Source of the DNA: a virus
IMG/VR virus record: IMGVR_UViG_3300031687_000007
Location: 1 to 64,000 of that record
Strand: one strand, 5' to 3'
DNA: 64,000 nucleotides
In this document: positions 1 through 64,000 of the stretch, one piece after another
How positions within the stretch are numbered: position 1 is the stretch's first letter
Layout of the letters: every line of letters begins with the position of its first letter
The notes under the pieces: generated by a model
Databases searched by the model: none
Seen by the model: only the letters and a program-made list of their open reading frames with translations
Told to the model about the DNA's origin: nothing
Program-made: the position numbers and the translations under genes

Positions 1-1
1 C

Positions 2-199
2 AACACAGTAGTTATTAATGACGTTAGTTACATCTTTGAAGATCTATCTGAGAAGGCACAAGTGTCTTACCAACAACTTCTATCATTGCGTAGCCAGATG
101 TCTGAGTTATCAATGAAGCAACAACAGATTGCAGCTGCACAGTCAGTGTTTGAGCAAACTCTTGAAGCTGAGTTAACAGAAGAAGACAAAGACGACTAA
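2..199 (+). CDS. Partial small protein, DUF6447-like (5' end missing)
   Basis: The reading frame is open from the left edge (frame starting at base 2) to TAA at 197-199, giving 65 residues without a start. The visible protein begins with a short beta-like stretch (VVINDVSYIFEDLSE), followed by a glutamine-rich helix and an acidic tail (EEDKDD). This layout, a short 'INxxxYxxxDLS' head then one long helix, resembles the small DUF6447 family common in marine phages, but that is recognised by eye only. Its stop codon runs directly into the ATG of the next gene (TAAATG), so the two are probably co-translated. Function is unknown. Confidence 0.6.
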   Translation, partial: NTVVINDVSYIFEDLSEKAQVSYQQLLSLRSQMSELSMKQQQIAAAQSVFEQTLEAELTEEDKDD

Positions 200-376
200 A
201 TGTGGTCTAGTATCTCTGAGGTCTACCCGGTAATACCTACAATAGCTCCTGTGGGTCATGTACTAGTGGTAGAACCTCAGGTGGTACAAGAAGTTGAATA
301 CAGACCTATTCAGCCTCCTAAGGCTCCCTATGAGCTTACACAGGATGTCTACTCAAGGAGGTTATGGATATGTTAG
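200..376 (+). CDS. Small proline-rich protein, function unknown
   Basis: This 58-residue frame starts at an ATG touching the stop of the preceding gene and ends 7 bases inside the next gene. It is rich in proline and valine (PVIPTIAPVGH; RPIQPPKAPYEL) with no membrane segment or cysteine motif except a terminal Cys. The strong ribosome binding site of the next gene (AAGGAGG, 355-361) is embedded in its 3' end. No homologue is recognised. Its position just ahead of the lysis genes would fit a small accessory lysis or virion protein, but this is inference only. Confidence 0.5.
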   Translation: MWSSISEVYPVIPTIAPVGHVLVVEPQVVQEVEYRPIQPPKAPYELTQDVYSRRLWIC

Positions 377-804
377 CTGAACTAGCAATAGCAAATGCAG
401 CATTCCAGGTTATAAAGCAGACCTTAGCTAATGGTAGAGATCTACTTGATGCTGGTGATGCAGTAGGTAAATACTTCAAAGCTGAGAACGACATAGCTAA
501 GGAAGTAGAATCCAAAGGTAAGAATAATGTTCTTGAGATGTATCAAGCAAAACTTACCTTACAGAAGAATGAAGAAGACCTTAAGTTCATGCTAAATAAG
601 CAAGGATTAATGGGTTACCGTAACTTCCTAGAATTTAAAGCACAATACGCTCGTGATCAGAAGGCTGCACGTAATGCTGAGATACGTAAGCGTAATGCTA
701 GAATTACAGCTATAGAGAGTTACTTAGCTGTAACAGTTAAAGCACTCATGATCTTGTTGGTCATAGGAGCAGCTGCTTTTGGCGTTGCCCTGTACATACG
801 TTAA
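370..804 (+). CDS. Tail-anchored membrane protein, possible lysis accessory
   Basis: The start is placed at ATG 370 because the strong AAGGAGG at 355-361 is 8 bases upstream of it. The earlier in-frame ATG at 364 would leave only 2 bases. The 144-residue product is mostly charged alpha helix with a probable coiled coil (about residues 45-115) and a single C-terminal membrane span (about 123-141, LAVTVKALMILLVIGAAAF) followed by a short YIR tail. This is the topology of a tail-anchored protein with a cytoplasmic domain. It lies upstream of the XhlA-like, endolysin and holin genes, so a role in lysis (for example spanin-like) is possible but unproven. Confidence 0.7.
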   Translation: MLAELAIANAAFQVIKQTLANGRDLLDAGDAVGKYFKAENDIAKEVESKGKNNVLEMYQAKLTLQKNEEDLKFMLNKQGLMGYRNFLEFKAQYARDQKAARNAEIRKRNARITAIESYLAVTVKALMILLVIGAAAFGVALYIR

Positions 805-823
805 TAGTATTTATGCAATCACG

Positions 824-852
824 TCCTTATAATGATAGTATTACGACAATAT
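824..852 (+). promoter_or_regulatory. Putative late regulatory element (copy 1)
   Basis: In the 82-base gap before the metallophosphoesterase gene there is a TCCTTA..TAA block followed by TAGTAT, a 3-base insert and GACAATAT. The gap before the portal gene (3128-3155) has TCCCTTAATAA, then TAGTATGACAATAT. The shared words in two unlinked late-gene leaders suggest a common promoter or operator. N4 late genes are read by host RNAP with the phage SSB, so a late promoter is the natural guess. No clean sigma-70 -35/-10 pair is visible. Confidence 0.3.
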
Positions 853-886
853 CTATTACCGACACTATACGGAATATTACCTACGT

Positions 887-2092
887 ATGAATTACATAGC
901 ACTCAAGGAATGGGCCTCACCCAGACAGTTGGAGATATTGGATGCTCTCAACACCAACCCATCTATATCTAAGGTAGCCAAGCAGCTAGGAATATCCGCC
1001 TCTACAGTTAACTCTTGTATAACGAGAGTTAAAGCAAAGGCAGCCAGGCAAGGCTATTCACCTTCTCACGACATGATCCACACATCCCCTGAATCACATA
1101 TTGTTAAGGGCGTGAGTAGTTACTATGATGAGAAGGGTAACCTATCACGTCAATGGGTCAAGACAGATCTTAAGAAGGGTGCTGAACTAGAAGCTATCAA
1201 GTCTTTCGTTGAAGGTTTGGCTGAAGATCTCAAGAATAAACATATTAATATTACTAGTCCTACTAACACAGACACTGATCTCATGTCATGTTATGTCATA
1301 GGTGACCACCATTTAGGCATGTTGGCTCATGCTGCTACAACCGGTGATGAAGACTATAATATTGACAGAGCAGAGGCACTACTAGTAGATGCTTTTGACA
1401 AACTAATCACTCGTGGTGTAGATGCACATACTGGATTACTAGTTAATCTAGGTGACTTCCTCCACGCAAACGACACCACTAACACTACCCAAAGCGGTAA
1501 CGTGTTAGATGTCGATGGACACTTCAGTCGTGCTTACACGGCAGCAGGTGCTCTCCTAAGACGTGTTGTTAACATGATGCTAGAGAAGCATGAAAAGGTA
1601 GTTATCCTTAATGCTCGTGGCAACCATGATAGAGACGCAGCTCTCTCCTTAAATATCCTCCTAAAAGTCCTATACGAAGACGATCCACGTATTGAAGTAT
1701 TAGATAACGTATCCAAATTCGTGTCCTTCCAGTTTGGATCAAATCTTATAGTTACCCATCATGGTGACCGTATGACTCCTCAAAGGGTCTACGAGCACGT
1801 CACACGTACAATGTCTAAGAAGTGGGGCGATACAACTCACCGATTCTGCTGGATGGGCCATATTCATCATAAGACTGCCAGAGAGATTGGTGGTATGGTA
1901 GTAGAAAGCTGGAACGTTCTCAGTCCAGTAGATGGATGGCATGCTGAATCTGGTTATGGATCAGATCGGTCTATGTCTTGTGTGGTACTTCACAGTCAGT
2001 ATGGTGAATATATCAGGCACAAGGTAGGGATTAAGGAATTGAACGATGACAAAATCACCACTAATACTGCAAGGAATTACCATGGAAGTTAA
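887..2092 (+). CDS. HTH domain fused to calcineurin-like metallophosphoesterase
   Basis: The N-terminal 60 residues hold a helix-turn-helix (about residues 24-48, ISKVAKQLGISASTVNSCI), preceded by a sigma-4-like 'SPRQLEILDAL' helix. Residues 133-370 carry the full metallophosphoesterase motif series: D140/H142 (IGDHHLG), GD at 189-190, GNHD at 245-248, HHGD at 291-294 and GHIHH at 324-328. All expected metal ligands are present, so a two-metal phosphoesterase or nuclease is likely. The HTH suggests it acts on or is directed to DNA. The gene overlaps the XhlA-like gene by 11 bases. The substrate cannot be read from the sequence. The upstream ribosome binding site is weak. Confidence 0.85.
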   Translation: MNYIALKEWASPRQLEILDALNTNPSISKVAKQLGISASTVNSCITRVKAKAARQGYSPSHDMIHTSPESHIVKGVSSYYDEKGNLSRQWVKTDLKKGAELEAIKSFVEGLAEDLKNKHINITSPTNTDTDLMSCYVIGDHHLGMLAHAATTGDEDYNIDRAEALLVDAFDKLITRGVDAHTGLLVNLGDFLHANDTTNTTQSGNVLDVDGHFSRAYTAAGALLRRVVNMMLEKHEKVVILNARGNHDRDAALSLNILLKVLYEDDPRIEVLDNVSKFVSFQFGSNLIVTHHGDRMTPQRVYEHVTRTMSKKWGDTTHRFCWMGHIHHKTAREIGGMVVESWNVLSPVDGWHAESGYGSDRSMSCVVLHSQYGEYIRHKVGIKELNDDKITTNTARNYHGS

Positions 2093-2354
2093 CGCTAGGT
2101 TCGACCGTCTAGAGGCCAAGATAGATAAGCTTGTGGACGTAATGGTAAAGCTTGTAGAGATTGATACCAAGATGGACGGCCTCACTGCACACAACACAAC
2201 GCAGGATAGTCGGTTAAACAAACATAGTTCCACACTAGACGATCACTCTATCAGATTAGCTACAGTCTCAAAGACTAGTGGTGCTAATGAATGGTTCATA
2301 CGTGTACTTATTGCAGGCATAGTATCTGCAGTATTCTTTGCGATGCGGAGCTAA
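2082..2354 (+). CDS. XhlA-like coiled-coil membrane protein (lysis)
   Basis: The start chosen is ATG 2082, which has AAGGA about 7 bases upstream; a longer frame begins at 2046 without such a site. The 90-residue product has two heptad-like coiled-coil stretches (RFDRLEAKIDKLVDVMVKL; STLDDHSIRLATVS) and one C-terminal membrane span (WFIRVLIAGIVSAVFFAM). This is the layout of the haemolysin XhlA family, which helps holin and endolysin act in several phages. The endolysin and holin genes follow directly, which supports a lysis role. Overlap with the upstream phosphoesterase gene suggests translational coupling. Confidence 0.7.
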   Translation: MEVNARFDRLEAKIDKLVDVMVKLVEIDTKMDGLTAHNTTQDSRLNKHSSTLDDHSIRLATVSKTSGANEWFIRVLIAGIVSAVFFAMRS

Positions 2355-2356
2355 CA

Positions 2357-2743
2357 ATGTTTAAGCTCGGTCAGAACTCTTTAAACAATCGTGCAGGTGT
2401 AGACCCTCGACTAATTGAGATAAGTGACCTTGCGATTAGCATTTCTAATATTGACTTCGGTATCCCTTCTTCTGGTGGCCTGCGTACCACTGCAGATCAA
2501 GCCAAACTGTTCACAGCAGGTGTCTCTAAGGCAGATGGACGCACAAACAAGTCCTATCACCAATCAGGAAAAGCACTTGACGTGTATGCTTACGTTGACG
2601 GTAAAGCCTCCTGGGACAAACTTCATCTTGCCTTAATAGCTGCAGCAATGCTTCAAGCAGCTGCACAGTTAGGGTACAGACTTAAATGGGGTGGTAACTG
2701 GAAGAATTGGCAGGATATGCCACACTTTGAACTGGAGGAGTAA
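2357..2743 (+). CDS. Endolysin, M15-type L-alanyl-D-glutamate endopeptidase
   Basis: The start is set at ATG 2357 with GGAG 7 bases upstream, 2 bases after the preceding stop; the frame extends to 2291 but that part would overlap the previous gene. The 129-residue protein has the VanY/M15 pattern: a substrate-binding SSGGLRTTADQAKLF region, the zinc motif SYHQSGKALDV (His and Asp ligands) near residues 75-86, and a C-terminal HFEL supplying the third histidine. Length matches single-domain phage M15 endolysins such as the T5 enzyme. It would cut peptide cross-links of peptidoglycan. It has no signal peptide, so it needs the holin encoded next. Confidence 0.88.
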   Translation: MFKLGQNSLNNRAGVDPRLIEISDLAISISNIDFGIPSSGGLRTTADQAKLFTAGVSKADGRTNKSYHQSGKALDVYAYVDGKASWDKLHLALIAAAMLQAAAQLGYRLKWGGNWKNWQDMPHFELEE

Positions 2744-2745
2744 CC

Positions 2746-3105
2746 ATGGGAATTTTAAGCACTATTTTTGGTGGTGGAGATGTAATCAGTAAGAGTATAG
2801 ACCTCATTGATTCATTCCATACCAGCGAGCCAGAGGCCATTGCTGCTAAGACTAAGGCTAAGACTGATATAATGGCTGCTTATGCACCATTTAAAATTGC
2901 TCAACGCTACCTAGCTCTCATGTTCGGTGGTACGTACATCTCTTCGTATATCCTAGTTATGGTCATGGTATTCATGGGTAAGGATGTAGCTGATATTCGT
3001 GGAGTAATAGCTGAGTTCCAGATTGATTGGATCATGCTTTCAATTGTTAGCTTCTACTTCATGGGTGGACTGGCAGAAGGCATAATTAATAAGCGAAAGC
3101 CATAG
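2746..3105 (+). CDS. Holin (GTA/3TM-holin-like)
   Basis: This 119-residue protein starts with GGAG five bases before its ATG, immediately after the endolysin stop. A short N-terminal helix (MGILSTIFGGGDVISKSIDLI) is followed by a charged linker and two strong membrane spans (about residues 57-77 and 93-112), ending in a basic tail (NKRKP). The amphipathic first helix plus two spans matches the '3TM holin' family found next to endolysins in marine phages and gene transfer agents. It would permeabilise the inner membrane at the end of infection to release the M15 endolysin. The position directly after the endolysin supports the call. Confidence 0.75.
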   Translation: MGILSTIFGGGDVISKSIDLIDSFHTSEPEAIAAKTKAKTDIMAAYAPFKIAQRYLALMFGGTYISSYILVMVMVFMGKDVADIRGVIAEFQIDWIMLSIVSFYFMGGLAEGIINKRKP

Positions 3106-3123
3106 TTAATGTTATGTGGTAGG

Positions 3124-3155
3124 ATACTCCCTTAATAAGGGTAGTATGACAATAT
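3124..3155 (+). promoter_or_regulatory. Putative late regulatory element with hairpin (copy 2)
   Basis: The 86-base gap before the portal gene contains an inverted repeat at 3124-3147: ATACT/AGTAT outer arms and CCCTT/AAGGG inner arms around an AAT loop, with one bulged T. It is followed by GACAATAT. There is no T-tract, so it is not a classical terminator. The words TCC(C)TTA..TAA, TAGTAT and GACAATAT are shared with 824-852. A late promoter or processing site is the likely meaning. Confidence 0.35.
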
Positions 3156-3191
3156 ATGGCGCAATACGTGCCCGTTTAAGGTATCGACAAA

Positions 3192-5267
3192 ATGTCAGAA
3201 CAGTTTGATGAAGAAATGGTGTCCTCAGATGAGACCTCCGATAAGGATCTATATGCTGAGAGCACAGTTAAATTAGCTGAGTGGGACAACACTCCTAAGG
3301 TCTCTGACCTAAAGGCTGACTACACTGAAGCATTACCTGCTCATACTCTTCAAATGACTAAGGTACAAGCTTGGGTAGACAACCTTAACGTTACAGGTAA
3401 GGCTGCTATTCAGAAGCGTACTGGACGTAGTGCTGTTGCACCTAAACTTATACGTAAGCAAGCTGAGTGGCGTTATGCTGCTCTAAGTGAGCCATTCCTA
3501 TCTACTGAAGACATCTTTAACGTAGAGCCTGTTACCTTTGAAGACAAGGCAGGTGCTGTACAGAATCAGCTGGTACTGAACAACCAGTTCAATACTAAGA
3601 TCAAGAAGAACCGTTTTATTGATGAGTACGTACGTGCCATTGTAGACGAAGGTACAGTTATTGCCCGTGTAGGTTGGGAATATGAAGATGAGATCATTGA
3701 AGTAGAGCAACCCATTATTGAACAGGTTCCTGTACAGGATCCTATGCAAGCAGCTCAGATGGCTGCACAAGGTATACCTCCATATGAAGAGGTTCAGACT
3801 GGTACTGAAATGATAGAGGAAACTCGTATCATTAAGAACCAACCTACTCTTGAGGTATGTGACCTGGATGATGTTGTACTAGACCCGACCTGTAAGGGTG
3901 ATCTTGATAAGGCACAGTTCTTAATCTATCGCTTTAGCACGGACTTGTCTGAGCTTAAGCAGGATGGTCGTTATACAAACCTTGATAAGATTAATATTAC
4001 TGGTCACTCTGTACTAGCTGAACCAGACTATAGTGGTAACTCTGATGACACAGACTTTTCCTTTAAGGATAAGCCTCGTCAGAAGTTCGTAGCATATGAG
4101 TACTGGGGCTACTGGGATATCAACAACACTGGTATCGTAGAACCTATTGTTGCCACCTATGTTGGTGAGACAATGATCCGTATGGAAGAGAACCCATACC
4201 CGGACAAGAAGATTCCTTTTGTTATGGCTCAGATGTTGCCTAAGCGTAACTCAAGCTATGGTGAGCCAGATGGTGCACTACTAGAAGATAACCAAAAAAT
4301 AGTAGGTGCAGTAACTCGCGGTATGATTGATATCATGGGTCGTTCTGCTAATGGTCAGTTAGGTATCCGTAAAGATGCATTGGATGTTACCAACAGACGT
4401 AAGTACGAGAAGGGCTTGGACTATGAGTTCAATGCCACTGTAGATCCACGACAAGCATTCCATATGGGCTCTTATCCAGAGATACCTAAGTCAGCTGAAG
4501 TAATGCTAGGCTTACAGAACCAGGAAGCAGAATCTCTAACAGGTGTTAAAGCTTTCTCTTCAGGTCTATCTGGACAGGCACTTGGATCAACAGCTACAGG
4601 TATTCGAGGCACATTAGATGCCACAAGTAAGCGAGAGTTAGGTATACTCCGACGCTTATCTACATGTATTAGTGAAGCTGGTCGTAAGATTCTAGCTATG
4701 AACGCTGTATTCCTTTCTGAGGAAGAGACAGTACGTATCACTAACGAAGAGTTTGTACAGGTACGTAGAGATGACCTATCAGGTAACTTTGACCTTAAGT
4801 TAAGTATCTCCACTGCAGAGACAGATAACGAGAAAGCTCAGGAACTAGCATTTATGCTACAGACCATGGGTAACTCAATGGATCCTTCAATGGGTCAGAT
4901 GTTGTTAGAAGAGATTGCCATGCTTCGTAAGATGCCAACACTTGCTAAGAAGATCAAAGAGTATCAACCACAGCCTGATCCAATACAGCAGGAGAAAGCA
5001 CAGTTGGAGCTTGAACTCCTTAAGGCTCAGATATTTAATGAGCAAGCTAAGGGTGCAGAGAACCAAGTTGATGTTCAGCTTAAACAGGCTAAGACTCGTA
5101 ACTTAGAGAGTAAGTCTGATAGCGAAGACCTAACGTTCTTAGAGCGTGAGTCTGGTGCTGACATGGATAAGGAAATGCAGAAGAAAGATTTTGATAGACG
5201 ATCTGCTCTTGATTTAAAGGCAGCAGACAGTATGTTAAAAAAAGACGAGACACCTAAGTCTCAATAA
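3192..5267 (+). CDS. Portal protein (N4 gp59-like)
   Basis: The 691-residue protein begins with an acidic leader and has the character of podoviral portals: a long body rich in polar residues, a dense helical region around residues 440-500 (QNQEAESLTGVKAFSSGLSG), and a long C-terminal alpha-helical domain rich in Gln/Lys/Glu (residues 585-690) that would form the crown. The length is close to N4 gp59 and the order portal, small protein, scaffold, capsid is that of N4. Twelve copies would form the DNA entry/exit ring at one capsid vertex and bind terminase during packaging. The family is assigned from overall character and synteny rather than from a single motif. Confidence 0.85.
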   Translation: MSEQFDEEMVSSDETSDKDLYAESTVKLAEWDNTPKVSDLKADYTEALPAHTLQMTKVQAWVDNLNVTGKAAIQKRTGRSAVAPKLIRKQAEWRYAALSEPFLSTEDIFNVEPVTFEDKAGAVQNQLVLNNQFNTKIKKNRFIDEYVRAIVDEGTVIARVGWEYEDEIIEVEQPIIEQVPVQDPMQAAQMAAQGIPPYEEVQTGTEMIEETRIIKNQPTLEVCDLDDVVLDPTCKGDLDKAQFLIYRFSTDLSELKQDGRYTNLDKINITGHSVLAEPDYSGNSDDTDFSFKDKPRQKFVAYEYWGYWDINNTGIVEPIVATYVGETMIRMEENPYPDKKIPFVMAQMLPKRNSSYGEPDGALLEDNQKIVGAVTRGMIDIMGRSANGQLGIRKDALDVTNRRKYEKGLDYEFNATVDPRQAFHMGSYPEIPKSAEVMLGLQNQEAESLTGVKAFSSGLSGQALGSTATGIRGTLDATSKRELGILRRLSTCISEAGRKILAMNAVFLSEEETVRITNEEFVQVRRDDLSGNFDLKLSISTAETDNEKAQELAFMLQTMGNSMDPSMGQMLLEEIAMLRKMPTLAKKIKEYQPQPDPIQQEKAQLELELLKAQIFNEQAKGAENQVDVQLKQAKTRNLESKSDSEDLTFLERESGADMDKEMQKKDFDRRSALDLKAADSMLKKDETPKSQ

Positions 5268-5320
5268 CCTAAACCAAGATAACCTACAGGTAAAGCTGGG
5301 GGACACGAAGGTATATAGCA

Positions 5321-5653
5321 ATGAATGAAATCGAGCAGATTGAAGTAAGTATTGAAGCAGCACGTAAGGATGTTGATAAGATGGAGTCGTTACTACGACT
5401 TGTATCTAATAAAGATTTTATAGACGTCATAGATGAAGGTTACTTCATGGATGAGGCAAGCAGGTTAGTTATCCTGAAGGCAGATCCCTCTATGGCAGAT
5501 GATGGTTCACAGAAGATCATTGACCACGGCATTATTGCCATTGGCAATGTGCGTCAGTACCTGCAGAAGGTTATGCAAGTAGGTCGTATGGCTCAACAAG
5601 GTATTAAGGAAGACGAAGAAACTCGTCAAGAATTACTAGCAGAGGAGTTGTAA
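5321..5653 (+). CDS. N4 gp58-position protein, helical
   Basis: This 110-residue protein, predicted to be all helix, sits between the portal and the scaffold-like gene, the place of gp58 in N4. It begins MNEIEQIEVSIEAARKDVD and ends in an acidic stretch (EDEETRQELLAEEL). There is no enzyme motif, cysteine or membrane segment. Its ribosome binding site is GAAGG, 10 bases upstream. The next gene begins 1 base after its stop (TAATATG), indicating a shared operon. A role in head assembly is inferred from position only. Confidence 0.6.
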   Translation: MNEIEQIEVSIEAARKDVDKMESLLRLVSNKDFIDVIDEGYFMDEASRLVILKADPSMADDGSQKIIDHGIIAIGNVRQYLQKVMQVGRMAQQGIKEDEETRQELLAEEL

Positions 5654-5654
5654 T

Positions 5655-6854
5655 ATGACTGCTATTAATCCACTAGACCTTCCTGATGATGAGATCAACG
5701 ATGCCATCTCTACTGAACTGGCTCGACTAGATGAAGAAGAGGCTAGCGCCTCTCCTGATGTAGAAGATGACGTAGTAGAGTCAGATGACGAAACCGTAGA
5801 TGATGATGAAGCAGATGATGATGAAACTACGGATGAAGACGCTGATGAAGATTCTGAAGATAAAGAATCTGATCAAGACTCTGATGACGACTCTGAGGAC
5901 GCAGACGATGCGACTGAAGGTGATTCTGATGACAAGTCTGACGATGATGACGATAAGGATGAAGATCCTTCAGAGGACACTACAGAGGCTTCTAAGGAAG
6001 CTGACGTTGACTCTAAAGAAGAAATAGACTATAAAGTCCAGTATGAAGCCTTACTTAGCTCTTTCAAGGCTAATGGTAAGGAAATGAAGGTTGATACTGT
6101 AGAAGATGCTCGTGATCTGATGAAGATGGGTGCTAACTACAATAAGAAGATGGCTGCTATTAAGCCCAACCTTAAAGTCATGAAGATGTTGGATAACCAT
6201 GGCTTGCTGGACGAAGAAAAACTTAGCTACTTGATTGATCTTAGTAAAAAAGATCCTGAGGCAATCAAGAAGCTTGTGAAGGATAGTGGAATGGATCCAC
6301 TAGATATAGACACTGACAATATTGCTTATACACCAAAAGCTTACACTGTCTCCGATAGCGAAGTAGCTCTAGATGGAATACTCGATGACATTCGAGACAC
6401 AGAATCTTTCAATGCTACTATCGACATCATTGGCAACAAGTGGGACGAAGCGTCCAAAGACACCATCGCTAAAGATCCTAGTATCATTAAGGTCATTAAC
6501 GAGCATGTCGCATCAGGTATATATAAGCAGGTCAGCGAAGTTGTAGAACGGGAGCGAATTTTAGGAAGACTTAATGGTCTTTCTGATATTGAGGCTTATA
6601 AACAGATAGGCGATGCGATCAATGCTAAAGGAGGTTTCGGTGACCCCGTACAGGACACCAAGACTAATCCGACTAGTACATCCAAATCAAATAATGTTAA
6701 TAAGACAAACAATCCTGTAGATCCAAAGCTTAAAGATAAACGGCGAGCAGCGGGTTCTGCAAAAAGTAAGCCTAGTAAGGCTAAACCTGAATTTGACGTT
6801 CTCAATATGAGTGACGAAGAGTTCGAGAAGATGTCTTCTAGTAAGTTTGTTTAA
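5655..6854 (+). CDS. Scaffold-like acidic protein (N4 gp57-like)
   Basis: The 399-residue protein has a very acidic low-complexity region (about residues 22-120, mostly Asp/Glu/Ser), then a charged helical region and a lysine-rich C-terminal part (KLKDKRRAAGSAKSKPSKAK). It lies directly before the major capsid gene. Acidic N-terminus, helical centre and basic tail in this position are typical of podoviral scaffolding proteins, and gp57 occupies this slot in N4. The low-complexity DNA produces long open frames in other phases, which are not genes. The function is therefore well supported by position and composition, not by sequence motif. Confidence 0.75.
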   Translation: MTAINPLDLPDDEINDAISTELARLDEEEASASPDVEDDVVESDDETVDDDEADDDETTDEDADEDSEDKESDQDSDDDSEDADDATEGDSDDKSDDDDDKDEDPSEDTTEASKEADVDSKEEIDYKVQYEALLSSFKANGKEMKVDTVEDARDLMKMGANYNKKMAAIKPNLKVMKMLDNHGLLDEEKLSYLIDLSKKDPEAIKKLVKDSGMDPLDIDTDNIAYTPKAYTVSDSEVALDGILDDIRDTESFNATIDIIGNKWDEASKDTIAKDPSIIKVINEHVASGIYKQVSEVVERERILGRLNGLSDIEAYKQIGDAINAKGGFGDPVQDTKTNPTSTSKSNNVNKTNNPVDPKLKDKRRAAGSAKSKPSKAKPEFDVLNMSDEEFEKMSSSKFV

Positions 6855-6887
6855 ACTAATATTATTTAATTATTAAGGTGTATTATT

Positions 6888-8066
6888 ATGACTGCAAAGT
6901 ATAACGACCCAGCTGGCGGCACAGCCTCTACTGTAGGTTCACAGTTACGTACTGATTACTTCCACAAGAAAGCTCTTGTAGAAGCGGCAAAAGAAAGTTT
7001 CTTCGGTCAGTTGGCTGATGTTACTGCTATGCCTAAGAACATGGGTAAAACCATTAAGCGTTTCCATTACCTACCTATCCTTGATGATCGTAACATCAAC
7101 GATCAAGGTATCGACGCATCTGGTGCAACAATCTCTAACGGTAACCTATATGGTTCATCTAAAGACGTTGGTGTTATCGCTGCTAAGATTCCTGCTCTGT
7201 CTGAAGCTGGTGGTCGTGTTAACCGTGTTGGCATGAAGCGTATCGAACTTGAAGGTTCTATCGAGAAGTTTGGTTTCTTCGATGAGTACTCTCAAGAGTC
7301 TTTGGACTTCGATTCTGATTCTGAGTTACTTCAGCACATCACTACTGAGTCTGTGAAGGCTGCTAACGAGATGACTGAAGATCAACTTCAGGTAGACTTG
7401 TTGAACGGTGCTGGTGTTGTACGTCTAACTGGCGTAGCAACTACTGCTGCTGAGTTGTCTGGTGAAACCGGTGCAATCTCTGCTGTAACTTATGACGACT
7501 TGGTTAAGTTGAACATTGAGTTGAACAACAACCGTACACCTAAGCAAACCAAAGTAATCTCTGGTTCGCGTATGGTAGATACCAAAGTGGTTAACGCTGC
7601 TCGTATCATGTACGTTGGTTCTGAAATGATCCCTGCGATCATGAAGATGACTGACTACCACGGCAACAAGGCGTTTATCCCATTAGCTCAGTATGCACAA
7701 GCTGGTAGTGTGATTCGTGGTGAGATTGGTTCTGTAGACAGCTTCCGCATCGTTGAAGTTCCTGAGATGATGAAGTGGGCTGGTGCTGGTGCTGCTGAAT
7801 CAGCTAACGCTGGTTACTACGCTACTGGCGGTAACTACGACGTATTCCCAATGATGGTTGTTGGTGACGGCGCATTTACTACTATCGGTTTCCAAACTGA
7901 TGGCAAGACTGTTAAGTTTAAGATCAAGCACGTACGTCCTAGTGAGAACCATAGTTCTACTGACCCGTATGGCGAGACTGGCTTCTACAGCATCAAGTGG
8001 TACTACGGTACTATGTTGCTACGTACAGAGCGTTTAGCTGTAATCAAGACTGTTGCTGAAATCTAA
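6888..8066 (+). CDS. Major capsid protein (N4 gp56-like)
   Basis: The 392-residue protein resembles the N4-gp56/P22-coat class of HK97-fold capsid proteins. It has an N-terminal helix with 'QLRTDYFHKKALVEAAKE', a conserved 'KTIKRFHYLPILDDRNINDQ' strand region, and 'GSRMVDTKVVNA' and 'YHGNKAFIPLAQYAQ' segments in the middle. The size is near that of N4 gp56. Codon use here is noticeably enriched in C-ending codons compared with neighbours, as expected for the most highly expressed gene. A strong terminator follows at 8086. Several hundred copies would form the icosahedral head. Confidence 0.92.
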   Translation: MTAKYNDPAGGTASTVGSQLRTDYFHKKALVEAAKESFFGQLADVTAMPKNMGKTIKRFHYLPILDDRNINDQGIDASGATISNGNLYGSSKDVGVIAAKIPALSEAGGRVNRVGMKRIELEGSIEKFGFFDEYSQESLDFDSDSELLQHITTESVKAANEMTEDQLQVDLLNGAGVVRLTGVATTAAELSGETGAISAVTYDDLVKLNIELNNNRTPKQTKVISGSRMVDTKVVNAARIMYVGSEMIPAIMKMTDYHGNKAFIPLAQYAQAGSVIRGEIGSVDSFRIVEVPEMMKWAGAGAAESANAGYYATGGNYDVFPMMVVGDGAFTTIGFQTDGKTVKFKIKHVRPSENHSSTDPYGETGFYSIKWYYGTMLLRTERLAVIKTVAEI

Positions 8067-8085
8067 GCAATAGTTTTATAATAAG

Positions 8086-8110
8086 GCCTCTCCTTCGGGG
8101 GAGGCTTTTT
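8086..8110 (+). terminator. Rho-independent terminator after capsid gene
   Basis: GCCTCTCC pairs with GGGGAGGC (one G-T wobble) around a stable TTCG tetraloop, followed directly by TTTTT. It lies 20 bases after the capsid stop, where it would limit read-through and raise capsid relative to downstream tail genes. Confidence 0.9.
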
Positions 8111-8152
8111 CACATATAGAGGCGATCACCCTCTTCAAAAGGTAGAAGTAAA

Positions 8153-8731
8153 ATGAACGATGAAATTACACAAGAAGTAGAAGTAGATGAAGTAGAAGAG
8201 AACGCAATTCCTAGTGAGTTGGACTCCCTACGAGCACGTGCAGACCAGATGGGTGTTACTTACCGTCATAATACTGGAGTAGATAAACTCCGTAAGTTAG
8301 TAAACAAAGCTCTAGAACCTGAGGAAGAAGATGAGGAAGTTGAAGTTAAGGCTGCCCCAACATCTCAAGGTGCTATTTTAGCTGCAAAACGTAAAGAAGC
8401 TTCAAAGCTTGTACGTATCCGAATTACATGTATGAACCCTAACAAGAAGAACTGGGAAGGTGAAATCTTCTCCATTGGCTCTTCTAAGCTGGGTACATTT
8501 AAGAAGTTTGTACCATTTGATTCAATTGATGGATGGCATGTACCACACATCATCTACAATATGATCAAAGATCGTAAATGTTCTGTGTTTTATAATGCTA
8601 AGACACCTAATGGACAAAAGATCCGTAAGAGTAAGTTGGTACCAGAGTTTAGTATTGAAGTTCTGGATCCATTAAACGAGGCAGAGTTACGTAATTTGTC
8701 TCGTCAGCAAGCACTAGTAAACGATGAATAA
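8153..8731 (+). CDS. N4 gp55-like virion/assembly protein
   Basis: The 192-residue protein follows the capsid gene, the position of the conserved core protein gp55 in N4-like phages. It has an acidic N-terminus (EITQEVEVDEVEENA), a SAP-like helical segment (SELDSLRARADQMGVTYRH), a second acidic run, and a structured basic C-terminal domain containing MNPNKKNWEGEIFSIGSSK. The N-terminal 'LRARADQMGVTYRHNTGVDKLRKLV' pattern resembles a SAP/HeH fold that binds nucleic acid or protein, which is a guess. Its role in head or neck assembly is inferred from synteny. Confidence 0.7.
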   Translation: MNDEITQEVEVDEVEENAIPSELDSLRARADQMGVTYRHNTGVDKLRKLVNKALEPEEEDEEVEVKAAPTSQGAILAAKRKEASKLVRIRITCMNPNKKNWEGEIFSIGSSKLGTFKKFVPFDSIDGWHVPHIIYNMIKDRKCSVFYNAKTPNGQKIRKSKLVPEFSIEVLDPLNEAELRNLSRQQALVNDE

Positions 8732-8740
8732 GGAATAGCT

Positions 8741-9043
8741 ATGTATACCGTTGGATCTACTGTTACATTTACAATTACCCGGCCTCAGTTAAAAGCTGGA
8801 GAAGTAGCTGCAGATGCTATCAGCGTTCGTGCAGTGGATCCTGACGGTATCTTTAGTAGCATCGCCCTAACAGGTGATGTTTCTCCTACTATCGCTGTAG
8901 CAGGCCAGATTACATTCTCTGACTTGCTCAACAAGAAAGGTGTATGGCGTTATGAAGTATTGACCTCATCTAATGTGGCTCATGTGATTAACGTCAACGC
9001 TGTCTCTACAGAGACTGCCTACACTTCTACTGTTAAATTTTAA
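8741..9043 (+). CDS. Ig-like small virion protein, function unknown
   Basis: The 100-residue protein is rich in Val/Thr/Ser and predicted beta strands, with no membrane span or cysteine. Phrases such as VGSTVTFTITRPQLKAGEV and GVWRYEVLTSSN are typical of Ig-like or BppU-type beta sandwiches in phage structural proteins. The start has GGAA 8 bases upstream and lies 9 bases after the previous stop. It sits between the gp55-like and gp54-like genes. It may be a small decoration or neck protein. No numbered N4 equivalent is recognised. Confidence 0.6.
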   Translation: MYTVGSTVTFTITRPQLKAGEVAADAISVRAVDPDGIFSSIALTGDVSPTIAVAGQITFSDLLNKKGVWRYEVLTSSNVAHVINVNAVSTETAYTSTVKF

Positions 9044-9052
9044 GGTATTAAC

Positions 9053-10006
9053 ATGACAGACATTACCGTAGGTAGCGTAACAGACGGCACGATCAATGGT
9101 GACGGTGTATTCGACAAGTTAATGAAGTCGGTTACATCACATCTAGATGATCAGTACTCTAAGGGTCGTATCAAAGGTGCAGACTACGCTAATGTCTATT
9201 TAGGATCTATTCAATCTGCTATGCAACACTCCGTTACATTTGTAATGGGTGAGCAAGAAGCAGAGAAGCGGGTTGAGCTATTAGCCGCTCAAATTGTAGA
9301 GCAAACAAGTGGCACTTCACGAGCTATTGACCAGTTAAATGATGTTATTTTATCTGGTGAGAAGCAACGCGAAGAGATTAACTCTCGTATTGTGTTAGTC
9401 AATACTCAGGTTCAAGAACAGCTTGCTTCGACCAAGCGTACTGATGTCCAGTTAGATGATGCGTTGGATAATAGTCTTAAACAACGTCAACACGTAGATG
9501 AGCAAATCAGCTTGATCCATGTGCAAATGGCTGAGACTATTGATGGTACTGAGCGAGCTAAAGAACAACTACTAGATGGTCTTGTAACGACTTCTAAGCA
9601 ACGTGACCAGATGACTAGTGCTATTGCATTGTCTGAGGTACAAACCCTTGAGGTGACTGCTGGAACCACACGTTCAGATACTACATCTACCCAAGATAAC
9701 CTGGTTAAAGCCTCACAGATCCTTAAGTTTGGTAGTGAGAAGACTCTACTAGATAACAAGGGTGCAACTGAGCTTGAGCAGTCTATCTTAGTTACTAAGC
9801 AGCAGGCACTGTATGAAGCTCAGAAGAATGGCTTTGCACGTGACTCTGAACAGAAAGCAGCTAAGTTGGTTAGTGATATCTGGCAGATTGCTAAGGGTAC
9901 TGATCCAAACGGGTATGTTATCCCAGTTACTGAGACTGAGATTGGTAATGTACTTCGTAACGCAGTAAAAGGTGCTGGACTAGAATACTCTACTCTAACA
10001 CCATAA
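9053..10006 (+). CDS. N4 gp54-like virion protein, coiled coil
   Basis: The 317-residue protein has a repeating helical middle (about residues 75-210) in which a unit of roughly 31 residues recurs: 'QIVEQTSGTSRAIDQLNDVI', 'QVQEQLASTKRTDVQLDDAL', 'QMAETIDGTERAKEQLLDGL' and a fourth, degenerate copy. Each unit pairs an RI/AL-x-x-xQ helix with an SGEKQR-like turn, so it should form a long coiled coil. Gene order places it as gp54, a conserved N4 virion component. The C-terminal 60 residues look globular. Function is inferred from synteny. Confidence 0.7.
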   Translation: MTDITVGSVTDGTINGDGVFDKLMKSVTSHLDDQYSKGRIKGADYANVYLGSIQSAMQHSVTFVMGEQEAEKRVELLAAQIVEQTSGTSRAIDQLNDVILSGEKQREEINSRIVLVNTQVQEQLASTKRTDVQLDDALDNSLKQRQHVDEQISLIHVQMAETIDGTERAKEQLLDGLVTTSKQRDQMTSAIALSEVQTLEVTAGTTRSDTTSTQDNLVKASQILKFGSEKTLLDNKGATELEQSILVTKQQALYEAQKNGFARDSEQKAAKLVSDIWQIAKGTDPNGYVIPVTETEIGNVLRNAVKGAGLEYSTLTP

Positions 10007-10017
10007 TGGAGCAGTAG

Positions 10018-12060
10018 ATGGGTTGGCATCGGGCAGCAAGAGCACACACCTCCCCTGTATTTGGGGAGATGGAAGATACAATACCCACTGTACAAGCAGC
10101 AGTAATGACTGCTTCTAAGCGAGGACTCTCTGCATCCGAAGCTATCAAGATCGCATTGATCAGTAATAGATATACTGCTGCCTCTAATTACTTAAACAAT
10201 GCTAAGTCCTCTTACGTACACAAACTACCTACTGTCACACAGACTAGTCCATTACGAGATGAGACCTATATAACAGGTCTGGCATTTCCAGATGGCGTAC
10301 CTAATATCACAGGCACATCATTCTCCAGTCCTACAGCTATGGATCAGATTGACGAGGTCAACTCCCCTACAGTAACTTACGATGCATCTACCCACTCATA
10401 TGCTTACTCATTATCAGGTGTATGGTTCACCAAGGTATTCAGTAGTGCTACCTACGTGGATGACACTACATATACATATACAGAGACTATCTTAGACGAT
10501 CTGGACGCATTTGTTAGCTCATCTGTGTTGGTAGCCAATAGAACTGTAGGGCCCAATACACAGGTACTTAGGTATTCTTACCTCCACCTGGGACTAACTA
10601 AAATAAAGTTATACTCCCCGGCTATGGAAGATACTCACCTATTCCATGACATATTTAGTACTTACCAGAACTCTGAGGACTTTGTAGCATTCCCTATCTA
10701 CCCACTTATGTTGGATAGTGTTTACATTGACCATCCCTCTCGTAAGGAAGAATTTGATGACGCAAAACACTTACTTAAGAGTGTTAGCTTCCCTATTGAG
10801 AGTGTGTTTGCCCAGATGAAGGAAGGTGTACCTACTAACGTGGGTAATGAGGAAGACCGTATTACAGACATCTTCCTTATGAATGCTATAAACATTCACT
10901 CACCTACCCAAGCAGCTAAAGCTTATTTATTTGAGTTCTTTGATGCTATCTACTTGAACCATGTAGATCCAAGTACAGGTAATGTGTCTTGGAACCAGAA
11001 CAACTACACAGTCAATATTTCTGAGAGTGATTACAACTTCAAGCTACAGTTCAACTCTATTACTAGTAGCAATGTTGTTGGATCACGTACTGATTACGGT
11101 AGCCTCATAGTTGATGGAGAAGAGTTCGATGTATCACTTGGTGGATATGGTGCCCTTAACTTAGATATACCTAGCGGTTCGTTAACACTGTATGCACCTA
11201 GTGCTTCAGGGGTGAATACTTACCGTAGATTAGTCATAACCGGTTTGATAGCACACACAGTCATAGATTACCCCTCAGGAGTAACTACGTCCGTTGCTAT
11301 CAATGTTAACTCTGATCCAGATTCGTTAGATCACTCTAACTTCTGTATTCCATTAATATTGGGTGTAGTGTCACAGCTTCCTACGTTAGCACTAAAAGAA
11401 CAGGTGTTCCTTGAGAGCTATGTGGTAGTTAGCCACTCACAACATGAGTATTACTTAAAGTGGTATCAGGAAGTCTGGAGGGCTATTAAGAAGTTCGTGA
11501 TCATTGCTATATCGGTACTGATCATGATGTTTGTTCGTGGATCTGAGATAACCATGGCAGCGTTCTTATCAGCATTCCTGACTGCAGTTGCCTACAGCTT
11601 TGCATTAGAGCAGATACTTGCAGGTATAGACGATCCATTCCTTAGGGCAGCAATATCACTTGCCCTTGCTTACGTAACAGGTGGCACTGATGGATTCTCC
11701 TTTGATACATTCACACTGTCTGACCCATCCACACTAATAGCTACTGTAGGGGCCGTTGGTGATGCTTACATGGGTCATCAAGCACAGATGATACAGCATG
11801 AGTCTCAGGACTTTATAACCAGTTCTGCAGAGCAGTGGAAGGATCTTGAAGAGAAGAGATCTATGTTAGAAGAGACTGATTTTAGTGAGCTTATGGTATC
11901 CACCATGATAACCTCGGTGAATACTTATGAGTCTCCTCTAACGTTCTATGCACGTACTTTAGATACTAATCCAGGTACAAGGGTGTATGACCAGTTAGAG
12001 TACTTCTACGACAACAAGATCGCACTACCTAAGCTGGATCCGATGAGCGGAATTGGTTAA
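10018..12060 (+). CDS. N4 gp53-position virion protein with membrane segments
   Basis: This 680-residue protein lies in the slot of N4 gp53 between gp54-like and gp52-like genes. Residues 1-470 look like a globular virion protein. Around residues 495-560 there are strongly hydrophobic segments (FVIIAISVLIMMFVRG; ITMAAFLSAFLTAVAYSFAL; AAISLALAYVTGG), unusual for a capsid protein but common in ejected proteins that enter the host membrane. A helical C-terminus follows. I infer an internal or ejection protein that helps move the virion RNAP and DNA into the cell; no catalytic motif is visible. Confidence 0.65.
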   Translation: MGWHRAARAHTSPVFGEMEDTIPTVQAAVMTASKRGLSASEAIKIALISNRYTAASNYLNNAKSSYVHKLPTVTQTSPLRDETYITGLAFPDGVPNITGTSFSSPTAMDQIDEVNSPTVTYDASTHSYAYSLSGVWFTKVFSSATYVDDTTYTYTETILDDLDAFVSSSVLVANRTVGPNTQVLRYSYLHLGLTKIKLYSPAMEDTHLFHDIFSTYQNSEDFVAFPIYPLMLDSVYIDHPSRKEEFDDAKHLLKSVSFPIESVFAQMKEGVPTNVGNEEDRITDIFLMNAINIHSPTQAAKAYLFEFFDAIYLNHVDPSTGNVSWNQNNYTVNISESDYNFKLQFNSITSSNVVGSRTDYGSLIVDGEEFDVSLGGYGALNLDIPSGSLTLYAPSASGVNTYRRLVITGLIAHTVIDYPSGVTTSVAINVNSDPDSLDHSNFCIPLILGVVSQLPTLALKEQVFLESYVVVSHSQHEYYLKWYQEVWRAIKKFVIIAISVLIMMFVRGSEITMAAFLSAFLTAVAYSFALEQILAGIDDPFLRAAISLALAYVTGGTDGFSFDTFTLSDPSTLIATVGAVGDAYMGHQAQMIQHESQDFITSSAEQWKDLEEKRSMLEETDFSELMVSTMITSVNTYESPLTFYARTLDTNPGTRVYDQLEYFYDNKIALPKLDPMSGIG

Positions 12061-12122
12061 CTATTCACTTAGTGGTTACAACAATGTAAACTACTATTAA
12101 TTAAGATTTTAGGAGAAGTAAT

Positions 12123-12620
12123 ATGCCAGATCCATATGAAGTGGGGCAAGGTTTTCTACCAATGAACTCTGGCGTCTCAAAGACAGCTACAAACCCTATG
12201 ACTAACTGGAAAATGCCTGATTATGGCAAGCAACCAGTATCATATGCGGAAATGACCAAGCAGAAGCTAGCTTCACAGACTCAAGCACCTTGGGCACCTG
12301 GAACTAATGCCAATACACCTAACAGTCTGGGTCAGACTACTAAGATGGGTTGGGGTGGTGCAGGTGGTTACTTTGATCTCGGTACACAAGCTGTAGGTGT
12401 CATTGGTAACCTAGCAATGGCTAACAAGCAGAACCAGTTAGCTGCTAGTGATTTAGACTTTAGACGTAACTCGTTTGAGAAGCAGTACCAGTCTCAACGA
12501 TCTCTAGTTAATGATGAGCTGTTTGACCGTCAGCAGCGTCGTGAGCGTGAAGGTGGTATGAATGAAGAGCAAGCACGTGTTGCTGCTGATCAGTATGTTA
12601 AGAACCGTGGCGTTGCATAA
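12123..12620 (+). CDS. N4 gp52-like virion protein
   Basis: The 165-residue protein follows AGGAGAAGTAAT and ATG, a strong initiation site. The N-terminal half is Gly/Pro/Thr-rich and probably disordered. The middle has a glycine-rich hydrophobic patch (WGGAGGYFDLGTQAVGVIGN), and the C-terminal half is a charged helix (SDLDFRRNSFEKQYQSQR). This layout is typical of small ejected internal proteins of podoviruses. In N4, gp52 is a conserved core protein located between gp53 and gp51. The name here rests on gene order. Confidence 0.65.
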   Translation: MPDPYEVGQGFLPMNSGVSKTATNPMTNWKMPDYGKQPVSYAEMTKQKLASQTQAPWAPGTNANTPNSLGQTTKMGWGGAGGYFDLGTQAVGVIGNLAMANKQNQLAASDLDFRRNSFEKQYQSQRSLVNDELFDRQQRREREGGMNEEQARVAADQYVKNRGVA

Positions 12621-12631
12621 GGAATATTAGA

Positions 12632-14836
12632 ATGGCTGCTCCTAGATGGACACAAATGCAGGCTCCAAGCTCTGCTACCTCAGTAAACGCTTTATCCTCT
12701 GCTGGAGACCTGTTTAATAAAGCTATTGATCAGGCCCGTGGTGGTATTAAGTCGTACCAATCAGGAGTAGACGCTCGCCTTAAAGAAGACAGTGATGTAA
12801 ACACTGCAGCTCTTCGTCGTCAGTTAGAAGGTGCTACCGACTTAGCGGGGCTTAATGCCATGCAAGGTGACATCTCTGCTACTGCCTTAGAGGGCTATGG
12901 TAAACGTATTGATGCAGATGCACTGCAAACCTCCTTTAATAAGGAACGTGGTGTGTTACGTGGTGCAAATGAGAACCAGTATAAGGAACAACTTGCCCTT
13001 GATCAGTTAGGTGTTACAGACACTGCAGGACAGGAATCCCTTATTGCAGGTCTTCGTGCACAACAAGCAGCCAATCCTTATATGGATCTAAGCTCTCAAA
13101 TAAGCTCTGCCGGTGGACAACTTAAAAGTTACCAGGGTAAGGATCAACAGACTGCTGCTAATACAGAAATTGGTCTCATGCAGAGTACTAATGACATCGC
13201 AGCACTTGAGAGCCAGTTATCTGGATTGGATAAGAGTAGTCCAGAGTACCTATCATTAGTAGATGCTATTAATAGTCGTAAAGGTGTTATATATAATGAG
13301 CAGCAGGGTAAGTTTGATCGTGATTTAGCAGAACAGATTACTGCAGCTGCTAATCAAGGACAGAGTGCTCTTAATGATCTCCGGGATAAAGTAACATCAC
13401 CTGAGTATACTGCACAGTACGGCACCCAAATTAATACTGGCAAGGTTGCAGGTATGTTTGAGGAAAGTACTAACCGTGCACTTGGTAAGACCCAAGATCG
13501 TTTGGTTGAAGAGTTCGAGAACAATACTCAAGCATTTAAGCAACAGAATATTACAGCTATGCAGACCGCTGTAGAGCGTGTTGAAGGTGCTAGTCAGTAC
13601 GTTTCTATTGATAGTGCTGGTAACATGACTATTGATCCTGCAACGCCTAATGACATGCGTAACAAGCTACAAGCAGCAGCTGAAGCACATGGCTTTGAGA
13701 AGGAACCAAGTACTCAAGATCGTGAGACTCGTTTTAAGAATCAGTTGAATGAACTTAATCTATCTACCACCACTAAGTCTGCATTGGTACAAGGTCGTGA
13801 AGCTCTTCGTACTGAATCCAATACACTAAAAGGTGAGCATAAAGCCACGTATGATGGTCAAGTTAGTGCATCTGTTGCTACACGTACTATGGACACTGAG
13901 ATTGCCCAGAATGCTTATGACAACATTCTAGAGCACTCAGATTTTGCTAATGCGTATTCAGGTGCACTAGATAAGGCACAAACTGTAACTGATTTTGTTA
14001 AAGATACTCTTGATACCAACATGTTTCCTGACTTCCTGCAGTGGGATAATGGACAAGATGCGGTAGCTGATACTGTTAATAAGATTAGGTCAGGTGATTT
14101 ACGCATCAAAGATGCTAGCGGCGCCTACATGGATGAGTCTCTAATATCTGACTTTATACTTAAGGCTAGTATTCAAGACTCTCTTCAAGGTAATTGGAAG
14201 GTAGACAATGAGGCTACTCTTATTGCCAATGTCGAGAAGAATATTTCAAAGAACTTGGCTGATACATCATTTCAACGTAAGTCTAATGCCTTTGTAAATC
14301 TGCAACAGACCAAGGCAACTGCTGAACTTAATCACCAGTCTCGCATATCAGGTTATCTATCCACTGCTAGGAGAGACTCTGGTATTCGCAGTAACAAAGG
14401 TAACGCTCAACAACTAGCCTTCAGAAAGGCTATTGAAAAGGCTAAGGTTAAGACAGAAGGAAATACAGGTGGTGACGATTCTAAGGTAGTTGTACCTAAG
14501 GTTGCACCAGATACTGCTTCTATTGCGGAGTTGCGTAATAAGGTTAGCAGTCTACAAGATATTACAAAATCTGATCTTAAACCTATAGCAGCATTAGAAG
14601 CTTTTAAAGGGGCAGAAGTGGAGTTGAACAATGCAGTAGCTCTTGGTCATTTTAAGACAGAGGAAGCTCTTGTAAAGTTCTTCAATAAAGTTACTCGTAA
14701 AAACCAGTGGGGCAATATCCGAACTATCGGTGGTGGGTTTGGTCGAGAGATTGATAATCTAAATATAAGTAGTGAAGATAAGGAGTCTATTGAGGACGCC
14801 TTCAAGCTGCGTATGAAGATTGCTAATGACCGATGA
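12632..14836 (+). CDS. N4 gp51-position internal virion protein, helical
   Basis: The 734-residue protein is almost entirely predicted helix, rich in Gln/Ala/Asn, with no membrane segment, no cysteine-based motif and no enzyme signature. It sits between the gp52-like gene and the virion RNAP gene, and a terminator separates it from the latter. Long soluble helical proteins in this position are usually internal virion proteins packaged with, and ejected alongside, the virion RNAP. That role is inferred, not shown. Confidence 0.65.
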   Translation: MAAPRWTQMQAPSSATSVNALSSAGDLFNKAIDQARGGIKSYQSGVDARLKEDSDVNTAALRRQLEGATDLAGLNAMQGDISATALEGYGKRIDADALQTSFNKERGVLRGANENQYKEQLALDQLGVTDTAGQESLIAGLRAQQAANPYMDLSSQISSAGGQLKSYQGKDQQTAANTEIGLMQSTNDIAALESQLSGLDKSSPEYLSLVDAINSRKGVIYNEQQGKFDRDLAEQITAAANQGQSALNDLRDKVTSPEYTAQYGTQINTGKVAGMFEESTNRALGKTQDRLVEEFENNTQAFKQQNITAMQTAVERVEGASQYVSIDSAGNMTIDPATPNDMRNKLQAAAEAHGFEKEPSTQDRETRFKNQLNELNLSTTTKSALVQGREALRTESNTLKGEHKATYDGQVSASVATRTMDTEIAQNAYDNILEHSDFANAYSGALDKAQTVTDFVKDTLDTNMFPDFLQWDNGQDAVADTVNKIRSGDLRIKDASGAYMDESLISDFILKASIQDSLQGNWKVDNEATLIANVEKNISKNLADTSFQRKSNAFVNLQQTKATAELNHQSRISGYLSTARRDSGIRSNKGNAQQLAFRKAIEKAKVKTEGNTGGDDSKVVVPKVAPDTASIAELRNKVSSLQDITKSDLKPIAALEAFKGAEVELNNAVALGHFKTEEALVKFFNKVTRKNQWGNIRTIGGGFGREIDNLNISSEDKESIEDAFKLRMKIANDR

Positions 14837-14868
14837 CTTGAGGTTGTAGTAATACTTGAGTAAACTAA

Positions 14869-14890
14869 GGGGCATAAATTGCCCCTTTTT
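14869..14890 (+). terminator. Rho-independent terminator before virion RNAP gene
   Basis: GGGGCA and TGCCCC pair perfectly around TAAAT and are followed by TTTTT. It lies 33 bases after the stop of the gp51-position gene and 22 bases before the virion RNAP start, so the giant gene probably depends on read-through or on its own weak promoter. Confidence 0.88.
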
Positions 14891-14911
14891 CTATTGTAGG
14901 TATAAATCGAC

Positions 14912-17900
14912 ATGTCTGAGCAAGATCTTCTTAGCACCCCACTTAATTCGCCTAACCAAGAAACTCAGCTAGCAGACGTATCATTACAACCAGCGTCAGC
15001 TGTTGTGCCTTCGGCACCAGCTGCCACTGTACCTATGGGCATTGATCAGAGTCTATATCAAGCAGCACCGGCTACCGGTATGCAAGACTTTGGTAGAACC
15101 AAATCAGAAAGTCTATCTATATCTTCAGACAACAAAGTTGAGCGCCTAGCTAATAGTACTAACCTAAAAAACCTTATATATAGAAAGGATGATGGTACGT
15201 CTTTTGATGTATCAAGCGTCTCCTCATCTGAGCGAGATAGTGCTGCCGTCATGTCTGTGGATCAAGCACAGAAGATGTTAGGTGCTGGTGCACGTACTAT
15301 TGGATCATTCATGGACAACCAATCAGTAGAAGATTGGGGCCAGTCAGTTGTAGATCAACAGATCATAGATCTAGAAGAAGGAGGCTATGAGCCTCTATCT
15401 GGTGGTATGAGTGTTCGTGAAATGTTTAAAGAACGTGGAGCGGGTAGTGCACTAGGTCGTGTATGGGAAATGATGCAAGAGAACCTTGCTACCTCTGGTG
15501 TCTCACTAGCAGGTGGAGCTGCTGCAGCCCTTACTGCACCATTTAGTGGTACCGCTGCTATTATGGTTCTAGGTGGAACTACATTAGCATCTGGTGCTAT
15601 GGGTGTGGGTGAGTCCGCTCTGGAGATGGAAGACAAGGGTGTTGAGATAAACGATGCTAAAGCTATAGGCACAGGTATATTGATTGGCCTACTAGACCGA
15701 TTCGGTGCCGGCAAGGTTATACCTAAAAACCTTCTCACCCGGATGACAGGTGATGCCATTGTTAAGCGCCTGGTTGAGAAAGGCTTTGTTGATGCAGCTA
15801 AGGGAGTTGCTAAAACTATCCTAGGCAAGGCTGCATGGGAGTCGGGTACTGAGGTAGCTCAGGAAGCACTCATCATTAATACTGCTGCCTCACAGGGAGC
15901 TGAGTACACCAAAGACGAGATAATTGATCGCTTTATTGATGTGGCATTTGTTGCTGCAGGCATGGGTGGTACTACTGCTACTGTGTCTGGCACTGTTGAA
16001 TATGGTAAAGCTGTTAGTACTAAGATAGCTAGCACTGTCAGTGACACACTTGTGGATGTCCGAGAACGTGCTGAAGTAGCTGCTGTACAAATTGAAGAGA
16101 TTGATAGGAGTAATTCTCCTACCCCTGTGGAAGGTGTGCCTCTTGATCCAACTACTGCAAAGACACCTGATTCTCCTACAGTAGCTCTTATAAGATTCTC
16201 TGCTGCTAATGATTATCTAAAAATACCAGTAGGAGAGAGAACCACTGAAAACACTCAGGCCTACATGGATGAGTACAATAAGCATTTAGAAGCGGCTCAG
16301 ACTTTCATAACTGAGCAGGAAGCATTAGGTACGCCAGTACCAAAAGCACAAAGTGATTTCGTAGGTGACTCTTTCACAGGTACAGATCAAGTAGCTGAGG
16401 AATATACTCGCCTAGTAGAAGTGGAAGGTGCTACAGATAATGATGCTCTAAAGATCGCAGTAGACCTATTAGCCTCCAAAGCAGAGGGAATGACCACTGC
16501 GGAAGACAAGAAGACATTCATAGAAGACACCCTTGGATCCATGGATCTAAGTAACGTATCAAGAAAAGGGTCTCCTACGTCCGCTGAGTTGCAAGATGTT
16601 AAGAATAAGCTTGGCATCAAGGATGGTGAAAATACTAAACTAGATACATACATAGCTCTTCGTAAGTCCGTGGAGAGTGTGTCTGACCAAGTAATGTCAG
16701 GTGAAGAGTCTGACGGTAAGTTTAAAGGTCTTAAGTGGCATATAGCACAGGTTACTGAAGCAACTAAGCGTGGTAATTCTGATGAGGCAACCAGTAAGTT
16801 AGACTTCCTTAAGAAGTGGTCAGATTACCAAGCATTTAAGACCACTAAGTTCCAAGAGATCCAGGCATACAATGCTGAGATCCAGGCAGGTAACTCACCA
16901 ACTCTTCCAACTAAGCTAGGTGGTGTTACCTACTTAGGCAAGGCAATTGACAATTTCACAATAGATTTTGAAGCATTTGGAGTTGATAAGACAACAGAAG
17001 AAGGTAAGAAGGTATGGTTCTATAATAAGACCAAAACACCTGCCCTAATTGCTACCATGGAGACTGACAGTGCTGCCATAGCAGACGTTCATGCTCAACT
17101 GGCCTCATTATATGCCCCAACTGTAGAAGTCCCTGTAGCGGCTCCTGTGAAGCCTAAAGAACAAGCACCTGTAACTGAAGTTCCTTCAATGGAAGATCAG
17201 GTAATAATTGACCAAACTGAGTCACAGATCAGCAAGCTAGAGGCTAAGTTAGCCAAAAAGCACTCTAAAGAGGAAGGCAAGCTGTGGAACAAGACAAAGA
17301 AGCTCATGGAAGCACGTTTGGTTAAGATGGGAGTGGTTCCTGTAGTTGAAGAGGACTTCTTAACATTCTCTGCAGAAGAGTCCGCCCAAGTTCATGAGGA
17401 TATTGCAGAAGATGCTGCACAAAGAAAGGTAGATAATCCAACCTTGGATCCAGAGCTAGCTTACAACACGCAGACCGGTTTATTTGAAGAAGCTACAGAT
17501 GTACCTACCAACATGGTGGTTACTAATGACAGCCCAGACTCTTCTATTAAACTTAGTGATTTCTTTGAGAATACAGGAAATGGTAGTACCACTGATGTAC
17601 AGGGAGCTGTTACCCCTGACATAGCTGAGGACTCCCTAATAGGTAAGAGTTACTTGAAGACTGTTAGAAACTTCTTCAAGAATTATCCTAAGATTACCCA
17701 CATTCTTAAATTAGATGACCGTCAGACTAAAGTATTAGGAAGTGTTCGTGATCTATTACGAATCATGTATAAAAACATGCCTGATGCTATTGAGAGTTTG
17801 CGTGGCAATGACTACGCCTATTCTGTTAACGCTGTTGGTGCAGACAAGAAGCAGACATGGAAAGTACTACAGTTCCCAATGCTTCTATTAGCTAAAGGTG

Positions 17901-20900
17901 CCAAAGAGAGGGCTAACTCTGCTAAAGGACATAAGGGTACTATAAAAGCGTTGTTCGATACTAATGTACTGAACATAATCAATATTACTGGCCTTAACTG
18001 GGTCACTACTATGGGTCAGAGCACTTTATACAATACTTCTGAGGACATTCACAAGATTGCCTCTAGTGAAGGTACTGCTCGCAAGATGAGTGATGAGACC
18101 ACACAAAAACTACACATAGCAGGTACCTTATACGGTAACGTAGTAGAACAGTTGGGTAAGGCAGTGTTTAACCAGTTAGGAATCAAGGTTAAGCAAGATG
18201 CACTGGCAATACATGGAGATCGTATGATTACGTCTCTAGGTATGGCAGCGGTAGAGTCGCTTATCGCCTCTGGTATGCTTGTTAAGACTCAAATACCAAC
18301 TAAAGACATATACACACTTCAATCCGGTGACTCTCAGGTTACATTTATACGCATAGCTACTGAGAAGACAGACAGCAATCTTGTTTTGGGTCAACCAACT
18401 CCCCTAGTACAATCAGTTCTTGACCTTACTAGTGCTAAAAACGCTAGTGCATACACTACTCTGATTCAGAAGATATCAGGTACTGAGCCTAGAGCTAAGT
18501 TCCCTAGATTTGGCAATGATATTAAGAAGCTTAAGGCAGGTGCTACTTATAATAAGACATCACGTCCATTACCTAAGAAGGTAATTAGTGACGTAAATAG
18601 GATGAATAAGGTCGATTGGAGATTTAAACCAGACATGCTATACCTTCTTCAACCTGAGAATAGAGAAGAAGCTACTGAGTTCTTTAAGCAACTTCAGGGA
18701 TTTGAGTATGCTATTGAAGATCGTCCTCTATACCTTCAGATGGGTGATGTAGGTCGCAATCTGGGTATTGTTAATGAAATTCAAGGTGTGTTCGACTTCT
18801 ATGACATGTATGTTGCAGAAGGAAGTAATGGGCCCTTTCACTTTTCATACAACACAGGTGAGAATGGTCGTCACAACGTCAATGAGAGTGCCTTCAGTTA
18901 CCAAGGCAGTAAGCTAGTTCGCCATCTAATATTCGCTGATAAGTATGCTACAGGATCTAAAGATGGCTTTAGTGTAGAGGTTACAGCTGGACAAGGTGGT
19001 GACCACTTCCAGATGTTCCAATATGCAGTAGTTCAGGCATTAAGTAAGTCAGTAAAAATTGATCATGGTAAACATGACGAGATTGTTACTGAGTTCTATC
19101 GCATAGCTAATGATATGGACACACGAGAGAATGCAGCAGCTGTGTTTGCCGATGGCTATGGATCCTCTGTGACTGAGTATCTACAAGATAATGGCCTAGG
19201 CGCCCATGGTTTGGACGGCTTACAGGCATTAGGAAGCTACCTAAATACCAGTCCAATCCTGGATCAATCTAAAGATACTGCAGATAGTCGAGATAACTCT
19301 AAGACGTTCACTACCGACCTAGCTATCGAGACTGACGCTATTACGAGTGGATTTATGCTTACCCTAATGAACTTCGGTGCGCTAGGTGATAAGAATATTA
19401 GTATGCTCTCTACTGGTGGTATTTTCTTAGCTGATAAAGAGACAGGTGAGTTCCACGAAAGTATTCCTAAATTCAGGGAGAAGACTGGTAACACTAAAGA
19501 CGTGTACACCATGCTTATTGATCCATGGAAATTAGCTGTAGATAAGTTGGTCGGTAAGCATAAAAGACTTTCTCCTATACTAGAATTAGTAGAAATGGAT
19601 CGTAACACTGCTAAACCAATCATCATGCAGGGTAGCTACATGGCTCAATATAAGAGTCTTGTTAATAACTTTATAAATGGCACTTCCGATGGGCAACTGG
19701 GTAAGCTATATGAGCGTATTCATGCTGCAGATAACGCAGGTAAAGTTAAAATATTCACTAACTTACTGGATTTGAAGACCCCTGGAATACAGAAAAGTAA
19801 TCCTACATTATTTAAGACCCGTTTAGATTCATTAATGGGTCTGAAGCTTAATGAGAGCCTATTGCCATACCCCTTAGTTACTAAGTACGAGGAGGTCTTA
19901 AGCAAAGTATATGGTGAGACTCTTACAGACACACTCGACAACATACTAACTATGCGTGACACGGCACAATCTGTTAACAAGATGGTCAACATGATGTCTT
20001 GGTACTACAGATGGCAAGTTAAGAAGGCAATAGATGCTGCTGGTGGCTACGCCAGTCTTACTCCTGCTAAGTTAACTAAGATCTATGAAGATCCTGCCTT
20101 AACAGCCCTACGCCCTTATCTGCCCACACCTGACTCTGTGTTAAAGGAAGAGGGACTTGCAGCACTAGCCAATGAAACAGTACGTGATCATACGTCCACT
20201 GATAATGTTGTTAAAATTAGTGGTCTTACCAACAATGAGGATGGACGTAAGTCTGCATACACACGCTCAGTGGAGAAGCGCACAGCTAATGAAGCAGCCA
20301 GATCCATAGTAGTAACTGTTCAAAGTATTGATGATACTATAGTTCGTGCTGTCATGAGCAAGTACAACGCTATGTCTGCGTTTGACGCTGTGTACACGAG
20401 TATTGGTCAATCTGTTGGCGCCTCACGTACGTACAACCAAAACGTTGCCTCAACTAGTGAAGGCTTCTCTATATTCGAGAACACATACAATAACTTCATG
20501 GAAGTTATGGCTCACACACAAGGTAGTGATAGATCTAACCTAGATGGCTTCATAAACTTCATGTCTGAAGATACTGAGGGCTTTAATTCTAAGAACTTCT
20601 CTGTAAGTACATTCTTACCTGAGATGTCCGGTGTTAATATCAGAGAGTCTGATTCAATGGAGTTCTTGCGTGACAGTATAACTGACACAATAGCTGGCAT
20701 GACGGAACAGAATGATGAAGTAGCTTCTAACCGTAAGGAGTTCTTTGAACGCTTACGTGTAGTGGATCACATGGGCATGCCTGGTACAGCCTTCAAAGTG
20801 AAACCCGGCGAAGATAGCCTTGGATCAATTACCCCTGTTAATGATGATGAGTTCAGCTACACTAAAGCAGGTGATTTGATTGCCGGCAATGTAGAGAAGA

Positions 20901-23900
20901 TATTTGATGGTATTAAAGATAATCGTACTAACTCTCCTGAGCATGTAGCAAAGCTTCGTGATGTACTTAATCGTATCGTATCTAAAGTAATTAAGACTAC
21001 TGACAAGTACGAGCTACACATGCAGTCTAAAGGTGAGACCTCATATGGCCGTCAGAGAGACGGTAAGGTCTTCTTGAACATTGGTAAGGGATTAGCCTTA
21101 AACCTTGTTACACCGTCTGCACAAGAGTCCTATGTACATGAACTTGTACACGTCATTACTCGTGCTGCTTTAAGTGACCCAAAGGCTAACGCTATCGTAC
21201 GTAAGCTTAGTGCCACTATGAGAGATACTGTTACTCATCTAGAAGAGAAGTACAACGGTAAGCCTTGGAGAGTGTTTCTACAACGCGATGCTAAAGGTAA
21301 CCCTGTGTATTCAGTCAATGTTAAGGAAGAGATCAAGGCTGCTAAAGCAGCTTATGACTATGTTTTTAACAATGCTCAGATGATAGAGACTCAATACATA
21401 GATACTGACTCAGGTAAGAAAGGTACCACCAAGATTCGTGCAGGATTGCATGAGTTCCTAGCATACGCATTGACCAACGAGCACCTAAACAGCGCTCTAG
21501 TGGGCATGAAAGTATCTAAGTATCAAGAAGTTGGTTCTCAGGATACTATCTTCCAGAAACTATTAGCTATCTTAGAGAATGTTATGGCCTGGGCTAAAGG
21601 TCTTATAGAGAAAGCTCAGAAGGCAACCCCAGCTGGTAACAATGCTGAACTTATTGAGCAGATGGTAGAAGAGCTTACTCATGTAAATGATAAGTTTAGA
21701 TTCCGTACTCAGAAAGCAGTTGTTGCGATGACTGCAGCTAACAAAAAGGTAGTTGATGCTATAACTGAGAAGATGCTTAAGCCATTAGCAGAGAAGACTC
21801 TTTCTGCTAGAGATCATGCGATATTGGAGCGTAAGTTAGGTAAGGCATACGCATTACTATTTGTAGGATATATCAACCCAGTATCTCGTATAGAAAGTCG
21901 AACCAAGATGGACATAGTTCGTAAGTCTATGCAGGCATCCAAACGTAACTTTATAACTGAGCTGTATCGTGAGATCACAGGTAATGTGACACCTCATCAA
22001 CGTATCCTTGAAAAGATGTTAATGGATGCAAAGAAGAATTTAGAGTCACAACGCGATGATGCTATAAGTGCTATTGCCATTAACATATCACGTGGATATA
22101 TTGAAGGAGCTGGTGCACTGTCTACGTTTGAAGATGAGTCACACACAAGAGTGTTGATAGAGACTAATATTTCTTCTCTTATTAAAGATTGGACTAAAGT
22201 TAATATTCCTGCACTTGCTAGTATCATCTCAGACGATGCTACCAGAGCTAAGGCTATTGTTGATGTACGTAAAAAGCTTAATGCATATGGCAGATTAGGT
22301 GATTACTACATCGGTATGGCTAACAGCCTTGGATCAATCATGGCAACACAAAAGGCCACAGTAGATGGTTCCTTGATGAACGCTGCTCTGATAGCCCGTG
22401 CTGACGACCTAAAAGGTGTTCCTGGTATTAGAATGCCTGAGGTAATGAAAGATGCTGAAGCCCTCATAAATGAATTAGCTACCCTTACAGCCCTTGAATA
22501 TAACACCCAAGATGCTAGACAGGCTGTGGCTAATGTTATGCTACGAGAGCATGCGAATAATTCAGAAAGGAATGCTGCAATCAACACATTGACTCAGATT
22601 GATGAGTTCAATAAGCAGTCTTTGGCTCGTAACTTTGATGGTAATAATATTCAGCAGTCTGCAGGCTACTCTAAAGATATCTACAATCCGGATATTAGTA
22701 TCAGAGTGGATACTGTAGAGATGGAGGCCGAATATAAGAAGCAAGGTTATGTTATGGATCCAGGTATTATACCTACTGATCCTGCCGATACAGACTCTCC
22801 TGCTACCATGAGAATGTACGTTAATAAGTCAGGTGGGCATGGTATTAGACAAAAGTTCATCATGTCTGTTACTAACACCAACATGTCAGGACAGAGTATA
22901 ACCAAGAGAGCTAGTGAGAGTGGGGATAAGGCTGCCTTTGCAAAAGCTAAGAGATTGGTAAGAAATGTACGTGCACAGAATAAGCTTGAAGCATTGAAGC
23001 TACTAGGTAATCCTGATTATGTGAGCAGTAAGCCTAACATCATGATCCCTGTAACTGATCAGCTTGGTAAGGTAATGGACTTCCGCTATACAATGGAGAA
23101 GTCTAAGAGAGCCCGTGTATTTGAACAGAAAGCTGGTATGACAGCTGTATTGAGCCATATGTATGGTGGTATCGTAGATAAAGAAGAGACTCCTCGTATT
23201 AATAACAAGGTAATTGAAGAGCTGCACCTACAGTATCGTGAAAAAGGTATGAAAGGTAACAGAGACTTCGTAGAGGTGTCTTTAAACGCTAAGACTGAAG
23301 AGCTTAGAGAACTTTATATGATACTTCCAGACAGCACCAAGAGGTTCATAAAGTCACACACCGGTTCTGATAAAGTTATGATCCAGGCTGAGTTTATAGA
23401 CATAGTATTTGGTCGCAAAAAGGTACAGTTACCTGGAGGCGACAAGATGCAAGTAGCCACTAATGCATGGACACAGATGATTGCTGCAGCCAAGAAGAAC
23501 ATTGTAATAAAGTGGCCTGCAACTTTATCTATGAACGTATTGTCTAACACTATGTTAGGTATTCTTTCTGGAGTACCACCTGAGTATATGGTTAAGATGC
23601 AGGCAGAAGGTGCCATTAAGCTTAATAACTATGTGGAAGATGGTAAGCAGCTTAGAGATCTTAACCTTCAGTTAATGACTGCTAAGAAGACTGGTAAAAG
23701 TACTAAGAAAATATTGGCTGATATATCTACGGTTGAGAGTAGTATAAATACATCACCAATATTGCCTCTTATTAAAGCAGGTGTATTCCAAACTATCGTG
23801 GAAGACATTGATGTACTGAACAATCCTTATTCGTATGCTTCTAAGATAAGTGAGTTCTTTGATGGTATTCAAGGTAAGGGAGGTAAGGTAGGTGGGTCTG

Positions 23901-24385
23901 TCGCAGGTGCACGTCAAGCTTATCGTTATGCTTACATGAGTGATGACACTGCAGTATTTAAGGCCTTAATGAAGACCACGCAGTTTAGTGACTTTGCTGG
24001 TAGGTATGCAATCTACCAATACATGACTGTGCATGAGAGTGTGGAAGAAAGTGCTGCATTGGAACATGTTATGGATGGTTTCGTTAACTACGAAACACCT
24101 ACTAACAAGTACATCCAGTTTGCCAACGACTATGGCTTACAGATGTTTACTAAGTACGGTTTCAGAATACTACGTGCTATCTCTGCTTTGCTCCATGGCA
24201 AACCGTTGAACGCTATAGGCTTCTTAGTACTTAATGATGTACTTGCTGCAGGTCTAGCATCACCATTTGATGCCACTCCTTTTGATAACTATGCTAGTCC
24301 AGTGACTAACATAATATCTGCAACTACACAGAGTGGTACTAAGGCAGCAATGGACACTGCCTCACTACTGGGTGTGATTGACTAG
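14912..24385 (+). CDS. Virion-encapsidated RNA polymerase (N4 gp50-like), 3157 aa
   Basis: This giant protein carries a T7-family single-subunit RNA polymerase core in its centre. Visible motifs are GENGR (R1320, TxxGR-like), motif A with D1475 (ETDAITSG), motif B with R1564, K1568 and Y1576 (RNTAKPIIMQGSY), and motif C with D1825 (SAFDAVYTS). The K-to-Y spacing of 8 and the D-to-D distance of 350 fit N4 gp50, whose core also lies centrally. Residues about 185-345 hold hydrophobic Gly/Ala-rich stretches that may contact the host membrane. After the core there is a zinc-protease-like HELVH at 2076-2080, with H2180-E2181 about 100 residues on. It would be packaged, injected and then transcribe early genes from hairpin promoters. 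Confidence 0.93.
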   Translation: MSEQDLLSTPLNSPNQETQLADVSLQPASAVVPSAPAATVPMGIDQSLYQAAPATGMQDFGRTKSESLSISSDNKVERLANSTNLKNLIYRKDDGTSFDVSSVSSSERDSAAVMSVDQAQKMLGAGARTIGSFMDNQSVEDWGQSVVDQQIIDLEEGGYEPLSGGMSVREMFKERGAGSALGRVWEMMQENLATSGVSLAGGAAAALTAPFSGTAAIMVLGGTTLASGAMGVGESALEMEDKGVEINDAKAIGTGILIGLLDRFGAGKVIPKNLLTRMTGDAIVKRLVEKGFVDAAKGVAKTILGKAAWESGTEVAQEALIINTAASQGAEYTKDEIIDRFIDVAFVAAGMGGTTATVSGTVEYGKAVSTKIASTVSDTLVDVRERAEVAAVQIEEIDRSNSPTPVEGVPLDPTTAKTPDSPTVALIRFSAANDYLKIPVGERTTENTQAYMDEYNKHLEAAQTFITEQEALGTPVPKAQSDFVGDSFTGTDQVAEEYTRLVEVEGATDNDALKIAVDLLASKAEGMTTAEDKKTFIEDTLGSMDLSNVSRKGSPTSAELQDVKNKLGIKDGENTKLDTYIALRKSVESVSDQVMSGEESDGKFKGLKWHIAQVTEATKRGNSDEATSKLDFLKKWSDYQAFKTTKFQEIQAYNAEIQAGNSPTLPTKLGGVTYLGKAIDNFTIDFEAFGVDKTTEEGKKVWFYNKTKTPALIATMETDSAAIADVHAQLASLYAPTVEVPVAAPVKPKEQAPVTEVPSMEDQVIIDQTESQISKLEAKLAKKHSKEEGKLWNKTKKLMEARLVKMGVVPVVEEDFLTFSAEESAQVHEDIAEDAAQRKVDNPTLDPELAYNTQTGLFEEATDVPTNMVVTNDSPDSSIKLSDFFENTGNGSTTDVQGAVTPDIAEDSLIGKSYLKTVRNFFKNYPKITHILKLDDRQTKVLGSVRDLLRIMYKNMPDAIESLRGNDYAYSVNAVGADKKQTWKVLQFPMLLLAKGAKERANSAKGHKGTIKALFDTNVLNIINITGLNWVTTMGQSTLYNTSEDIHKIASSEGTARKMSDETTQKLHIAGTLYGNVVEQLGKAVFNQLGIKVKQDALAIHGDRMITSLGMAAVESLIASGMLVKTQIPTKDIYTLQSGDSQVTFIRIATEKTDSNLVLGQPTPLVQSVLDLTSAKNASAYTTLIQKISGTEPRAKFPRFGNDIKKLKAGATYNKTSRPLPKKVISDVNRMNKVDWRFKPDMLYLLQPENREEATEFFKQLQGFEYAIEDRPLYLQMGDVGRNLGIVNEIQGVFDFYDMYVAEGSNGPFHFSYNTGENGRHNVNESAFSYQGSKLVRHLIFADKYATGSKDGFSVEVTAGQGGDHFQMFQYAVVQALSKSVKIDHGKHDEIVTEFYRIANDMDTRENAAAVFADGYGSSVTEYLQDNGLGAHGLDGLQALGSYLNTSPILDQSKDTADSRDNSKTFTTDLAIETDAITSGFMLTLMNFGALGDKNISMLSTGGIFLADKETGEFHESIPKFREKTGNTKDVYTMLIDPWKLAVDKLVGKHKRLSPILELVEMDRNTAKPIIMQGSYMAQYKSLVNNFINGTSDGQLGKLYERIHAADNAGKVKIFTNLLDLKTPGIQKSNPTLFKTRLDSLMGLKLNESLLPYPLVTKYEEVLSKVYGETLTDTLDNILTMRDTAQSVNKMVNMMSWYYRWQVKKAIDAAGGYASLTPAKLTKIYEDPALTALRPYLPTPDSVLKEEGLAALANETVRDHTSTDNVVKISGLTNNEDGRKSAYTRSVEKRTANEAARSIVVTVQSIDDTIVRAVMSKYNAMSAFDAVYTSIGQSVGASRTYNQNVASTSEGFSIFENTYNNFMEVMAHTQGSDRSNLDGFINFMSEDTEGFNSKNFSVSTFLPEMSGVNIRESDSMEFLRDSITDTIAGMTEQNDEVASNRKEFFERLRVVDHMGMPGTAFKVKPGEDSLGSITPVNDDEFSYTKAGDLIAGNVEKIFDGIKDNRTNSPEHVAKLRDVLNRIVSKVIKTTDKYELHMQSKGETSYGRQRDGKVFLNIGKGLALNLVTPSAQESYVHELVHVITRAALSDPKANAIVRKLSATMRDTVTHLEEKYNGKPWRVFLQRDAKGNPVYSVNVKEEIKAAKAAYDYVFNNAQMIETQYIDTDSGKKGTTKIRAGLHEFLAYALTNEHLNSALVGMKVSKYQEVGSQDTIFQKLLAILENVMAWAKGLIEKAQKATPAGNNAELIEQMVEELTHVNDKFRFRTQKAVVAMTAANKKVVDAITEKMLKPLAEKTLSARDHAILERKLGKAYALLFVGYINPVSRIESRTKMDIVRKSMQASKRNFITELYREITGNVTPHQRILEKMLMDAKKNLESQRDDAISAIAINISRGYIEGAGALSTFEDESHTRVLIETNISSLIKDWTKVNIPALASIISDDATRAKAIVDVRKKLNAYGRLGDYYIGMANSLGSIMATQKATVDGSLMNAALIARADDLKGVPGIRMPEVMKDAEALINELATLTALEYNTQDARQAVANVMLREHANNSERNAAINTLTQIDEFNKQSLARNFDGNNIQQSAGYSKDIYNPDISIRVDTVEMEAEYKKQGYVMDPGIIPTDPADTDSPATMRMYVNKSGGHGIRQKFIMSVTNTNMSGQSITKRASESGDKAAFAKAKRLVRNVRAQNKLEALKLLGNPDYVSSKPNIMIPVTDQLGKVMDFRYTMEKSKRARVFEQKAGMTAVLSHMYGGIVDKEETPRINNKVIEELHLQYREKGMKGNRDFVEVSLNAKTEELRELYMILPDSTKRFIKSHTGSDKVMIQAEFIDIVFGRKKVQLPGGDKMQVATNAWTQMIAAAKKNIVIKWPATLSMNVLSNTMLGILSGVPPEYMVKMQAEGAIKLNNYVEDGKQLRDLNLQLMTAKKTGKSTKKILADISTVESSINTSPILPLIKAGVFQTIVEDIDVLNNPYSYASKISEFFDGIQGKGGKVGGSVAGARQAYRYAYMSDDTAVFKALMKTTQFSDFAGRYAIYQYMTVHESVEESAALEHVMDGFVNYETPTNKYIQFANDYGLQMFTKYGFRILRAISALLHGKPLNAIGFLVLNDVLAAGLASPFDATPFDNYASPVTNIISATTQSGTKAAMDTASLLGVID

Positions 24386-24531
24386 TCATCAGACTCTTCA
24401 TTAACTGCTGTAGATATGATCCATGAGATCATACCTACAACTGCTACCAGCCCTAGTCCTAAGACTATGGGCAGGAACAGTATTGCAATAAATAACAAGA
24501 GAGCTAACCCAAATATCTTGAGCCTTCTCAT
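24382..24531 (-). CDS. 49-residue single-span membrane protein
   Basis: On the minus strand an ATG at 24531, 8 bases after the preceding gene's stop, opens a 49-residue frame: a basic start (MRRLKIFG), one long hydrophobic segment of about 28 residues (LALLLFIAILFLPIVLGLGL onward) and an acidic tail (NEESDD). Its TAG overlaps the virion RNAP stop, so the two converging transcription blocks meet within 4 bases. Orientation is N-in by the positive-inside rule. Function is unknown; a small membrane-active or lysis-timing protein is possible. The ribosome binding site is weak. Confidence 0.6.
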   Translation of the reverse strand: MRRLKIFGLALLLFIAILFLPIVLGLGLVAVVGMISWIISTAVNEESDD

Positions 24532-24539
24532 GAACCACT

Positions 24540-25016
24540 TCAAGAGAATAGGCTCTTGAACTTCTGACCAGCACTTTGAGGTTTTGGATCAGTAGAACTA
24601 GATGGCACACCAAACTTCTGGTTCAGTCCTTCTACTACTGCCTCTACTTCAAAGTTCATCTCAATCTGTTCTTCAGTATGAAGTTCAGTTGTTTCGATAA
24701 CACCACCCCATGGAGTAGTAGCCGGCTCAACAACAGCCTCACCACCCATAATCCCATCCAACTCTTTAACAAGGGAGTTTACTTCCTCGTTTGCAGCATT
24801 GAATGTTGATGGTTTAATGATATCTTCTTCAATAGGGGCTATGAAGGCATCAGTGATGGTTAGTTCAACGGTACCATTATTTGGTATATCGTTGCCTTTG
24901 ACCTTTCTGCCACCTTTCACGTGGATATCTAAGAGACGCTCTCTGATATACCCCCGTCTAATATAATACTCCCGAATCGCTTCTTGAACGTCTTCGGTCT
25001 TCATCTTAATGTCCAT
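24540..25016 (-). CDS. Hypothetical protein of the replication cluster
   Basis: The 158-residue protein starts within a TAATG overlap with the RusA-like gene and has GGAGG just upstream. The N-terminal half (VQEAIREYYIRRGYIRERLL; a strand-rich segment containing GTVELTITDAF) appears folded. The second half is acidic and probably disordered, ending GQKFKSLFS. The last residues resemble the end of the SSB gene product (KKSLFGK), suggesting a shared docking peptide. No family is recognised. Its linkage to RusA, SSB and the gp44-like ATPase suggests a replication or recombination role. Confidence 0.6.
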   Translation of the reverse strand: MDIKMKTEDVQEAIREYYIRRGYIRERLLDIHVKGGRKVKGNDIPNNGTVELTITDAFIAPIEEDIIKPSTFNAANEEVNSLVKELDGIMGGEAVVEPATTPWGGVIETTELHTEEQIEMNFEVEAVVEGLNQKFGVPSSSTDPKPQSAGQKFKSLFS

Positions 25017-25402
25017 TAGACCTCCGTAACGGTAATAATAACCCTTGGATCATCCTTGTCCTTATGTCCAAATACAAATGTAGTACGGACTATATGTGTG
25101 TAGTCGTCATCAGGTATGCAATTAAGCTCTACAAGAGCATCCTCGAAATACTTCTGATGTACTGACCCTACATTACCTAAGTCCGTCCTACGGGCTGTTT
25201 TGGGCATTAGACAATACTCAATCTCTATCGGACACTTAAACTTAACACCAGTAAGTTGGGTAAGCATCTCATCTTTATAGATGATCTTTGCTTTGTTAAG
25301 CGTCTGATAGTGAGTGTTACGGTAATTGTTCAGGTTAAGAATAAACTTCCTACCCTTCTTATTTACAATAACACTCAGTGGTGAGTCGAATGCCTTATGC
25401 AT
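25016..25402 (-). CDS. RusA-like Holliday junction resolvase
   Basis: The 128-residue protein has the RusA signature: RTDLGN (D74, N77), then K84 and D88 in QKYFEDAL, and acidic PDDD at 97-100 before a beta strand and a basic C-terminal segment (FGHKDKDDPRV). These acidic residues match those that bind Mg2+ in RusA, and the length is the family norm (about 120). RusA dimers cut four-way junctions made by recombination-linked replication, which phages need before packaging. It lies between the SSB and a hypothetical gene, with 2 bases after the SSB stop, in one replication operon. Confidence 0.85.
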   Translation of the reverse strand: MHKAFDSPLSVIVNKKGRKFILNLNNYRNTHYQTLNKAKIIYKDEMLTQLTGVKFKCPIEIEYCLMPKTARRTDLGNVGSVHQKYFEDALVELNCIPDDDYTHIVRTTFVFGHKDKDDPRVIITVTEV

Positions 25403-25404
25403 TA

Positions 25405-26163
25405 TTACTTACCGAACAAGCTCTTCTTTGGCTCAGATGAAGCTTCAGCAGTTGCCATTGGTGAGGCACCTTGTGTGTCAGCAACTTCACCAGCTTTAGC
25501 AGCAGACTTATCACGAGTATTGCCAGTGTTCTTGTCAGACCACTTAGCATAGAACGCAGCATCTGTAGCTCCATCATTGATCTCGCTAACCGTTAACTGG
25601 TCAGAGGTACGGAATACCTTGTCGATTTCGTTGGAAGTACGAGTAGCACCGTTAGACTTAGGTACGTAGCTGCCTTGAGCATTCTGCTCATTCTTGTTTT
25701 CGATGATCTTAAGAACACCAACAGTGATGTCTTGACCCAATAGGCTCATGATCACGTCTTTCTGCTGAGGAGTCTCTTTACGAGCTGTGAAGTCATACAA
25801 CTTCAAAGTCTTAGTATCAATTTCCTGCTCAGACATCTCTTCGCCATTAGATAGCAAGCAGATAGCGTTAGCAGTGTTGAAACCTGGCAGGTACTTAGTA
25901 GAACCATCGCGCTTATCAATGTAAGTGTTCTTACAGCCTTTGGCAGTGCCAGAAGTCATGTAGATGGTTTGACGTAAGTTCTCACCACCAGCGCCTTTAA
26001 GCACTAGGTTCAAGCTGATAGCTCCACCCTTTGACGTATCAAAGTATGCAGTATCAATAGTCATGTCGTATACGCCAGACTCAAGTAAGTAGCTTCCGCC
26101 ACCGATAACGTCTTTCTCTACCTTAATTGCTGCAGATGATTGTAAATTCTTTAAAAAACTCAT
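25405..26163 (-). CDS. Single-stranded DNA-binding protein (N4 gp45-like SSB)
   Basis: The start is taken at ATG 26163 with AAAGG upstream; the open frame extends to 26223 but that part lies inside the preceding gene. The 252-residue product (MSFLKNLQSSAAIKVEKD...) has a beta-rich body and a flexible Ser/Ala/Glu-rich C-terminal region ending SEPKKSLFGK. Size and neighbours match N4 gp45 (about 265 residues). In N4 this protein coats single-stranded DNA, opens virion-RNAP promoters in some contexts and activates host sigma-70 RNAP at late promoters. The call is from synteny, size and overall pattern. Confidence 0.8.
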   Translation of the reverse strand: MSFLKNLQSSAAIKVEKDVIGGGSYLLESGVYDMTIDTAYFDTSKGGAISLNLVLKGAGGENLRQTIYMTSGTAKGCKNTYIDKRDGSTKYLPGFNTANAICLLSNGEEMSEQEIDTKTLKLYDFTARKETPQQKDVIMSLLGQDITVGVLKIIENKNEQNAQGSYVPKSNGATRTSNEIDKVFRTSDQLTVSEINDGATDAAFYAKWSDKNTGNTRDKSAAKAGEVADTQGASPMATAEASSEPKKSLFGK

Positions 26164-26179
26164 AGTAGTAATACCTTTA

Positions 26180-26902
26180 TTAAATATAATATTCGTGTAG
26201 TCGGTTAATAACCAACTGTACATCGTTGTCTGTGAATGATTCGTTCTTAGTCCACATACTTAGTGGAGCTCGCATACGCTCATTAACAGTATCTTTAGTG
26301 ATACGTGTTTGGAACACATACTTAAAACCTAGCTCTTCTTCATCTTCAGTGATGTCCAAGAGTTCGCTTTCGTATGGCTTAAGGTGCTTCAAGTTAACCT
26401 TCTTCGTACTAACAACAGTAGAGAAGTAGGACTCAATGCCTTGGTTCATAAGTGAACCCTTTACCTTAACTAAGGTCTCTAGAGCCATCTCTGCATCATT
26501 CATGATGTCAGTGGTATGGGCAATAAAGATAACGTTCTTAGTTGATTCGGCTACATACTTGCTCATTAACTTCTTGAAGAATTGAGCATAATCGCCCCAT
26601 GCCTTCATAGTGTTAGATGAGGTAAGCACATAGTACGATTCGTACATATCCATCATGTAGGTCAAACTATCTACAATGATTGTATGTACATCATCCATAG
26701 CTTCAGCTTCAACGAATGCTTCATAGACCTGTAATGGGTCAGTGATGCCAAATTCTTTAAACTTACTACGGAATGGGAGTTTCTTGTTGTTCTCACAATT
26801 AAGATAGATAACTCCTTCAGGATCTTTAATGCTCATCAGACTAGCTGATTTACCTGTAGCACTCTTTCCTGAGATGAGTACAAGGTTGTCGTTCATTTGC
26901 AT
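26180..26902 (-). CDS. RecA-like P-loop ATPase (N4 gp44-like)
   Basis: The start is placed at ATG 26902 because AGGTGG lies about 5 bases upstream; the open frame begins with a GTG inside that site. The 240-residue protein has Walker A 'SGKSATGKS' near the N-terminus, Walker B 'HTIIVDSLT' near residue 75, and a sensor-like 'VIFIAHTTD'. These mark the RecA-fold ATPases (Sak4-like/AAA_24) often found beside phage SSBs, thought to aid recombination or replication. It lies upstream of the SSB gene as in N4, where gp44 precedes gp45. Confidence 0.82.
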   Translation of the reverse strand: MQMNDNLVLISGKSATGKSASLMSIKDPEGVIYLNCENNKKLPFRSKFKEFGITDPLQVYEAFVEAEAMDDVHTIIVDSLTYMMDMYESYYVLTSSNTMKAWGDYAQFFKKLMSKYVAESTKNVIFIAHTTDIMNDAEMALETLVKVKGSLMNQGIESYFSTVVSTKKVNLKHLKPYESELLDITEDEEELGFKYVFQTRITKDTVNERMRAPLSMWTKNESFTDNDVQLVINRLHEYYI

Positions 26903-26914
26903 AGATTCCACCTA

Positions 26915-27235
26915 TTAATGGGTTACTTCGGATCGGGAACTACCATATGTGACGTAACCTTTCACACCAAATTTGGCAAGGTTACCTTCCATCTGTAATG
27001 CATGGTCTACATATGATGAGCGTACGAATGCATAACCATCCTTACCAATCTCATCTAGTGCTCCCTGTATGCTGATTAGAGAGTGATCCTTAGTTACATC
27101 CCACTCTACATCGTCAAATACAAAGAACGTGTGACCGTCCTGTACATCAACTCTATGGGATAGTTCAAAGATTGCTTCAGCGATAATGTCCTTATTGACA
27201 CTATCTACTGCAATTAATACATCGCCTCTAGGCAT
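26915..27235 (-). CDS. Hypothetical protein between primase and ATPase genes
   Basis: The 106-residue protein begins 2 bases after the primase-like gene stop. Predicted alternating strands and helices (DVLIAVDSVNKDIIAEAIFE; HTFFVFDDVEWDV; GYAFVRSSYVDHALQMEG) suggest a compact alpha/beta fold. There are no conserved metal-binding residues or membrane spans. It is placed in the replication operon, so a small replication accessory is likely. No homologue is recognised. Confidence 0.6.
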   Translation of the reverse strand: MPRGDVLIAVDSVNKDIIAEAIFELSHRVDVQDGHTFFVFDDVEWDVTKDHSLISIQGALDEIGKDGYAFVRSSYVDHALQMEGNLAKFGVKGYVTYGSSRSEVTH

Positions 27236-27237
27236 AG

Positions 27238-29388
27238 CTACTCCGAATCTCGTTTAGTGACAGCAGAAATTGCTGTGGTTAGTACAGTCCTCTCAAGTTC
27301 TTCTTGAGGTAATGGATTCTTAAGCTTGGTGTTAAACGCAGTTACTGCATTGCGAATAGCCTCAATCTTATAACCCCCATCAACTAGAATGTACGTGTAC
27401 TTGATCAATGTATTGGATCGACTGCCTACGCCTGCACTCAAGAGCAACCAACGCTCTAAGTTAGACATAGAAGAATGATCCATGATCTTTTGGTGTTGCT
27501 CTGCTTGCTTATTTGTATCAGGGATAAACATCAAGGCATCTAGTGTCATACCTTCTTGATAAGAATAGTCTCCAGGAAAAGACTCCCACTTACGTGCGAT
27601 ATCTTTTGTGGATCTATCTGTCTCGAACGGTAACCACTCAAATAGGTTTGTCATAAACTTAGCGTATAAAGCAGTATCCAGTCTCACAGTATGCGATAAA
27701 GGCATAATGATTCTAAACCGGTTATCTGCTTCTGTATGACGCTTAGTAGTGGCAAAGAACGCTTGGTAATCCTTCAACAACATCTTCGCTTGCTTCAGAG
27801 AAGTGCCTTCATCTACGTCTAGAATAACTAGGTTAAAGCCTTGTATGGCTTTATCTGATGAGCGGTACTTATCATTGAAGTGATGAGCTGTGTAATGGAA
27901 ACCGGGCATACTTACCAAGTTATGGAGTTGATCCCATGGAGCGAAGTCTGGCTCAAAATCAGTAACAATATTATCTGAGTAAGATATCCGCAGGTTATTC
28001 ATGTCCGTTACGTCCATGGTTTCACCCTTAAAGAACTCAATACTGTCTGAATGGGAAGTACGAATAATAATATTATTCCTATATCCCCAAGCAATAGCTT
28101 GAGTCATCATATCCTTCCGGTGGGCTGCTCCTCCTCTAAAGAACGGCAGATCCTCCATTAAGTCTACATGGGTCACTTCCTTTCGTGCATCAGCCAAGTA
28201 CAATGCAATACGCTCGTGTGTGCGAGGTCTGTTAAGCATACGCTTAAAAGCGTCACCAGAGTCCTCCACCAACTTAAACGCACTGTACAAGTGAGCTGAA
28301 GTAATCACAGCACTACTATCAATGAATGCATAGGCGCCTGCGATCTTAAGAGCCTTAAAGTAACGATGGCTCATTTCCGCCTTCAACATGTCCTCAAATT
28401 CACGCATATCACGTGCTCTGGCTTCACATAGCTGACGGTACTGCAGTAGTAGGATAGATTCTGCCTTGAGCAAGGGGATTTCTTTCTCAAAGTTAATGGA
28501 GTCTGCCAACTTATGAAGACCAATAGCTAAATCGTCTAACGTTTGATCAGATGAGTGATCAGTTAGGCGATCGAACAGCTCTTCGGGTGTTACAGACGTG
28601 TCTGTTATGACCGCTGTGGAGTATCCAAAGATACACCTACGACCAAACCCAGTCTCTAACATCGACAGGTACTCTTCCTCTGTCTTACCACCGTTTAGTA
28701 ACTTACTAGGTGTACCGTATAGCATCATGTTAGTGGGAGTTTTACCATCAATCTCCTCACTACGTAGATTCTCTGCAGTGTTCTTAATAAGCTTCGGCTT
28801 GATCTTACCCACATCGTACAGCTCCAAGAACGTAGTCAATACGTCAGTGTTCTGTACAAGGTTGGATCCAATCTCATCAATCTCTAAGTTAATAGAGCCT
28901 GCGCCTGACATAAGTAACTTATGCCTCATTTGCTTGATAGCAGGTGATGTACCTGAATCAAAGCTAAATAATAGTGGGCCCAACATCTCGAACTCTTTAT
29001 GAAGCTTCTCTTCCATCTCATCTAAAGGAACATTATTCCTAGTAGATCTCTTGATAGCTTCATTGTGAATACTCTCAGCTGCAATAGCTGGGTAAGTATC
29101 CGACAAGAACCGTTCCTTGAATAGATGGATCACCTTCTCTTCAATTATGTTGGTACTTAGGCCTTTACCTGATCCAGATACACTGAGATTAACAGCGTAT
29201 GTGTTCACAGGAATGGTACCCTGGTGTAAGGTTTTGATATTCACTCGCATCATCGACGCTACTTTTGAGAAGTAGTACGCTGTCAGAATACGAAAGAATA
29301 ACGGGTTACTGTTTTGGGTCTTCTGCACCAGAGTCTTAACTAGCTTCTCTTGGGGTACAAAATACTCCATATCTTCAAATGCTTTCAT
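27238..29388 (-). CDS. Primase/ATPase (N4 gp43-like)
   Basis: The 716-residue protein has a P-loop (VSGSGKGLS, about residues 70-78) in an N-terminal ATPase domain like those of DUF3987-type phage primase-helicases. The C-terminal third carries LVILDVDEG, an archaeo-eukaryotic primase (AEP) metal motif, followed by TTKRHTEADNRFRIIMPLS, with histidine and arginine where AEP motif II/III residues are expected. Size and position match N4 gp43, which is needed for N4 DNA replication. AAGGA lies 5-6 bases before ATG. I infer primer synthesis, possibly coupled to unwinding, in the cytoplasm. Confidence 0.78.
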   Translation of the reverse strand: MKAFEDMEYFVPQEKLVKTLVQKTQNSNPLFFRILTAYYFSKVASMMRVNIKTLHQGTIPVNTYAVNLSVSGSGKGLSTNIIEEKVIHLFKERFLSDTYPAIAAESIHNEAIKRSTRNNVPLDEMEEKLHKEFEMLGPLLFSFDSGTSPAIKQMRHKLLMSGAGSINLEIDEIGSNLVQNTDVLTTFLELYDVGKIKPKLIKNTAENLRSEEIDGKTPTNMMLYGTPSKLLNGGKTEEEYLSMLETGFGRRCIFGYSTAVITDTSVTPEELFDRLTDHSSDQTLDDLAIGLHKLADSINFEKEIPLLKAESILLLQYRQLCEARARDMREFEDMLKAEMSHRYFKALKIAGAYAFIDSSAVITSAHLYSAFKLVEDSGDAFKRMLNRPRTHERIALYLADARKEVTHVDLMEDLPFFRGGAAHRKDMMTQAIAWGYRNNIIIRTSHSDSIEFFKGETMDVTDMNNLRISYSDNIVTDFEPDFAPWDQLHNLVSMPGFHYTAHHFNDKYRSSDKAIQGFNLVILDVDEGTSLKQAKMLLKDYQAFFATTKRHTEADNRFRIIMPLSHTVRLDTALYAKFMTNLFEWLPFETDRSTKDIARKWESFPGDYSYQEGMTLDALMFIPDTNKQAEQHQKIMDHSSMSNLERWLLLSAGVGSRSNTLIKYTYILVDGGYKIEAIRNAVTAFNTKLKNPLPQEELERTVLTTAISAVTKRDSE

Positions 29389-29400
29389 AGAGTTCCTTTA

Positions 29401-29562
29401 CTAAATTATATTTGCCATAGCCATAGCCCGCTCCACTAATATATAAATAGACCATGGTGGCATTACAATGGCTAATAGTGTCCACCAAAACCCTTTGGAT
29501 AACACTATACCTGCTAGCCACAATATTAATAGGACTAGTCCAGTCGTATTGTTTATACTCAT
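29401..29562 (-). CDS. 53-residue double-hydrophobic membrane protein
   Basis: The ATG at 29562 overlaps the TGA of the preceding nuclease gene (ATGA), a sign of translational coupling. The product has a span at about residues 8-22 (GLVLLILWLAGIVLS) and another at about 26-43 (WWTLLAIVMPPWSIYILV), with 'KGFWWTL' and 'PPWSIY' between and within them. This GLVLLxLW...KGFWxTLxAIxxPPxxxYxxVE pattern is one I recognise from small uncharacterised proteins in many phages and proteobacteria. A longer frame covering the same bases in another phase is not coding. Function is unknown. Confidence 0.7.
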   Translation of the reverse strand: MSINNTTGLVLLILWLAGIVLSKGFWWTLLAIVMPPWSIYILVERAMAMANII

Positions 29563-30533
29563 ACTGATAGCCTCCCTGAGGCAACATACCCTTGGGCCTG
29601 TTCACAGATGCCAACAGCAGGGCAGTACGCACAGAATTTGACTTCTCCACTTACTTCAACAACGATACCAACTGAACCATCTTGACTTAACTTAATGTAA
29701 GCATCAGATGAGTTATCGAAGTTCTTTGTAGACCTTGCTCTCTTAGCAGGATCTTTATAGTACTTGTACACAGTAGGACGTTCCCATAGCTCTTCAGGAG
29801 TACATGCAGGCATACCTGATTGCTCAGAGTGCTCATACTTGTCCAATAGAGAGATACGATTAGAAACAAATGCTTCTGTGTCCTGCTCTGACTTTAGAAT
29901 GTACTTCTGAGGCAATATACGGCTACTGGGGTAGCTCTTGTCCATACGTGCCTTAGCACTACTCCAATCCGTAAAGATGTAGTCAATGATCATATAAGGC
30001 TCTGTAATGATCTCTGGGAAGAGCCACTTATAAATACTTCCTTGCTGGATGTACTTATCCTTATTAGATTGATTGATATACCCATACGTACCGGTAGTCT
30101 TGAAGTCTTCTAAAACACCTTCAGATACAAAGTCGAACTTACCTGAAACGGTGTACTTACCTACCTTCTTGGATCCACGTATCTCCATATAAACAGGGAT
30201 ACATCCATCGAATAGCTCATCCTTAGTTGGATTAATGCGAACATTATCAATCATTCGAGGGGTGAATCGTAGGGATGCTAGTGCTGCAGGTAGCTTCTTA
30301 CTGAGCCATGCGTTTTCAATAGCTGTATGAACAGCAGTACCCATCCTACTAGGGATAAGGTCAGCAATGTCAGTGGAAGAAGCGCTCTGTATTCTACTAC
30401 CTAATACAAGGCTCTTAATGGGCTTTAATAAACTGGTAGCACTTACAGTGTATGGATCAGAATTGTGATCGTAATCATCATTACTTAACCATACCGCTAT
30501 AGACAACGGTAAGTTGGTATTGTTTGTGAACAT
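29559..30533 (-). CDS. PD-(D/E)XK nuclease, Cas4/RecB-like (N4 gp42-like)
   Basis: The start is set at ATG 30533: the open frame continues to 30566, but that extension lies inside a promoter hairpin (30551-30567). The 324-residue product has RecB-family motifs: MGTAVHTAIE (motif with His and Glu), GKFDFVSEGVLEDFKTT (Asp, then E-D-F-K active site), and a C-terminal cysteine cluster CAYCPAVGIC (with another Cys in MPACTPEE) that could bind an Fe-S cluster as in Cas4. N4 gp42 occupies the same place. It is probably an exonuclease or single-strand nuclease for replication, recombination or host DNA breakdown. Confidence 0.8.
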   Translation of the reverse strand: MFTNNTNLPLSIAVWLSNDDYDHNSDPYTVSATSLLKPIKSLVLGSRIQSASSTDIADLIPSRMGTAVHTAIENAWLSKKLPAALASLRFTPRMIDNVRINPTKDELFDGCIPVYMEIRGSKKVGKYTVSGKFDFVSEGVLEDFKTTGTYGYINQSNKDKYIQQGSIYKWLFPEIITEPYMIIDYIFTDWSSAKARMDKSYPSSRILPQKYILKSEQDTEAFVSNRISLLDKYEHSEQSGMPACTPEELWERPTVYKYYKDPAKRARSTKNFDNSSDAYIKLSQDGSVGIVVEVSGEVKFCAYCPAVGICEQAQGYVASGRLSV

Positions 30534-30550
30534 AGTTTTCTCTTCATAGA

Positions 30551-30567
30551 AATGTGCGGAGCACATT
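30551..30567 (-). promoter_or_regulatory. Virion-RNAP-type hairpin promoter (H4)
   Basis: On the plus (template) strand, AATGTGC and GCACATT form a perfect 7-bp stem around GGA. N4 virion-RNAP promoters have exactly such a stem with a C-GGA-G closed 3-base loop on the template strand. The hairpin points at the gp42-like gene, whose ATG is 18 bases past the stem. The N4 spacing would put +1 near 30548, where there is no C-C pair, so this is the weakest of the four. Confidence 0.6.
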
Positions 30568-30730
30568 GATCGTTATTTAATAGATTAGTTAAGGTACCCC
30601 CTCTGTCACCAGCTGCGGGGGCCACAGCTCTATGGGGAAAAACACTAACCCTGGCTTATTGATTTTTTAACCCTAAGCGCTAGGCCCAGTAGGTACGCTC
30701 ATCAACGAGAGCGCAACTACTGTATCACCT

Positions 30731-31846
30731 TTATAGTGCTGCATCTATGATTTCCTGAGCTGTAGCATTATTAGGTATTGTAATTTTACTACCCATACTT
30801 GGATAATAGATTTCTAAGTTTGCACCTAGCTTAACAATGTCATGCTTAAGTTCCGGTAACTCCTGCCAAGACATGCTATCTACTAGGTTTGTGTTTAACC
30901 AAGCTATTAGATCTGGATCAGTTTTTACCATGTAATACTGTGCATCATGTATATGTGCAATAGGTAAAATACTATATCTATAAGCAGAGGTATGAACCTT
31001 GCCCATAAATTCATTAGCTGCACGGTTATTAAGTAGTCCGTATGACTGACCTAATGCGTTGCCGGCAGTACGTCCTTCAGCCTGTGCTTCAAAGGGCGTA
31101 TGACGTGTGTTTAAGATCGTTTGAGCTAGAACAGGTGTTCTTAGGCGTAGACCGAATGCACCTGTTACATAGCCATTCTTAGTAGCCTCTATGAGCTTAA
31201 CTTGTACCCATTCATCGGATACCTTGTACAGCTCGTGATAGTTATCAACAATCTCACGTGCTTCCTCTTTAGAGAAACCTAGTGTGTTGACTAAGGTATG
31301 CTCAGTTCCCTGATAGGTAAGAGCAAACGTAGGGCCTTTGGATCGTTGCCTAAGTGCCTCATACATCGTTTCAATACTATTGATCGAGGCAACTGTGTCC
31401 ACGATATCAGGCATCTGCTTACCAAAGTATGCGAATGCTCTTAAACAGTGACCGTCATAGCCATCTGCATATACTTTAATCTTGTTTGGATCTTTAGTTG
31501 TAAGAGCTGAAATCTTGTCTTCAAGACTAGAGAAGTCAGCACCCACTATGACCCACCCAGGAGGAGCCTGAAAGCATCCTTTAATTGCCTTAGCAAACTT
31601 ACTCCCAGTAGATGGAAGCTGTTGTAGGTTGATCTTAGAGGAGCTCAGGCGTCCTGATTTGGTACCACCCAAATGAAAGTTACCATGAAGGAACCATTTA
31701 CCCATCTTGGGTATGGTCTTGAATAAGAAAGCAGGGACGAATGCAGTTAGTAACTTACTAACCTCATTTATCTCCATCAGATACTTAAGGACTCTTGCTA
31801 CCTTGATAGCATCATCCCTATTCTTAATCTTAGATATTCCACTCAT
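30731..31846 (-). CDS. DNA polymerase A family, C-terminal (palm/fingers) fragment
   Basis: The 371-residue protein holds the polymerase half of a family A enzyme: motif A IVGADFSSLEDK (D104), motif B RQRSKGPTFALTYQG (K170) and motif C AHIHDAQYY (D301), with HGNFHLGGTKSGRLSSSKIN upstream as in T7/Pol I. The carboxylates needed for catalysis are present. The exonuclease and thumb portions are encoded separately at 32596-34092. The two parts sum to 869 residues, about the size of intact N4 gp39. It overlaps the preceding small gene by 17 bases. It must associate with the N-terminal fragment to give an active replicase. Confidence 0.9.
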   Translation of the reverse strand: MSGISKIKNRDDAIKVARVLKYLMEINEVSKLLTAFVPAFLFKTIPKMGKWFLHGNFHLGGTKSGRLSSSKINLQQLPSTGSKFAKAIKGCFQAPPGWVIVGADFSSLEDKISALTTKDPNKIKVYADGYDGHCLRAFAYFGKQMPDIVDTVASINSIETMYEALRQRSKGPTFALTYQGTEHTLVNTLGFSKEEAREIVDNYHELYKVSDEWVQVKLIEATKNGYVTGAFGLRLRTPVLAQTILNTRHTPFEAQAEGRTAGNALGQSYGLLNNRAANEFMGKVHTSAYRYSILPIAHIHDAQYYMVKTDPDLIAWLNTNLVDSMSWQELPELKHDIVKLGANLEIYYPSMGSKITIPNNATAQEIIDAAL

Positions 31847-32204
31847 AGTTCAAAGTTTCCTGTGCATCTTTGATGTAGTTAGATAGAGCTATCTCTGGGA
31901 AGTCTTCTAATGAAATGCTAGTACGTAGTACAATGTTAGATGTGAGATGGTCTACTAAATGACCTGGGGTATACGTCATACCCTTCATCTCTACTTTAAG
32001 CTGATCCAGAAGTAGCACTGTATGCATCCTGTTAAATGGAGCAGACTCTGACTCATCAAGTACTAAATTAATATCACCAGTAATTGTGTTGCTCTTAAGA
32101 TTATAGTTATCAAGTGACCAACTGATACTCTGCGCCCCAGTAGAGAGCTTCGATAGACCTAACCTAAACTGCTCCCCTAGGTCGCTTAACTTGAATTTAT
32201 CCAT
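31830..32204 (-). CDS. Small protein B inserted between DNA polymerase fragments
   Basis: This 124-residue protein starts 19 bases inside the gene before it and ends 17 bases inside the polymerase C-terminal gene. Its C-terminal half (GDINLVLDES...FPEIALSNYIKDAQ...LNYEW) lines up with that of the neighbour at 32186-32599 (GELRIKLTDG...YPDIQLRQLL...LIHSW), so the pair look like diverged duplicates. There is no nuclease, intein or homing-endonuclease motif. Mixed strands and helices with a hydrophobic core suggest a folded domain. Overlap implies coupled translation with the polymerase parts. Confidence 0.65.
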   Translation of the reverse strand: MDKFKLSDLGEQFRLGLSKLSTGAQSISWSLDNYNLKSNTITGDINLVLDESESAPFNRMHTVLLLDQLKVEMKGMTYTPGHLVDHLTSNIVLRTSISLEDFPEIALSNYIKDAQETLNYEWNI

Positions 32205-32599
32205 AATATACTCCTTTTAGGGAACTTTGGGTTACGCCATGAATGTATTAACACTGGTGGTTTCCCAGTGAGTAGTTGCCTTAGTTGAATATCAGGGTAG
32301 TTTTTTATCTCTACCTTTAATGGTAGATCTACGGTGTACTTAGTACTGTGTGCTCGGCGCCATCTATCAATACTGATGATATCCATCTTACTTAATACAA
32401 TGCCCATAGCCTTCTCAAACTTGGGCCTATCGTGCCCATCAGTTAACTTGATCCTAAGTTCACCATACATAATGGTTGGTATCCTAGAATACCTAACACA
32501 TAGATTTATATGGATCACCTTAATATGGTCACGGAGTATCGGAGTACGTTTAACCACATCAACGATTCGGTCGAATAGTAATTCTTTAGCAGTGCTCAC
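32186..32599 (-). CDS. Small protein A inserted between DNA polymerase fragments
   Basis: The 137-residue frame starts with GTG overlapping the TGA of the polymerase N-terminal gene (GTGA), with AGGAG two bases upstream. The protein is basic (C-terminus RNPKFPKRSILWINSS; middle DRWRRAHSTKYTVD) and shares its strand-rich second half with the following gene. Tight overlap on both sides means all four genes are translated together. I see no motif of a mobile element. A structural subunit of the split polymerase, or a replication accessory, is the simplest reading. Confidence 0.65.
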   Translation of the reverse strand: MSTAKELLFDRIVDVVKRTPILRDHIKVIHINLCVRYSRIPTIMYGELRIKLTDGHDRPKFEKAMGIVLSKMDIISIDRWRRAHSTKYTVDLPLKVEIKNYPDIQLRQLLTGKPPVLIHSWRNPKFPKRSILWINSS

Positions 32600-34092
32600 A
32601 ACTCCTCCTCATCAATGTCATATTGATTAAGTAACAACTTATACAGCTTCTTAATGGTTTTCTTCCCAGTAGCTGGTTGCCCTGTGTCTGTAGTATCTAA
32701 CACTGGAAGCCCTAGGAAGCCATATAAGAGACTGCTAAGCTGAAGAGGACTATTGGTATTCAATGACTGAACAAACTCGTCCAGAGGCTTAAACTTCTTC
32801 TTTAGAAGGGTATTCTTAAGAATGAATGCCTTCTTCTGCTCAAGCCACAGGTAGTCTTTAACTAACTCTGTTCTGTGAAGGTTCCTAGTACTAGTAGACA
32901 TAATCTTTTTGAGATCTTCCTCCACTACTTCAATGGAAGGCATATCCATAGGCATACCTGTAAGTTCCATCTGAGTGATGTTCTTAAGGGATGGTATGAA
33001 TATGTTACGGTAGATCTCTAACTGATCGTCCTCACACATCTTGTCGTAATACTTATTGAATACATACCAAGTACTAAGGCAATCAACCAAGTTGTAGTTC
33101 ATAAGATCTACATTTTGGATCAAGTTAATATCATGGATATCTTCCTGAGCATAGTTGCCTGCATACTCAAACGCATTATGTTTAAGTGATAGTTTATTCT
33201 CAGCTGTGTTATTAGTAGCTAGGTATGTGATGATCTTAGTGTCATCTATGTCCCTGAACATAACGTCCAGTGCATCTACCATAGCAACGAAGTCAGTACT
33301 CACCTCCCTCATAAACACGTCGTATATAATACAACGAATATCAAATGAGGCATTGTGGTACTTAAGGTTACCTTTGTACTGGGTGAAGAAAGCGTAAAGT
33401 AGATCAACTAGTTTCCACTTATCCTCATCTGTACGTGTAATCATATGAGATACGTTTATAGTAACGCCTTCATGCTGATTCCATGCAAATGCAATAGTAC
33501 CAATACGAGACTCACCAATAGATAGGCCAAAGGTCTCTACGTCACAAGTGAGTGAGGGATACTGGTGTAAAGATTCCAGCTGGAATTTAATATCAGCTAG
33601 ATCATCCACATAAGTAGATGAGTGAATTATACCTTGACCAATTATCTGGTAGTTACCACCTAGGTCAGCTGATATAGCTTCAAGACTTATATCTATCTTC
33701 TCTTGTAGAGCTGGGTTATAGAATAGCCCTTGATAGTTAGCAGTAAGGAATACATTCATGTGCTCAAATCCTTTAACCATACAGGGCATTTTATAGCTGT
33801 AGTGTGGCTCAGACTTAGATTGTTTAGTTGCTGCTTTGAAGTATGTAGAGTCGGCTATTATTACAGTAATAATGCCCTCTGCATCCAGATCAGCTAAAAG
33901 TGCAGGTAGTACTTCCTTAATCATCTTAGCAGGCGCCTTACCAGCAGAGTTGAACTCTAATGGCATTACTTTTAAACATGCTTGTAGGGGCTCTGCATAG
34001 TGCTTCATTACACCATCGTATTTATAGGCAGATTCTTTGATCAACAGGGCAGCATCCGGGAACTTGTCCGGATCAGTGTAAAAGTGTTTCAT
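32596..34092 (-). CDS. DNA polymerase A family, N-terminal (exonuclease/thumb) fragment
   Basis: The 498-residue protein carries a 3'-5' exonuclease domain: Exo I LTCDVETFG (D184, E186), Exo II NASFDIRC (D251) and Exo III YNLVDCLSTW. It then runs into a family A thumb region whose last part (NTNSPLQLSSLLYGFLGLPV, then TGKKTIKKLYKLLL) matches the thumb of Pol I/T7 polymerase just before the palm. It stops there. The palm and fingers are encoded at 30731-31846. GAGGT lies 4 bases before ATG. The break is therefore clean, at a domain boundary, in an otherwise complete enzyme. Confidence 0.9.
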   Translation of the reverse strand: MKHFYTDPDKFPDAALLIKESAYKYDGVMKHYAEPLQACLKVMPLEFNSAGKAPAKMIKEVLPALLADLDAEGIITVIIADSTYFKAATKQSKSEPHYSYKMPCMVKGFEHMNVFLTANYQGLFYNPALQEKIDISLEAISADLGGNYQIIGQGIIHSSTYVDDLADIKFQLESLHQYPSLTCDVETFGLSIGESRIGTIAFAWNQHEGVTINVSHMITRTDEDKWKLVDLLYAFFTQYKGNLKYHNASFDIRCIIYDVFMREVSTDFVAMVDALDVMFRDIDDTKIITYLATNNTAENKLSLKHNAFEYAGNYAQEDIHDINLIQNVDLMNYNLVDCLSTWYVFNKYYDKMCEDDQLEIYRNIFIPSLKNITQMELTGMPMDMPSIEVVEEDLKKIMSTSTRNLHRTELVKDYLWLEQKKAFILKNTLLKKKFKPLDEFVQSLNTNSPLQLSSLLYGFLGLPVLDTTDTGQPATGKKTIKKLYKLLLNQYDIDEEEL

Positions 34093-34182
34093 AGGTACCT
34101 CAGGAATTAGGTAGTCCGTTTTTAACCACAGGAGGACTAGGCCTGGAGGAACACCCTATGGAGTAGGCTGGTTTGTGTATGA

Positions 34183-34353
34183 TTAGTGGTCTATTAGATC
34201 CTTTGGATCAATACCCATCTCTCTTGCCATGTTACGCAGCTCTACTTGTGTACGTGCGTGGTGGCGTTTATCTTCATTCTCTTGTTGAATTTCAACAGAG
34301 CGCTTACAAATTGCTTGGTACTCTTCTAGGCTTTGTAGCGGTGGGAGTGTCAT
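34183..34353 (-). CDS. 56-residue charged helical protein
   Basis: An ATG at 34353 opens MTLPPLQSLEEYQAICKRSV and the frame ends in ARTQVELRNMAREMGIDPKD and a short LIDH. The protein is mainly charged helix; the end resembles a small helical hairpin of a DNA- or protein-binding type. It overlaps the upstream small gene by 50 bases in another frame, which is long for real neighbours but both frames have good amino-acid composition. It lies 90 bases upstream of the polymerase gene. Function is unknown. Confidence 0.5.
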   Translation of the reverse strand: MTLPPLQSLEEYQAICKRSVEIQQENEDKRHHARTQVELRNMAREMGIDPKDLIDH

Positions 34354-34462
34354 TGGAAACCATCTTGTAAAAGACTTTCACATTATCTTCACCAAGAATG
34401 TCTAAGACATCTTTTAGTGAGTAATACTTAGTCAGGTGAGACATCAGTTCCTGAATCTTCAC
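34304..34462 (-). CDS. 52-residue small protein
   Basis: A GTG start at 34462 overlaps the TGA of the previous tiny gene (GTGA). The product begins MKIQELMSHLTKYYSLKDVL, continues DILGEDNVKVFYKMVS and ends in a basic tail (TKPRRVPSNL). The N-terminal part looks like a small helical domain. No family is recognised. Composition and the GTGA coupling support coding. Confidence 0.5.
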   Translation of the reverse strand: MKIQELMSHLTKYYSLKDVLDILGEDNVKVFYKMVSNDTPTATKPRRVPSNL

Positions 34463-34569
34463 TGCAGTATCGTGATCCAATCCAGTGCTTTCGTTATTAT
34501 TGATAATACTACTCCTACTATAAAGGATACAACTGATTCTATAGCTAGATCGTCTTCATTTATGCTCAT
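34459..34569 (-). CDS. 36-residue single-span membrane peptide
   Basis: AAGGGG lies 6 bases before the ATG at 34569. The peptide has an acidic start (MSINEDDLAIES) and one hydrophobic helix (VVSFIVGVVLSIITKALDWI). Its stop is coupled to the next start by GTGA. Length is minimal, so the evidence is the ribosome binding site, the coupling and the membrane character. Function is unknown. Confidence 0.45.
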   Translation of the reverse strand: MSINEDDLAIESVVSFIVGVVLSIITKALDWITILQ

Positions 34570-34695
34570 GATGTACCCCTTAAATTTAAGGCACATATTA
34601 TATATCAGAATAGGGTGGTAGTGGTTAACTCTTCATAACCAAATGCCTAGCAGGGAAGCATCAAGACACTCATTTACTACCATAAAATTGTTAGG

Positions 34696-35112
34696 CTATT
34701 CCCATCTGTAAAAGATGTGATCACCTATAACACCAACACGTACCATACCTCGATCGTAGATCCAGTTAGGGCTAATCCCTATAGCATGGTAGTGGGTAGA
34801 GCCATCGGTAATATCAGGGTAAATACCTGACACAATACCACTAGCTAATTTATTCGATTGGCTCCAGGCTGTCATGTCTCTAGGACTATCAGACCTACCA
34901 TCGCACCACCAACTGAAGTGGCACCTATTACGAACTGGAACATTATTCCAGTATCTTCCTGCTTTTACAACACTGCAGGCATCATCTTTGTACCTAGAAT
35001 CAGCAACTCTGTTCATAACTACATGATTTACAGCCAATTCTCCTGCTGTAAGCTCTCCTCTAGCCTCATGGTAACCATTAAGGGCTAGGCAAATCATTAA
35101 TTCCGCTATCAT
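34696..35112 (-). CDS. SleB-like cell wall hydrolase
   Basis: The 138-residue protein has the SleB/Hydrolase_2 pattern: a catalytic-region 'NGYHEARGELTAGELAVNHV' with E/R/E order, then NRVADSRYKDDACSVV, the CHFSWWCDG block and a 'DGSTHYHA' motif near the end. In bacteria this family includes spore-cortex and general peptidoglycan transglycosylases. It lacks a clear cleavable signal peptide; the first 12 residues are hydrophobic but include Glu and Cys. It sits among early/middle genes, far from the late M15 endolysin. It may modify the wall early, or act as a cytoplasmic inhibitor; both are guesses. Confidence 0.78.
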   Translation of the reverse strand: MIAELMICLALNGYHEARGELTAGELAVNHVVMNRVADSRYKDDACSVVKAGRYWNNVPVRNRCHFSWWCDGRSDSPRDMTAWSQSNKLASGIVSGIYPDITDGSTHYHAIGISPNWIYDRGMVRVGVIGDHIFYRWE

Positions 35113-35281
35113 CTAACATCTCCATTTCATCTACCATAGTTTGGAAGTGAGTTAGTGCACGTTGTTTATCAGTGGTCTTAAAGATATGCACACCATTTAC
35201 ATTATTTGAATGTACTTGGTGCATACCTTTGAGGTTCATCATCATGACAACCCCCTCATTGTTTTGAAATCGTTTACCCAT
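35078..35281 (-). CDS. 67-residue hypothetical protein
   Basis: AAGGAG lies 5 bases before the ATG at 35281, a strong initiation site. The product is rich in Met, Asn, His and Gln (GVVMMMNLKGMHQVHSNN) with an acidic helical end (DEMEMLDDSGIND). It overlaps the hydrolase gene by 35 bases. No motif is recognised. Position suggests co-expression with the SleB-like protein. Confidence 0.55.
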   Translation of the reverse strand: MGKRFQNNEGVVMMMNLKGMHQVHSNNVNGVHIFKTTDKQRALTHFQTMVDEMEMLDDSGINDLPSP

Positions 35282-35290
35282 AAATACTCC

Positions 35291-35326
35291 TTAAAATAAG
35301 GGATACCTGTTAGTAACAGATACCCC
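35291..35326 (-). terminator. Terminator after SPFH gene
   Basis: On the minus strand GGGGTATCTGTT and AACAGGTATCCC pair in a stem of 10 of 12 positions around a 3-base loop, followed by CTTATTTTAA. It begins 9 bases after the SPFH stop codon. The T-run is interrupted, so strength is moderate. Confidence 0.6.
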
Positions 35327-35334
35327 TTTAACCA

Positions 35335-36747
35335 TTACTTAGTAATAGCTGTATCAACCTGTAACGCTTTAGCTGATTGCATAGTCATGATCTGCATGAA
35401 CTGGTCAACCGTGCCTAGAGCGTTACCTGTATTGCCACCACCACCAAATACCTGCGTAGGTACATTGATTTGTGCAGCTGCATTAGCCCAGAACTTCTGA
35501 ACCTTTACGTGAGCATCAAGCTTCTGTTGCAAAGCACCATCAGCCTCTAATACCACACGCTTTTCATAAGCAGTTGCATCAGCAGAGACTGTAACAGCCT
35601 GTGCGTCAATCTTAGCTCGCTCAAGCTTGATTAGAGCTGTCTGCCTAGCAATGTCTGCTTCTTCTAACATACGCTCTGCAGCGATTAGAGCAAGCTTCTT
35701 GGTAGTCTCAGCTTCGGTAGTCTGAGCAATCTGCTCAACCTGTGCGGAAGCCTGACGCTTGGCAATATTAGTCTGACCTGTTTGGATCGCTAACAACCGT
35801 TGCTCTTCCTGCTCTTTACGAGATTCTTGAGCTACGATACGACGAGAAGCTGCATCTTTACGAGACTGCATCTGCTGTTCAAATAGATCATCTGGATCAA
35901 GGTTCTCAAGGATAGCTGACGCTACAGTGATACCATATTGAACATAACCATGAGCTTCACGAACTACTAGACCATCGACAGTAACCTTCTGCATCTCTGT
36001 ACGTAGGGAGGCTAAGTTACCCAGATCACTAGTGTCTTTAGCAACATCTGAATCAGATGAACTCATCTTAGACGCTGTAGCACCACGTACATTAGACACA
36101 ACTACCTGCTTAACTTTAGGACGACCCTTAGTTACAGCATCACGGTATTCAGTCTTATACTCATCACGCTTACCGCCAGCATAGTAATCTTCCATAGAGA
36201 ATAGGTTAGAAACCGAATCCAATGATGAAGATACTGCAGGCTTAAGTGTAGTTGTGATTAAACGCTCAGGTGATCGGAATGTACGGTGCATAACCATAAA
36301 CGACTGAGTATCCTGTGGGATAGCAAATCGAGTAGATTGCGTTACATCACCATTCCAGTTATCAGACAAGCGTACCGGGTAAGGTGCACGTACTGATGAA
36401 CCACTCATTGATTCGTCATTGGTGTTAGCAATGGTCACATAGTGAGGCCATGCAGTTGTACGTCCCCAACCGGTATAGAACCATCCTGTAGAACACGAAG
36501 CTTCTTCAGTACCGAATGCAGTCTGTGCATGAGTACAATAACCAGCATCGTTGTATGAGATGGATCCAAATATAGTTGACAGGGATGCGATGACAAGTAC
36601 TAAAGTAGCTAAAGCATTCTTAGCTTTCGATGCCATCTTAGCACCCCGTACTTGTCGCTCATTCTCTGGGTCATGTGGTGCCATCTTATAGATCAAAACC
36701 ACAATAGCGATAAGTGCAAATATCACTCCTACGATTAATGAAAACAT
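35335..36747 (-). CDS. SPFH (stomatin/prohibitin/flotillin)-like membrane protein
   Basis: The 470-residue protein has two N-terminal membrane spans (about residues 4-21 and 44-62), an SPFH-type beta-rich domain, and a long helical region with Ala/Glu/Gln heptads (about 290-420, AKRQASAQVEQIAQTTEAET) like the flotillin coiled coil. It ends in a flexible Gly/Asn segment. Such proteins form large membrane rings. A virion-RNAP-type hairpin lies 37 bases upstream and a terminator follows, so it is a one-gene early unit. It could remodel the host membrane or protect the infection from a second phage; the function is not shown. Confidence 0.78.
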   Translation of the reverse strand: MFSLIVGVIFALIAIVVLIYKMAPHDPENERQVRGAKMASKAKNALATLVLVIASLSTIFGSISYNDAGYCTHAQTAFGTEEASCSTGWFYTGWGRTTAWPHYVTIANTNDESMSGSSVRAPYPVRLSDNWNGDVTQSTRFAIPQDTQSFMVMHRTFRSPERLITTTLKPAVSSSLDSVSNLFSMEDYYAGGKRDEYKTEYRDAVTKGRPKVKQVVVSNVRGATASKMSSSDSDVAKDTSDLGNLASLRTEMQKVTVDGLVVREAHGYVQYGITVASAILENLDPDDLFEQQMQSRKDAASRRIVAQESRKEQEEQRLLAIQTGQTNIAKRQASAQVEQIAQTTEAETTKKLALIAAERMLEEADIARQTALIKLERAKIDAQAVTVSADATAYEKRVVLEADGALQQKLDAHVKVQKFWANAAAQINVPTQVFGGGGNTGNALGTVDQFMQIMTMQSAKALQVDTAITK

Positions 36748-36783
36748 GTTAATTCCTTAGTTAGATTTGATTAATAATCACAA

Positions 36784-36802
36784 AAGAGAGCGGAGCTCTC
36801 TT
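36784..36802 (-). promoter_or_regulatory. Virion-RNAP-type hairpin promoter (H3)
   Basis: The plus strand reads AAGAGAGC-GGA-GCTCTCTT, a perfect 8-bp stem with the N4-type GGA loop. It is preceded by CACAAAA, as N4 P2 has CCAAAA. Transcription would run leftward into the SPFH gene, 37 bases away. The stop codon of the upstream gene lies in the stem. Confidence 0.85.
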
Positions 36803-37301
36803 ATGAGAGTAGTAAAAGTCTTATTTGTAATTCATTTAGTAATGCATACATACCAACATCTCTCAGATCATCTTTAGAGAATGTTTCTGGAGTTCTTCGC
36901 TGAATCAGCTCATTGATATGAGGAGGTAGTGCATATGCGATATCCTGGTTACAGGATGCTTTGTTATTCAACAGAGTAATGTAGTTACGTATCTTAGATA
37001 TAGTTTCTTCCAACTGCCTTATCATGTTGATGTACTTGAACACACCTGTTTGGTGCTCTGCACTCAGATCACATATATACACATACTCACTGTTGTAATT
37101 GTTTGTAACAATTACAGGATTACATACGTATATTCGCTTACAGTCAGGAGTAACTATTGTGTACCAGTCCTGTCCCTTAATATAGGTGGGTAAAGTACAC
37201 ATATAGTTAAAGAACTTATCCTCAATTCCCTTCTTCAAGGGAGCAGTGTACTTGTCCTTTATAGCGTGAAATATCTTCGTAGAGGTAGAACTACTATACA
37301 T
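36801..37301 (-). CDS. Hypothetical protein upstream of SPFH gene
   Basis: The 166-residue protein has an N-terminal helical segment, a strand-rich centre (DWYTIVTPDCKRIYVCNPVI; SEYVYICDLSAEHQ) and a helical C-terminus (MIRQLEETISKIRNYITLL). Three Cys fall in the centre but without a zinc-finger pattern. It begins 1 base after the preceding gene stop and its own stop lies in the SPFH promoter hairpin. No family is recognised. Confidence 0.6.
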   Translation of the reverse strand: MYSSSTSTKIFHAIKDKYTAPLKKGIEDKFFNYMCTLPTYIKGQDWYTIVTPDCKRIYVCNPVIVTNNYNSEYVYICDLSAEHQTGVFKYINMIRQLEETISKIRNYITLLNNKASCNQDIAYALPPHINELIQRRTPETFSKDDLRDVGMYALLNELQIRLLLLS

Positions 37302-37302
37302 A

Positions 37303-37551
37303 TCAAGTCACCAAATGGGCTTTAGACATAGCCTTATTAATTTCCAATTGATGTACCAGCTCTATCTTCATCTTACTATCTTCCAACTTGAAAGATGAGA
37401 AAGTAGGCGCCTTACCATAGTCCTCATTAACAACAACAGCATTCTTGAAGGACTTCATCAATGTCATTGCGTCATCTAGTGGCATTACTAATTTAAAGTC
37501 ATAGCCAAAGGTTACTTTAGCTAGTACCTCACCATGCGTGATCTGACTCAT
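37303..37551 (-). CDS. 82-residue hypothetical protein after VWA gene
   Basis: The start is placed at ATG 37551, which overlaps the VWA gene end by 23 bases; the longer frame to 37686 would lie fully inside that gene. The product (MSQITHGEVLAKVTFGYDFK...) seems to be a small alpha/beta protein, with GGGGAG 11 bases upstream. Function is unknown. The overlap suggests it belongs with the MoxR-VWA module. Confidence 0.55.
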   Translation of the reverse strand: MSQITHGEVLAKVTFGYDFKLVMPLDDAMTLMKSFKNAVVVNEDYGKAPTFSSFKLEDSKMKIELVHQLEINKAMSKAHLVT

Positions 37552-38692
37552 AGTATATTGTCTCCCCATAAGGTTGCGGATCGTGTTTGGAGTAACAGAT
37601 CCACATTGTTTCAAACTCATATCCGTCCTCCGGTCTGATAGTCTCAGCATATAAGTCGGTAAAGTAGAGCAGTACGTTAGTATCATGCTCTTTGCAGTAC
37701 TCTAGTGGTGGTATAAAGGACGTACCTCCATTACCAGAGAACTTAAGCTTCATGATCTCAGTACTATCATCCACTTCATGTATGTTATGGATCTTGTAGT
37801 CACAGTCTAGGATTGTCATCTTATCTGGTTGGTAGGTATCATAGATACTCTTCACCTCAGTAAGAATCTCTGCAAGCATAGCCTCACTAACAGAACCTGA
37901 TGTGTCTACTGCCACTGTGATGTGATCAATACTCTCTGAGTACATCGTAGGCATGTAGTGATTGGGCATATATCGTCTGTTAGGACGTGCCCATGTGTAG
38001 TCATCTTTAGCAGTAGAATCCATGAATCTAGCTAACAACTGAGTCCAATCTAAGACCGGGTTGATGAGTTCGTCAATCATACGATCAACTTCACCAGGAA
38101 TCTTTCCAGCTTCCTCACCACCTTCCATCTTAGCTTGAGCTCTAGCCTTGATAACAGTATCTTGGACACTACTAGCAATGTCATTCTGAGTGTCTTCGTC
38201 CTGATCACCAGAGAAGTCCACATCACCACCTAAAGTATTAGGCTGATCCTGTGCATCCTGGTCTTTGATCAAGTCATCATAGACCTCTTCAGTACTCCAA
38301 CCATGATACTTAGCATCATATAGGTGTGGCTCAGGCAGTACGTATCCACTATTGCGTAGTATATCGTTGATGACAAAGTCACCAGCTTGGTTATACACAC
38401 TATGGTCACGAGTACCTAGACGAATCATATGCATTAGGGCTACGTGCATAATCTCGTGTGCCAATACACCAATACGTTCCTGCTTACTTAGTGAGCTAAA
38501 GAACGATGGGTTAAACATAATACGTTTGCCATCAGTGGCTGCAGTATCAATAGCATTGGTAAACACATGCTTCATCATAAGACCGACAGATATCAGGAAG
38601 GTACCCCCTTGCATCATTAAACCAATCTTGGACTTATCCAGCTCCTTTTGGAGTGCTGGTGTAATATCAACTTGTGGGTATTTCTCTTCCAT
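37529..38692 (-). CDS. VWA/metallopeptidase-like protein (N4 gp25-like)
   Basis: The 387-residue protein has the two-part layout of the DUF2201 family. The N-terminal part contains a zinc-binding-type HEIMH (H79-H83, then H88 and R91), and the C-terminal part a von Willebrand A domain beginning ITVAVDTSGSVSEAM, in which D-x-S-x-S forms a MIDAS metal site. The middle is acidic and likely flexible. It pairs with the MoxR ATPase at 39589-40605, as gp24/gp25 do in N4. MoxR-VWA pairs act as chaperones that assemble or activate protein complexes. All metal ligands seen are intact. Confidence 0.85.
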   Translation of the reverse strand: MEEKYPQVDITPALQKELDKSKIGLMMQGGTFLISVGLMMKHVFTNAIDTAATDGKRIMFNPSFFSSLSKQERIGVLAHEIMHVALMHMIRLGTRDHSVYNQAGDFVINDILRNSGYVLPEPHLYDAKYHGWSTEEVYDDLIKDQDAQDQPNTLGGDVDFSGDQDEDTQNDIASSVQDTVIKARAQAKMEGGEEAGKIPGEVDRMIDELINPVLDWTQLLARFMDSTAKDDYTWARPNRRYMPNHYMPTMYSESIDHITVAVDTSGSVSEAMLAEILTEVKSIYDTYQPDKMTILDCDYKIHNIHEVDDSTEIMKLKFSGNGGTSFIPPLEYCKEHDTNVLLYFTDLYAETIRPEDGYEFETMWICYSKHDPQPYGETIYYESDHAW

Positions 38693-38704
38693 AATAATCT
38701 CCGT

Positions 38705-39592
38705 TTATGTTCTGTAATTGAATTTACATGTAAAGTGATCCACTCCAACTTCATTACGGAAGTCTGAGTAATATTTCAGCATGTTTTTAACGCAATGTCG
38801 TGTTAGATAGGATAATCTGTAATTATCTGGGGATTCAATTACCTGCTTCATACACATCTGAGCATCATAACTACTCTCAACGAACTCCAAGATAGCAGCA
38901 TACTTAATGGCAGCATTATCACCTCTATCGGACATCCGATACAGATCTCCGAACTCGTCTGGGTCTGTTAAGACTAACTTACCGTCACTCTTAATGTAGC
39001 TCATAAGTGTTACCTTCTTGATGAGATCATCAATTTTAGTCTTATGAGCCTTACGCACCTCTTTATTAGGAGGCATGTAGACGTTATCAGTCACCAAATT
39101 CTGAGGCGAATAGGTACCATCTTCATTAGGTATGAACTTAATGCTGTCAGGATTTCGCTTCCTTATTAAACCAAACCCTTTGTATTCTGCTTCTGGATCA
39201 GACATATCCATGATCATCATGAAGTCTTTATCAAGATTGTTCTTAGGCACCTTAACGTAAGGCTTTCCTTCCCGATGTCCTTTTATTTCAGTCATTAAAT
39301 CAATGCAGTAACGTATAGGTGATACCACAATACCTAGAGGCTCAAGGTATCTAATATTACGCGGCACATGGAATAAAAGATCAAAAGAGCCATCCTCATA
39401 TACCTTGGATCCTATACCACCATGTGATTGCTGAACGAAGTACCTATCCAAGGTTTCTGGATCGAATCTAGGAGTGTACTGTCCTGACAGGTTGGCTAGG
39501 CCTTTATTAACTCCTACATCTTTCCTACAACTAATAAGCTCACTGAATACATCGGTGGTCTTGGCATGGTCTAAAGCTGTTAAACATCTCAT
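38705..39592 (-). CDS. Third member of MoxR-VWA module, function unknown
   Basis: The 295-residue protein is coupled to the MoxR gene by an ATGA overlap and precedes the VWA gene by 12 bases. It has mixed strands and helices: 'RYFVQQSHGGIGSKVYEDGS' near the N-terminus, 'KPYVKVPKNNLDKDFMMI' in the middle, and a C-terminal helical part with several Cys and His. No known fold is evident. Between an AAA ATPase and a VWA protein, it is likely to be a client or adaptor of that machine. Confidence 0.65.
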   Translation of the reverse strand: MRCLTALDHAKTTDVFSELISCRKDVGVNKGLANLSGQYTPRFDPETLDRYFVQQSHGGIGSKVYEDGSFDLLFHVPRNIRYLEPLGIVVSPIRYCIDLMTEIKGHREGKPYVKVPKNNLDKDFMMIMDMSDPEAEYKGFGLIRKRNPDSIKFIPNEDGTYSPQNLVTDNVYMPPNKEVRKAHKTKIDDLIKKVTLMSYIKSDGKLVLTDPDEFGDLYRMSDRGDNAAIKYAAILEFVESSYDAQMCMKQVIESPDNYRLSYLTRHCVKNMLKYYSDFRNEVGVDHFTCKFNYRT

Positions 39593-40605
39593 AGCATCTC
39601 CTGAGCGTTCTTAGTGATCCACTGATCAATGTAAGGTGCGTTAATGATTTCAGGATTACGTCGTACAGATGATTTCCATGTAACTACTTGGAAGTCTGCT
39701 GGTAAACGCTCCACAAATGTTGCCAATGAGTCAATGTTCTCTGGGGTAACCTCATACGAGATCAAACCAGCTAGAGCATAGTGAACACTTGGCTCATTAG
39801 GAATACGCACTGTCTTAGGCTTATTAATAATATCTTTAATTTTAGGAAGGCTATCAAAGATCTCACTGAAACCTTTAAACTCCAATGCTGGGCCTTCACC
39901 TACAGTACCTGCAGCACATACCATATCAATATGGTTCAACTTAGCCTTACCATCAATCTGCTTAGATAAGAACTCCCATGTACGAGGGCAAGGAAACGTA
40001 TCTCCTGCATGTGATGGATCAAACTTATGTAAGAGTTCCTTACGATATTCAATGAAGCTGGTGATGCGATGATCAATACCAGCTGTAGTAGCCCACTTAA
40101 GCCACGCATTAGGGTCTACTGCCATAGTTAAATGAATAAGACGTGATTGCATAGCCGTACTCATACGAGTCGTGATGGCCTTGTCTGTAGTCAGGTTACC
40201 TGCAGCCACAATAGCAACATGGCTATGTAGTTTATGCTGGCCTACCTGCTTATCAAGGCATAGCTTGTATGAGGCAGCTTGTACAGATACTGGCGCACTG
40301 TTCATCTCATCTAAGAAGAGTAACCATCCACTAAATCCATCTGGAATAGGGTCACCTTCAATAGGAAACATCTCACCTGGGTGAAATGTAGAGCGACCTT
40401 CTGCTGTAACACCAGGGAACCCCTGTAGATCAGTTGGATCAGCTTGGCTTAGACGAAAGTCTATAACCTTTAAATTAAGTTCTTCAGCAACCTGACGTAC
40501 AATGTCAGACTTACCAATGCCTGGGCTACCCTTAATAAATGGTACCAGACCTGCGAATAGAGTTCCGACAACCGCTTGAGGGATGTCTTTTGTAGATAAT
40601 TCCAT
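39589..40605 (-). CDS. MoxR-type AAA+ ATPase (N4 gp24-like)
   Basis: The 338-residue protein has Walker A GSPGIGKS (26-33), a MoxR-like pore region 'LSQADPTDLQGFPGV', Walker B LLFLDE (95-100) followed by MNSAP, and sensor 1 VAAGN. It should hydrolyse ATP in a hexamer and remodel partner proteins. A virion-RNAP-type hairpin lies 33 bases before the ATG and a terminator just beyond, so this gene heads its own early unit. The partner VWA gene is two genes downstream, an arrangement known in N4 and in bacterial MoxR operons. Confidence 0.88.
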   Translation of the reverse strand: MELSTKDIPQAVVGTLFAGLVPFIKGSPGIGKSDIVRQVAEELNLKVIDFRLSQADPTDLQGFPGVTAEGRSTFHPGEMFPIEGDPIPDGFSGWLLFLDEMNSAPVSVQAASYKLCLDKQVGQHKLHSHVAIVAAGNLTTDKAITTRMSTAMQSRLIHLTMAVDPNAWLKWATTAGIDHRITSFIEYRKELLHKFDPSHAGDTFPCPRTWEFLSKQIDGKAKLNHIDMVCAAGTVGEGPALEFKGFSEIFDSLPKIKDIINKPKTVRIPNEPSVHYALAGLISYEVTPENIDSLATFVERLPADFQVVTWKSSVRRNPEIINAPYIDQWITKNAQEML

Positions 40606-40637
40606 AATTGTTCCTAATAATTAGTTAATTCAACAAA

Positions 40638-40652
40638 ACGTGCGGAGCGCGT
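40638..40652 (-). promoter_or_regulatory. Virion-RNAP-type hairpin promoter (H2)
   Basis: On the plus strand ACGTGC-GGA-GCGCGT forms a 6-bp stem with one G-T wobble around the GGA loop, preceded by CAACAAA. With the N4 geometry (loop centre -11), +1 is C40634 on the template. The MoxR ATG is 29 bases further on. A terminator sits immediately upstream. Confidence 0.75.
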
Positions 40653-40654
40653 AT

Positions 40655-40678
40655 AAAAAAAGACACCCTTAGGTGTCT
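40655..40678 (-). terminator. Terminator upstream of MoxR promoter
   Basis: AGACACC and GGTGTCT pair perfectly (7 bp, 4-base loop); on the minus strand the stem is followed by TTTTTTT. It ends the unit containing the dNMP kinase and the 52-residue gene. Confidence 0.88.
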
Positions 40679-40698
40679 CTTGTGATTGGCTCAATGGC

Positions 40699-40857
40699 CT
40701 AGAGTGATAGCAGTTTAGCGTTAAGCTCTGCTAGTTTTTTGAGGTTGAACTGGTTAGCCCAATCCTTCCCGTGTTTAACTGCCATTTCATAGTTAGCTAT
40801 CTCACCTTTCACGTAATCTAACTTCTTTTGGCGAAGTATCTTAGCCTTTAAATCCAT
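40699..40857 (-). CDS. 52-residue charged helical protein
   Basis: An ATG at 40857 with AGAGGAA 7 bases upstream opens a frame starting MDLKAKILRQKKLDYVKGEI and ending LKKLAELNAKLLSL. It is all predicted helix, lysine-rich, and lies 12 bases after the dNMP kinase stop, just before a terminator. The strong initiation site and location support coding. Function is unknown. Confidence 0.65.
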   Translation of the reverse strand: MDLKAKILRQKKLDYVKGEIANYEMAVKHGKDWANQFNLKKLAELNAKLLSL

Positions 40858-40869
40858 ACTACTATTCCT

Positions 40870-41403
40870 CTAATTAACTACAGATTCTACTATGTGTTCA
40901 ATCTGGCCACGTAGTTTAGCCATACTTCCAGAATTGTCTATGACAATATCTAATTTATTTACTAGCACACCACTTTCACTAGCATGATTGCCAGGAATAC
41001 CACCTCTACCATGTACATGAATCAGTACACCATGTTCGCGTACCCAAGCTGCTTCATTCTCGAAGCGTACATCACTAACTACCTGAAAATCATTGCCATT
41101 AGCCAGTATATGCATCTCTATGGCCTTCAACCATACATCCTCACCGATGTACTTACGTCCCCAGTCAGTGCCTAGGGTCTGCATCATATGACGTACTGAC
41201 ACATCGTACTTAGGATGCACTCCTGACCTATCACCTTTGTATAACTCATCGTAGGTAATACCAAGGCCAATCTCAAGCATTAGCTTTATTGGATCAGCAA
41301 ATGCAATGATATCTGCCTCATAGTATTCAGCTAGGATCTCTGCAACGGTGTCTTTACCTGATTGCGCTAGTCCTGCTATACCGAATAACTTAACACCTTC
41401 CAT
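40870..41403 (-). CDS. Deoxynucleoside monophosphate kinase
   Basis: The start is set at ATG 41403, with AGGAG 5-6 bases upstream; the longer frame overlaps the preceding gene. The 177-residue product has a P-loop GLAQSGKDTVAE, a LID-like 'KLMLEIGLGITYDELY', the 'HMMQTLGTDWGRKYIGEDVW' block and a 'VVSDVRFENEA' motif, all hallmarks of the T4 gene 1-type dNMP kinase family. It would phosphorylate dNMPs to dNDPs for phage DNA synthesis. The QTLGTDWGR region is the most diagnostic. Confidence 0.88.
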   Translation of the reverse strand: MEGVKLFGIAGLAQSGKDTVAEILAEYYEADIIAFADPIKLMLEIGLGITYDELYKGDRSGVHPKYDVSVRHMMQTLGTDWGRKYIGEDVWLKAIEMHILANGNDFQVVSDVRFENEAAWVREHGVLIHVHGRGGIPGNHASESGVLVNKLDIVIDNSGSMAKLRGQIEHIVESVVN

Positions 41404-41411
41404 AATAACTC

Positions 41412-41777
41412 CTAAAATAAAGGCTTCTGACCTTCTTCTAAATACCAAGGTATATCAATACGGCATGTGGAACATGTCTTCATATTCATACTGGTAAATG
41501 TGAGTAGATTAGTGGCGCCACACTGTGGGCACTCTTTAGTTGATATCTTTGCAGATGTAGGTGTAGCTACTAATGGCTTCTTAGCTTTGAGCTTCTGCTC
41601 TAAGTTATTAACCTTCATCTTTAACATGGAGATAGTCTCCTTGTCTCTGAACATAGCTTTCTCACCTAGATCTACAAGGTGCTTCCATTCCTCAATAGTC
41701 TGAGGCATTGGCTCACCCCTCGGTGTCATACCGTATGATCTCAGAGGTAATTGATCCTGCTGGACGTTGCTTTGCAT
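41412..41777 (-). CDS. Zinc-ribbon protein, function unknown
   Basis: The start chosen is ATG 41777 with GGGAG 8 bases upstream; the frame runs further upstream inside the previous gene. The 121-residue product has a disordered N-terminus, a helical middle (ISMLKMKVNNLEQKLKAKK) and a C-terminal zinc ribbon with CPQC and CSTC about 18 residues apart. It may bind nucleic acid or another protein. It lies in the early small-gene region beside the dNMP kinase. Confidence 0.6.
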   Translation of the reverse strand: MQSNVQQDQLPLRSYGMTPRGEPMPQTIEEWKHLVDLGEKAMFRDKETISMLKMKVNNLEQKLKAKKPLVATPTSAKISTKECPQCGATNLLTFTSMNMKTCSTCRIDIPWYLEEGQKPLF

Positions 41778-41883
41778 GTTTATGCTCCCGGTCACCCTTA
41801 CAAGCAGGGCAATCCCCATGACTACGACAAGATGCATCCACTGCTTTGGATCCTGTGTATGGTTTACTTTTTGTTCTACTCAT
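41713..41883 (-). CDS. 56-residue Cys/His-rich protein
   Basis: ATG 41883 (with AAGGCGG upstream) opens a frame beginning MSRTKSKPYTGSKAVDASCR, followed by SHGDCPACKGDREHKHAKQR. A CxxxxxCxxC group and three His could bind zinc. The longer frame to 41925 lacks support and overlaps the Tad2-like gene. It overlaps the zinc-ribbon gene by 65 bases. Basic composition suggests nucleic-acid binding, unproven. Confidence 0.55.
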   Translation of the reverse strand: MSRTKSKPYTGSKAVDASCRSHGDCPACKGDREHKHAKQRPAGSITSEIIRYDTEG

Positions 41884-41906
41884 GGGAACCGCCTTATCTG
41901 TTTGGA

Positions 41907-42461
41907 TTACTCTACAATATACCAATCTTCTGCAAGTGTGTCTTCTGCGCTAGGAGACCAAGTAGTAATACTTCTAACTGTATCCATAGATACCCAGTAA
42001 GGTTGTACGTATATAACCGAATTATGTGGAATCTCATGAAGGTTGCATGTAACTTCGTTAGCCTCAATACCATTAGGGTACCCAGGCATGATAGCTACAT
42101 GCTTACGACCTGCCCACTCTGCTCGTGCAATAGGCATCCCATCACGTGCATAAAACATAATGCATTCAAGTGTGGTGTAGTCTGGTACACCATCCATGTC
42201 TAACTCGTACAGACCTTCTTCTTCTAGGTTATCCTCATCTGCCTCTTCAGCGGCAATATCGTATTCAAGTTCGTCCATACGTGCTTGTAGGACATTTAGG
42301 TAATCATTCATGGCAACGAGTTGCTTACGCATCAGACGTTCTTGTTCATGTGAGATGGCCTCAGGTAGATCCTTCAAGATTACCTGTAGTTTCATTGCTT
42401 CTAAGTACAGCAATTCAAACTCTTTGGTTATAAGATCTAGTACTGCTTTATTTATAGACAT
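41907..42461 (-). CDS. Tad2-like (DUF2829) anti-Thoeris candidate with N-terminal crAss001_48-like domain
   Basis: The 184-residue protein has two parts. Residues 1-70 form a charged helix with 'LMRKQLVAMNDYLNVLQARM', resembling the small crAss001_48-type phage domain. Residues about 105-184 match DUF2829/Tad2: GMPIARAEWAGRKHVAIMPG, a central strand region, YVQPYWVSMDTVRS, and the end TWSPSAEDTLAEDWYIVE with its conserved W, D and LAEDW. Tad2 proteins trap the cyclic ADP-ribose signal of Thoeris defence. The gene lies among early genes, as expected for an inhibitor needed soon after DNA entry. The function is inferred from the family. Confidence 0.82.
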   Translation of the reverse strand: MSINKAVLDLITKEFELLYLEAMKLQVILKDLPEAISHEQERLMRKQLVAMNDYLNVLQARMDELEYDIAAEEADEDNLEEEGLYELDMDGVPDYTTLECIMFYARDGMPIARAEWAGRKHVAIMPGYPNGIEANEVTCNLHEIPHNSVIYVQPYWVSMDTVRSITTWSPSAEDTLAEDWYIVE

Positions 42462-42462
42462 T

Positions 42463-42951
42463 TTACTCTTCCTTCAAGTTAAGTTGTTTTTCCCATTCAG
42501 CTGGGTCTTTCCAAGCACCTGCTTGGTCGAATATACTGTTAGCCTGTTCTTCGTCGAACTCATATAAGTGAGGGACAGCAATCCAGCCCAGATTCACTAG
42601 GTGTGTTTTGTTACAGGATTTCAGTAATTCTTGATGTACTTTATCAGCTTCTTCAGAGATTTGATGCTGTTTTCTCGTCTCATTAAAATAGTGGACGTAG
42701 TAAGACGCATAAGACGAGTGTGACTGGTCTTTTAATATTACAGCACACAAAATACACCACTTAGTGGTTAGATTCTCTATGATTCTGGTAGTTTCAAGCG
42801 TAGGTTGGTACTGTCTGCCATTACATAGGTTCACCATACGGGCTCCTCTACCATTAGTCACAAACAACACAGCTTTGTCTCTCAATGCTGCTTTATAAAA
42901 CTGATTAGTAGTCTTATTAGCATTGTATTTCTTATTCCTTACTTTCTTCAT
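42463..42951 (-). CDS. Hypothetical basic early protein
   Basis: The 162-residue protein begins with a basic stretch (MKKVRNKKYNANKTTNQF), then a 'RDKAVLFVTNGRGARMVNLC' strand-turn region, four Cys overall (NLCN, KWCILC, SCN) and an acidic C-terminus (DPAEWEKQLNLKEE). GGAG lies 4-5 bases before the ATG. It is the last gene before an 80-base gap. It could bind DNA, but no family is recognised. Confidence 0.55.
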   Translation of the reverse strand: MKKVRNKKYNANKTTNQFYKAALRDKAVLFVTNGRGARMVNLCNGRQYQPTLETTRIIENLTTKWCILCAVILKDQSHSSYASYYVHYFNETRKQHQISEEADKVHQELLKSCNKTHLVNLGWIAVPHLYEFDEEQANSIFDQAGAWKDPAEWEKQLNLKEE

Positions 42952-43031
42952 AACACTCCATGGAACACTTTAATGTACATATAAGTGTACAACTGCGACA
43001 CTTTAGCGCGTCATGTATGATAATTTATACA

Positions 43032-43385
43032 TTATTTACCATATCTAAGTACCTCTGCCACGAGCTCAGCCCGTATACCCTGATAGATCTCCTTTAAGTC
43101 ATTCCTACCGAATGCTAATGCACATGCATCATGGGATCTATGGATATGACGAGCGATACTCCTGTATGACAGTCCTATGGCTCTAAGGTTAACCATTATG
43201 GTTAGTTCCTTAACAGACCATGAGTTGTATTCGCGTAAAGCTGCTTCAGATAATGGCTTAACAGTTATCACTGCTGGCTCAATAACTACCTTGTCTTCCA
43301 AGACACGTTCAACATACTGTTCATGTCTATTAGGCTTCAAGGCATCAAAGCTATATGCAATCTTAGGTACGAATACAATGCTCAT
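43032..43385 (-). CDS. Small HTH protein, copy 1 of a tandem pair
   Basis: The 117-residue protein starts MSIVFVPKIAYSFD and has a helix-turn-helix of the GcrA/HTH-38 kind (WSVKELTIMVNLRAIGLSYR, then SIARHIHRSHDACAL). Its neighbour at 43385-43681 also begins MSIVF-P and has a similar HTH (LIQFIELRAKGISH, LLGNSHSFCN), so the two probably arose by tandem duplication. They overlap by 1 base. Likely a small DNA-binding regulator of early genes. Confidence 0.65.
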   Translation of the reverse strand: MSIVFVPKIAYSFDALKPNRHEQYVERVLEDKVVIEPAVITVKPLSEAALREYNSWSVKELTIMVNLRAIGLSYRSIARHIHRSHDACALAFGRNDLKEIYQGIRAELVAEVLRYGK

Positions 43386-43681
43386 TACTCCTCCTCCATT
43401 TCCATAACTTCTTTAACTAATTCATTGCGTCTAATAGCAATACGTAGTGCAATGTCTTCTTTACCTGCCATCTTATTACAGAATGAGTGAGAGTTACCTA
43501 GCAACTCACCACACCTAATATGTGATATGCCTTTGGCTCTCAACTCAATAAACTGTATAAGCTGTAGCTTAGTGAAAGGAATAGAAGGCCTTCCTATCTT
43601 CTTACCTTCACCTTTAGGTACAAACTTGGATTTAGCCGGCTTAAGTGCTGGAGGTATGACTGGTTTAAATACAATACTCAT
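43385..43681 (-). CDS. Small HTH protein, copy 2 of a tandem pair
   Basis: The 98-residue protein begins MSIVFKPVIPPALKP, followed by a basic linker with GRPSIPF, and an HTH region in which LIQFIELRAKGISHIRCGEL is followed by LGNSHSFCNKMAGK. It ends acidic (EVMEMEEE). Shared start residues and HTH spacing with 43032-43385 mark them as paralogues. The basic linker is typical of DNA-binding proteins. Confidence 0.65.
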   Translation of the reverse strand: MSIVFKPVIPPALKPAKSKFVPKGEGKKIGRPSIPFTKLQLIQFIELRAKGISHIRCGELLGNSHSFCNKMAGKEDIALRIAIRRNELVKEVMEMEEE

Positions 43682-43692
43682 GGCATTACTCC

Positions 43693-44013
43693 TTAAATAA
43701 TAGCGTTAAGTAGGAACTTTGCTAAAAGTACGCCTATAACAGCTCCAGTTAATGACACAAAGAACATACCTGTAAGAGTAGGTGGCTTATCTGTCTCAAC
43801 AACAATTGGCTTAGTTACCTTACTAGGTGTACCTGCAGCCGTAGTAGGCCTATCATGACCATACCGAGTCTTTAATTTACTAATACGAACACCTACAGCA
43901 ATAGGTGTACGCCCAATAGACTCTGCAATTGCTTCATTAGAGCAACCTGCTAAGTAGCTATCCCATACAAAGTCATTGTCTTTTACTGACCACTGCTTTC
44001 TTTCATTACTCAT
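43693..44013 (-). CDS. HTH-membrane fusion protein
   Basis: The start used is ATG 44013 with AGGAG 7 bases upstream, overlapping the previous TGA by 4 bases. The 106-residue product has a SANT/HTH-like domain (WSVKDNDFVWDSYLAGCSNE, AIAESIGRTPIAVGVRIS), a Pro/Thr linker and a C-terminal membrane span (GMFFVSLTGAVIGVLLAKFL). A DNA-binding domain anchored to the membrane by its C-terminus is unusual; it could tether DNA at the membrane. That is a guess. Confidence 0.65.
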   Translation of the reverse strand: MSNERKQWSVKDNDFVWDSYLAGCSNEAIAESIGRTPIAVGVRISKLKTRYGHDRPTTAAGTPSKVTKPIVVETDKPPTLTGMFFVSLTGAVIGVLLAKFLLNAII

Positions 44014-44207
44014 TCGTCTGCTCCTTGTCCGCTCAGGTATCGCATTGCCCAATCGGATTTAATATTAGAATTGTTAATTGACCTACGTACCTTACCTAAC
44101 TGTTCTTCTAGATCAGCTTTCTGCCTCTCCAACTTACAGCGGTAACCGTACTGTTCTTGGATCACTGTTACTAACTCAGCATCCGACCTATACTTTAGAT
44201 CAGACAT
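44010..44207 (-). CDS. 65-residue coiled-coil protein
   Basis: GGAGG lies 9 bases before ATG 44207. The product (MSDLKYRSDAELVTVIQEQY...) has a helix with heptads (LERQKADLEEQLGKVRRSIN) and ends WAMRYLSGQGADE. It overlaps the upstream gene by 8 bases and the downstream HTH-membrane gene by 4. Probably a small scaffold or adaptor. No family is recognised. Confidence 0.55.
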   Translation of the reverse strand: MSDLKYRSDAELVTVIQEQYGYRCKLERQKADLEEQLGKVRRSINNSNIKSDWAMRYLSGQGADE

Positions 44208-44586
44208 CGTCATCATCCTCCATGTTAATAACACCTTCAGTGGTGATAGACATAATCTTACTACCACATACACCATAGGCAGCAACCCACAATGGAGTAT
44301 TACCTGTCATGTAGAAGTCACCACCCTTGTACCCATGGAACACTTTACCCATAGCATCTTTACATTGGGTCAGTAACTCGAAAACTGTCTTAGATGAGTC
44401 ATATGGCTCAAATGCTAGATCAGAGTAGTAACCACGATAACTATCTAGGTCACCCAACCCCTCAATCAACATATCTCCCGGCAACTCTTTTAGTGCCTCA
44501 ATCATGTCACCTAAGGTCATCTGGCTCTCCGAACGCTTCAATGCCTCTTCTGCCATTATTCCATCAATTAAATGTTGTAAGTTCAT
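44200..44586 (-). CDS. Conserved phage protein of unknown function (SYRGYYSDLAFEP family)
   Basis: The 128-residue protein contains the phrase LDSYRGYYSDLAFEPYD and, 35 residues on, GKVFHGYKGGDFYMTGNTP, then LWVAAYGVCGSKI. These are hallmarks of an uncharacterised family found in many phages and prophages. The N-terminal part (MTLGDMIEALKELPGD) is also typical. It ends with a run of Asp. Start and stop overlap neighbours. The family has no assigned function I can cite. Confidence 0.72.
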   Translation of the reverse strand: MNLQHLIDGIMAEEALKRSESQMTLGDMIEALKELPGDMLIEGLGDLDSYRGYYSDLAFEPYDSSKTVFELLTQCKDAMGKVFHGYKGGDFYMTGNTPLWVAAYGVCGSKIMSITTEGVINMEDDDDV

Positions 44587-44786
44587 TATTTCATACTCCT
44601 TGTATCCCAGTTCTCAATGATAGTACTACCACTTATACCCTGCTTGACCCTATCTTTAGGACGAGTGTCTTCCCCAACAGGCTCATACAGATGTTTAGTA
44701 CATGCAATACCAAATACTTGACCATCTTGATGGATACCTTTAACAACAGGTAACCCCTTCTGACAACCATCACAGCTATTAGTCAT
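44586..44786 (-). CDS. 66-residue Cys-containing protein
   Basis: The protein begins MTNSCDGCQKGLPVVKG and has a third Cys and a His further on (IACTKHLYEP), suggesting a zinc knuckle. It is hydrophilic and ends IENWDTRSMK. Its start overlaps the preceding membrane-protein gene by 4 bases and its stop the next gene by 1. Function is unknown. Confidence 0.55.
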   Translation of the reverse strand: MTNSCDGCQKGLPVVKGIHQDGQVFGIACTKHLYEPVGEDTRPKDRVKQGISGSTIIENWDTRSMK

Positions 44787-45106
44787 TTGGACTCCCTTGC
44801 TTCATCCATCTCAGCACGTACCTTAAGTAATAACTCCTCCAACTCCTCAGGAGAGTTTACAACTTCAAATCGTGCATTCTCTTGAGAAGCACTCTCACTC
44901 TTTATATAGTGCATAAACAGCATGTGTGCTCGGTTAACACTACTCAATGTGACAACCACTAACAGATTGACTACACCGAAGAATACACACGTAAGTATAA
45001 ATAATAGGTTTGGATCAATAGACCCTCCCCCTGATATATGTACTGACACTGATGCCATTACAATAACTGGCAGCACTATTAATGCCTTGGTTACATTAGT
45101 TAACAT
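44783..45106 (-). CDS. Two-span membrane protein
   Basis: The 107-residue protein has hydrophobic segments at about residues 7-24 (KALIVLPVIVMASVSVHI) and 34-55 (LLFILTCVFFGVVNLLVVVT), then a charged, mostly acidic helical tail (EELEELLLKVRAEMDEARES). A terminator and a vRNAP-type promoter lie upstream. An early inner-membrane protein is likely; superinfection or metabolic effects cannot be told apart. Confidence 0.6.
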   Translation of the reverse strand: MLTNVTKALIVLPVIVMASVSVHISGGGSIDPNLLFILTCVFFGVVNLLVVVTLSSVNRAHMLFMHYIKSESASQENARFEVVNSPEELEELLLKVRAEMDEARESK

Positions 45107-45129
45107 ATACGTTCACCTCATAGTTTTAT

Positions 45130-45154
45130 AAAAAAAGACTCCAATTAAGGAGTC
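45130..45154 (-). terminator. Terminator between H1 promoter and downstream early genes
   Basis: GACTCC and GGAGTC pair around AATTAA; on the minus strand a run of TTTTTT follows. It lies between the H1 promoter (45223) and the gene at 45106, so most RNA from H1 would end here. Confidence 0.88.
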
Positions 45155-45160
45155 GTAGGG

Positions 45161-45206
45161 TTTGAAATGGACAATTACTAGTAAAATTACTAGTCTTTGA
45201 AATGGA
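45161..45206. repeat. 11-bp direct repeats flanking an 18-bp palindrome
   Basis: TTTGAAATGGA occurs at 45161-45171 and 45196-45206, with the palindrome ACTAGTAA-AA-TTACTAGT (45177-45194) between them. The near-symmetric layout suggests a protein or RNA-structure site. Confidence 0.75.
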
Positions 45207-45222
45207 TGATTTAGTTCACCAA

Positions 45223-45239
45223 AGGGCACGGAGTGCCCT
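45223..45239 (-). promoter_or_regulatory. Virion-RNAP-type hairpin promoter (H1)
   Basis: The plus strand reads AGGGCAC-GGA-GTGCCCT, a perfect 7-bp stem with a GGA loop, preceded by TTCACCAAA. Counting the loop centre as -11, +1 and +2 fall on C45220 and C45219, the same CC placing as N4 P2. Transcription would run leftward. This is the best match of the four sites. Confidence 0.85.
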
Positions 45240-45246
45240 CCCTAAT

Positions 45247-46230
45247 CTATGATAGTGCGTACTCTGATTTACGGATCAATGATGCTAGATCATCAGAATC
45301 CTTTGTTATGGATATATTTTGACCAGTTACATCCTTTACAAATATCTCCATAGCATTCATCTCAGACAAGGTAGCAAGTATCTCTCGATAATTCCTACGT
45401 ACCGTATTCATATGGTTCGGTGATGCCCAGAATGAGTCATGAATGTGAGCTATTTGGATCCCCTGCTTATTGCCCATACGAATCATCATACGTGCTACCC
45501 ACCCATCTAAACTATGAATGAAGTTAGGACATAATGGAGTGTACTTACCACTAGGCTGGTTATTAGTATGACGGTACGTAAAGGTAGTATGATCAAGCTC
45601 ATCTACCTCAATACGAGTATCAATAGCCTCAGTAACTCGTACCTTAGCTATGTGACCATCTGGAGTACTCCACTTATGGAACAGTGCACCTGCATCCCAA
45701 CAATCGTTGATTAATTCCTTCACATCTTCTGCACCACTAAAGGATGAGAACAGTACCTTATCGAAAGCATCCTTCTGAGCTTGTGTAAGCGTCTCCTGGA
45801 CACTCTTGTTGTAATAGTGCGTCATTATAGGCTTCTTAACATCACCTCTCACAACAGCATCTGTTGGATCTAACAGCATGTTCATGCCATCAGCTACCTT
45901 AGTGTATACGTCTTCCCTGTTACCCGTATCAATAAGGTTAACCGCAGCTGCAGTCTTCTTACATCCTGACAGGCATGCCATCACCTGTAGACCAGACGCA
46001 GTAGCATCTAATGACATTACATATCCTGTGGGAATACCCTTCAATGCATCTTTATGTGCATTAAGAGCCTTCACAAACAAGAACTTGTTATCTGCTTCAG
46101 GCGCCATGTCGTACAAGTCCTTCTCATTACAATCAAACCAGAATATCCTCTGCTGCCAAGTAAGCTTGTCCATACCAAACTCATTAGCTGCTGCTATCTT
46201 GATGTACTCTAAACCTGTAAACGTTTCCAT
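45247..46230 (-). CDS. RNA polymerase subunit RNAP2 (N4 gp16-like)
   Basis: The 327-residue protein is the catalytic C-terminal half of a T7-type RNA polymerase. It has motif A SLDATASGLQ (D75), motif B KKPIMTHYYNKS (K132, Y140; spacing 8 as in T7) and motif C with FIHSLDG (238-243) and HIHDSF (D265). In N4, the T7-like enzyme for middle genes is split in two proteins, gp15 and gp16; the same split is seen here. It must pair with RNAP1 (46419-47285). A 60-residue gene lies between them. RNAP2 would transcribe the replication genes. Confidence 0.92.
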   Translation of the reverse strand: METFTGLEYIKIAAANEFGMDKLTWQQRIFWFDCNEKDLYDMAPEADNKFLFVKALNAHKDALKGIPTGYVMSLDATASGLQVMACLSGCKKTAAAVNLIDTGNREDVYTKVADGMNMLLDPTDAVVRGDVKKPIMTHYYNKSVQETLTQAQKDAFDKVLFSSFSGAEDVKELINDCWDAGALFHKWSTPDGHIAKVRVTEAIDTRIEVDELDHTTFTYRHTNNQPSGKYTPLCPNFIHSLDGWVARMMIRMGNKQGIQIAHIHDSFWASPNHMNTVRRNYREILATLSEMNAMEIFVKDVTGQNISITKDSDDLASLIRKSEYALS

Positions 46231-46239
46231 AGTGTTCCC

Positions 46240-46422
46240 CTAGTTAATGTTTAGTTCATCTAACTTATTTGCCAGCTCTCTAAGTAGCCAACTATGTAGC
46301 TCATAAATACCTGACTCAAACACATAGTAGTCACCATGGTTATCTATAGTGCCTATGTGCCCTGAGCCCATATACACTTCAATCTCATTAGGATTTACCA
46401 CACGATACGTCAATTCATTCAT
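46240..46422 (-). CDS. 60-residue protein between RNAP1 and RNAP2
   Basis: Its ATG overlaps the RNAP1 stop (ATGA), and RNAP2 begins 9 bases after its own stop. The protein begins MNELTYRVVNPNEIEVYMGS and has a helical end (SWLLRELANKLDELNIN). Its small size and tight coupling suggest a helper or bridging subunit of the heterodimeric polymerase, which is inference. No family is recognised. Confidence 0.6.
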   Translation of the reverse strand: MNELTYRVVNPNEIEVYMGSGHIGTIDNHGDYYVFESGIYELHSWLLRELANKLDELNIN

Positions 46423-47285
46423 AGTGTTATAACCTCTTGTTTTGTAAAGGATAATAGGGCTTTCTTATAGTCAGATGACTGAAAGTTTATGTGGTAACCT
46501 GATGAGTAAGACCTACCTCGCTTATCAAACTTCCACATGAAGTAGAATGGTATGTTCGTATACTCATGATACACACGCTTACTGGTTATACTCATGATCT
46601 TAAACTGAAGAGCTTTCTTAGGGGTATCCAGCTCCTTATTAGGTTGCTCTTTCATAGCCATAATCATGGGATCTAGCGTCCACTCAATAGACTGCAGTAT
46701 GTTCAAACAGTCCAAAGACTGACTATGGTTGTGATGGTTCTCCTTACCAAGAATACAGCTCTCTTCCTGAGTATGAAGACCGCCACCTTTGTTCATAGTC
46801 CACATCTTAGGCTTCAATACCAATGGTGGTACATACATGAACTCCTCGATCTTACTCAACACCTCAGTACTAGGTATTAGGTATGGCTCAATCGCTAGCG
46901 TCCCTGTAGGGTTCTCTGAGTAGTCATGAGCTAACAACTCATACAACTTACCCTCACATACTGCGATGATCTCAGCAGCTGTTTTGACCCCATCTAAGAG
47001 CTTTTCAGCCAGTAGAGGAGCAAGTGAACCGCACAATCCTTGAATAGGAGTGATTTCACCATTACACCGCATGATAGATGCAGCTAAATGGTAAGCAATG
47101 TCTAAAGATTCTACCCGTATCTCCTTAATACGTAGGTTCTTAGACTCATAGCTATACTGTTGATTCTTATACGTTTCTATTGCAAATACTAACCCTACAA
47201 TACTCTCTAAATCTGTGTCATCTTTTAACGATGACATTAGACCTCTACGTGAGTATGTAGTCTCCAACAATTCTTGCTTGTTCAT
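46419..47285 (-). CDS. RNA polymerase subunit RNAP1 (N4 gp15-like)
   Basis: The 288-residue protein represents the N-terminal half of the T7-like enzyme. Near its C-terminus FYMWKFDKRGRSYSSGYHIN contains the DxRGR motif of T7 RNAP (DWRGR), followed by SDYKKALLSF. Residues 160-200 hold 'WTMNKGGGLHTQEES' like the fork between promoter-binding and catalytic parts. The size is close to N4 gp15 (269). It would associate with RNAP2 to transcribe middle genes. Confidence 0.9.
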   Translation of the reverse strand: MNKQELLETTYSRRGLMSSLKDDTDLESIVGLVFAIETYKNQQYSYESKNLRIKEIRVESLDIAYHLAASIMRCNGEITPIQGLCGSLAPLLAEKLLDGVKTAAEIIAVCEGKLYELLAHDYSENPTGTLAIEPYLIPSTEVLSKIEEFMYVPPLVLKPKMWTMNKGGGLHTQEESCILGKENHHNHSQSLDCLNILQSIEWTLDPMIMAMKEQPNKELDTPKKALQFKIMSITSKRVYHEYTNIPFYFMWKFDKRGRSYSSGYHINFQSSDYKKALLSFTKQEVITL

Positions 47286-47298
47286 AAGTATTCCTTGG

Positions 47299-47547
47299 TT
47301 AGAATGGCATATAAGGTATAACTTTCTGGACTATCTGAGTGGCTACTTCCCTATGGATCACATATGTATCAGACCTAGTGCCCCATACAACCTTCAAATG
47401 TTCCATCTTGTAGTAGTCAGCAGCATGTTGCTCACATATGTTGTCACAACTCTGCATAAACCCGCTTATCTCCTCAATATAGTGAGGCTTAAACAGGTTA
47501 ATCTTAGTCACCAGCTTCTTACATTCACAAGTGTGTTCACATACCAT
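47299..47547 (-). CDS. Cys-rich early protein
   Basis: The 82-residue protein starts MVCEHTCECKKLVTKINLFK and has further Cys at DNICEQHA. CxxxCxC near the start and His nearby could bind zinc. It lies 13 bases before the RNAP1 gene. Composition is otherwise mixed. No family is recognised. Confidence 0.55.
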   Translation of the reverse strand: MVCEHTCECKKLVTKINLFKPHYIEEISGFMQSCDNICEQHAADYYKMEHLKVVWGTRSDTYVIHREVATQIVQKVIPYMPF

Positions 47548-47556
47548 GACAACTCC

Positions 47557-47763
47557 TTACATATAGTCAGTTAGGTCAACATCCCTTGAATGTAGGTAAG
47601 TCTTGATCAACTCATCTGCAAACTCCTGGTCAATACTTCCAGAGTCTAGGTCAGCTATCAATTTGATTGCTAATGCAGTGTAAAACCCGTATTCGGTTAT
47701 TGCCCATGGCTCTATATCAAATATATAGTCACTAAAACGGTTCAGGAACTCTATTGTGCTCAT
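47557..47763 (-). CDS. 68-residue helical acidic early protein
   Basis: GGAGAA lies 6-7 bases before the ATG at 47763. The product (MSTIEFLNRFSDYIFDIEPW...) is predicted helical and acidic (DLDSGSIDQEFADELIK). It overlaps the upstream gene by 32 bases. It may be a host-protein inhibitor of the kind common in the early region of N4-like phages. Function is unknown. Confidence 0.55.
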   Translation of the reverse strand: MSTIEFLNRFSDYIFDIEPWAITEYGFYTALAIKLIADLDSGSIDQEFADELIKTYLHSRDVDLTDYM

Positions 47764-47983
47764 TGTAATTCTCCACTCTTATTTTAATTTCTCTAGCTAC
47801 AAACATACACACCCTGTAACTACACATAGTCTTCCCGAAAGTCAGCAATAGCGTGACTCTCTTAGCTGTAATACATCTATCACAACTACATTGGTGATAT
47901 TTGCTAGGTACAAGTCTTGATATAAATACCTTGTTAGGCATTGCCATAAACATCTTAAATTCTATCTCCTTGCATACATCCAT
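47732..47983 (-). CDS. Cys-rich basic early protein
   Basis: The start is set at ATG 47983 with AGGAGG just upstream (spacing 4); the frame extends to 48031. The 83-residue product contains YHQCSCDRC and two later Cys (TMCSYRVC), with a 'KVFISRLVPSK' stretch before them. The closely spaced CxCxxC may be a zinc site. Function is unknown. Confidence 0.6.
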   Translation of the reverse strand: MDVCKEIEFKMFMAMPNKVFISRLVPSKYHQCSCDRCITAKRVTLLLTFGKTMCSYRVCMFVAREIKIRVENYNEHNRVPEPF

Positions 47984-48056
47984 GAGACCTCCTGTAACTA
48001 TCTCTAAGACAATATAAGACTTACCATACACAATGTGCAGAGTAAGCCTTTAAACA

Positions 48057-48206
48057 TCATACAGAGCCTTCTAGCGCCTCTGACTTGCTTCTAATCAACT
48101 TGTAAGGAGATACAAACGTAAATATACGGTTATACTCCTCATTGTCACACTCAGATGGATGAAAATGCTCTTCAGCCAACGTGGATACATCAATAAATTC
48201 AAACAT
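48057..48206 (-). CDS. 49-residue early protein
   Basis: GGGGAA lies 6 bases before the ATG at 48206, and the stop of the gene upstream is 2 bases away. The product begins MFEFIDVSTLAEEHFHPSEC and continues into a NRIFTFVSPYKLIRSKSEA segment. Acidic N-terminus and mixed C-terminus. The good initiation site makes it likely real. Function is unknown. Confidence 0.6.
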   Translation of the reverse strand: MFEFIDVSTLAEEHFHPSECDNEEYNRIFTFVSPYKLIRSKSEALEGSV

Positions 48207-48208
48207 AA

Positions 48209-48478
48209 CTATTCCCCAATGTTATATGAACAACCATTCTCTTGACGGGTGATATCCTTACGTGGAATACCATTGCCAACTAGGTCAGCAATACACTCAT
48301 TCTGAATGTCATACTGGTCTTGATACTGAACAAATGAGTTAACTCCCTTGTCCATCAATATTGATAAACTAAATAAAACTACAGTCGAAACAATCACTGC
48401 ACATGTTATTAATAACACCATGTTTATAGTATTATTATTATTACCAATACTCGCACTACGCTCTAATTTTCTACGCAT
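48209..48478 (-). CDS. Single-span early membrane protein
   Basis: The 89-residue protein has a basic N-terminus (MRRKLERSASIGNNNN), one span (about residues 19-41, VLLITCAVIVSTVVLFSLS) and a soluble, Cys-containing C-terminal part (ECIADL...ENGCSYN) expected in the periplasm. The two Cys could form a disulphide there. Such topology suits a superinfection-exclusion or receptor-blocking protein. That role is inferred only. Confidence 0.6.
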   Translation of the reverse strand: MRRKLERSASIGNNNNTINMVLLITCAVIVSTVVLFSLSILMDKGVNSFVQYQDQYDIQNECIADLVGNGIPRKDITRQENGCSYNIGE

Positions 48479-48503
48479 TTCCTACTCCACTTATATTAAT
48501 TTA

Positions 48504-48533
48504 AAGGGAGACCACATAACGTGATCCCCCCTT
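48504..48533 (-). terminator. Probable terminator after 48541-48900 gene
   Basis: AAGGG..CCAC pairs with GTG..CCCTT around ATAAC, with G-T wobbles and a mismatch. On the minus strand TTTAAATT follows. Its position 8 bases after the stop supports a terminator, though the stem is imperfect. Confidence 0.5.
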
Positions 48534-48540
48534 GGTATTA

Positions 48541-48900
48541 CTAGTCACCGAATACATCATCTTCAGTGAACGGAGAGTTATAGAACAACTCTTCAGTACT
48601 AAACTTAGCAATGAATGCAGCTTTACCAGCTGGGTTACCATTCACCCAAGCAAGGTTAATCTTCTTGCCTTTAGCGTTAACTCGAAAGACCACTGTACCC
48701 TTAGGTAAAGTTTCCATCTGAAGCACTGCCTCACGCTCTTTAAAGTACTGACCATCAACATTATCCCAATGTGCTTGGATCGAACTATGTAAGTTCAAGA
48801 TTCCACACTGGTTACCTTCGGAATCATATACGAATACACCAGGTGCATTGTTGTATACGATAGGAGTTACTGTTGCTTTTACTGAGGTATTTGCTTTCAT
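48541..48900 (-). CDS. Early hypothetical protein, beta-rich
   Basis: The 119-residue protein (MKANTSVKATVTPIVYNNAP...) has repeating strand-like segments and a possible OB-like or SH3-like fold, ending acidic (SPFTEDDVFGD). It is near the right end of the early region and has an unusually long, G-free leader upstream (minus strand). No family is recognised. It may be one of the first proteins made after infection. Confidence 0.6.
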   Translation of the reverse strand: MKANTSVKATVTPIVYNNAPGVFVYDSEGNQCGILNLHSSIQAHWDNVDGQYFKEREAVLQMETLPKGTVVFRVNAKGKKINLAWVNGNPAGKAAFIAKFSTEELFYNSPFTEDDVFGD

Positions 48901-48928
48901 AATATGTTCCGTATTAATAAAGAATTAA

Positions 48929-48944
48929 GACACGAAGTTGTGTC
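48929..48944 (-). terminator. Hairpin with T-rich flank
   Basis: GACAC and GTGTC form a 5-bp stem (extendable by a G-T pair) around GAAGTT; TTAATTCTTTATT follows on the minus strand. It could be a weak terminator or a leader hairpin of the 48541-48900 gene. Confidence 0.4.
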
Positions 48945-49011
48945 ATTTATATAAGAAGAAAGGTTCGCTTGACCTAACTGTTAGTTAAGTACTCTTGCCC
49001 TATCTTCATAC

Positions 49012-49145
49012 ATAGAGTAAGAAGGGTTAGTATGTGTGAGGGTTTGATTTGAGTGAGGATGGTGGTTGTGGTTAGTATTAGAGTGGGTGTGAAATGTAGG
49101 AGGAGAGAGGTAGAGTAAGATATATGGAAGTTTATAAGAGGTAAA
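49012..49145. other. 134-base tract with no C on the plus strand
   Basis: From 49012 to 49145 not one C occurs on the plus strand, while G is frequent. The minus-strand transcript would therefore have no G. Neighbouring sequence has normal C content. No short repeat unit explains it, and it encodes no likely protein. Confidence 0.9.
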
Positions 49146-49255
49146 CCTAATTAAACCAGTGGTATAGCCCGTAGCCAGTAGCTTTCCTTGCCCTATCTTG
49201 TTGGTTGTTTGGTGTGATTTGTTGGTGTGATTTCTTAGCTTGTGGTAAAAATATA

Positions 49256-49275
49256 CCCCACCCGTTAGGGTGAGG
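49256..49275 (-). terminator. Terminator after first early gene
   Basis: CACCC and GGGTG pair around GTTA, extended by CC/GG across a mismatch. The minus strand continues TATATTTTTA. It lies 8 bases after the stop of the 49283-49510 gene. Confidence 0.8.
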
Positions 49276-49282
49276 ATTAGGC

Positions 49283-49510
49283 TTAGGCCTTGGCTTCGTC
49301 TGATGCTAGGCGTAGTGCTTTGCGATGAGCGAATAGGTCTGCTAGTGTCATGTCAGCGTCTGCTAGAGCTTCGTTGACCATGTTGGTTGATGCTACTTCC
49401 ATAGCGATGGCACCGTTAGCTAGTGAGATCATAGCTGAGTCGGTGAAGAGTGCTGCGTGATTCACTTGTGATGCGATGAATGCTGTTGTACGTGCTACTT
49501 GCTTGAACAT
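49283..49510 (-). CDS. First early gene, 75-residue hypothetical protein
   Basis: AAGGAAT lies 6 bases before the ATG. The product begins MFKQVARTTAFIASQVNHAA, is predicted helical throughout, Ala-rich and mildly amphipathic, and ends RKALRLASDEAKA. Its G+C and Ala codon use are higher than those of its neighbours. It has its own terminator and is the rightmost minus-strand gene, so it is expected to be the first gene to enter the cell. Function is unknown. Confidence 0.65.
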   Translation of the reverse strand: MFKQVARTTAFIASQVNHAALFTDSAMISLANGAIAMEVASTNMVNEALADADMTLADLFAHRKALRLASDEAKA

Positions 49511-49891
49511 ATGTAATTCCTTAAGGTTAATTTAATTGTGGTTGGTACCGTTCATTGAATAAGAAAGCTTTTGCTGTTGGTGTGAAAGGCTTAACGTCCC
49601 TTGGTAGTCTTATAGGGGGGGGGTCTTTGTTTGTTCTAGTCTCTGCTTCTTAAGTACTGTGTCAGCCTCAACATATAATATTTCTGAAAATACCTATATT
49701 AGTTTTTCTGTATATACGGGGTACTTGTAAAGAGAGACGTACTTATGTACTATCCTCTTATACTACTCCTGTTAAGGATATATAGGTGAGTAAGGCGAAG
49801 CGAAGCGAGAGCCTTACGAACCGTGTATTGTATTAATGATCTGTTATATGTAGACTATGACTCTATTATAAATATTATAGCGGTTATTGTT
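49511..49891. other. 381-base divergent gap containing presumed genome terminus
   Basis: No convincing gene is present between the first early gene and the gp69-like gene. It holds a run of 9 G (49615-49623), AT-rich segments, a GTACTTATGTAC repeat (49739-49750), a TCCT/AGGA hairpin near 49767-49778, and a perfect stem GTAAGGC/GCCTTAC (49790-49817) with a 14-base loop containing GAAGC twice. The early and terminase ends of the N4 map meet here. Confidence 0.55.
49790..49817. repeat. 7-bp perfect stem-loop upstream of gp69-like gene
   Basis: GTAAGGC and GCCTTAC flank GAAGCGAAGCGAGA. No T-tract follows on the plus strand; on the minus strand the stem runs into TCACCTATAT. Role unknown; a packaging or terminator-like signal is possible. 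Confidence 0.65.
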
Positions 49892-50599
49892 ATGGATCAA
49901 GCACTAGAGGTTAGAGAGGAGTTCCTAAGTAAGGAAGAGTTTGTTATGGCTCTACCTAAGGGATTCAAGAATAAAGTAAGTGACGAGCTAATGTCCTCTA
50001 TCAATGGGGTGTTACAAGATCAAGGTACTAGAGACCAGCTTAGAGAGAACCTGATAGGTTATGGTAGTGTGTTGGCTCAGGGTCGTTATAAGATGGACGA
50101 CTATGTGGCTGCAGTTAAGTATGTGAGCCATAAGGTACTAGGGTCTAGTAATCTGGAGGCATATGTAAAGACCTTCCCAGAGCGTTATAAGAGGCTTCTA
50201 GATGATGGTGTAGATAACCATCGTATTAGTGCGTATTCTTCTGCATATAATAAGAACCAGTTGGTTAATAAGATCCTTGAGCAGTCCCTTGTGCCTTCAT
50301 ATTTGTTGAATGCTGATGTGTTCCAGAGGGCGTTGAATGTTCAGGCTGATTTGATGACAGATCCAGGTGTTAGTCATAAGGTGCGGAGTGATGCTGCTAA
50401 TAGTCTTTTGACCCATCTTAAGAGGCCTGAGAGCATGAAGATAGAGTTAGAAGTGGGGGTAAAAGAGGATCAGTCTATAAATGAGTTGAGGGCTGCTACA
50501 ATGGCCTTGGCTGCTAATCAGAGGGACATGATTAAGTCTGGTATGATGAATGCGAAAGATGTTGCCCATAGTAAAATAATCGAAGGTGAGGTGGTATAG
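49892..50599 (+). CDS. N4 gp69-like packaging protein (possible small terminase)
   Basis: The start is placed at ATG 49892; a GTG 69 bases upstream would add an AT-rich hydrophobic leader not typical of the protein. The 235-residue product (MDQALEVREEFLSKEEF...) is predicted helical. It has an N-terminal domain, a middle 'DNHRISAYSSAYNKNQLVNK' region, and a C-terminal 'DAANSLLTHLKRPESMKIEL' part resembling terminase small subunits. It lies just before the TerL region as gp69 does beside gp68 in N4. DNA recognition for packaging is the likely role. Confidence 0.7.
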   Translation: MDQALEVREEFLSKEEFVMALPKGFKNKVSDELMSSINGVLQDQGTRDQLRENLIGYGSVLAQGRYKMDDYVAAVKYVSHKVLGSSNLEAYVKTFPERYKRLLDDGVDNHRISAYSSAYNKNQLVNKILEQSLVPSYLLNADVFQRALNVQADLMTDPGVSHKVRSDAANSLLTHLKRPESMKIELEVGVKEDQSINELRAATMALAANQRDMIKSGMMNAKDVAHSKIIEGEVV

Positions 50600-50601
50600 A
50601 G

Positions 50602-51267
50602 ATGGAAGGTGTATCTGGGTTACAAGGTGTTTTGACTGATCTGTTTGGTCAGTATATGTCTGGTGATATGAAGTATGAAGAGTATGCTGCTAATGTGCAG
50701 ATGATTCAGCAAGGTGATCCAGATATATTCCAGCAGGTTCAAGATGTAAATACTGCTCAAAAGGGTAAGATGCTGGATAGCTTACAGTTTGATACTGATG
50801 GTTATGGTATGGACAATTGGAGTGATGCTGGTCTTAGAAATATCAAATCTGGTAACTTAGACGTACCCTTTGGAATTGAGGGAAATGATAGCTTTTTGCC
50901 TATAGGTGAAGAGGTGTTGGGTGCGGCTGGAAGCGATGGTAGGGTGTTTATGTCGGGTAGGGCTGTGGCTGGTAATGATAGGCCTCTTCCTGAAGTGCTG
51001 AGGCATGAAGGTAGTCATAGTGTTTTTAATTTTCCTGACATAGGAAGGAGCGCTGAGGAGGGTCTGGTTAGGCAGCGTGATAATCAATATTCACAAATAA
51101 ATAATACGGCGCAATCTTCTATACCTCAAATGACAGAGGTGCAAGCCAATCAACTTGATTACATAAATTCCAATGTTAATAATCGCCAAATTAACGAGCC
51201 ATTAAAAATAAAAACCCCGGTGGAAGATGATGGCTCTATGTGGAACCAATTTACCAGCATGTTTTAA
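50602..51267 (+). CDS. Metallopeptidase-like cargo protein (HExxH)
   Basis: AGGTGG lies 7 bases before the ATG. The 221-residue protein contains LPEVLRHEGSHSVFNFPD (H135, E136, H139), a zincin active-site motif, with E152/E153 as possible third ligand. The region before it (SDGRVFMSGRAVAGNDRPLP) is like the beta strand that precedes the active helix in these enzymes. The C-terminal 70 residues are Asn/Gln-rich and the DNA turns AT-rich. It is inserted between the gp69-like and TerL genes. Substrate and role are unknown; it resembles the metallopeptidase-like domains of phage polyvalent proteins. Confidence 0.65.
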   Translation: MEGVSGLQGVLTDLFGQYMSGDMKYEEYAANVQMIQQGDPDIFQQVQDVNTAQKGKMLDSLQFDTDGYGMDNWSDAGLRNIKSGNLDVPFGIEGNDSFLPIGEEVLGAAGSDGRVFMSGRAVAGNDRPLPEVLRHEGSHSVFNFPDIGRSAEEGLVRQRDNQYSQINNTAQSSIPQMTEVQANQLDYINSNVNNRQINEPLKIKTPVEDDGSMWNQFTSMF

Positions 51268-51304
51268 TAAGATTGACGGGGAAACCTTTAATCATAGTAA
51301 TATA

Positions 51305-51493
51305 ATGTTCAATTTTAACACTATTGACGATTTTATAATAAATATAAAAAATTTTGTAATAATAATTAAATATATCTCATCTTATGTGATTATTAATTGT
51401 AATAATAATGATGAGTTTAATAATCTATTAAATAAGATGGAAACAGCTTACTCTGTTTTTATTTATAAGCAGGAATGTCTATGTCAGAATTAA
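51305..51493 (+). CDS. AT-rich small ORF before TerL, uncertain
   Basis: A 62-residue frame from ATG 51305 begins MFNFNTIDDFIINIKNFVII, with a hydrophobic strand or span and an Asn-rich middle, ending YKQECLCQN. No ribosome binding site is seen, and the DNA is far more AT-rich than the surroundings. It overlaps the TerL start. It may be a real acquired gene or non-coding AT-rich DNA. Confidence 0.3.
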   Translation: MFNFNTIDDFIINIKNFVIIIKYISSYVIINCNNNDEFNNLLNKMETAYSVFIYKQECLCQN

Positions 51494-53082
51494 TTAAACC
51501 AAAATCGGTGGAAGATTATTTAAATGAAATATCTTACATCGTGGATCCAAACTATGTTCCAAGTGACTTCGCTCTAGAATTTATAAACTTTATTAAATTA
51601 GTAGAGGGTGGTGATCCAGAGAATAAATCACCAGTAGTTCACTTCCATATGGTAGATAATTTTGTCTCAGATGACGACGATTTAGATGTTATTAACATGT
51701 GTCACCGTGGTATTGCCAAATCAACTCTCAAAGAGTATCTGATATTATATTTAGGTGTGTTTAATGAGTTACCTTCCTTCGGTGCAGTACCGTATGCCCT
51801 ATACGTGTCTGACAGTGTAGAGAACGGTGTTAAGAAGATGCGTAAGAGTTTGGAATACAGGTGGCAGAACTCTGATTTCCTACAAACATACATACCTGAG
51901 ATTAGATTCACTGATGTTCGATGGGAATTTAAGAATAAGCAGGGTAATTCCTTCGTAGTAAGTGGATACGGTGCTAAAACAGGTGTACGTGGTACTCGTG
52001 AGAATGGTAGCCGTCCTGTTTTGGCCCTATTAGATGATTTGATTAGCGACTCTGATGCTCGATCTACTACAGTTATCGCTGACGTAGAGGATACGGTATA
52101 TAAGGCCATTGATTACGCATTACATCCAACTAAGCGTAAGATCATATGGTCAGGTACTCCGTTTAACTCAAGAGATCCATTATACAAAGCTGTTGAGTCT
52201 GGTGCCTGGAAAGTCAACGTATACCCGGTGTGTGAGACATTCCCATGTACTAAAGAAGAGTTCCGTGGATCATGGGAAGACAGATTTAACTTCGATTACG
52301 TTACCAAGCAGTACAATAAGGCAGTTAAAACAGGTATGATATCCGCCTTCAACCAGGAGCTAATGTTACGCATCATGTCAGATGAAGATAGATTGGTTCA
52401 AGATGGAGATATCGTTTGGTATGAACGTAATGTGCTTCTTAAAAATAAAGGAGCTTATAACTTTTATATCACCACTGACTTCGCTACAAGTGAGAAGACA
52501 AGTGCTGACTACAGTGTTATATCTGTCTGGGCACACAACAGCAACGGTGATTGGTTGTGGGTAGATGGTATATGCAAGCGTCAGCTTATGGATCAAAACA
52601 TTGATGACCTGTTCCGATTGGCTCAGATGTATAAATCGAACTTACAGCAGGTAGGTATTGAAGTATCCGGACAACAGGGCGGATTCATCCAATGGATCCA
52701 ACGTGAGATGGGTATTCGTAACAACTACTTCACTCTTGCATCTGAGAGTAATAACAACAAGGCAGGTATACGACCTACGACCAACAAGATGCAACGATTC
52801 AATATTGTGTTACCTTGGTTCAAGTCTAAGAAGATATGGTTTCCTGAAGAGATGAAGCATGATCCGATCATATTGGAAGCTATCGAGGAGCTCTCATTAG
52901 CCGCAGCAGCAGGCTTTAAGAGTAAGCACGATGACTTCATTGATACTATTTCAATGCTTGGCTCGCTCAATCCTTGGAGGCCTAGTGAGGACGTGTCAAC
53001 TACCATTAATGACAGGAACTCTGTATTATGGGACGATGACGATGAAGACGATTCCTCACACTACGATTCATACATTGTATAG
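51481..53082 (+). CDS. terL: Terminase large subunit (N4 gp68-like)
   Basis: The start is set at ATG 51481, with AGGA 6 bases upstream; an ATG two codons earlier is too close to it. The 533-residue protein has an ATPase domain with Walker A CHRGIAKSTLKEY (76-82), Walker B LALLDDLISD, and a C-terminal RNase H-like nuclease starting YNFYITTDFATSEK, with further acidic residues in SKHDDFIDT near the end. The size matches N4 gp68. It would drive DNA into the procapsid and cut it to length. All catalytic signatures appear intact. Confidence 0.92.
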   Translation: MSELIKPKSVEDYLNEISYIVDPNYVPSDFALEFINFIKLVEGGDPENKSPVVHFHMVDNFVSDDDDLDVINMCHRGIAKSTLKEYLILYLGVFNELPSFGAVPYALYVSDSVENGVKKMRKSLEYRWQNSDFLQTYIPEIRFTDVRWEFKNKQGNSFVVSGYGAKTGVRGTRENGSRPVLALLDDLISDSDARSTTVIADVEDTVYKAIDYALHPTKRKIIWSGTPFNSRDPLYKAVESGAWKVNVYPVCETFPCTKEEFRGSWEDRFNFDYVTKQYNKAVKTGMISAFNQELMLRIMSDEDRLVQDGDIVWYERNVLLKNKGAYNFYITTDFATSEKTSADYSVISVWAHNSNGDWLWVDGICKRQLMDQNIDDLFRLAQMYKSNLQQVGIEVSGQQGGFIQWIQREMGIRNNYFTLASESNNNKAGIRPTTNKMQRFNIVLPWFKSKKIWFPEEMKHDPIILEAIEELSLAAAAGFKSKHDDFIDTISMLGSLNPWRPSEDVSTTINDRNSVLWDDDDEDDSSHYDSYIV

Positions 53083-53091
53083 AGATACAGA

Positions 53092-56000
53092 ATGACTACA
53101 GCAGCAGAGTATGCAGAATTAGCAGCAATTGAAGCGAACAGTGCACAAACTGCAGCTGTGGATGTACAGAATCAGGTAGCTGTAGCTGAGTCATCAGCTA
53201 ATGCTGCTGCATATGATGCGTATCGTGTCGCCATGGACGTTAATGATGCTGAAGACGCTAAGAACAGCTCTCAGGTTCACTCTATAACTTCAAAGAACCA
53301 TAAGGAGCAGGCTGACTTGTGGGCAAATGCTGATCCCAATGTTTTACTGGCTCCTGGTAAGTATTCCGCAAGGCACTATGCTGCCCTAACTGGTAGTGGT
53401 TTAGGTGCTTTATCAACCGACCTGGGAACACTTCAGGATAATACTGCAGCGCAGCAAGTTATTGTTGATAATGCTTTAGCAATTATCGCAGGCAGGTTAA
53501 ATACCGGTGATGTAAACTTTGATTTAAGTAATATTAATGCAGACATCTTATTACTACAGCAAGGATACAACACAGTACTGTCTACTACACTACTACTGGC
53601 CCAGTACAATACTGATACTCTTGGGTTAGCTGATTTTGCTAAATCCAGTCAAATATCTATAGATAATAAGATATCTGCTTATTTGGATGAAGCAGGACAA
53701 ACCACGCTGCAGTCTATGCTATCAGGTGCGACTAACGCCACTAAGCTAAGTTATGCAGGCATAGTAGTTGATCCAGACACAGGTACTATAACTAACGCTG
53801 CAGGATCTGCTATATCTACCGAGTATGGTGCACGTCTTGCTGCTGTCGAGTCTATTATGGACGGCCAAGGCAAGTACACTGTAACAGTTCAACAGCAGCT
53901 TAACGACAGTATCGCTACCGTACAGCAGGCTATGGAATCTAGTGTTGATGTTGTAGCAAAAAGCGTCACTGACTTAACCGGTCACCTTACTGATGGTACA
54001 TTTGCCATAAACCTAAGCCTCGCAACTGTCGATGGCTCAGACTCAATTCAGACATATGTCACTGCACAGACCGACTCACTAGTTGTGGTCTACTCAGGTG
54101 AAGATCACACCACTCAGACTGGTATGTCTAATGGAGACATATACATAGAGAAGACCACTGCCTCCACTGCAGCAGGCGGCTCTGTAGATGTAATCAACAC
54201 TTATAAGTACGACACCGATTGGACAGTCATAGGAAACAATGCTAACACAGTTGCACTTGCTGACTTAGTAGATGGTAAGCGAGCCATATATAACAATGCT
54301 GCTGATGATGAACCATCAGGTGATCTTAACGACTTATGGATTCCTACTGATCCTATAACATTACCTTACGAAGGTTCTATTATACCCAAAGAGGTGTACT
54401 CATCAAATGGCACAGATTGGGAGGTAGCTACTAAGTTTACTTCTGATATTGGAGCAGTTGACGAAAGGGTTACATCAGTAAGCACTAAGTACTCTGTTAA
54501 AGTAGACGCAGCAGGACACGTAGCAGGCTTTGGACTAATATCCACATCTAACGACGACAACGTTGTTGCAAATGGCTTCAGTGAATTTACAATTGCTGCT
54601 GACTCTTTTAAGGTCGGGGGTGTTGACCCAGATGGTGTAGCACATACTAGTGTTCCTTTTAGAGTGATCACAGGGTCAGGCATTTGTGTTCTGTCTACAG
54701 GTATTGAAGAAGGCAATAAGACTAAAGAGGAGTGTACAACATTAGACCCAGCCGGTGTCTGGCTGGCTCCAGGTACTTGGATGAAAGACGCCTATATGGA
54801 GGCGGCAAGTATCTCTGGTCTGTTAACTCTTGAAGGTACTATTAATAATTCATTAATTGTTCTCTCCCCTAGTGATGTAGGTGCGGTTTCTACTATTGAG
54901 TACAACGCCAACAATCAAACATCAGGGTCTGTATCTCTCAATGTAGCAGGAACCGGACTTACAAAATTAGGTAATAATCTAATTAAAGCTGCTGGCGGGA
55001 CACAATGGACTATGGGGGCTTACTCCTCTCAGTCATATACGGGTGGTGCAGTAACTGGGTGCATTATTGCCTCTGGTGGTACAGGAGCAATACGCTTCAT
55101 GTTTGGACTAAACTCTGATCCTGCTACAAACTCCAGCTACAGTTCAATAGACTATGCGATATACGCAAATAATGGTTCATACTCTTGTTATGAGAGTGGT
55201 ATTAGCAAAGGGGTACTGTTAAGTGCTGCTCCTGCGGTGGGCGATATGCTAGCCGTGGAGTATGACGGTCTGTCTGTGCGCTACTACATAAATGGTACAG
55301 AGTATAAGACCACTCCTGCTACCACCGGACTAAAATTACACATGGACTCGTCTTTCACGTCTACGGTGGTTAACTTAAAGAATATCGCATTCCAGTCTAT
55401 GTCTGATCTCAATGTTCCTCTTGTAGATGCATATAACAGAGCTGAGGAGATTAAAGATAGTATATATTTTGTAGACGGTGTTACAGGACTTCGTACTGTC
55501 ACAATTGATGGTGGTAACATATCTGCAGGTACTGTAGATGCTGATCAAATACATGCAAATGCGATCACTTCGGCTAAGATTGATGCAGGAGCAATAACCA
55601 CAGCTAAGATTGATGCAGGAGCCATAACAGCTGTTAAAATCGCAGCCGGAGCTATAACAGCCACTAGTCTTACAATAACGGGCCCAACCTCTGTAGCTTC
55701 AGTACTGACACCGTCGCTTTTAGGGGCTCCAACTATAGCTCAGAATAATACAGCTGCAACAACAGCTAATTGGTCAACAGTTACAGACAATGATGGCAAT
55801 ATGCCAGCTTCTAACGCAACAGCTAACCAGACAGATGCGGCAGCGTTAACTGCAGTACGTAATGACGGACTGGTTCGTAGCAATCTACTTAAGGTAGAGG
55901 AGTGGACAGAAGGTAGATCTTCTTGGTCTGATGAGTTTTCTGTATATGGTGGTGCTAGTACTAACGTAATATCATCTGTAACAGGGCCTGAAGGTATTCC

Positions 56001-57816
56001 AGTGTTGGCATGGAAAGCCACAACCACAACTAACCAAGCACCCTCAGGTGACTGGTCAGGTGGTTTTATACATAACCTTGCTGAGTCAGCTAACAGATTC
56101 AATCACTCAAATGCACACAGGTTCGTTTGTTGGGTCAAGCTGTCATCAATCTCATATAATTTCTATATGGGATATGGAAGTAATGATGTATCAGCACTAA
56201 ATAGTACTACAGTTAATACCAACCCTTATTCGTTCTCTAATAACAAGCCACCTACAGCAAACAAGTGGTACCTCATGGTAGCTGTCACCCATGGATCAGG
56301 GTCAACTGCCACTAGTGCGTCCGGTGTATCTGGTTGGTACGATCCTGTTACAGGCACTAAGGTGAAATCAGCGTCTTCAGAGTATAAGTTTCTAGCTACC
56401 TCTACAAACAATACTATACGAATGGCTATGTACCGAAACCCTGTAGGTATTACGGCTGAGTATTACGCACCTAGATGGGATGTATTAGATGGAAGTCAGC
56501 CTTCTGTAGTATCTATTCTAAACAGTGCCACTGTTGGAGCAACTTGGGGTACAAACCTAGGAGGACAACCCACAGATACTGAACTACTTAACACTAATAC
56601 AACTGCATCAGATATAGGATACACAGGTGATTTAGACGCCAATAATATAACTAACACTAATGACCTCACTGACGGCGCTAATCTAGGAGGAACAGCTGTT
56701 TGGGCTAATGTAACAGGTACGTCCGGTATAGAGACAAAATTAGGCTCTGCCCAGAAAGTATCTGATTTCTCAGACACTGTATTTGCATCTAACAATACAG
56801 CCCCATTTCGTGTAGTTACAGGAGGAGGAGTTTGTGTTGTTGGAGGGGTGGATAACACTTCACTATCACAGAGTCAGTGTAACAACACATCAGGTGGTGT
56901 TTGGTTAGGTAATGGAACTTGGATAAATTCAGCTTTCATTGCTGATGCTACAATTGATGCAGCTAAGATTCGTAATCTTCAGGTAGATGAATTAGCTGTA
57001 AACAGTCTGATTGCTTCCGCCATAGATGTTGCAGAACTTACAGCCGATAATATAAAAGTCGGTACTCTGACTGGTGTGGCTATAGCCGCTACAACTATAA
57101 CAGGCGGTACCATCACAGGTGGTAGCATAATAGGTGGTGTAATACAGGGAGCTATAATAGCCACATCAGCCTACGCCGCATCAACCGACTATGGATCAAA
57201 CTACTATGCCTACTCTGTTGGAGTGTCAGGTACTGCCAGTTCCACTACCTCTGGTGGCTCTGTAGCAGGTGTAAACCAGCTAATTAAGCCTTACAATTAC
57301 TACGTTAATTCTCTAGACAGTATAGTAAGTAGTAATTCTAACCAGTGGAGGTATCGTAGGTTAAACGTGACACCTACTATAACTGGTACTGTAAAAGTAA
57401 CCTCCCAGTCAAACAGCTACTATGATGGTAACCGAAATGTCATATGTGGTTATGTCCGTCTTAGCGTGTATTCTGCCAGCAGTGGTGGAACACTTATTGC
57501 ACAGAAAGCTTTTCAAATTAAGGTAGTAGCTAAAAATCCTTCAGGTACACGTACCCAAACATACTCTGCTGGAGGCTGTTCATTCTCATTATCATATGGC
57601 CTCACATACTGGTCAACATCAGACGGATGGTCATCATGGTTCCACAACAGAATAAACACAAACGACATCACCTACTCTATTACCTGTGACTTACCATTTA
57701 ACGATAATAATAGTACAGGAATATATACCACTGTAGATTACTACAGTGTAGGTAATGGGCTGGCCTTAGGTAATAAGCACATCACTACTACGGATACCGC
57801 TGACAATGATTATTAG
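53092..57816 (+). CDS. Large tail/host-interaction protein, 1574 aa
   Basis: The protein starts with a helical region (TTAAEYAELAAIEANSAQTA), followed by long coiled and beta-rich segments. A module beginning PFRVITGSGICVL (about residue 523) recurs as PFRVVTGGGVCVV (about 1238), each followed by a second Cys and GVWL..GTW. A short repeat, AKIDAGAIT, occurs near residues 825-860. Regions such as SVDVVAKSVTDLTGHLTDGT recall the C-terminal parts of phage J-like tail-tip proteins. It follows TerL, in the place of N4 tail genes. It is likely to form a tail appendage or receptor-binding fibre. The exact N4 counterpart is unclear. Confidence 0.72.
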   Translation: MTTAAEYAELAAIEANSAQTAAVDVQNQVAVAESSANAAAYDAYRVAMDVNDAEDAKNSSQVHSITSKNHKEQADLWANADPNVLLAPGKYSARHYAALTGSGLGALSTDLGTLQDNTAAQQVIVDNALAIIAGRLNTGDVNFDLSNINADILLLQQGYNTVLSTTLLLAQYNTDTLGLADFAKSSQISIDNKISAYLDEAGQTTLQSMLSGATNATKLSYAGIVVDPDTGTITNAAGSAISTEYGARLAAVESIMDGQGKYTVTVQQQLNDSIATVQQAMESSVDVVAKSVTDLTGHLTDGTFAINLSLATVDGSDSIQTYVTAQTDSLVVVYSGEDHTTQTGMSNGDIYIEKTTASTAAGGSVDVINTYKYDTDWTVIGNNANTVALADLVDGKRAIYNNAADDEPSGDLNDLWIPTDPITLPYEGSIIPKEVYSSNGTDWEVATKFTSDIGAVDERVTSVSTKYSVKVDAAGHVAGFGLISTSNDDNVVANGFSEFTIAADSFKVGGVDPDGVAHTSVPFRVITGSGICVLSTGIEEGNKTKEECTTLDPAGVWLAPGTWMKDAYMEAASISGLLTLEGTINNSLIVLSPSDVGAVSTIEYNANNQTSGSVSLNVAGTGLTKLGNNLIKAAGGTQWTMGAYSSQSYTGGAVTGCIIASGGTGAIRFMFGLNSDPATNSSYSSIDYAIYANNGSYSCYESGISKGVLLSAAPAVGDMLAVEYDGLSVRYYINGTEYKTTPATTGLKLHMDSSFTSTVVNLKNIAFQSMSDLNVPLVDAYNRAEEIKDSIYFVDGVTGLRTVTIDGGNISAGTVDADQIHANAITSAKIDAGAITTAKIDAGAITAVKIAAGAITATSLTITGPTSVASVLTPSLLGAPTIAQNNTAATTANWSTVTDNDGNMPASNATANQTDAAALTAVRNDGLVRSNLLKVEEWTEGRSSWSDEFSVYGGASTNVISSVTGPEGIPVLAWKATTTTNQAPSGDWSGGFIHNLAESANRFNHSNAHRFVCWVKLSSISYNFYMGYGSNDVSALNSTTVNTNPYSFSNNKPPTANKWYLMVAVTHGSGSTATSASGVSGWYDPVTGTKVKSASSEYKFLATSTNNTIRMAMYRNPVGITAEYYAPRWDVLDGSQPSVVSILNSATVGATWGTNLGGQPTDTELLNTNTTASDIGYTGDLDANNITNTNDLTDGANLGGTAVWANVTGTSGIETKLGSAQKVSDFSDTVFASNNTAPFRVVTGGGVCVVGGVDNTSLSQSQCNNTSGGVWLGNGTWINSAFIADATIDAAKIRNLQVDELAVNSLIASAIDVAELTADNIKVGTLTGVAIAATTITGGTITGGSIIGGVIQGAIIATSAYAASTDYGSNYYAYSVGVSGTASSTTSGGSVAGVNQLIKPYNYYVNSLDSIVSSNSNQWRYRRLNVTPTITGTVKVTSQSNSYYDGNRNVICGYVRLSVYSASSGGTLIAQKAFQIKVVAKNPSGTRTQTYSAGGCSFSLSYGLTYWSTSDGWSSWFHNRINTNDITYSITCDLPFNDNNSTGIYTTVDYYSVGNGLALGNKHITTTDTADNDY
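55570..55660 (+). repeat. Tandem ~30-bp coding repeat (AKIDAGAIT)
   Basis: Three near-identical units encode the pattern (T/S)AKIDAGAIT, with GATTGATGCAGGAGC repeated at DNA level. It resembles fibre-shaft repeats and is likely a beta-helix or triple-stranded segment. It is part of the large tail gene. Confidence 0.8.
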
Positions 57817-58342
57817 ACAATATAAGAATGCGACACTGACAAAAACACTAGTGTTTGAGTCAGATATACCATTGGAGTGGGTTAGTGACATAAACAACTC
57901 ATTTTCAGATGTACTGTCAGGTAAGTACTGCTCACAAGCTGCTAAGATAAAAACAGGTGTGTATGAAATACACCTTATTGGGTCATGTGCCTACTCATCC
58001 CCAATATCAAATACAAAATTCATTCCTATATACAAGGTCGGGTATGACACACATACCTTAGATACATGGACAGAGGTCTATTACTCAGGATACGCTTTTG
58101 AAGTACCTGATATTATTAAGTCTGATACTTTAAAAGTAATGACATCTCTCAAGTATGACAATGAGGGTACTCTTACTGAGAGTTCCTTTTACGTTACACG
58201 ATTGGACGGGTATGACGAAGAGTTTGAGAGAATAGCCACACAAATGGGTATTACTCAGGATGTGAGTTCGGCTCATTATATAAAGGTTAACTTAGATGGT
58301 AGTATCATATCAGATCCTACCTACTACATTAGGGAGGCGTAA
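57806..58342 (+). CDS. Hypothetical tail-cluster protein
   Basis: The 178-residue protein begins within the last 11 bases of the large tail gene without a clear ribosome binding site, so it is likely translationally coupled. It is strand-rich, with DIPLEWVSDINNSFSDVLSG near the start and 'SAHYIKVNLDGSIISDPTYY' at the end. No enzyme motif is seen. It could be a chaperone or cap for the fibre. Its stop overlaps the next start. Confidence 0.6.
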   Translation: MIIRQYKNATLTKTLVFESDIPLEWVSDINNSFSDVLSGKYCSQAAKIKTGVYEIHLIGSCAYSSPISNTKFIPIYKVGYDTHTLDTWTEVYYSGYAFEVPDIIKSDTLKVMTSLKYDNEGTLTESSFYVTRLDGYDEEFERIATQMGITQDVSSAHYIKVNLDGSIISDPTYYIREA

Positions 58343-58959
58343 TGATTCCAATACACCCGTCAAGGAACTATGAAGCACATGATCTTCCTGATGCATCAAT
58401 CATAGTAGTGCGCGGATATAGAGAAGGCTGTGGTAAGACTTCGCTAGCATGTGGAATAGCTCAACAGCTATCAAAAGATAATAGTGTACAAGTAGTGACC
58501 TCTGACTCAATTGGAGTTAATGGTGTAGACTTCCAAAAATATATGGTTGATCAGCTTGGTCTAAACACAGCTCCGTTCATTATTGTCAATGAAGCACAAG
58601 AGAATTACGATGTAACTATATACGACACCTCGTGTGACATTGATGCAGATATGACAATGTATATAGCTCCGCCTCTCTGTGAAGATGTTTCATTAGGTGT
58701 TATTGACACAGTTGGTAGAAACTTCCGTGATAGTGTGTCTCGTGCTCTGGCTGATATGTATGGTGATGTGGATATTACTTTTGTTGATGAAGGGGCCATA
58801 AGTACCAATGGTAATAGTAGATGGTTAAATGCTACTGATTGGTTAGTACTAAAAGAACTTGAATGTATGTTTCTACAGGACACTGATATTGGAAATGTAA
58901 GGAAGTATATTAGAGAGGCGTCTCTTGACTCTGGTTGGTCTGCAGGTGTTAAGCTGTAA
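58342..58959 (+). CDS. ParA/MinD-like P-loop NTPase in tail cluster
   Basis: TAATG joins it to the gene before, with GGGAGG 4 bases upstream. The 205-residue protein has a deviant Walker A (VVRGYREGCGKTSLACGIAQ, K32, T33), as in ParA/MinD (KGGxGKT), then a strand QVVTSDS and a Walker B-like DVTIYDTSCDID, where ParA has D-x-x-x-x-DTP. No ParB or segregation gene is near. An NTPase in a tail-fibre cassette is unexpected. It might assist fibre assembly or bind the host ParA/MinD site. Confidence 0.7.
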   Translation: MIPIHPSRNYEAHDLPDASIIVVRGYREGCGKTSLACGIAQQLSKDNSVQVVTSDSIGVNGVDFQKYMVDQLGLNTAPFIIVNEAQENYDVTIYDTSCDIDADMTMYIAPPLCEDVSLGVIDTVGRNFRDSVSRALADMYGDVDITFVDEGAISTNGNSRWLNATDWLVLKELECMFLQDTDIGNVRKYIREASLDSGWSAGVKL

Positions 58960-58989
58960 ATAATTTAATGAATATAGGAAGTAAATATC

Positions 58990-59583
58990 ATGGCTTGGTA
59001 TAGCGTAGGTACGGTGACTGTAACAAACAACTCACCTACAGTGGTAGGTGTTGGTACTAATTTCATATCAGTAGTCAAACCAGGACATATATTCTATGGA
59101 TCTGATAAAGCTCTATATGAGATTCTAAATGTGGTATCCGATACGCAGTTAACCCTGAGCATTGTATATGACGGAAATACTACAACAGGATCCACATACG
59201 CAGTTATACCTACCCAAGGTATGGTTCCATCTTTAGTGACTCAAGTACAATCACTTATAGGTGATTACGCTAGTGTGCGAGATACTGTAGGTACAGGTAA
59301 GTTTCCTGCAGGCGCGTCTAATACTCCTGGTATCTCATTTATTGATGACCAAGATAGTGGGGCTTTCCTAGTAGCACCTGGGTCATGGGCATTGGTGTGT
59401 GGTGGTCTTACAGGTGTTTCTCTAACACCATCAGTAACTACCTTAAACTATAGTGGTGTTCCTAAGGTGTCTACCAGTGCATCTGGAGCCACAGTATCAG
59501 GTACTGTTGTTGCTACAGAGGTACAAGTAGGTGTTAATACTATGTCTAGCCTAGCTGCTCGTATAGCTGTGTTAGAGCCGTAA
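58990..59583 (+). CDS. Tail fibre-like structural protein
   Basis: GGAAG lies 10 bases before the ATG. The 197-residue protein has a beta-rich N-terminal domain (WYSVGTVTVTNNSPTVVGVG), typical of phage fibre or tail adaptor heads, and a 'GISFIDDQDSGAFLVAPGSW' centre with repeating Ser/Thr/Val, ending in a short coiled heptad (MSSLAARIAVLEP). It could trimerise. Such proteins link fibres to the tail. Confidence 0.7.
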   Translation: MAWYSVGTVTVTNNSPTVVGVGTNFISVVKPGHIFYGSDKALYEILNVVSDTQLTLSIVYDGNTTTGSTYAVIPTQGMVPSLVTQVQSLIGDYASVRDTVGTGKFPAGASNTPGISFIDDQDSGAFLVAPGSWALVCGGLTGVSLTPSVTTLNYSGVPKVSTSASGATVSGTVVATEVQVGVNTMSSLAARIAVLEP

Positions 59584-59647
59584 TGAATTGCAATAAGCAG
59601 GTAGTTATGTATAATTTGAATCTATTCAATATCTACAAGGTACACTA

Positions 59648-60265
59648 ATGAAGGTTTCTCGATTATTAGACTACCTACGCTTTGGTGAGTTATCTGATTT
59701 AGCTGTCAGTGATATATCTGAGCCGGTAAATCTAAGTAAACTATACTCATATATTAATCGAGGACTTAAGAAGGTCAACTCTGAGCTAAGTATCTTAGAA
59801 GAAGAGGCCTCCTTCACAGTCACGACTGGTGTATACTCATACCCGATTCCTGATCCATTGATCCTACGTGTCAGTGCTGTTTACGACCAAGATGGTAAAG
59901 AGCTTCCTCTTAACATCGAAGGCGATGACCGCAGTGTATTCACGTCTAGCTTCAACACGGTTGAGTTCATTGGACACAGAGACAATGCTAACAACCTGAT
60001 TACCACACTGTCTGTTATTTACCTAAAAGACTTTGATGAGATTACTGACAGCGATGAAGAGATCGCTATTAGTGATGGACTAATTGAAGTACTAACTAAC
60101 TATGTCGCTTATTTGGCTCATGGATCAGTTAACATGGCAGAGGGTGGTTCAGCCTCTAAGTATCAAACTCAGTACGAGATTGAGCTGGGTAAGGCGCGTA
60201 AGTTTGGTTACAAAGCTCAGATGTTTAACAATGTAGATAAATTACGTGAAAGAGGCTTTGCATAA
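59648..60265 (+). CDS. Head-tail adaptor-like protein (N4 gp67 position, tentative)
   Basis: The 205-residue protein has an all-helical N-terminal half (KVSRLLDYLRFGELSDLAVS; NLSKLYSYINRGLKKVNSEL) and the 'VYSYPIPDPLILRVSAVYDQ' segment also seen in gp6/DUF6682-type head-completion proteins. The C-terminal part is helical with YQTQYEIELGKARKFG. In N4-like phages gp67 is a conserved core protein near this position; the match is tentative. It would join portal to tail. Confidence 0.6.
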   Translation: MKVSRLLDYLRFGELSDLAVSDISEPVNLSKLYSYINRGLKKVNSELSILEEEASFTVTTGVYSYPIPDPLILRVSAVYDQDGKELPLNIEGDDRSVFTSSFNTVEFIGHRDNANNLITTLSVIYLKDFDEITDSDEEIAISDGLIEVLTNYVAYLAHGSVNMAEGGSASKYQTQYEIELGKARKFGYKAQMFNNVDKLRERGFA

Positions 60266-60642
60266 TGGCTAAGATTTCCACAGGTGCTTCCACAGCTGCC
60301 GTAAAGCATAACTATAGTCATACTATTAAACTTGTACGTAATGACACCTCTCCTGAGCTGAATCTGACACTCACCGATGGTACTGATAACACTGCAGTGG
60401 ACTTGACCAATGTGGCTTCCATATTGCTTAAAGTTCGTCCACTAAATGGTACCGTAGTAAAGATAAACATACCTGTGTATCGTATTGCTCCATTTACCAC
60501 TGGTAAGGTATTTATGCAGTGGCCTACAGACGCATTGGATACTGCTGGTGTATTTACCGGTGAACTTGAGATGACTTACTCAGACGGTAAAGTGCAGACT
60601 GTATTTGATGAGCTTAAGTTTGAGGTACGCGGAGACTACTAA
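60265..60642 (+). CDS. BppU-like Ig-fold tail protein
   Basis: The 125-residue protein has the pattern of the BppU N-terminal domain: LVRNDTSPELNLTLTDGTDN, then VDLTNVASILLKVRPLNG, followed by 'GKVFMQWPTDALDTAGVFTG' and 'EMTYSDGKVQTVFDELKFEV'. This Ig-like fold anchors receptor-binding proteins. Start and stop overlap neighbours by 1 base each. It suggests an adaptor between tail and fibre. Confidence 0.75.
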   Translation: MAKISTGASTAAVKHNYSHTIKLVRNDTSPELNLTLTDGTDNTAVDLTNVASILLKVRPLNGTVVKINIPVYRIAPFTTGKVFMQWPTDALDTAGVFTGELEMTYSDGKVQTVFDELKFEVRGDY

Positions 60643-62582
60643 TGGCTATTAAGATAGGTTCACTAAAGCGGATCAATCTTGAGGTAGCTTCTTTAATATA
60701 CCAAAAGCTTGAAGTAGCAAACCTTGCCTATGCTAAACCTGAGGTAGGAACACTCACGTATTTAGATCCAGAGTTCTCTGATGTTTACCTAGATCCTGAC
60801 ACCAAGAATAAGGTAACTCATGAAATATCAGTTATTATGGATTCATACTTCGTAAGTGTGTCTTTAGCAAAAACTGATAATACCAGTGCGGTAGACACAT
60901 ACGCTATAGCCCTCAGAAAGGCTGTAGAAGAGATTGTTAACCTAGGTGATACATCTTTACTAAACATAACTAAGAACGTCTTAGACGAGTCTGTAGTAAC
61001 TGACATAGTACGTTTGTCTATAAACAAAGCGTTTGATGATAATGCTTCAATGTCAGAACACTTCAACGTACAGACTATTAAAACATTCAACGACTCTATG
61101 GTCTCATCAGACCTATTCAACATGGTTGTTGATTACGTCAGAAAGTTTGAGGACTACATTGCAATAGACGACTTTGCAGGAATTGATAAGTACTACAACG
61201 GTGCTAAGCACAACGTAGTTGGTGCAATAGATCACGCTGTATTCGCCTTGAACATGTTGAAGGGTGACGTAACTGGTGCTAATGACCTTCTGATCAATAT
61301 ACAGACTAGTAAATACGTACATGAGACCGTTGGTTTTGTAGATGCACTCAGAAAGGTGTCAATACACGCCCTGGTGGACGCTCCACTAGTATCTGATGTA
61401 GTTGCACTAGTTATGCGAAACAAGCTTAACGACTCTACTGATGGCCTTACAGATACCCTGGCACTTGCCAGTGAATTGTCTAAGGGCGATATGCTTGGTG
61501 TACTAAGTACGCTACGTAAGCGTATATCCACTGTGTACTCAGATACTCAGTCAATCACTGATGCACATGTGATCGGTACAACAAAGTATGTGCACGATAC
61601 CGTACAAATGGATGACGCATTTGGCTACTTAGCGCAGGTTGTAGCAAGTAATGATAATTCAACTAGTATGTTGGATTTACTTAAGGTAGTTACCTCTAAG
61701 GGTATATCCGATACTCCCATTATCACAGAAAGCTTACAGAAGATCATATCCCAAGCATTGACTGACCAGGCTACAGTGGCTGATGTTGCTGCAATCGTAT
61801 ACCGTAAAAGTGTATCAGACATTACAGATGGGCTATTGGATAACCTGTCAATTTCCACCTCTCTTAAGTACGCTGACGCAGTAGGGACACTATCTACACT
61901 ACGAAAGAGTGTAATTACTAAACTTGTAGATACTACTGGTACCACTGACCTAACTAAAATGGTTATGTCTAAGTATCTGCACGATGCGGTAGGTATAGAC
62001 GACTCGTTTGACTTCCTTGGTAAGGTTAACTTCACTAAGGGAAATGTAACTATAGTCAGTGACTTGCTGAGTATAAGGCTATTTAAGGAACTAGAGGATA
62101 CGATATCAATATCTGAGCTGTTCAAAAAAGACATTACACGTAACGTCAGTGACTCTTCTATAGCTACTGATGTACTTGCAATGATAATACAGAGCAGAAT
62201 GGTTACCTCAACAACATCTCCCCTAGATCATATTGTGATACGTAGCAGTATGACTAAGAATGATGATGTTGGTATGCTTAGCGCACTTAAAAAGGTTATT
62301 ATTAACCGAATACAGGATATTGTAGGTACTACAGACAGTTTGTCACGGAGTATCAATAAGGTATTCCATGATGGGGTTGCAGTAGACGACTCGATCTCTG
62401 TTCGAGAAAAGACACTACTAACTAAGCTGAACGTAGCTAGTGCATTTGATCTACTAAAAATTCAGACCTCGAAAGGGGCAACTGATGTTGCGAGTATGTC
62501 TGATACAATTACTGTATTATACATTCCTGGCAGCTTAATGCTGTTTAACAGCGTTTCATTTAACGAAAGCACCTTCGGGTAA
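60642..62582 (+). CDS. Repeat-rich tail protein (646 aa)
   Basis: Past the first 75 residues the protein is built of many degenerate units of about 20-25 residues with the theme D-S/T-x-x-x-x-D and a following basic or helical stretch (for example KYVHETVGFVDALRKVS, KYVHDTVQMDDAFGYLA, KYLHDAVGIDDSFDFLG). This D-x-x-x-x-D rhythm is known from long, fibrous phage proteins. It has a short, non-repeat C-terminal cap ending FNESTFG. It could form a sheath or shaft of the tail. It is not assigned to a particular N4 gene. Confidence 0.7.
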   Translation: MAIKIGSLKRINLEVASLIYQKLEVANLAYAKPEVGTLTYLDPEFSDVYLDPDTKNKVTHEISVIMDSYFVSVSLAKTDNTSAVDTYAIALRKAVEEIVNLGDTSLLNITKNVLDESVVTDIVRLSINKAFDDNASMSEHFNVQTIKTFNDSMVSSDLFNMVVDYVRKFEDYIAIDDFAGIDKYYNGAKHNVVGAIDHAVFALNMLKGDVTGANDLLINIQTSKYVHETVGFVDALRKVSIHALVDAPLVSDVVALVMRNKLNDSTDGLTDTLALASELSKGDMLGVLSTLRKRISTVYSDTQSITDAHVIGTTKYVHDTVQMDDAFGYLAQVVASNDNSTSMLDLLKVVTSKGISDTPIITESLQKIISQALTDQATVADVAAIVYRKSVSDITDGLLDNLSISTSLKYADAVGTLSTLRKSVITKLVDTTGTTDLTKMVMSKYLHDAVGIDDSFDFLGKVNFTKGNVTIVSDLLSIRLFKELEDTISISELFKKDITRNVSDSSIATDVLAMIIQSRMVTSTTSPLDHIVIRSSMTKNDDVGMLSALKKVIINRIQDIVGTTDSLSRSINKVFHDGVAVDDSISVREKTLLTKLNVASAFDLLKIQTSKGATDVASMSDTITVLYIPGSLMLFNSVSFNESTFG

Positions 62583-62594
62583 AGGAGAAGTAAA

Positions 62595-63026
62595 ATGCTT
62601 AACGATAAGCTATCTCTAACTGGTGCGCTGACTGTCTCCGTAAATGGCGAAGTTGTGCGTGACATTAGAAACCTGGTAGTAACCTCTGGTAAAGAATTGG
62701 TTGCTGCTAACTTACAAGGCGGTACTGTTACACCAATCACTCACATGGGTGTTGGTAGTGGTACTTCTGCAGCTGCTGCTGGTGACGTTGCTCTAGGAGC
62801 ACAGATAGATCGTAATGCTCTGTCTACTTCTGGTGGATCTGTTACTGCTGCTGTAGTTACATATGAGTGTACTTGGTTACCGGGTGACGGTACTGGTGCT
62901 CTTACAGAAGCAGGCTTATTCTCTGCTTCAACCGGTGGTGAGATGTTGGCACGTACTGTATTCCCTGTAGTAAACAAGGGTGCAGACGACAACGTTACTA
63001 TCGTGTGGGATGTAACAATTTCTTAA
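62595..63026 (+). CDS. Small tail/virion protein
   Basis: AGGAGAAG lies 5-7 bases before the ATG. The 143-residue protein is Gly/Thr/Val-rich and strand-rich (LSLTGALTVSVNGEVVRDIR; GVGSGTSAAAAGDVALGAQI), a pattern often seen in small proteins beside tail fibres. It contains one Cys. It is likely to be a structural or fibre-binding protein. Confidence 0.65.
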   Translation: MLNDKLSLTGALTVSVNGEVVRDIRNLVVTSGKELVAANLQGGTVTPITHMGVGSGTSAAAAGDVALGAQIDRNALSTSGGSVTAAVVTYECTWLPGDGTGALTEAGLFSASTGGEMLARTVFPVVNKGADDNVTIVWDVTIS

Positions 63027-63038
63027 GGGAGTAATTTG

Positions 63039-64000
63039 ATGGCGATTAAGTACAGCAACAACGCTAAAGCAACTTTAGCTAGTGCTATAAATAGTACAGT
63101 TACTACAATCACTGTAGTAGATGGTACCTCATTACCTACGTTAGGTGCTGGGGATGTGATGTACTTAACGCTATCAGATCTCAGTAACACTGTTAATGAA
63201 ATTGTTAAGTGTACAGCCATATCAGGCACTACATGTACAATAGTGCGCGGGCAGGAAAGTACTGCCCCTTTATCTTGGATAGTTGGATCAAATGTCCAGC
63301 TACGTTTAACAGCAGGAGTCCTAGAGACCCTGTTGGATGGAAAAATAGATGACAGCCAGGTACTAAAGAATGTACCTGCTAACGCATTGTTCACTGATAC
63401 GAACACAACTTACTCAGTAGGGGATGGCGGTCTAACGACCCATAACTTTACTACGACTGACCACAATAAATTAAATGGTATCCAGTCAGGCGCTACAGCA
63501 GATCAAGACTTGTCTGCACTAGCGCCAAAGGCTAGCCCAACATTTACTGGCACAGTCAATAGTCCGGGGTACTTTACCACTTCCTCAGCTGCACATACTT
63601 TCACCACTGCGTACGGTAATATCACCCTTGGCCCTGGAAATAGTAGCTGGGGGCATATACAAACTGACCGTGGCCTATTCTACATGAACAAAAGCGTTCA
63701 TGTTAATGGTGGGATATATAAGTACGTCGGTGGTGCTGAATACTGGCATCCCAACAACGACGGTAGCGGTTCCGGGCTAGATGCAGATACTTTAGATGGA
63801 CAGCAGGGTTCTTATTACGCAACAGGGACTCACTTGCACGATTCCCGTTACATGCGGAAAGATTCTGCTAACACTATAAGCAACTACAGCTATTTAAACA
63901 GGTTCTACTCCAACACCAACGGTGCATCCACAGCAGGAGGGCAATCCTCCTTAGAGGTGTATACATCTGGTGCAGGTAATGACGCATTTATGGCCTTCCA
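63039..64000 (+). CDS. Tail fibre protein, 3' end cut off by window
   Basis: AAGGGAG lies 9 bases upstream. The open frame runs from ATG 63039 to the window edge (320 residues) without a stop. It has a beta-rich N-terminal domain, then typical fibre phrases: 'HNKLNGIQSGATADQD', 'LDADTLDGQQGSYYAT' and 'THLHDSRYMRKDSANT'. These are hallmarks of phage tail fibres with collagen-like or beta-helical shafts. It is likely to be the receptor-binding fibre. The C-terminal tip is outside the window. Confidence 0.88.
   Translation, partial: MAIKYSNNAKATLASAINSTVTTITVVDGTSLPTLGAGDVMYLTLSDLSNTVNEIVKCTAISGTTCTIVRGQESTAPLSWIVGSNVQLRLTAGVLETLLDGKIDDSQVLKNVPANALFTDTNTTYSVGDGGLTTHNFTTTDHNKLNGIQSGATADQDLSALAPKASPTFTGTVNSPGYFTTSSAAHTFTTAYGNITLGPGNSSWGHIQTDRGLFYMNKSVHVNGGIYKYVGGAEYWHPNNDGSGSGLDADTLDGQQGSYYATGTHLHDSRYMRKDSANTISNYSYLNRFYSNTNGASTAGGQSSLEVYTSGAGNDAFMAF

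Follow-up and report, generated by a model that had tools for sequence, protein, structure and literature searches.

A family A DNA polymerase gene divided at the thumb–palm junction in N4-like phages

When the exonuclease and palm of a DNA polymerase are encoded by separate genes, do the products make one enzyme of two chains, or are they rejoined, acting apart or decaying? The question is raised by a 64,000-nucleotide stretch of viral DNA (the window; positions 1 to 64,000 of IMG/VR record IMGVR_UViG_3300031687_000007) from an N4-like phage (Schitoviridae), which encodes a giant virion RNA polymerase (Table 1), a two-gene RNA polymerase II (phrog_2051 and phrog_2166) and an N4-type SSB (phrog_743). 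We put at about three in four the probability that an N4-type gene was divided, most probably a single time and in the ancestor of a clade, that the coupled halves assemble into one polymerase and that the boundary between them took up varied DNA.

A polymerase gene in two halves

An earlier note, made from the sequence alone, had described here a string of four overlapping genes, and the four ORFs are indeed found on the minus strand, overlapping by 4 nt (exo/ORF1), 19 nt (ORF1/ORF2) and 17 nt (ORF2/palm) (Table 1). The exo and palm halves are complete ORFs in different frames, with ORF1 and ORF2 between them. That both belong to a polymerase, as the note had claimed, is confirmed by their matches to successive column ranges of PHROG 17 (DNA polymerase); the palm half also matches Pfam DNA_pol_A (E 1.7e-31). 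All the motifs assigned to the two genes could be located, Exo I, II and III at residues 182, 245 and 333 of the exo half and motifs A, B and C at residues 102, 166 and 297 of the palm half, and the cut does fall at the thumb–palm boundary. A single family A polypeptide carrying both the polymerase and the 3'–5' exonuclease is not found in the window.

Table 1 Features of the polymerase locus, with the virion RNA polymerase gene, in window coordinates
Feature	Position	Strand	Detail
Exo half (exonuclease-thumb, family A DNA polymerase)	32596..34092	-	498 aa; PHROG 17 columns 535-922, E 2.9e-56
Exo C-terminal tail, residues 484-498	32599..32643	-	Absent from the intact junctions compared
GAGGAGGAG, a run resembling a ribosome-binding site, within the codons of the exo tail and immediately ahead of the ORF1 GTG	32602..32610	-	Putative role
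ORF1	32186..32599	-	137 aa; GTG start
ORF2	31830..32204	-	124 aa
AGGAAA, a run resembling a ribosome-binding site, in the final part of ORF2 and nine bases ahead of the palm ATG	31856..31861	-	Putative role
Palm half (palm-fingers, family A DNA polymerase)	30731..31846	-	371 aa; PHROG 17 columns 931-1246, E 6.9e-74
Palm N-terminal head, residues 1-15; has a start codon of its own	31802..31846	-	From a reading of alignments
Giant virion RNA polymerase	14912-24385		3157 aa; phrog_2206, E 8.3e-256

The note had also taken the halves to add up to an intact N4-type polymerase. Their sum (498 + 371 = 869 residues) does lie inside the range of five full-length intact proteins (859, 863, 865, 872 and 876 residues), but the gene has not simply been cut, as residues have been added at the junction. 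By our reading of the alignments, the exo half runs about 15 residues past the last clearly shared exonuclease residue and the palm half begins about 15 residues ahead of the first clearly shared palm residue, against about 11 residues at the corresponding junction of intact proteins. A similar exo tail is present in all 14 split exo ends compared and in none of 28 intact rows (of 35 chosen), and purine-rich runs occupy the position equivalent to GAGGAGGAG in other split loci.

An assembly error is disfavoured because the arrangement recurs on both near-identical and diverged contigs: two near-identical IMG/VR contigs (L002 and L003) carry the same four genes, and two diverged ones (L005 and L014) have the order exo–ORF2–palm without ORF1. 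ORF2 is also present on L004, L012, L013 and L015.

Distribution, selection and ancestry

Related genomes were searched for the same split, a check that the earlier note had proposed, and the split recurs in them. In three broad scans the best 80 of 345, 391 and 361 relatives were retained, and the 206 loci classified included many copies of the same contig, the removal of which left 121 distinct N4-type palms. Within these best-80 scans, 98 of the 121 palms are fused to their exonuclease in a single ORF, 15 are separated from it at the window's junction, 3 have an interruption within the palm itself and 5 lie on contigs that end too early. L055 is a further case, as its near-identical contig L056 shows the split. 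Among cultured phages, 60 records were taken at even steps from 2,728 matching a junction query; none of the ten in this sample taken as N4-like (H164–H173) has the thumb–palm split, nine giving a single uninterrupted match and PGN829.1 a match in two parts along with an HNH gene. All 12 N4-type DNAPs found on bacterial genome contigs are intact, and literature searches, as far as the sources were accessible in part, yielded no recognised split of the thumb–palm kind in an N4-like DNAP.

In two alignments, all 8 exo rows and all 10 palm rows retain the catalytic motifs, as do L154, L192 and L196 and, by eye, L162; L194 has an in-frame stop in the palm and no match to the Exo I pattern used. 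Both halves are under purifying selection, with dN/dS values of 0.078 (exo) and 0.044 (palm) between the window and L005, a comparison near saturation, and of 0.076 and 0.065 between L012 and L014. The split loci seen preserve the order of the genes and their coupling. Because the same split is conserved in diverged lineages and both halves are constrained in this way, two working chains are the best reading; judged from sequence, the locus resembles those of naturally split phage polymerases in having two neighbouring ORFs that each hold part of a polymerase and are kept by selection.

A tree of 43 rows, hand-picked from 106 around the split clade and with junction columns retained, which may favour grouping, places the 15 split rows and the intact L060 on one side and 27 intact rows on the other (support 94/88), and implies two changes of state. 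A clade restricted to split rows is rejected (p-AU 5e-6), as the intact L060 groups with L062; therefore, a reversal or an exchange must be added to a single split. The split rows gather less neatly in the palm-only tree, the exo-only tree and a FastTree analysis of 106 joined rows, broader trees from which L038, L042, L185, L104, L110 and L167 were left out (reducing 121 palms to 115, of which 106 have both halves). A single origin of the split is what we infer.

Variable junction contents and a missing helicase

What sits between the halves differs by lineage. In some, nothing separates them; others have ORF2, alone or together with ORF1, a member of one of two further small-ORF families, an HNH gene or an inverted-repeat element at this place. 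Three of the split lineages, L154, L192 and L196, have no ORF there, the sole difference between L077 and its sister L154 at the junction is a non-coding element, and L194 alone among the split loci examined has the HNH gene. ORF1 is confined, among the relatives compared, to the window and its near-identical contigs. Three diverged lineages share a conserved ORF2 at the junction (47–62% identity; dN/dS 0.116 and 0.141); it ends in a near-invariant stretch and is found in single copy in 7 of 42 records, always at the junction. Indeed, all three junction ORF families have one copy wherever they occur. The constraint on ORF2 and its constant place would also fit a third subunit. No relation between the families is detectable with the few sequences available for each, and a gene of the MSL family lies in the replication region of L084, where the polymerase is intact.

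Since junction content varies, down to nothing in three lineages, the split does not depend on the small ORFs; and because ORF1 is lineage-specific and those three lineages are ORF-less, they do not appear to be part of the basic enzyme. ORF1 and ORF2 are probably lineage-specific accessory or passenger proteins rather than bridging parts that are always needed. ORF1 may perhaps be a diverged copy of ORF2: BLASTP aligns them with 16% identity over 94 columns (E 0.014), hhalign finds no significant match and their models share the same helix and strand order, the ORF1 model being weak (pLDDT 61.7). For ORF2 (model pLDDT 70.8), ferredoxin-like and tail-terminator folds were compared, with lowest Foldseek E values of 0.023 (PDB) and 0.0032 (BFVD) and a best Z of 9.3, and fold searches gave no functional lead. 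Nor did hhalign match ORF1 or ORF2 to 31 DNAP-neighbour proteins of eight N4-like phages, a weak test with single sequences. In cultured phages, tblastn found no match to the L005 version of ORF2 at E up to 1 and three matches to ORF1 at E 0.8; members of the MSL and MAK families had no match at E up to 0.1.

The window's polymerase belongs to the same sequence family as N4 gp39 and other Schitoviridae DNAPs, with the same exonuclease and polymerase motifs, and in N4, as in the window, the polymerase gene precedes gp42/gp43-type exonuclease and primase genes. However, the N4 polymerase is one gene, whereas the window has two, and the gp37-type helicase encoded two genes upstream of it in N4 was not found in the window's record. 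The split goes with the absence of this helicase: among 50 records of 40 kb or more, analysed with a positive control, it is absent from 10 of 11 split records and present in 38 of 39 intact ones. This association suggests that the replisome changed too. The family A polymerase of T7 takes up its processivity factor, thioredoxin, near the thumb–palm region. One could tentatively picture a remodelled replisome in which the clade lost the gp37-type helicase and a two-chained polymerase docks interchangeable, lineage-specific third proteins (ORF2 and the two other families) at its thumb–palm junction; we hold this to be rather unlikely.

A probable two-chain enzyme and the alternatives

In the reading we favour, an N4-type family A polymerase gene would have been cut in the short thumb-to-palm connection in the ancestor of one N4-like clade, leaving two separate, translationally coupled genes, the products of which probably assemble as a heteromer into one exonuclease–polymerase. 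The exo half would have gained a short acidic C-terminal tail, the codons of which may double as a ribosome-binding-like run for the next gene, and the palm half a start of its own plus the short N-terminal head, after which the new boundary would have filled differently in each lineage, with the contents described above.

The halves might instead be joined, by a group I intron, trans-splicing, a split intein or programmed frameshifting, into one continuous polymerase. Like the window, pYD6-A, Pollock, VEc25 and JA1 have an N4-like DNAP gene in pieces (HNH gene or group I intron); pYD6-A carries a group I intron and, in the accessible part of PMC3670811, the JA1 and VCO139 genes are reported as likewise interrupted. 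The HNH gene of L194 points the same way, as does the intron idea raised by the MEP401 authors for their own case (PMC10580990, accessible part). However, the inserts of pYD6-A and Pollock are located within the palm, whereas that of the window is at the thumb–palm junction. The scans bear out the earlier note, which had seen no sign of an intein, a homing nuclease or a group I intron: no intein family was found in exo, ORF1, ORF2 or palm (Pfam, E up to 1), ORF1 and ORF2 match no nuclease (HNH or similar) in Pfam or PHROGs, and Rfam gave no group I match at gathering score in the window or 8 other split loci, with the pYD6-A intron found as a control. The Pollock DNAP, which contains an HNH gene, also lacks an Rfam match, so this test misses some cases. 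For phage MIJ3, PolB is described as two ORFs with a gene between, as in the window, and protein splicing by a split intein was proposed there (PMC6892783, accessible part), in contrast to the window's lack of an intein match. Moreover, relative to exo the palm is in frame 0, 1 or 2 depending on the lineage, with both 0 and 2 occurring in the ORF2 group, and the extra tail and head residues would be unneeded for joining, which we therefore consider very improbable.

We give little credence to ORF2, with its replacements elsewhere, as an obligate third subunit bridging the halves. The conservation of ORF2 at its place, the single-copy families and the MSL-family gene of L084 speak for it, but a bridge is hard to reconcile with the three ORF-less lineages (one coded elsewhere being conceivable), with ORF families that have no detectable mutual relation or with the purely non-coding difference between L077 and L154. 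That the products act apart, as a stand-alone palm polymerase and a separate exonuclease without a stable complex, seems as improbable as joining. Stand-alone exonucleases and polymerases do exist, but family A polymerases need the thumb to hold DNA, and the palm half alone would be without one because the thumb sits on the exo half; the kept gene order and coupling also argue against separation. Broken genes often look like this one, and the stop in the L194 palm might suggest a decaying gene in a genome copied by a different polymerase. The low dN/dS of both halves and the recurrence of the split in many lineages make decay next to impossible to credit, and no other DNA polymerase match was found among the subset of window ORFs scanned.

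Division of a phage polymerase between two ORFs has precedents. In MEP401 and MEP402, OM43 phages of a different family (Zobellviridae), the family A polymerase also occupies two ORFs with a small ORF between, an arrangement reported for most of their group (PMC10580990, accessible part). By our reading, however, the MEP401 cut follows the GRLSSS-PNLQN motif and immediately precedes motif A, and the window is cut instead between thumb and palm; hhalign finds no relation between the 77-aa MEP401 ORF and ORF1 or ORF2. In T4-like Aeromonas phages, another phage group, the essential family B polymerase is likewise two chains, gp43A and gp43B, whose genes are separated by a non-coding stretch or by a homing endonuclease gene; according to a review, the two chains purify together and have activity, a precedent for the reading we favour (PMC2988022, accessible part). 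Split phage polymerases are thus already known, and the N4-like thumb–palm variant is new with respect to the accessible parts of these sources.

Phages of this kind may be overlooked or cut short by surveys in which the full-length N4 DNAP serves as the marker. The loci form a natural series, from an intact gene to two overlapping genes to two genes with varied cargo, with L060 as a possible way back, and therefore make the fission of an essential enzyme's gene testable. They open the questions of which junction residues let the halves recognise each other, whether exonuclease and polymerase are tuned separately and whether the boundary of an old gene serves as a landing site for new ones, and they provide a test, made by nature, of how an enzyme of one piece can turn into a working assembly.

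A polymerase divided at the thumb–palm connection

By its gene content, the window (64,000 of the 67,825 bases of the virus record) belongs to an N4-like phage, since it encodes a virion RNA polymerase of 3157 aa, two genes matching N4-type RNA polymerase II, a primase, an exonuclease, an SSB and a Sak4-like ATPase. The family A DNA polymerase (DNAP) is divided between an exonuclease–thumb gene (exo half) and a palm–fingers gene (palm half), with two small genes, ORF1 and ORF2, between them. The earlier note placed Exo I–III in one gene and motifs A, B and C in the other, put the split at the thumb/palm boundary and described an overlapping four-gene string. All three points hold: the motif patterns are all present in the two halves, and the overlaps along the string measure 4, 19 and 17 nt. 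The halves cover columns 535–922 (exo) and 931–1246 (palm) of PHROG 17, and in profiles matched to solved structures the exo match reaches position 294 of the Klenow chain and the palm match begins at 304. Counting from 324 as the presumed first residue of that chain, these positions would be near residues 617 and 627. The cut lies in the short connection joining thumb and palm. Elsewhere in the window, a 387-aa protein has a PHROG match labelled HNH endonuclease; by eye it looks peptidase-like and VWA-like, and the label may be wrong.

Coordinates of the window genes and of features in other loci (L) and whole records (G)
Feature	Sequence	Position	Strand	Type
Exo half	window	34092-32596	-	ORF
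ORF1	window	32599-32186	-	ORF
ORF2	window	32204-31830	-	ORF
Palm half	window	31846-30731	-	ORF
387-aa protein	window	37529-38692
HNH endonuclease gene	L194	5859-6542
Palm, stop in motif B	L194	7001-8113
Inverted-repeat stretch	L077	6765-6994
DNAP, interrupted palm	L185	4535-7921
Sak4-like ATPase, two pieces	G012	27561-29281
Sak4-like ATPase, two pieces	G014	31370-32899
Sak4-like ATPase, two pieces	G017	63798-65585

Recurrence and history of the split

The split is not a one-off. One contig (L003) has the identical set of four genes, another (L002) matches in palm, ORF1 and ORF2, and L005 (palm 88%) and L014 (palm 84%) read exo–ORF2–palm without ORF1. Looked for more widely in related genomes, as the earlier note had proposed, the same split was found in 15 of 121 distinct palms, drawn from three scans (the best 80 each of 345, 391 and 361 relatives) and eight cultured phages. 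In this set, 98 palms share one ORF with the exo part, 3 are interrupted within the palm (pYD6-A, L038; Pollock, L042; and L185) and 5 lie on contigs ending too early. In this last group, the split can be seen on L056, a contig near-identical to L055, and L053 is probably split too, because the end of an ORF of the MAK family (found between halves elsewhere) directly precedes its palm. In L185 the thumb–palm junction is intact, and the ORF interrupting the palm resembles an HNH gene.

In an IQ-TREE analysis of 43 joined exo+palm rows, one branch (support 94/88, not starred; two changes of state) separates the 15 split rows plus L060 from 27 intact rows. A clade of split rows only is rejected (p-AU 5e-6), because intact L060 groups with L062; we read L060, which has no helicase match in the 1.3 kb upstream of its DNAP, as a re-fusion or gene exchange within the clade. 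FastTree (106 rows) puts all 15 split rows in a group of 21 that includes 6 intact rows, and trees built from palm or exo alone do not bring those rows together. Given these placements, a single origin is likely but not proven. A separate argument for it comes from a tail similar to NKLTNEHNLTDKELE, which ends all 14 split exo halves listed and is absent from the intact junctions listed (28 of 35, including L059 and L060), where a short loop is found. The window tail encodes a purine-rich run, GAGGAGGAG, directly 5' of the next start, and other split loci have similar runs ahead of theirs, so that translation of the exo half probably leads into that of the gene behind it. AGGAAA precedes the palm ATG, inside the end of window ORF2.

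Junction cargo and the number of chains

What lies between the halves varies among the 15 split rows and L055/L056. ORF2 is found in five rows (window, L046–L049), with ORF1 additional in the window's; the MSL family (187–206 aa) in four (L054, L055/L056, L057, L162); and MAK (149–150 aa) in two (L052, L062/L063). L194 has an HNH endonuclease (phrog_374) and a 73-aa ORF, and L154, L192 and L196 have nothing, their halves overlapping by 4–8 nt. The halves of L077 are separated by a stretch of 230 nt, placed exactly between them, which carries inverted repeats of 26 nt (25/26 matching) and has no listed ORF of at least 30 aa; it is absent from the sister locus L154, and no further copy was found in the fetched loci except on the same contig. 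Using hhalign, a weak test with few sequences each, no mutual relation was detected between ORF2, MSL and MAK. Each occurs once per carrying record (7, 5 and 2 of 42 records, respectively). The sole MSL match away from a junction, in L084 (intact polymerase), is directly 3' of the Sak4-like ATPase gene, a position apparently equivalent to that of the SSB gene following gp44 in N4. Models of ORF1 and ORF2 agree in how helices and strands succeed one another along the chain, but their pLDDT is 61.7 and 70.8, and fold searches yielded no functional lead.

Substitution rates indicate purifying selection on both halves: dN/dS is 0.078 (exo) and 0.044 (palm) for the window against L005, near saturation, and 0.076 and 0.065 for L012 against L014, which are closer to each other. 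For MSL, the value between L054 and L057 is 0.436. Not every split copy is certain to be sound, because L194 has an in-frame stop within palm motif B, which could reflect recoding, an error or decay, and gave no match to the Exo I pattern used. The L194 locus also holds two tRNA genes.

A joined product is unlikely. As the earlier note had it, intein and group I intron signs are absent: no intein family matched the window exo, ORF1, ORF2 and palm proteins (Pfam, E up to 1), and no group I intron matched in the window or eight other split loci, in a search that found the pYD6-A control intron and missed Pollock's. Moreover, the frame in which palm is read with respect to exo differs by lineage, all three values (0, 1 and 2) occurring. 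Our conclusion is that the halves are produced as two separate chains; by analogy with gp43A/B of T4-like phages, the halves of which co-purify and are active according to a review (PMC2988022), they probably assemble as one enzyme. A three-subunit enzyme with ORF2 as a true partner stays alive as a much less likely rival of this two-chain assembly, since ORF2 is sufficiently conserved for such a role (dN/dS 0.116 and 0.141).

Helicase absence and known split polymerases

In N4, a gp37-type helicase gene lies two genes ahead of DNAP. Among records of 40 kb or more, 38 of 39 intact versus 1 of 11 split records match this helicase, the split ones including near-copies (window/L003, L004/L005, L014/L015). 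The exceptions are L181 (intact, no match) and L162 (split, weak match); the split records listed without a match are G000, G001, G042, G002, G005, G006, G011, G012, G017 and G018. In the fetched loci, the helicase is present in 68 of 72 intact cases with more than 2.5 kb upstream. The split and the missing helicase thus mark nearly the same set of records, an association that counts as one or a few events because the rows are related. SSB matches in 20/22 records and the Sak4-like family in 22/22, the latter not specifically, as all 14 control genomes match too. In three split records (G012, G014 and G017) the Sak4-like matches fall in two separated pieces, which may mean that this gene, like DNAP, is interrupted.

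Phage polymerase splitting is already known from published reports: gp43A/B in T4-like phages (PMC2988022), family A MEP401/402 with a 77-aa ORF between the pieces (PMC10580990), the divided PolB of MIJ3, which has a split intein (PMC6892783), and the Pol III-type alpha subunit of certain jumbo phages. What sets the present split apart is the phage family, the site of the cut, its occurrence across diverged lineages and a cargo that changes; by our reading of the sequences, MEP401/402 is cut directly before motif A, whereas the window is cut at the thumb–palm connection. Searches of open-access papers turned up no report of an N4-like DNAP split in this way. Interruption of N4-like DNAPs by HNH genes also has precedent (PMC3670811). 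The HNH gene at the L194 junction, which overlaps the exo gene by 4 nt, hints at a route by which the split, or what it carries, might have come about.

Follow-up and report, generated by a model that had tools for sequence, protein, structure and literature searches.

A predicted N4-type promoter hairpin and terminated leader behind the RNAP2 gene of an N4-like phage

Why would a phage direct a promoter at a terminator rather than at a gene? This question is raised by positions 45130-45239 of the 64-kb stretch of DNA analyzed here (the window), which is part of the 67,825-base IMG/VR virus record IMGVR_UViG_3300031687_000007. The vRNAP, RNAP1 and RNAP2 proteins encoded in it mark the phage as N4-like and a member of the family Schitoviridae. 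The virion RNA polymerase (vRNAP; 14912-24385, plus strand), a protein of 3157 aa matching the N4 vRNAP 9pnr (E 1.3e-19), is the presumed user of the promoter hairpin described below; the catalytic residues of the N4 enzyme align with it, and the region of the N4 hairpin-reading residues K114, R119 and W129 is not alignable. The early and middle genes lie on the minus strand and run leftwards from ~49.5 kb, among them those for the RNAPII subunits RNAP1 (N4 gp15-like; 46419-47285, PHROG 2166, E 1.5e-53) and RNAP2 (N4 gp16-like; 45247-46230, PHROG 2051, E 9.6e-99), the latter directly upstream of the element.

Relatives were identified by RNAP2-guided searches, which yielded three further contig types with RNAP2 identities to the window of 73% (L005 = L006, contig G1), 71% (L007, G3) and 69% (L044 = L045, L046); L002 carries the window's own sequence, and a search of genome contigs for RNAP2 relatives found none. 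Near the likely left genome end of the window, at 49600-49650, a C run and the conserved 13-mer AAGGGACGTTAAG are present; the 13-mer is inverted in G1, and N4 likewise has a C run close to its left end.

The promoter-type hairpin and its counterparts

The hairpin, H1, reads AGGGCAC[GGA]GTGCCCT on the template (plus) strand at 45223-45239 and was found by a hairpin scan; it would direct the synthesis of minus-strand RNA leftwards. It has the N4-type form, with a stem within the range of 5-7 bp, a 3-nt loop, a central purine on the template strand and a C:G closing pair. Comparison with N4 places the predicted start at 45220, where the template C lies 11 nt from the loop centre, the same spacing as in N4, and where AAA in the template is followed by CC, just as it is in the N4 early promoters; the RNA would thus begin with GG.

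Hairpins counted in the scan if their loop was 3 nt long, had a pyrimidine at its centre (sense strand) and was closed by a C-G pair, and if the stem had at least 4 bp. As a positive control, the first 6.7 kb of N4 were scanned, which recovered hairpins at 96 (TTC loop), 565 and 4554 (TCC loops) together with one other match. These three, which share the +1 spacing with H1, are all of N4's early-region hairpin promoters and agree with the three early promoters reported for this phage. A search of the whole 67.8-kb record for hairpins that read C[TCC]G in sense and whose stem has at least 6 bp found three in sense and none in antisense orientation, at an expectation of 0.035 per dinucleotide shuffle. 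The same bias was seen in G1 (3:0 sense) and, with stems of at least 5 bp, in other Schitoviridae loci (23 sense versus 1 antisense).

The hairpin is kept in all four variants, i.e., the window and its three relatives. Its stem is 100% paired across them and includes two compensated pairs, while the TCC loop and the closing C-G pair are invariant and occur on one strand only. An earlier note on this DNA had called H1 the best vRNAP promoter and had proposed comparing its stems among related phages. The strength of the stem and the GG start speak for the first of these claims, but the G at -8, whose contact is called essential in N4 (PMC3715699), is replaced in the H1 template by A. G is present at this position in the H1 orthologues of the relatives and in the other hairpins of the clade, and A also occurs in several other Schitoviridae hairpins. 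The comparison of stems was borne out for the promoter hairpin and in part for the terminator, but not for the central palindrome discussed below, which is broken in two of the four variants. Overall, the covariation seen in the alignment is modest, as only four sequences are available, two of which are close to each other.

Further hairpins of this type on the minus strand were found at 40638-40652 (ACGCGC[TCC]GCACGT, with one stem mismatch, immediately behind a terminator and ahead of an ATPase-like gene), at 36784-36802 (AAGAGAGC[TCC]GCTCTCTT, before a 470-aa gene) and at 30551-30567 (AATGTGC[TCC]GCACATT, at the start of an exonuclease gene). All three have counterparts in the relatives, each preceding a gene. 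Hairpins of the vRNAP type thus extend up to ~19 kb inwards of the presumed left end and stand before middle genes, whereas those of N4 all lie at the left end. No N4-type hairpin was detected by the same scan upstream of RNAP1 and RNAP2 on the minus strand of the window (46231-50300). Since the hairpins extend this far and none is detectable before the two RNAPII genes, the early program may differ from that of N4. Near 49865, the window shares a conserved TATAAT-like stretch with G1.

Across 36 surveyed hairpin sites, most of the intergenic ones are separated from an ORF by no more than ~80 nt that contain no terminator. A terminator between hairpin and gene was rare and occurred in the block studied here, at site 3 of G1 and in Pylas-like Klebsiella phages. 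One further site, in L032, had been flagged for this layout and was dismissed, as inspection revealed no T-run. A scan of viral contigs for the hairpin-terminator layout returned the known clade only, and a scan for the core pattern matched the clade contig L043 and four others (L039-L042).

The terminated leader and its paired repeats

The block behind H1 ends in an intrinsic terminator (45130-45154, minus strand), a G+C-rich stem-loop (45154-45137) with the stem GACTCC/GGAGTC and a TTAATT loop, followed by T7. With a start at 45220, the terminator corresponds to RNA positions 67-90 and precedes any gene, in agreement with the earlier claim of a terminator about 66-90 nt from the H1 start. 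Comparison with the relatives lends good support to a predicted vRNAP hairpin promoter whose transcript meets a terminator ahead of the first gene. The coordinates first given for the element likewise hold, and the block recurs after RNAP2 in the three other contig types: L005, L007 and L044 all carry the hairpin, two 14-nt repeats, a TTAATT-loop terminator with a T-run and a ribosome-binding site in this position. Directly after the RNAP2 stop, the order in all variants is a C[TCC]G hairpin, the repeats, CTTAATTGG with T7-10, and TGAGGTGA. The leaders of the relatives are 60-100 nt long. Terminators orthologous to that of the window score in L005 and L044, while the stem in L007 is degraded, so that three of the four variants, including the window, retain one.

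The genes that follow the block differ. In the window, the first gene 3' of the terminator (44783-45106, minus strand) encodes a protein of 107 aa, probably a membrane protein, whose homologues in the relatives either adjoin the block or stand two genes after it. A small, probably membrane, protein is also encoded next in L007, whereas G1 and L045 have two further genes (191/184 and 178/179 aa) separating this usual neighbor from the block. The block therefore follows RNAP2 and not one particular downstream gene, and its retention in three related viruses despite the change of the next gene indicates that it is a real element, one that probably yields a very short RNA. The earlier suggestion of an attenuator for the genes at 44.8-45.1 kb is accordingly disfavored: a leader conserved together with the gene it regulates, as expected of a cis attenuator, is not what G1 and L045 display, and because two extra genes intervene in these two relatives, the block is not an attenuator tuned to one gene.

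The same comparison bears on the possibility that the short RNA has no role. H1 could simply drive the downstream operon through a terminator that leaks, or hairpin and terminator could act as tandem terminators of RNAP2. In L005, L007 and L044, the hairpin passes straight into T5-6 and could therefore itself act as a terminator; a GG start at an N4-like distance was not found in these three and is present in the window only. In other Schitoviridae loci, L012 and L013, RNAP2 is followed by a plain terminator, behind which a hairpin promoter lies. This explanation is nevertheless rather unlikely in our view. The TCC loop and closing C-G pair are invariant and confined to one strand; the other sites of this hairpin in the clade lie 28-50 nt before genes, one of them directly after a separate terminator; and the conserved repeats and their spacing would be left without an obvious reason. 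After RNAP2 in three other N4-like contigs, L012 (7250), L013 (5908) and L019 (7377), AAACCGATAWACTAAG occurs as a perfect match once per locus; this motif is not shared with the window's clade.

The predicted terminated RNA (45131-45220, minus strand) of ~90 nt, deduced from the promoter and terminator positions and from folding, has a folding energy of -21.6 kcal/mol (z -4.4). Its 5' end would form a 5-bp hairpin, GGUGA...UCAUC (45205-45220), and the N4 sequence indicates similar hairpins at the start of the transcripts from 96 and 565 (GGAC..GUCC and GGAUG..CAUCC). In the relatives, the leader fold reaches z values of only -1.3 to -1.7, and no conserved antiterminator fold was seen in the leaders of the four variants. 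RNA folding outside the terminator is not conserved.

This lack of a conserved fold weighs against the idea of a stand-alone, trans-acting phage small RNA of ~90 nt. Such an RNA, with AU-rich single-stranded repeats ahead of the terminator and at least 7 U, would associate with Hfq-like proteins of the host and base-pair with mRNAs. Several features fit it: the block remains attached to RNAP2 even where a different gene comes next, every one of the four variants has 7-10 T at the 3' end, the arrangement there is reminiscent of Hfq-binding modules, and the repeats, read as their complement, look like translation starts (TTTRAAATGGA). However, when phage gene starts were considered as targets, duplex energies were no better than those of shuffled RNA (mean z ~0) and the top matches differed between the window and G1, leaving no consistent phage target, and an Rfam scan of 44.5-49.9 kb gave no match up to E 5. 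We regard a trans-acting small RNA as unlikely.

Within the leader, the earlier note had pointed to a perfect palindrome at 45177-45194 flanked by two copies of a short sequence. The coordinates and the flanking TTTGAAATGGA copies (45161-45171 and 45196-45206) are correct, but the symmetric core ACTAGTAAAATTACTAGT consists of 8-nt arms around an AA centre (ACTAGTAA-AA-TTACTAGT) and is thus not unbroken. Its symmetry is compensated in G1 and broken in G3 and L044. What all four variants share is a pair of 14-nt direct repeats (TTTYAAAnnCTARn-like) exactly 35 nt apart, TTTCAAAGACTAGT at 45189-45202 and TTTCAAACCCTACG at 45154-45167 (both minus strand), the last base of the second overlapping the terminator stem. 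The 35-nt lag is the best in three variants and tied best in the fourth. No indel occurs between repeat 1 and the end of the T-run in any variant, while ~19-22 aligned nucleotides between the hairpin and repeat 1 are missing in two. Judged from this alignment, it is the paired repeats and not the palindrome that form the constrained core kept by evolution. A role of the motif as a general middle promoter was rejected because the two copies in the element are the top-scoring sites genome-wide in the window, G1 and L044.

Repeats conserved as primary sequence and with exact spacing, but without a conserved RNA fold, could also act as DNA. The two copies, 35 bp apart, would then be sites for a phage protein, perhaps in a replication origin primed by the short RNA. 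The primary replication origin of T7 is AT-rich intergenic DNA with one or more promoters just after the gene of the single-subunit T7 RNAP. The element resembles it in its AT-rich intergenic DNA (57-93% AT in repeats and spacer) and in a putative promoter directly after an RNAP gene; it differs in that its promoter is of the hairpin type, for a different polymerase. The uniqueness of the 14-mer pair to this site in the window, G1 and L044 and the position directly after a polymerase gene would suit such a DNA element. The GC skew, however, flips with gene direction at 48-50 kb and not at 45.2 kb, and 35 bp is no whole number of helical turns; we consider a DNA element of this kind improbable.

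Comparison with known systems

The early promoters P1-P3 of N4 resemble H1 in their 3-base template loop with a central purine, C:G closing pair and 5-7 bp stem, in the 11-nt distance between the loop centre and the +1 C, in their restriction to the sense strand and in facing the direction of the early and middle genes. They differ in that they carry -8G and precede gp1, gp2 and RNAP1 with no terminator ahead of the gene, whereas H1, with -8A, is located behind RNAP2 and has a terminator downstream. The hairpin promoters predicted for LUZ7, LIT1 and PEV2 (PMC3715699) are likewise 3-nt-loop hairpins read by vRNAP, but these 4-5 nt hairpins precede genes 1, 12 and 13, and no short terminated transcript has been reported for them.

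The earlier statement that no equivalent is known does not stand, given the orthologous blocks within the clade and the similar layouts at G1 site 3 and in Pylas-type Klebsiella phages (L015/L034). The latter two share the succession of a C[TCC]G hairpin, a terminator-like stem with a T-run and a gene, although they occupy other genome positions, have shorter leaders and show no paired 35-nt repeats that we noted. At L015 10860-10980 (also in L034), the terminator-like stem follows the hairpin at once, before the gene, which may represent a promoter-terminator leader. In the Alteromonas phage PT15-A5, a C[TTC]G hairpin lies right after RNAP2 (L003 9042), with a terminator ~100 nt later, and another lies in the gap before the exonuclease gene (L063 43884); the N4 hairpin at 96 has the same TTC loop. 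Small RNAs of virulent phages (sRNA1/2 of PAK_P3; the band C and D RNAs of T4; PMC4933390) are comparable as ~100-nt intergenic RNA candidates with no assigned function, but those of PAK_P3 are made late and were detected by RNA-seq, whereas the RNA of the window would be early and vRNAP-made, and is only predicted. Overall, we see in the element not a new kind of system but a new form of a promoter type already known.

A boundary after the RNAPII genes

The explanation we prefer, although we hold it at about even chances, is that of an N4-type vRNAP promoter with a terminated ~90-nt leader that forms a cassette marking the boundary after the RNAPII genes. Extruded through the action of gyrase, the H1 hairpin would allow the injected vRNAP to start at 45220, and most transcripts would end at 45131. 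The terminator would also catch transcription arriving through RNAP2, so that early transcription through the RNAPII genes would be kept separate from the next operon; later, read-through or RNAPII would supply the downstream genes. An early short leader RNA would be left over. Its functional portion could be the paired repeats, which might alternatively be sites where a protein modulates passage through the terminator. What we observe is a hairpin of promoter type with its strand and spacing, a terminator and conserved repeats of 35-nt period; from these we infer initiation, the efficiency of termination and the boundary role. Least certain is the suggestion that the repeats are binding sites modulating passage through the terminator.

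In favor of such a boundary cassette we count the hairpin statistics and strand bias, the outcome of the N4 control, the presence of vRNAP and RNAPII genes, the shared order after RNAP2, the terminators in three of four variants, the exceptional terminator of this block among the 36 sites and the exact repeat spacing. Against it stand the -8A of H1, the relatives' lack of GG, the run of their hairpin into T5-6, the degraded stem in G3, the missing conserved antiterminator fold, the weak z values of the relatives and the failure of K114, R119 and W129 to align.

It is conceivable, though doubtful, that an early vRNAP-made RNA of less than 100 nt carrying a 14-nt motif twice at a 35-nt period represents a new class of early regulatory RNA, or a control site timing the hand-over from vRNAP to RNAPII. 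That a conserved promoter of this type stands behind the RNAPII genes, serving only a short terminated leader, suggests that the switch from vRNAP to RNAPII involves a further layer of control or a small RNA.
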